A DNA stretch of 10,079 nucleotides. Source: Ruminococcus sp. (GTDB lineage Bacteria; Bacillota; Clostridia; Oscillospirales; Ruminococcaceae). Under the pieces are notes generated by a model. It had not been told where the DNA came from, ran no database searches, and saw only the letters and a list, made by a program, of their open reading frames with translations. Made by a program: the position numbers and the translations under genes. The DNA is taken from NCBI GenBank assembly GCA_017544125.1, contig JAFYET010000231.1, positions 1 through 10,079 of the forward strand. The letters run 5' to 3'. Positions 1-10,079 of this stretch are shown here, piece by piece. Position 1 is the first letter of the stretch, and every line of letters begins with the position of its first letter.

Positions 1-657
1 CGCAATGGCGAGTATGCCCGATGAGCCCTCTTCAAAAAGCTCACCCAGCTTTCTAAGCATAAAGTGCCTGTTATAAAGCCCTGTAAGGCTGTCGGTATGC
101 GCCATGTTCTTGAGCTTTTCCTCGCTGCCTATGATCGAGCGTATCAGGAAATTGGTATAGAACAAGAGATAGCCAAACACCAGCAGTGAATTGAACATCC
201 AGAAAAACGATGCATACTTGCCGCCCGTGTCGTAAACAGGCCCGTTCGCCGCAAGATAGCCCATAAAAAGCAGGTAAAAGAGCGTTATACCAATGCTGAC
301 GTATAAAGGTCTTACACCCTTATTGCCCAGCTTATAGGCTATATACTCAGAGGTATAGACCACCAGTATCATCGAAAAGCAGTAAAGGTGAAAGCCGTAA
401 TCCTGCCCGAGGCATATGGTCGTGACCCCCATATAGAAGGTCAGCCAGACATACACGCTCCACAGATAGCCGCTGAGCTTGCGTTTATATATAACGGGGT
501 ACATTATCAGCCAGAACACCAGCGCCTCAACACTGAAATAGACAAGAAAATCAACGCCCAGCATCTTGAAGAACGCCCCCAGTGCTATGACAAGAACTAC
601 CATTACATTATTGACCATATAGCAGATCTTCTGCACCGATCTTTCGCTCAAACGCAC
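1..657 (-). CDS. Membrane diguanylate cyclase (GGDEF protein), C-terminus outside window
   Basis: The product would make cyclic di-GMP at the inner face of the membrane. The visible 219 residues hold six hydrophobic segments (about residues 13-35, 37-58, 66-86, 92-114, 121-143 and 150-172), then a short linker. After this comes the typical opening of a GGDEF domain, with the motif TDSLTGLYNR near residues 186-195. The GGDEF signature loop itself lies beyond the left edge, so catalytic competence cannot be judged. I chose the GTG at 657 because a purine-rich Shine-Dalgarno (GAGAGGGGG) lies just upstream; a TTG at 651 is an alternative with more usual spacing. The gene is divergent from the xylanase and has its own promoter (694-722). 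The multi-span N-terminus is probably a sensor, but I recognise no named sensor family. Confidence 0.85.
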   Translation of the reverse strand, partial: MRLSERSVQKICYMVNNVMVVLVIALGAFFKMLGVDFLVYFSVEALVFWLIMYPVIYKRKLSGYLWSVYVWLTFYMGVTTICLGQDYGFHLYCFSMILVVYTSEYIAYKLGNKGVRPLYVSIGITLFYLLFMGYLAANGPVYDTGGKYASFFWMFNSLLVFGYLLFYTNFLIRSIIGSEEKLKNMAHTDSLTGLYNRHFMLRKLGELFEEGSSGILAIA

Positions 658-693
658 CCGCCCCCTCTCATAAAAAATGATGCTATTTATAGT

Positions 694-722
694 ATTATAA
701 CATATTTTACTGTAATTTGCAA
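694..722 (-). promoter_or_regulatory. Promoter of the diguanylate cyclase gene
   Basis: Reading leftward, TTGCAA (717-722) and TATAAT (694-699) are separated by exactly 17 bp, with TG one base before the -10 (extended -10). This is a good sigma-A type promoter about 37 bp ahead of the GTG start. The position fits a short leader. Confidence 0.75.
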
Positions 723-830
723 CAAAAACCATTTTACGCATATGGCAAAATCATGGGGCCATTTTTGTGAAAAACGTAGAAAATCATTTACAGAATCAGC
801 CGCAAACAGGCAAAAGGCTATAAATTTCGC

Positions 831-886
831 TTGACGGGCGGGGCTGTGATATGATATAATACATACATATCACAAAAGACGGAGGG
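831..886 (+). promoter_or_regulatory. Promoter and ribosome binding site of the xylanase gene
   Basis: TTGACG (831-836) and TATAAT (855-860) are 18 bp apart, and TG stands one base before the -10. A GGAGGG Shine-Dalgarno (881-886) lies 7 bp before the ATG at 894. The leader is about 25-30 nt, leaving little room for a riboswitch. No catabolite (cre-like) operator was recognised with confidence. Confidence 0.8.
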
Positions 887-893
887 CGCTGCT

Positions 894-1949
894 ATGAGCA
901 ATGTATCAACACTAAAATCTGCATATGAAAACTATTTCAAGATAGGCGCTGCCGTATCCTCTGCGGGGATAGGGCTTTACAAGGGGCTGCTCGGTGAGCA
1001 TTTTAACAGCATAACACCTGAGAACGAGCTGAAATACACCTCGACCGAGCCCGAGGAGGGGAAATTCACCTTTGATGAGGCTGACAGGATATTTGACGGC
1101 GCAAGGGAGCTTGGCATAAAGGTTCGTGCCCACGCCCCCGTATGGCACGCCCAGACCCCCGACTGGATATACAAAGACGGTGACAGACCCGCTGCCCCCG
1201 AGCTTATATACGAGCGCATAGAAGCGCACACCAAGGCACTTTGCGAGCGCTACAACGATGATGTATATGCCTGGGACGTGGTAAACGAGGCAGCCTGCGA
1301 CGAGCCGAACGACTTAAGCCCCACCTACCGTGACAGCGAGTATTTCAAGCTATGCGGCGAGGGGTTTATCGTGGCGGCGTTCAGGGCTATGGACAAGTAT
1401 TCGCCCGGAGCGCAGCTGTTTTACAACGATTACAGCGAGTGCATACCCGCCAAGCGTGAGAGGATAGTCAGGCTGATACGCACGCTTCAGGAAAAAGGCT
1501 GCCGCATTGACGGCTTCGGTATGCAGCAGCACCACTTCGCTGCCCCCGATTATGACGAGATAAAGCGCTCTATCGAGGTTTATGCCTCGCTCGGGCTGCG
1601 GCTGCACATAACCGAGCTTGATGTTTCGCTGATGGCGACGCTCAACCACGGGCTTGACCGCTTAAAGCCGGGCGATGCAGGCTTTGCCGACTATGTCAGG
1701 GAAGCGCTGCACCCCACCCCCGAGCGCCTTGAAATGATAAGCGGCATATACCTTAAGCTCTTTGAGATATACCGCAGCTACCGTGACGTTATCGACTGCG
1801 TTACCACCTGGGGCGTAGCTGATGACTACACCTGGCTTGACAGCTTCGGCATGGGCGAGGATATGCCAAAGCTAAAGCAATACCCGCTGATGTTTGACAC
1901 CGCACACAAGCCCAAGAGCTGTGTGGGGCGGCTGATTGAGAGGGCGTAG
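894..1949 (+). CDS. GH10 endo-1,4-beta-xylanase, no signal peptide
   Basis: This 351-residue protein is a bare glycoside hydrolase family 10 (beta/alpha)8 barrel that cleaves beta-1,4 xylose linkages with retention. The conserved blocks appear in order: ITPENELK (40-47), HAPVWHAQTPDW (80-91), WDVVNEA (127-133, with acid/base Glu132), GMQQHH (209-214), ITELDVS (239-245, with nucleophile Glu241) and TWGVADDYTW (305-314). All active-site blocks are present, although HAPVW replaces the commoner HTLVW and GMQQHH the commoner GMQGHW. There is no signal peptide, carbohydrate-binding module or dockerin. It is therefore probably cytoplasmic and acts on imported xylo-oligosaccharides rather than on plant cell walls (inference). 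It is a single-gene unit, with no transporter or other xylan gene beside it. The start is fixed by the ribosome binding site 7 bp upstream. Confidence 0.95.
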   Translation: MSNVSTLKSAYENYFKIGAAVSSAGIGLYKGLLGEHFNSITPENELKYTSTEPEEGKFTFDEADRIFDGARELGIKVRAHAPVWHAQTPDWIYKDGDRPAAPELIYERIEAHTKALCERYNDDVYAWDVVNEAACDEPNDLSPTYRDSEYFKLCGEGFIVAAFRAMDKYSPGAQLFYNDYSECIPAKRERIVRLIRTLQEKGCRIDGFGMQQHHFAAPDYDEIKRSIEVYASLGLRLHITELDVSLMATLNHGLDRLKPGDAGFADYVREALHPTPERLEMISGIYLKLFEIYRSYRDVIDCVTTWGVADDYTWLDSFGMGEDMPKLKQYPLMFDTAHKPKSCVGRLIERA

Positions 1950-2164
1950 GAATAAACATACGCTGAAATGCTGCAAATTGGGATCTGTAGTTTAGGTAAC
2001 AGGTGAGGTGTCGCCCTTACAGGCGACAATATGTCCATTCGGACTTTTATCCTAATGAAATCGCCTGAATAAAACGAAAGCGCTTCCCAAACAGCCCGAA
2101 TGGGCATCTGCGGCGCAGCCGCTCCTCAATTATGCATTATGAATTATGCATTATGCATTGATAT
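1950..2164. other. Non-coding, hairpin-rich intergenic block
   Basis: There is no gene in these 215 bp. The block holds several perfect short stems: TGTCGCC/GGCGACA (2009-2028), GTCC-ATTC-GGAC (2033-2044, followed by TTTTAT), GCCC-GAAT-GGGC (2094-2105) and GCGGC-GCA-GCCGC (2110-2122). It ends in the tandem heptamers at 2129-2156. The first two stems lie 60-95 bp after the xylanase stop and could end its transcript, but neither is a classic terminator. The arrangement resembles a dispersed intergenic repeat or a decayed miniature element; this is inference. Confidence 0.5.
2129..2156. repeat. Four tandem 7-bp repeats, ATTATG[C/A]
   Basis: ATTATGC, ATTATGA, ATTATGC and ATTATGC follow one another directly, then a partial unit ATTG. 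The array abuts the point where integrase homology begins, and an in-frame stop (2159-2161) separates the two. It may mark the recombination or deletion junction that truncated the integrase. Confidence 0.75.
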
Positions 2165-2518
2165 ATGTTGGCGAAAAGTTCACAGGGTTTAAAGATTGGT
2201 GATAGGTGGCACGAAACAAGCCGCCTCTTTACAGCGTGGAACGGAAAGCCCATGCACGGGGCAACGCCCTTTGTTTGGCTTGAAAAACTATGCAAGGCGC
2301 ACGGGCTGCCCAAAGTGAACTTACATTCATTCAGACACTTGAACGCCTCGCTGCTGATCTCGCAGGGCGTGGACGTTAAGACGGTGCAAAGCGTTCTCGG
2401 TCACTCGCAGGCAAGCACGACACTTGATATATATGCTGCCGCTTTCCGTGAGCGTGAGGCTCAGGCTCTCGGGGCAGTTGCTGCCGTTCTCAATGAGCCG
2501 ATAAGTAAAAAAGCATAG
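2165..2518 (+). pseudogene. Tyrosine integrase remnant (C-terminal catalytic part only)
   Basis: The 117 residues match the C-terminal half of a phage/ICE-type tyrosine recombinase. The motif HSFRH carries catalytic His54 and Arg57, LGH carries His80, and TTLDIY supplies the nucleophile Tyr90. The arm-binding and core-binding domains and the first catalytic Arg are absent; full-length relatives are about 350-400 residues. The frame is closed by a TGA at 2159-2161 directly before the ATG, and no good ribosome binding site is visible, so this is probably an inactive fragment. The coding strand points toward the tRNA 3' end at 2683, the usual place for an integrase that uses a tRNA target. It is best read as a relic of an older element that used the same site, not as the integrase of the prophage to the right. 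Confidence 0.85.
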
Positions 2519-2524
2519 AACAAA

Positions 2525-2567
2525 TAAAGGGTAGCAGGCATTAATGAACCGCCGCCCTTTTCTTATT
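2525..2567 (+). terminator. Possible weak terminator after the integrase remnant
   Basis: AAAGGG and CCCTTT can pair across a loop of about 23 nt, followed by a T-rich run (TTCTTATT). The long loop makes this a weak candidate. Confidence 0.3.
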
Positions 2568-2593
2568 ATCACTATTCAAAAAATTTTGGGGCA

Positions 2594-2615
2594 TAACGCA
2601 CAAACAACGCACAAA
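2594..2615. repeat. Two tandem 11-bp repeats, AACGCACAAA[C/T]
   Basis: AACGCACAAAC is followed directly by AACGCACAAAT, ten of eleven bases identical. The pair lies about 70 bp from the tRNA 3' end, a distance at which integrase arm-type sites can occur. Any such function is inference. Confidence 0.5.
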
Positions 2616-2630
2616 TCCCGTTTTCGGGCA

Positions 2631-2672
2631 AAATAAAAAACTCTGAAACGGCGTATTTACGTCATTTCAGAG
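2631..2672 (-). terminator. Leftward rho-independent terminator, probably the tRNA's original terminator
   Basis: On the minus strand CTCTGAAA pairs with TTTCAGAG (2641-2672). A small inner CGT/ACG stem is possible, and the tail is TTTTTTATTTT. It begins 11 bp after the CCA of the tRNA fragment, as expected for the natural terminator of that tRNA. This supports the view that the left side is the ancestral chromosomal flank. Confidence 0.8.
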
Positions 2673-2682
2673 CTTTCTTTAC

Positions 2683-2710
2683 TGGTGCGGCAAATGGGAC
2701 TTGAACCCAT
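2683..2710 (-). other. Attachment site: tRNA 3'-end fragment (probably tRNA-Leu)
   Basis: On the minus strand the sequence reads as a T stem ATGGG, T loop TTCAAGT, T stem CCCAT, acceptor strand TTGCCGC and then ACCA. The loop fits the TTCRANY rule. No matching 5' acceptor strand (GCGGCAA), D arm or anticodon arm occurs in the 60-90 nt upstream, so this is only a tRNA 3' end. A GCGGCAA acceptor is common in bacterial tRNA-Leu, which makes Leu the likely parent. Such fragments form when a phage integrates at a tRNA 3' end and carries a copy of it. The fragment's 3' end faces left, so the element lies to the right. The true core may extend a few bases past 2710. Confidence 0.75.
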
Positions 2711-2936
2711 ACGTCAAAGACACACGCCCCTCAAACGTATGACAGCACATTCGGAATATCCGATAACGCGCTTGTAAATGCCGTATCTTCAGCGCTTTAC
2801 AGTGTGTATCAAAACAATAAAACACATAAAAACCTTTTAAAATGTCGTAGTAGTGTCGTAGTAATTTGCTTACAAGCATTCAAATCAGACGCAATATATT
2901 GTTATAATTATATTTCTTAGGCGCAATTTATGGTAC
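2711..2936. other. Non-coding DNA between att site and Abi promoter
   Basis: I see no credible gene here. A minus-strand open frame runs through the tRNA fragment but has no support. Features seen are an inverted pair CATACGT/ACGTATG around 2706-2740, two tandem 11-bp units TGTCGTAGTA[G/A] near 2843-2864, and a second possible extended -10 (TG-T-TATAAT, 2903-2908) with only a poor -35. The repeats may be integrase binding sites; this is inference. Confidence 0.45.
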
Positions 2937-2965
2937 TTGACAACTGTAGTTATTTATGTTATCAT
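2937..2965 (+). promoter_or_regulatory. Strong promoter of the Abi_2 leader RNA and gene
   Basis: A perfect TTGACA (2937-2942) lies 17 bp from TATCAT (2960-2965), with TG one base before the -10. Transcription should start near 2971, giving a leader of about 70 nt before the Abi start codon. This lets the gene be expressed in the lysogen independently of the late operon on the other strand. Confidence 0.85.
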
Positions 2966-2970
2966 ATAGG

Positions 2971-3018
2971 TAACAACTCCCCCAGGCCTCTGTGGCAACA
3001 CATGCACACTTGGGGGCT
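2971..3018 (+). ncRNA. Structured leader RNA upstream of the Abi_2 gene (abiF-motif-like candidate)
   Basis: The first transcribed bases can fold into an outer 8-bp stem, CCCCCAGG (2979-2986) with CTTGGGGG (3009-3016). It encloses a perfect 4-bp stem TGTG/CACA closed by a GCAA (GNRA) tetraloop (2991-3002). No U tract follows, so it is not an ordinary terminator. Rfam describes an abiF RNA motif that lies upstream of Abi_2-type genes, and both position and neighbour fit. I cannot test the match to its covariance model here. It may act as a regulator of, or antitoxin-like partner for, the downstream protein; this is inference. Confidence 0.55.
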
Positions 3019-3042
3019 TTCTGCTATACAAGGAGCACTATT

Positions 3043-3918
3043 ATGAAAAGTTTTAAAACCATACAAGAGCAAATAGAATTACTCCGTTCAAGAAATCTAA
3101 CTATAGATGATGAGTCTATCGCATATGATTTTTTATTAAAAAATAATTATTATCGTATAAGTGGCTATTCGCTGACTTTACGTCATCAAGATTTGTTCTA
3201 TCCCTCCACATCATTTCAGAATATAATAGATATATATAATTTCGATCATGAATTCAGAATGCTTTTGTGGAATACAATTCAAATAATAGAAATAACAGTA
3301 AAATCAATTTATGCCTATTATTTTACTATGAAAAACTCTCCGACTGACTATCTTGACTCAAGTAAATTTACTGATGAAGTAATACATAAAAGTATCATCG
3401 ATAAAGTCATGGATCAAAAGGATAAACGAAAATCACACGAGGCTTTTATTCAACATTATGTAAATGACCTTAACGAGGATATGCCTTTGTGGGTAGCTGT
3501 AGATTTATTTACTTTTTCAGACATTTCAAAGCTTTATTCAATTTCAAAAGGCGACTTAAAAAAAGATGTTGCCTCTGAGTTGGGGTTACATTTTAATTCT
3601 GCACCCGATGTCTTAAAAAAATATCTGCATAGTATAACGATATTAAGAAACCTATGTGCACACGAGAGTCGTATTTATAATAGGCTATTTATTACCAAGC
3701 CCAGTTTAAATAGAAACGAGCTTAGTTATTTGAGGGATAACCCCGATGGTACCAAAGATAATTCGCACGTTTTTGGATATTTGTTTAATATTAAACGTTT
3801 AGTAGACACAAAAACATTTTCTCAGTTTAAGACATCACTTATAGATTTAACCAAAAAATACCCCTTTGTTGATATGCGGTACTATGGTTTTTGTGAAAAA
3901 TGGGATCAAGTATTGTAA
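3043..3918 (+). CDS. Abi_2 family (AbiD/AbiF-like) abortive-infection protein with HEPN motif
   Basis: The 291-residue protein matches the Abi_2 family, which includes the lactococcal abortive-infection proteins AbiD and AbiF. Members are thought to stop growth of phage-infected cells, probably by HEPN-type RNA cleavage. Family blocks seen are YYRISGY (36-42), MPLWVAVDLFTFSDISKLY (147-165) and LRNLCAHESRIYNR (201-214). The last contains the R-x4-H signature (Arg202, His207) of HEPN ribonucleases. The length is normal for the family. The ATG at 3043 was chosen because AAGGAG (3030-3035) lies 7 bp upstream; the longer frame from 2992 would begin inside the leader hairpin. The gene is far more A+T-rich than its neighbours, suggesting separate acquisition. 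Standing alone beside the att site, it probably protects the lysogen against other phages (inference). Confidence 0.85.
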   Translation: MKSFKTIQEQIELLRSRNLTIDDESIAYDFLLKNNYYRISGYSLTLRHQDLFYPSTSFQNIIDIYNFDHEFRMLLWNTIQIIEITVKSIYAYYFTMKNSPTDYLDSSKFTDEVIHKSIIDKVMDQKDKRKSHEAFIQHYVNDLNEDMPLWVAVDLFTFSDISKLYSISKGDLKKDVASELGLHFNSAPDVLKKYLHSITILRNLCAHESRIYNRLFITKPSLNRNELSYLRDNPDGTKDNSHVFGYLFNIKRLVDTKTFSQFKTSLIDLTKKYPFVDMRYYGFCEKWDQVL

Positions 3919-3994
3919 TTATTTTGATTCTTTCTACATATAATAATAACACAGTCCCTGCAAGCTTTAATAAAAGCGCAATACCGCAGGTCTT

Positions 3995-4037
3995 CTGATA
4001 AAAAAGGCTGCCGGTCACCTGACCGGCAGCCTTAGCT
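3995..4037. terminator. Bidirectional terminator between the Abi gene and the late operon
   Basis: A perfect 13-bp stem AAGGCTGCCGGTC/GACCGGCAGCCTT (4004-4033) closes a 4-nt loop. Leftward it is followed by TTTTTT, directly after the endolysin stop, so it ends the late operon. Rightward it is followed by AGCTTTT and can stop Abi transcripts as well. Confidence 0.9.
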
Positions 4038-4042
4038 TTTAC

Positions 4043-4984
4043 TTAATCTCTCCCTTTGGTAATGTAAGCTATATCGTCAGAATTCACCCACCCTGTGACA
4101 TACAGTCCTACGGGGGTTCTGCCGCAGTTTGACTTGCTCGTGGTGATGCGGTACTTGCCGCTGACAAGCTTGCCGTCGTAAAGGTAGTAGTTTCCCGACA
4201 GGGTGTTCACCGGTACCTGCCCGCCCGAAGACACATACAGCTTAGCGCCCTTCAGCGTTATCTTGCTGCCTTTGGTAAGTACAGGTGTCTTTGCTGCGGG
4301 AACGCTGTAAACCGCCCTGCCCTTCTCGTCATACACCATATACCCCGCCTTGCAGGCTTTCTTTGCGTTGTCAAGGTTTGAGTATGCCCCGATCTGCGAC
4401 TTGCTGTCAGTCCAGCTCTTACGTATGCGGTAGAGGTGCTTTGTGGTGGCTGTTGCCTTGGCAGATGTCTTAGTCGTTTGTCCGAGCCGTTTGTTGACCT
4501 CAGCTGCTATGTAGGGAAACTTCCCACCGAGATACGGTCCCGGGCAGCCTGTCGCTGCGAACCACTTGTGCATGGTCAGATTGCCTGACTTGTCGCCAGT
4601 GTAGTTGAGCTTCTTGATGCCGTTACGCTTACAGATATCCACACACAGATCTATGAGCTTGGCGAGCGCCTTGTCGGACACGTGCCAATCGGGAGCACCG
4701 CCGTCATTGGCGACCTCGATAGTGATAGCCCTGTTGTCATTCTCGGGCGATGATGTACACCAGCTGCGGTTTACTTCGTCCACGTAGAGGGCGACCCTGC
4801 CGTCTGTGCCGATAGCATAGTTGCTCGACACCTCACGTGAGGGATTTGCAAACAGCTCGCCGCACTGCTCGACGGTCAGGTTTCCAGCCATGTGATGTAT
4901 GGTTATGGTGTCTATCTTGTGGTTTCGAGGTACGTTGCAGTTAGGCGACCTCTTAATATAGCTTACTAAGCTCGAATTACTCAT
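4043..4984 (-). CDS. Endolysin: N-acetylmuramoyl-L-alanine amidase with two C-terminal modules
   Basis: This phage lysin cuts the amide bond between N-acetylmuramate and L-alanine in peptidoglycan. Residues 20-165 form an Amidase_2 (T7 lysozyme/PGRP-like) domain. Likely zinc ligands are His30 in ITIHHMAG, His139 in MHKWFAATGCPGP, and Cys147. After an Ala/Thr/Lys linker (168-182), a module at 183-228 (YRIRKSW...GAYSNLDNAKKAC...YDEKGRAVY) is of a type often seen in Clostridia lysins. Residues 234-305 look like an SH3-type wall-binding domain. There is no signal peptide, so release depends on the holin. The start ATG overlaps the holin stop by 8 nt and has an AAAGGAGG site inside the holin's end. 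It is the last gene of the operon. Confidence 0.92.
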   Translation of the reverse strand: MSNSSLVSYIKRSPNCNVPRNHKIDTITIHHMAGNLTVEQCGELFANPSREVSSNYAIGTDGRVALYVDEVNRSWCTSSPENDNRAITIEVANDGGAPDWHVSDKALAKLIDLCVDICKRNGIKKLNYTGDKSGNLTMHKWFAATGCPGPYLGGKFPYIAAEVNKRLGQTTKTSAKATATTKHLYRIRKSWTDSKSQIGAYSNLDNAKKACKAGYMVYDEKGRAVYSVPAAKTPVLTKGSKITLKGAKLYVSSGGQVPVNTLSGNYYLYDGKLVSGKYRITTSKSNCGRTPVGLYVTGWVNSDDIAYITKGRD

Positions 4985-5420
4985 CTTGGTTTCCTCCTTT
5001 ATCTTCTAAATGCTTTTTCAACTTTGTTATGGCTTTCATCAAAAACGGTGGCAGGGGCACGCCTATCTCGCCGAGATTTTCGAGCACCGATATGCACTCG
5101 TTGATGATGAGCCATATAGTGACTATCAGCCCGAGATAATAGCTCATCTCTATGTCTACCCCTACGCCTTTAAGCCCTGAGAACAGCACCCAGTCCATCA
5201 CGGCAGCTACGATCACAACGCCGATGTAGCCTACCTTTTTAACTATGCCCTTAAGCCCGACCTTGCTCGACAGCTCTCCCCTGATGTATGCCGCCGAGAT
5301 GCCTGATATGTAATCTACGCTCATCATCACGATGAGCAGTGCGAGTGGTATGAGTATCACCCGTGTATATGCCAGCAGCCCCGCCAGAGCCGCTGACAGC
5401 AGAAGTTTAAGTTTATCCAT
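4977..5420 (-). CDS. Phage holin (class 4, Phage_holin_4_1 / cp-1 type)
   Basis: The holin forms membrane lesions that release the endolysin at the end of infection. The 147 residues hold hydrophobic segments at about 5-19, 20-40, 62-82 and 95-113. Family hallmarks are VDYISGISAAYIRGELSSK (35-53), the following GLKGIVKK, and ECISVLENLGEIGVPLP (108-124). The tail is charged and lysine-rich. I preferred the ATG at 5420 because GGTAGGGGGTG lies just upstream; a GTG at 5438 would add six residues. The gene overlaps the endolysin by 8 nt and follows the metallopeptidase gene by 17 nt, giving a compact lysis cassette. Confidence 0.9.
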   Translation of the reverse strand: MDKLKLLLSAALAGLLAYTRVILIPLALLIVMMSVDYISGISAAYIRGELSSKVGLKGIVKKVGYIGVVIVAAVMDWVLFSGLKGVGVDIEMSYYLGLIVTIWLIINECISVLENLGEIGVPLPPFLMKAITKLKKHLEDKGGNQDE

Positions 5421-5437
5421 ATCTTCACCCCCTACCA

Positions 5438-6088
5438 CTAAATGCCTGCTATGTGCCCCGGGGCAAGTTTCAGCTCATCGGGTGAGCTGTCGGCGAAAAC
5501 GCCCCGGTTGTGCTTTATCACATCATATAGCCCCCGAGAAAACGCCTCGACAAAGTCCTCTTCCTCGTCGTGGGAGAGAGGCGAGGGCTTGCAGAACTCG
5601 TGTATTATCGCATGGCATATCTCATGTAAAAAGATATACCGCTCATACTCGGGGTCGCCAAGCGATGACACGAATATCTCAGACTTCGGTGTGTGGCGAC
5701 ACTCGCCCGCTGTCAGAAAATCCCTCTTGGGGTTTTTGAACACCGCACCACGAACCACATCATACAGCGCATCGCCTACCCTGATAGCGTCGGGTATGCT
5801 CAGGGTGCCGTGTTCAAGGGTGTCTGATATGTGGTTGAGTATTATCTTCGGCTTGCCGTTTTCGAGCCTCAGATCATAATGCAGGTACTTTCTGCCTGCA
5901 TACTCGCCCCTGCCCTCAATGGCTATTATCATAGTGCCGTCGCCGTTGTGCAGGGTATCTACTACCTCATAGTCCTTGCCACGCAGCAGCTCATGTCCGT
6001 CATCGGCTGTGATCTTGATATTCTCAGCAGCGGCATCATAAAACCGCTGCCAGTTTAAAACGTGCATTAGTCCGGCTGTCTCTATCAT
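5438..6088 (-). CDS. Ig-like domain fused to an HExxH (ImmA/IrrE-like) metallopeptidase, unknown phage role
   Basis: I know no named family for the whole 216-residue protein. Residues about 23-75 resemble the small Ig-like repeats of Firmicutes surface proteins: a DGHELLRGKDYEV block, then GTMIIAIEGRGEYAG. Residues about 115-195 resemble a phage or ImmA/IrrE-type metallopeptidase. The motif HEICH (155-159) supplies two zinc ligands and the catalytic Glu156, and an acidic helix EEEDFVEAF (175-183) offers Glu181 as third ligand. There is no signal peptide or membrane segment. It lies between the XkdX-like gene and the holin, 5 nt after the former, with GGGGAG before its start. It could trim a virion or host protein, or be a virion-borne enzyme; neither is shown by the sequence. 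Confidence 0.65.
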   Translation of the reverse strand: MIETAGLMHVLNWQRFYDAAAENIKITADDGHELLRGKDYEVVDTLHNGDGTMIIAIEGRGEYAGRKYLHYDLRLENGKPKIILNHISDTLEHGTLSIPDAIRVGDALYDVVRGAVFKNPKRDFLTAGECRHTPKSEIFVSSLGDPEYERYIFLHEICHAIIHEFCKPSPLSHDEEEDFVEAFSRGLYDVIKHNRGVFADSSPDELKLAPGHIAGI

Positions 6089-6093
6089 CTATA

Positions 6094-6549
6094 TCAGCTC
6101 CCCTCGTATAGTATAGGCTCGTCTCTGGTCGTGCCACAGAGCGTGCAGGTGTAGCGTTTAACGCCCGACTGCTGCGCCGTGGCAGGCGTTATCACAACGC
6201 CCTCGTCCCACCTGTGGTCTGTATGCTCCAGCGAGTATATGTAGGTGCGGGGTGCTACGCCTGCTTTTGATTTGATATGCGCCACCTGAGCAGGAGTAAG
6301 CAGCTGAGTGCCGCCGAGATTGGTCGCACGGTCGAGCTCGGTATCGGTGATGTAGCCTAACTGGTACATAGACGATAGCGTCTCCATGTTGATATAGCTT
6401 TTCAACATAGCCTGCGACCAGTAGGTGTTTGCTGTATTTTGTGCTAATGCCGTCTTAGCATCGCTGACGATGGCGTTTGTGCAGCTGTCCGCAGCATATC
6501 TCTTATGCGCCTCGTCGCTGTAATCAACGGGAATGAATTGGAATGCCAT
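6094..6549 (-). CDS. XkdX-like small tail protein with C-terminal CxxC module
   Basis: The 151-residue protein lies directly downstream of the putative fibre gene, where XkdX-type small proteins usually occur. Residues 58-96 (YQLGYITDTELDRAT, then GGTQLLTPAQVAHIKSKAG) resemble XkdX, although the N-terminal 50 residues are unusual. Residues 107-148 form a distinct module: HTDHRWDEG, an ATAQQSG stretch, then YTCTLCGTTRDEPI. This is the pattern of a small repeat in Firmicutes surface proteins, where two Cys/His pairs probably bind metal. Here His109/His112 and Cys135/Cys138 are the candidates; the usual first Cys is missing. The start has a strong AGGAGGTG site and lies 10 nt after the preceding stop. 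Confidence 0.6.
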   Translation of the reverse strand: MAFQFIPVDYSDEAHKRYAADSCTNAIVSDAKTALAQNTANTYWSQAMLKSYINMETLSSMYQLGYITDTELDRATNLGGTQLLTPAQVAHIKSKAGVAPRTYIYSLEHTDHRWDEGVVITPATAQQSGVKRYTCTLCGTTRDEPILYEGS

Positions 6550-6559
6550 ACTACACCTC

Positions 6560-8437
6560 CTATACTACGCATACGCACGGGAATGCGTATGCTCGCTCTT
6601 CGTGGATATAGCGCTGTGATATGCCGTATGTAACGGGTGTCAGGTCGCCGGGTGTGCAGGTGCGCAGCAGTGTCTTTCTGGGCGAGCCGTTCTCAGCGTG
6701 TCCCTCTTCGGAGAATCTGTCATAGTACCCGTACTTGCTGCCCTCTGTCATAATGACGGGGTCGCCGCCGCCTGTGGGTGTTACCACGGCATAAGGCTCT
6801 GTTACACCTGTGAGCTCGGCATAGCTCTCGATAAACACCTTATCGTTTGACTCTCTCACCACCGCCGTGCCGTCAAGGTTGTACTCGATGTTGGTCTTTT
6901 TGACTTCGCCCAGTATCGCCACGAAGGCGGGGTCAAGCTGATAAAGGAAACCGTTCTCAAAGCTGTTGCCCAGCACAGTGGGTTTTATCGCAAAGTCATT
7001 GCCGTGATTAGTCCACGCCGCCTCTCGGTCGGCAGCTGAGAGGCGGCTATTCATCCACTCATAGGCATTTGACTTTGAATAGATGCCCTCACCCTGAATC
7101 GCACGGGATATGATATTGATACCCGATGTGTTGCCGTCGGCGGTGCCGAGAACAGTAACGTTCTGATCGTCCACCGCAGTGAACTCATAGACACTGGTGT
7201 CTGATGCCGTCCTCGTTGTGCCGTTTGGCAGTATCACGGTATAGCCTGCAAGCTTAATGCCCTGGTCGCCTACCTCTTGTGGGAATTTCACACGCAGCAC
7301 TATCTTGCTGCCTATCGGGATATCCCTGTCAAGTTCCGTGAAATTAAGAACTGTCCACCCGGGGCTGCCTACCGATACTCTTACGGTCTCTATCAGATTG
7401 TTCGAGCTGTCATAGCTCTTAACGTACACATCACGGTACCTGCGCAGCTTGCCGCCGGCAGGCACGTCATGTGTCAGAGTAAAGAGGTATGTAGTGTTAT
7501 TATGCTCGTAGTTATACGGTCCCGCCTCCAGAGCAGATGAGGCGGTATACTCATACTCGTCCTCGACGAGGAAGTATAAATATCCCGAGCCGCTGTAAAA
7601 ATGGTCGAGCTGCGGCACATTGACACGGTAAACGCTGCCTGCCGTCAGCACTGAGCTGGTTATCAGCAGCGCCTCTCGTGATAGAGCGTGCCCGAAGGGG
7701 TGTGTGCATTTGAGGGTCAAGCAGTGTGTCTTGGTATTATCAGCAGGGGTATCCTCGTCAATGCCGATGACTTTAAACGCCATCGACGACAGGCTGCTTG
7801 TACCTGTGACGGTATCAACAACGACCGCATCGCCATGGCGCAGCACCTTAAGGTGTCGCCCCGAGCGCACAAGCGCCTGAAGCTCTGCCGGCGTGGTGAT
7901 ATGTACCGAGCGCTCGAAGGCGGTGTCGATATCGTCCAGTGTCGCCAGCTCCTTGCCGTTGGCATTAACTGTCTCATACCACAGGTCGAGTGTACTGCCC
8001 GGCTGGGCTTTGCCGGTGTAAGCGCCTGTGCCTGTTTTACCGATGTTATCCCCCACATTATTATAATTAAACATAAAATGGGTACCGCCAGAGGATACTG
8101 TCATATCACCGACCACGCCCCACATAGACTCGGAATCAAACTCTATCCGAGCGCCACCTCTTATGATTTCCACGCCTTCACATTGAAATACTATCCTCGT
8201 CAGGTCGTCCCAAATTTGTTTTTCTATTCCACACGATGTTGAATATACATATTCGTTGATTTTTGTATAGCCGTTGTATTCGGTGACTTTGAGTCTGCCG
8301 TCCTTCGGCATCTTGGTGTCATCTCTCGCATCACCATTGGCAAGCCCTGTGAGTGCGTTCGAGATATTGCTCAGATAGCCCTTGATTGTGCTGATGAGCT
8401 CCTGCGTGCGGAGCTTGTTTAAGTAATTGTGGCTCAT
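6560..8437 (-). CDS. Putative tail fibre / receptor-binding protein (625 aa)
   Basis: This is the largest gene in view and sits where siphoviruses encode host-recognition proteins. The N-terminal 25 residues (YLNKLRTQELISTIKGYL) repeat the start of the next upstream gene and may dock the protein on the virion. Mid-protein stretches are rich in beta-strand-forming residues. About residues 395-430 (GYTVILPNGTTR...YEFTA) look like a small Ig-type or Big-type domain. Residues about 450-520 (SNAYEWMNSRLSAADREAAW, then LYQLDPAFVAILGEV) resemble the DUF6273 domain found in gut-bacterial phage and surface proteins. No glycan hydrolase motif was recognised. GAGGAGGTGG precedes the ATG. The function is inferred from position and composition only. 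Confidence 0.65.
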   Translation of the reverse strand: MSHNYLNKLRTQELISTIKGYLSNISNALTGLANGDARDDTKMPKDGRLKVTEYNGYTKINEYVYSTSCGIEKQIWDDLTRIVFQCEGVEIIRGGARIEFDSESMWGVVGDMTVSSGGTHFMFNYNNVGDNIGKTGTGAYTGKAQPGSTLDLWYETVNANGKELATLDDIDTAFERSVHITTPAELQALVRSGRHLKVLRHGDAVVVDTVTGTSSLSSMAFKVIGIDEDTPADNTKTHCLTLKCTHPFGHALSREALLITSSVLTAGSVYRVNVPQLDHFYSGSGYLYFLVEDEYEYTASSALEAGPYNYEHNNTTYLFTLTHDVPAGGKLRRYRDVYVKSYDSSNNLIETVRVSVGSPGWTVLNFTELDRDIPIGSKIVLRVKFPQEVGDQGIKLAGYTVILPNGTTRTASDTSVYEFTAVDDQNVTVLGTADGNTSGINIISRAIQGEGIYSKSNAYEWMNSRLSAADREAAWTNHGNDFAIKPTVLGNSFENGFLYQLDPAFVAILGEVKKTNIEYNLDGTAVVRESNDKVFIESYAELTGVTEPYAVVTPTGGGDPVIMTEGSKYGYYDRFSEEGHAENGSPRKTLLRTCTPGDLTPVTYGISQRYIHEERAYAFPCVCVV

Positions 8438-8452
8438 TTTGCCACCTCCTCA

Positions 8453-8923
8453 TTAGGTTGATGTCCACATCGCTGCAAGCTCCTGCGCTGTGATGTCAAC
8501 AAAATCTGCATTAAGCGCAAAGGGTGTCGTGTCGATGAAACCGGACTGTGCGTCATATTTATACGACGGGCTTCCTGCACTGCCTACATCACAGACCACA
8601 ACATTCGTGCCTGCTGGATAGCTTTTGCCTGCGCCCTCGACAAAGTCTGCGGTGGTTGTAAAAGCGTCCGTAACGTTTACTACCTTGCCCACATTTGCCT
8701 CGGCGAGTGCAGGAAGGTCAGCAAATGCAACTGAGCCTCCCGGTCTGTACACACTCGACACCGCCGCATCGACCTTGTTATCGACCTCGTCCTTTGTGTA
8801 GGCATCTGTGATACCGTAGCCCGATATGGTCGAGGCTGTGTCTGCCTTGCCGGCAAGGCGGCTCTTGATCTCGTTGATGAGCTCCTGTGTGCGGTTTTCG
8901 TTAAGATAGCTATGTGTTGCCAT
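8453..8923 (-). CDS. Phage tail/fibre accessory protein
   Basis: The 156-residue protein starts with YLNENRTQELINEIKSRL (6-23), nearly the same module as the following 625-residue protein. The next part (GYGITDAYTKDEVDNKV, 35-51) is a classic phage tail-fibre phrase. Residues 58-130 (PGGSVAFADLPALAEANVGKV, then ADFVEG and YKYDAQSGF) match a small beta-rich domain common in phage fibre and needle proteins. The C-terminus ITAQELAAMW (144-153) echoes that of the preceding 79-residue protein. No enzyme motif is visible. AAGGAGG lies 9 bp before the ATG; a longer frame in another phase is a shadow. It probably forms part of the adsorption apparatus. Confidence 0.7.
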   Translation of the reverse strand: MATHSYLNENRTQELINEIKSRLAGKADTASTISGYGITDAYTKDEVDNKVDAAVSSVYRPGGSVAFADLPALAEANVGKVVNVTDAFTTTADFVEGAGKSYPAGTNVVVCDVGSAGSPSYKYDAQSGFIDTTPFALNADFVDITAQELAAMWTST

Positions 8924-8938
8924 GGTTTATGTCCTCCT

Positions 8939-9178
8939 TTAATTATCATTCCACATATCTGCTAATTCTTCGGCGGATATGGGTGTAAGTCCCAGCTCTT
9001 CAAACGTCTTGTCATTTTCGAGGGGCACGCCCTCGATCTGCGGCTTGTTTTTCAGGTTGTTATAGTCGTTCTCGTAGACTTTCTCAGCTCGGCCGACACT
9101 CCCGCTCACGTTACCTCTTGGGGTGAGAGCGCCGGATATCCTGCCCTTAACGCTTACCTGTCCGCTGATCTCTTTCAT
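8939..9178 (-). CDS. Small tail protein with Gly-rich repeats and a fibre phrase
   Basis: The 79-residue protein begins with three short repeats, ISGQVSVKG, ISGALTPRG and VSGSVGR (4-30), seen in small tail-fibre leaders of Firmicutes phages. It continues with YNNLKNKPQIEGVPLE (39-54) and KTFEELGL, a standard phage fibre phrase. The C-terminal ISAEELADMW (67-76) is shared with the next gene. The ATG overlaps the upstream TGA by the ATGA arrangement (9175-9178), with only a weak Shine-Dalgarno, so translation is probably coupled to the preceding gene. Confidence 0.7.
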   Translation of the reverse strand: MKEISGQVSVKGRISGALTPRGNVSGSVGRAEKVYENDYNNLKNKPQIEGVPLENDKTFEELGLTPISAEELADMWNDN

Positions 9179-9525
9179 GTGGCATCACCGACCTTTGCGC
9201 ACGCCGGCTGGACCGTGAACTTAGACTGCTCAATGAACGTCTTCGCCGTACCGTCAGCAAAGACATACAGGCAATCGTAGGTATACGCCATCGGCGGAAG
9301 GCTGACCGTCTCTTCGGGTTCGAGCACGAGCACCAGTGCCTGCGCCTCAGCGTCCCAATCGGCAGCGGTCAACACGTGCTTGATGACTTCTTTGCGGCAG
9401 GCTTCGACTTTGAAGACGACCTTGTCGCCTTCCTGCATCTGTATGGGCTGCCCCTCGCTGTCACGAGGTACTATGGCGATTACTTCAGTGTTGCCCTGCG
9501 TAATGGGGATATCGTTTGTGTTCAT
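9175..9525 (-). CDS. BppU-like baseplate/tail protein, small beta-rich
   Basis: The 116-residue product opens MNTNDIPITQGNT and continues with IVPRDSEGQPIQMQEGDKVVF (30-50), then YTYDCLYVFADGTAKTFIEQSKF (about 84-106). This layout (an initial ITQG turn, a D-x-x-G-x-P hinge, a final dG-x-xxTfi-xxxf strand pair) resembles the N-terminal domain of phage baseplate upper proteins (BppU/DUF2479) and small Ig-like tail proteins. I chose the ATG at 9525, which follows GGCGGTGA by a few bases and lies 13 nt after the upstream stop. A longer frame from 9624 would overlap the upstream gene by about 85 bp. It overlaps the next gene by 4 nt. Confidence 0.55.
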   Translation of the reverse strand: MNTNDIPITQGNTEVIAIVPRDSEGQPIQMQEGDKVVFKVEACRKEVIKHVLTAADWDAEAQALVLVLEPEETVSLPPMAYTYDCLYVFADGTAKTFIEQSKFTVQPACAKVGDAT

Positions 9526-9538
9526 TATGGTCACCGCC

Positions 9539-10079
9539 CTATTCATCAAGCATCGCCAACAGCCCGTAGCAGTAGAACTGCTGCCCATTGAGCGTACAAG
9601 CCCCGGTATATGTTGTTGGTGCAATCCTCATCGTATATGTGTATTGGCTGATATATTCCGAAGATACTGCAAACAACGGGGCTAATACAGTAATTTTTGA
9701 ATTGCTATTATATAAGCTGGCATTTCTTACAGTATTACCCGCCCCGTCCGAACCGGTATTACCATTTGCACCCGACATATCCTCAGTATCATCTGTGACA
9801 ATATAAAACGGGTCATAGCCATTACCACTTTGCCCTGAAATGCCATACGGAACTGATAATGCCCACAGCTCCTCACCAGTTATTGCACTTTTGCCTTTGA
9901 AAAGAGTGCCTACATTATATCCCGTTTCGGGCAATGTTGTTTCATAACCCGCTCCAATACGGATTATAACATCACCGTTTTTTGATTTGATTAGCTGCCA
10001 AGCCGCTATGTTAAATTCCTGTGTTATAACTCGGGTAAAATCATCGTTGGAAACTGACAGAGATATCTTGTTAATGCCA
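9539..10079 (-). CDS. Tail protein C-terminus, N-terminus outside window
   Basis: The frame is open without a stop from 9541 to the right edge, so the gene enters from outside. About 179 residues are visible. The stretch begins INKISLSVSNDDFTRVITQ and holds a low-complexity Gly/Asn/Asp stretch (SGANGNTGSDGAGN), followed by a stretch rich in Tyr and Thr. The protein ends QFYCYGLLAMLDE. An internal TTG at 9934 is not a credible start because coding continues upstream of it. Composition and position (just before baseplate and fibre genes) suggest a structural tail or baseplate component. I recognise no named family. The region is somewhat more A+T-rich than the genes that follow. Confidence 0.6.
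   Translation of the reverse strand, partial: GINKISLSVSNDDFTRVITQEFNIAAWQLIKSKNGDVIIRIGAGYETTLPETGYNVGTLFKGKSAITGEELWALSVPYGISGQSGNGYDPFYIVTDDTEDMSGANGNTGSDGAGNTVRNASLYNSNSKITVLAPLFAVSSEYISQYTYTMRIAPTTYTGACTLNGQQFYCYGLLAMLDE

Follow-up and report, generated by a model that had tools for sequence, protein, structure and literature searches.

An AbiF gene at a prophage end with two divergent abiF-like RNA hairpins, one on each side

What does a short RNA hairpin at the start of the transcript of an Abi_2/HEPN gene do, and do RNA and protein together form an anti-phage unit? This question is raised by a locus of Ruminococcus sp. that we analyzed in a stretch of 10,079 nucleotides, here called the window. 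Our answer, to which we assign a probability of roughly 75%, is that the locus is an RNA-protein unit of a prophage, a type III-like toxin-antitoxin system with anti-phage function, in which the antitoxin is split and lies on both sides of the AbiF toxin gene. The anatomy of the unit, its conservation, the covariation in its RNAs, its restriction to one clade and the intact catalytic motif of the protein are direct observations.

The protein-coding part matches the description given in the initial annotation of a HEPN-motif Abi_2 protein directly 3' of a leader. The abiF gene (3043-3918, +) encodes an Abi_2/AbiD HEPN protein of 291 amino acids that matches Abi_2 (PF07751) at E 2.8e-45, with 155.3 bits against a curated cut-off of 25.6, is identified as AbiD in PADLOC (E 1.4e-77) and is homologous to the solved AbiF of PDB 8vz6 (PbAbiF; E 5.4e-25). 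The HEPN RNase motif RNxxxH is present as R202-N203...H207 and aligns with the RN...H of 8vz6, the residues of which are numbered R210 and H215 in PMC12373285. Both R202 and H207 are invariant in all eight aligned clade members. The strong promoter that had been proposed for the gene is also present (2937-2965, +), with TTGACA and TATCAT spaced by 17 nt, TG ahead of the second hexamer and 11 of 12 matches. A Shine-Dalgarno sequence, AAGGAG, can be read at 3030-3035 (+), 13 nt past the outer stem of the leader hairpin. The program that lists open reading frames starts the gene at a GTG within this hairpin (2992-3918, +; 308 amino acids). We favor the ATG at 3043 because both the homologues and the Shine-Dalgarno sequence point there.

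The leader hairpin, RNA1 (2971-3027, +), is abiF-like, carries a conserved tail past its stem and was recognized by fold, conservation and covariation. Folding of 2972-3042 reproduced the compact structure described before, namely an outer stem of 8 bp (2979-2986 with 3009-3016, +) around an inner stem TGTG/CACA (2991-2994 with 2999-3002, +) that is closed by a GCAA loop. As a single-sequence fold this is unremarkable (-20.2 kcal/mol, z -1.18; 24 of 200 shuffles give an equal or better fold), and it is the conservation across loci, not this fold, that leads us to accept RNA1 as real. From genome contigs we collected 19 homologous loci encoding relatives (L002-L020). The leader is present in all 17 that have the gene start (L002-L015 and L017-L019); L016, whose sequence begins within the coding region, and L020, a fragmentary locus at the edge of its contig, were not counted. 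The leader alignment A1 comprises the window and 16 loci (17 rows, 16 distinct) and omits L003, the leader of which is identical to that of L002, as well as L016 and L020. In A1, 96.5% of the cells pair, compensatory changes are found in both stems and the covariation score was reached by none of 500 shuffles. Likewise, none of the 500 reached the 11 double-changed cells observed, against 3.1 in shuffles. Three pairs changed on both sides (columns 11-45, 12-44 and 23-31), a number reached by 47 of 500 shuffles, and further pair types were not above shuffles, their number being reached by 499 of 500. Hence, neither of the two outcomes named in advance as speaking against the leader, close homologues without it and stems without compensatory changes, occurred.

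Some features of RNA1 vary and others do not. The GC core never varies, and its pairing is putative; RNAalifold gives some of its bases other partners. The inner stem is variable in length and is long in L115. Fourteen of the 17 rows of A1 have a GNRA inner loop, which is GAAA in 12 rows, GCAA in the window and GUAA in L007; the loops of L002, L015 and L019 do not belong to this type. The reported lack of a U tract holds for the window (CUUUCUGCU), most homologues having CGUUUUGU at that place, and no terminator was called between RNA1 and the abiF gene in the window. Model R1 scores the RNA1 of the window, which is part of its training set, at 77.2 bits. In L014 (5622-5977) two copies of the leader flank a run of N; this probably marks a gap in the assembly, and the leader is then not truly duplicated.

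Reading 3' of the stop codons revealed a second abiF-like hairpin, RNA2 (3950-3998, +), which the initial annotation had not reported. It has a 3' bulge and a conserved tail, an outer stem formed by 3957-3961 with 3986-3990 and an inner stem that starts at 3964 (+). RNA2 is present in all 16 homologous loci that have the gene end (L002-L017), with one outer pair mismatched in L015; it is absent from L018, L019 and L020, in which the gene end is missing. Alignment A2 has 16 rows, 14 of them distinct, with L010 entered two bases short; L011, which is one base from L009, and L018-L020, for want of the gene end, were omitted. In A2, 92.8% of the cells pair and the covariation score was again reached by none of 500 shuffles; four pairs changed on both sides, which 15 of 500 shuffles reached, and further pair types were not above shuffles. 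The GC core pairs are invariant and, as in RNA1, putative. Model R2, trained on a set that includes the window, scores this RNA2 at 47.0 bits. Just 5' of RNA2 lies a -10-like box, TATAAT (3939-3944, +). Such a box, defined by at least five of six matches and a distance of at most 24 nt 5' of RNA2, occurs in 20 of 25 units, against a background of 33% in shuffles of the same stretches and 11.5% in random 24-mers; the other five units have no good box there. On the other side, RNA2 is followed by a terminator-like hairpin of 13 pairs (4004-4033, +), with a modest tail on the + strand (AGCTTTTACT) and a better one on the - strand (TTTTTTAT), so that it may also serve the convergent lysis genes. 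By eye, terminator-like hairpins follow RNA2 in homologues as well. Because of the box on its 5' side and the hairpin on its 3' side, RNA2 is probably a separate small RNA of its own.

RNA1 and RNA2 belong to one RNA family, since model R2, which was built from 3' elements only, matches the 5' leaders of 16 loci (E 9e-8 to 1e-4). The possibility that they are unrelated elements was rejected on the same grounds. The match of R2 to the RNA1 of the window is weak (E 0.036), and the leader of L015 is not matched. Common to both RNAs are the outer stem, a 5' bulge, the GC core, GCNCA on the 3' side and a G-U-rich tail. The initial annotation had considered a match of the leader to the Rfam abiF motif, RF03085; the relation is more distant. 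RF03085 matches neither RNA1 nor RNA2 of the window up to E 10, and neither reaches the covariance-model threshold of 37 bits. Both do have the RF03085 layout of outer stem, 5' bulge of 1-2 nt, GC core, loop, 3' bulge and outer stem, and a descriptor scan finds an RF03085-like layout on both sides of the gene. L002, L015 and L019 have no RF03085 match at the gathering score, and a search of the genomes of L002 and L015 with stricter filters gave matches on other contigs only. L146 looks intermediate between RF03085 and the window elements (33.2 bits). We therefore refer to RNA1 and RNA2 as abiF-like and not as members of RF03085; their sequences suggest a divergent variant of the abiF RNA, with an enlarged, hairpin-bearing loop in RNA1. 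Other Rfam rows at the window elements were below their cut-offs and were taken as chance. RNA1 itself is novel to a limited degree only, since wider covariance models of AbiF RNAs (Zilberzwige-Tal et al.) exist, as named in PMC12804078.

Three side observations concern leaders elsewhere. Further loop-extended leaders were seen by eye at the Abi_2 loci L026, L027, L029 and L031. The leaders 5' of Abi_2 in L043, L126 and L128 share another element, ACCTG.GAGGCCTGT.ACC, followed by a terminator-like hairpin, and may perhaps represent another RNA class of Abi_2 genes. Finally, genome G112 gave eight weak R1 matches of ~21 bits (L103 and L106-L112), which all lie near contig ends and thus probably reflect a repeated element unrelated to AbiF.

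How might such a unit work? Binding and neutralization of AbiF by RNA has been shown for a relative of the window unit, the AbiF of C. difficile (PMC12373285). There, RCd22, an RNA with two abiF motifs, represses AbiF via limited read-through and protein binding and neutralizes it both in cis and in trans; changes of R202 and H207 in this AbiF abolish toxicity and weaken RNA binding, according to the same paper. In the PbAbiF dimer, one RNA is bound per monomer and bulged nucleotides inhibit the RNase, as summarized in a review (PMC12737573). The window AbiF, being homologous to published AbiF, should likewise be an RNA-silenced toxin, and by analogy we propose two transcripts, binding of their RNAs by AbiF, inhibition and release by phage. 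AbiF would be the toxin, a HEPN RNase acting as a homodimer. RNA1, at the start of the abiF mRNA, and RNA2, the probable separate small RNA, would be two divergent versions of one abiF-type hairpin, each able to bind and silence one AbiF monomer. RNA2 would be an antitoxin supplied in trans, whereas RNA1 would capture AbiF on its own message, 13 nt 5' of the ribosome site, and may also limit synthesis, since bound AbiF could block its own translation from so close a position. Phage attack that halts host transcription or degrades RNA1 and RNA2 would then free the RNase. Two hairpins per toxin would fit a dimer with two RNA sites, and our guess is that each dimer takes one RNA1 and one RNA2; a clade with two divergent hairpins lets one ask whether this is so. 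An RNA element next to an RNase-type toxin gene is what defines type III systems in part, and it is found here; tandem antitoxin repeats before the toxin, followed by a terminator, are absent, the window and the homologous loci having one element on each side of the gene instead, and for this reason we term the unit type III-like. The RNA-neutralized AbiF toxins are a known kind of system, of which the unit shows a new layout.

The place of RNA1 at the mRNA start also suits a simpler function, in which it is a cis leader only, acting as an attenuator or on ribosome access, and RNA2 is only a 3'-UTR stabilizer or terminator accessory, so that neither is an antitoxin. The U-rich stretch past the stem in most homologues could terminate weakly, a terminator-like hairpin does follow RNA2 (in the window, and by eye in others) and RCd22 acts partly through premature termination (PMC12373285). 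We nevertheless consider this quite unlikely: RNA1 and RNA2 conserve unpaired positions as well as stems, they form one family whose relatives act by binding protein, and elements of this RNA type are found without the toxin too. The initial annotation had further left open whether the RNA restrains or guides the HEPN protein. Restraint is in line with the published AbiF RNAs, which are inhibitors (PMC12373285; PMC12737573); guidance found no support. RNA1 and RNA2 are conserved end to end except for stems and inner loops, and we dropped the idea of a Cas13-like function, in which they would direct the protein to foreign RNA, because no variable, spacer-like segment is seen in them. A review (PMC12948488) also describes AbiF as lacking RNA-targeting specificity. 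Guide function is thus highly improbable, even though AbiF has been proposed as the ancestor of Cas13 (PMC12165695, PMC12737573). Given that proposal, the layout of the RNA partners of AbiF does bear on the way in which a guide RNA evolved from an antitoxin RNA.

The two-sided antitoxin layout that we favor appears to be confined to one clade. At 31 RF03085 loci the RNA lies before an Abi_2 gene in 15 and after the gene in one (L053, the contig of which also carries an RF03085 RNA before the gene); in the remaining 15, a profile of our own gave no Abi_2 match within the 1.7 to 3.1 kb examined, several of these loci being near-copies. L146 was seen by eye to have a second hairpin 3' of its gene as well. 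A quick tree was built from 47 protein rows, with layout labels assigned by hand and partly by eye; in it the 21 two-RNA rows form one group (SH-aLRT 99). Eight of the 21 were reached via the RNA itself, which leaves the window and 12 loci as the unbiased part, and the tree omits L003, L014, L016, L017 (frameshift), L018, L019 and L020. Protein identity to the window drops to 39% inside the group, so that the layout is not recent. Outside the group branches are long, and the number of origins of the layout is not settled by the tree. L018 and L019 are truncated copies of the unit. In a distant Abi_2 family (L040, L041 and L046) we saw by eye what seems to be a downstream small RNA only, with a strong -10-like box and a terminator-like hairpin.

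The linkage to a prophage att site that had been suggested for the unit is supported. The att repeat (2682-2738, -) spans 57 nt, all of which recur unchanged on contig C146 of the same genome. Its counterpart there falls in the 3' part of an intact tRNA-Leu(gag) that adjoins an integrase-like ORF of 376 amino acids (named by eye). The abiF gene sits at the prophage end, with the att repeat to its left and, to its right, the convergent lysis genes (4043-5438, -) for an amidase (4043-4984) and a holin (4977-5438). It is plausible that lysogens use the unit against competitor phages. On the host side of the att repeat lies a phage integrase remnant of 117 amino acids (2165-2518, +; PF00589 positions 93-170 of 172), perhaps derived from an older element.

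RNAs of this type also occur on their own. Models R1 and R2 were run over 391 Clostridia genomes with stricter filters, and matches with E above 1e-6 were not used. R1 and R2 each gave nine places, of which five and four, respectively, are beside an Abi_2 gene within loci of ~1.5 kb either side (window included in both). Nine orphan places in nine genomes were followed up by searching each whole genome for PF07751. It is absent from six of these (G517, G521, G590, G505, G389 and G257, 85 to 100% complete); in G467 the only Abi_2 is that of its full unit, and other Abi_2 genes are found in G328 and G549. Among viral contigs, pattern scans yielded 13 loci, four with Abi_2 and both RNAs. Eight (L114, L117, L119, L120, L121, L123, L124 and L125) have no PF07751 in the whole record, records that may be fragments, and L118, which has no outer stem, was set aside as chance. 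Neighbors tested for the orphan RNAs on viral contigs include portal, major head, terminase and head protease genes. A protein search of viral contigs found no relative. With the RNA1 of L006 as query, blastn found one unannotated contig, L154; with its RNA2, 13 records at E near 10, which were not used. On one gut phage contig (L168) an abiF-type RNA (1501-1539) is followed some 310 nt on by a DUF3800-VIII RNA (1852-1915; 76.7 bits).

Among 50,697 phage records, 104 were matched at E up to 10 by a 40-nt query of RF03085 type, many of the matches being weak or short; these include duplicates, and 40 Bacillus, 36 Staphylococcus, 14 Enterococcus and 7 Lactobacillus records are among them. Another query matched 45 records, again often weakly or over a short length, and blastn of three orphan RNAs against named phages gave no match. 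Twelve named phage records, chosen for similarity, were fetched. RF03085 exceeds its cut-off in three of them (Salicola CGphi29 and Aeromonas PZL-Ah8, both 50.1 bits, and Mycobacterium Redno2, 47.5 bits) and matches at E up to 1 in all 12 records so chosen, none of which has PF07751 anywhere in the whole record. A tblastn search of all phage records with the window AbiF gave 81 records, none named Bacillus. In 10 of the 12 records the loop is enclosed by a stem of 5 to 8 pairs without interruption, counting G-U as a pair, and these stems have eight different sequences; no stem was found under the geometry of the scan in Javan132 and Redno2. Shuffled flanks match the phage stems in 0.04 to 2.9% of cases, giving a combined p of 5e-10 over the 10 records if these are treated as independent; the constancy of the loop is partly a product of the search. 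In L157-L164 and L166, the abiF-type RNAs near locus position 1500 are intergenic, with no Abi_2 in the record, and often lie among tRNA genes or beside terminase, portal and capsid genes. Stand-alone copies occur in Bacillus and Staphylococcus Herelleviridae, in an Aeromonas Autographiviridae phage and in Enterococcus, Lactobacillus, Salicola and gut phages. The Herelleviridae and Autographiviridae are virulent; Redno2 and Javan132 may be temperate.

These observations suggest that the orphan phage RNAs may be decoys against AbiF, the boldest lead of our analysis. In the wider picture, about which our opinion is evenly balanced, abiF-type RNAs would be a wide currency of phage-host conflict, serving as a split antitoxin in one AbiF clade and as stand-alone phage decoys that silence host AbiF. 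Alternatively, the stand-alone copies in phages and prophages might be mere remnants of lost AbiF units. L154, L092 and L095, which keep a promoter-like box and the leader, resemble deletion products, truncated copies of the unit exist (L018 and L019) and 15 of the 31 RF03085 loci are without an Abi_2 gene in the 1.7 to 3.1 kb examined. Yet the unbroken stem in 10 of 12 named phages, with its eight different sequences, is what selection for the fold would produce, and the RNAs are intergenic in phages that belong to different families, where they neighbor tRNAs or lie close to genes for packaging and capsid; all of this makes a remnant origin less likely. If the decoy reading is true, it would describe an RNA counter-defense that keeps host AbiF RNases silent during infection and would lend support to AbiF as a real anti-phage defense. 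We found no proposal of a decoy role for AbiF in the literature, searched without most subscription journals. The abiF RNA of cyanophage S-CREM1 is described as possibly functional in infection, with no decoy role proposed in the part of the paper considered here (PMC9964418).

Set against known systems, the unit shares with RF03085 the outer stem, the 5' bulge, the GC core, the CCUCU loop start, the 3' bulge and the place before Abi_2. It differs in that the loop of RNA1 is enlarged by a hairpin, that of RNA2 is shortened and re-paired, and a second copy lies 3' of the gene. AbiF-RCd22 of the Clostridioides difficile phi027 prophage (PMC12373285) is similar in its Abi_2 HEPN toxin by lysis genes, with the R202/H207 motif, in the structured RNA at the transcript start and in having two abiF-type motifs per toxin. 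As described there, however, its motifs both match RF03085 and are both part of a single upstream RNA, which a terminator separates from the gene; here RF03085 is not matched, the gene is flanked by one motif on either side, and the second motif seemingly has its own promoter. PbAbiF-AbiFr (8VZ6) has a homologous protein (E 5.4e-25) with aligned HEPN residues and, by description, an RNA hairpin partner, but one RNA kind per monomer is described (PMC12737573) in contrast to the two kinds here. ToxIN also pairs an RNA antitoxin with an RNase toxin, although the toxin is unrelated and the RNA is a pseudoknot in repeats (PMC3475682). Its pseudo-ToxI counterpart in phage PhiTE, an RNA that mimics a type III antitoxin, provides the precedent and the model for the orphan RNAs; the wild-type PhiTE locus has 1.5 repeats, which are expanded in escape phages (PMC3475682). 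Should the orphan RNAs indeed be decoys, antitoxin mimicry would be common in nature, beyond the case of PhiTE.
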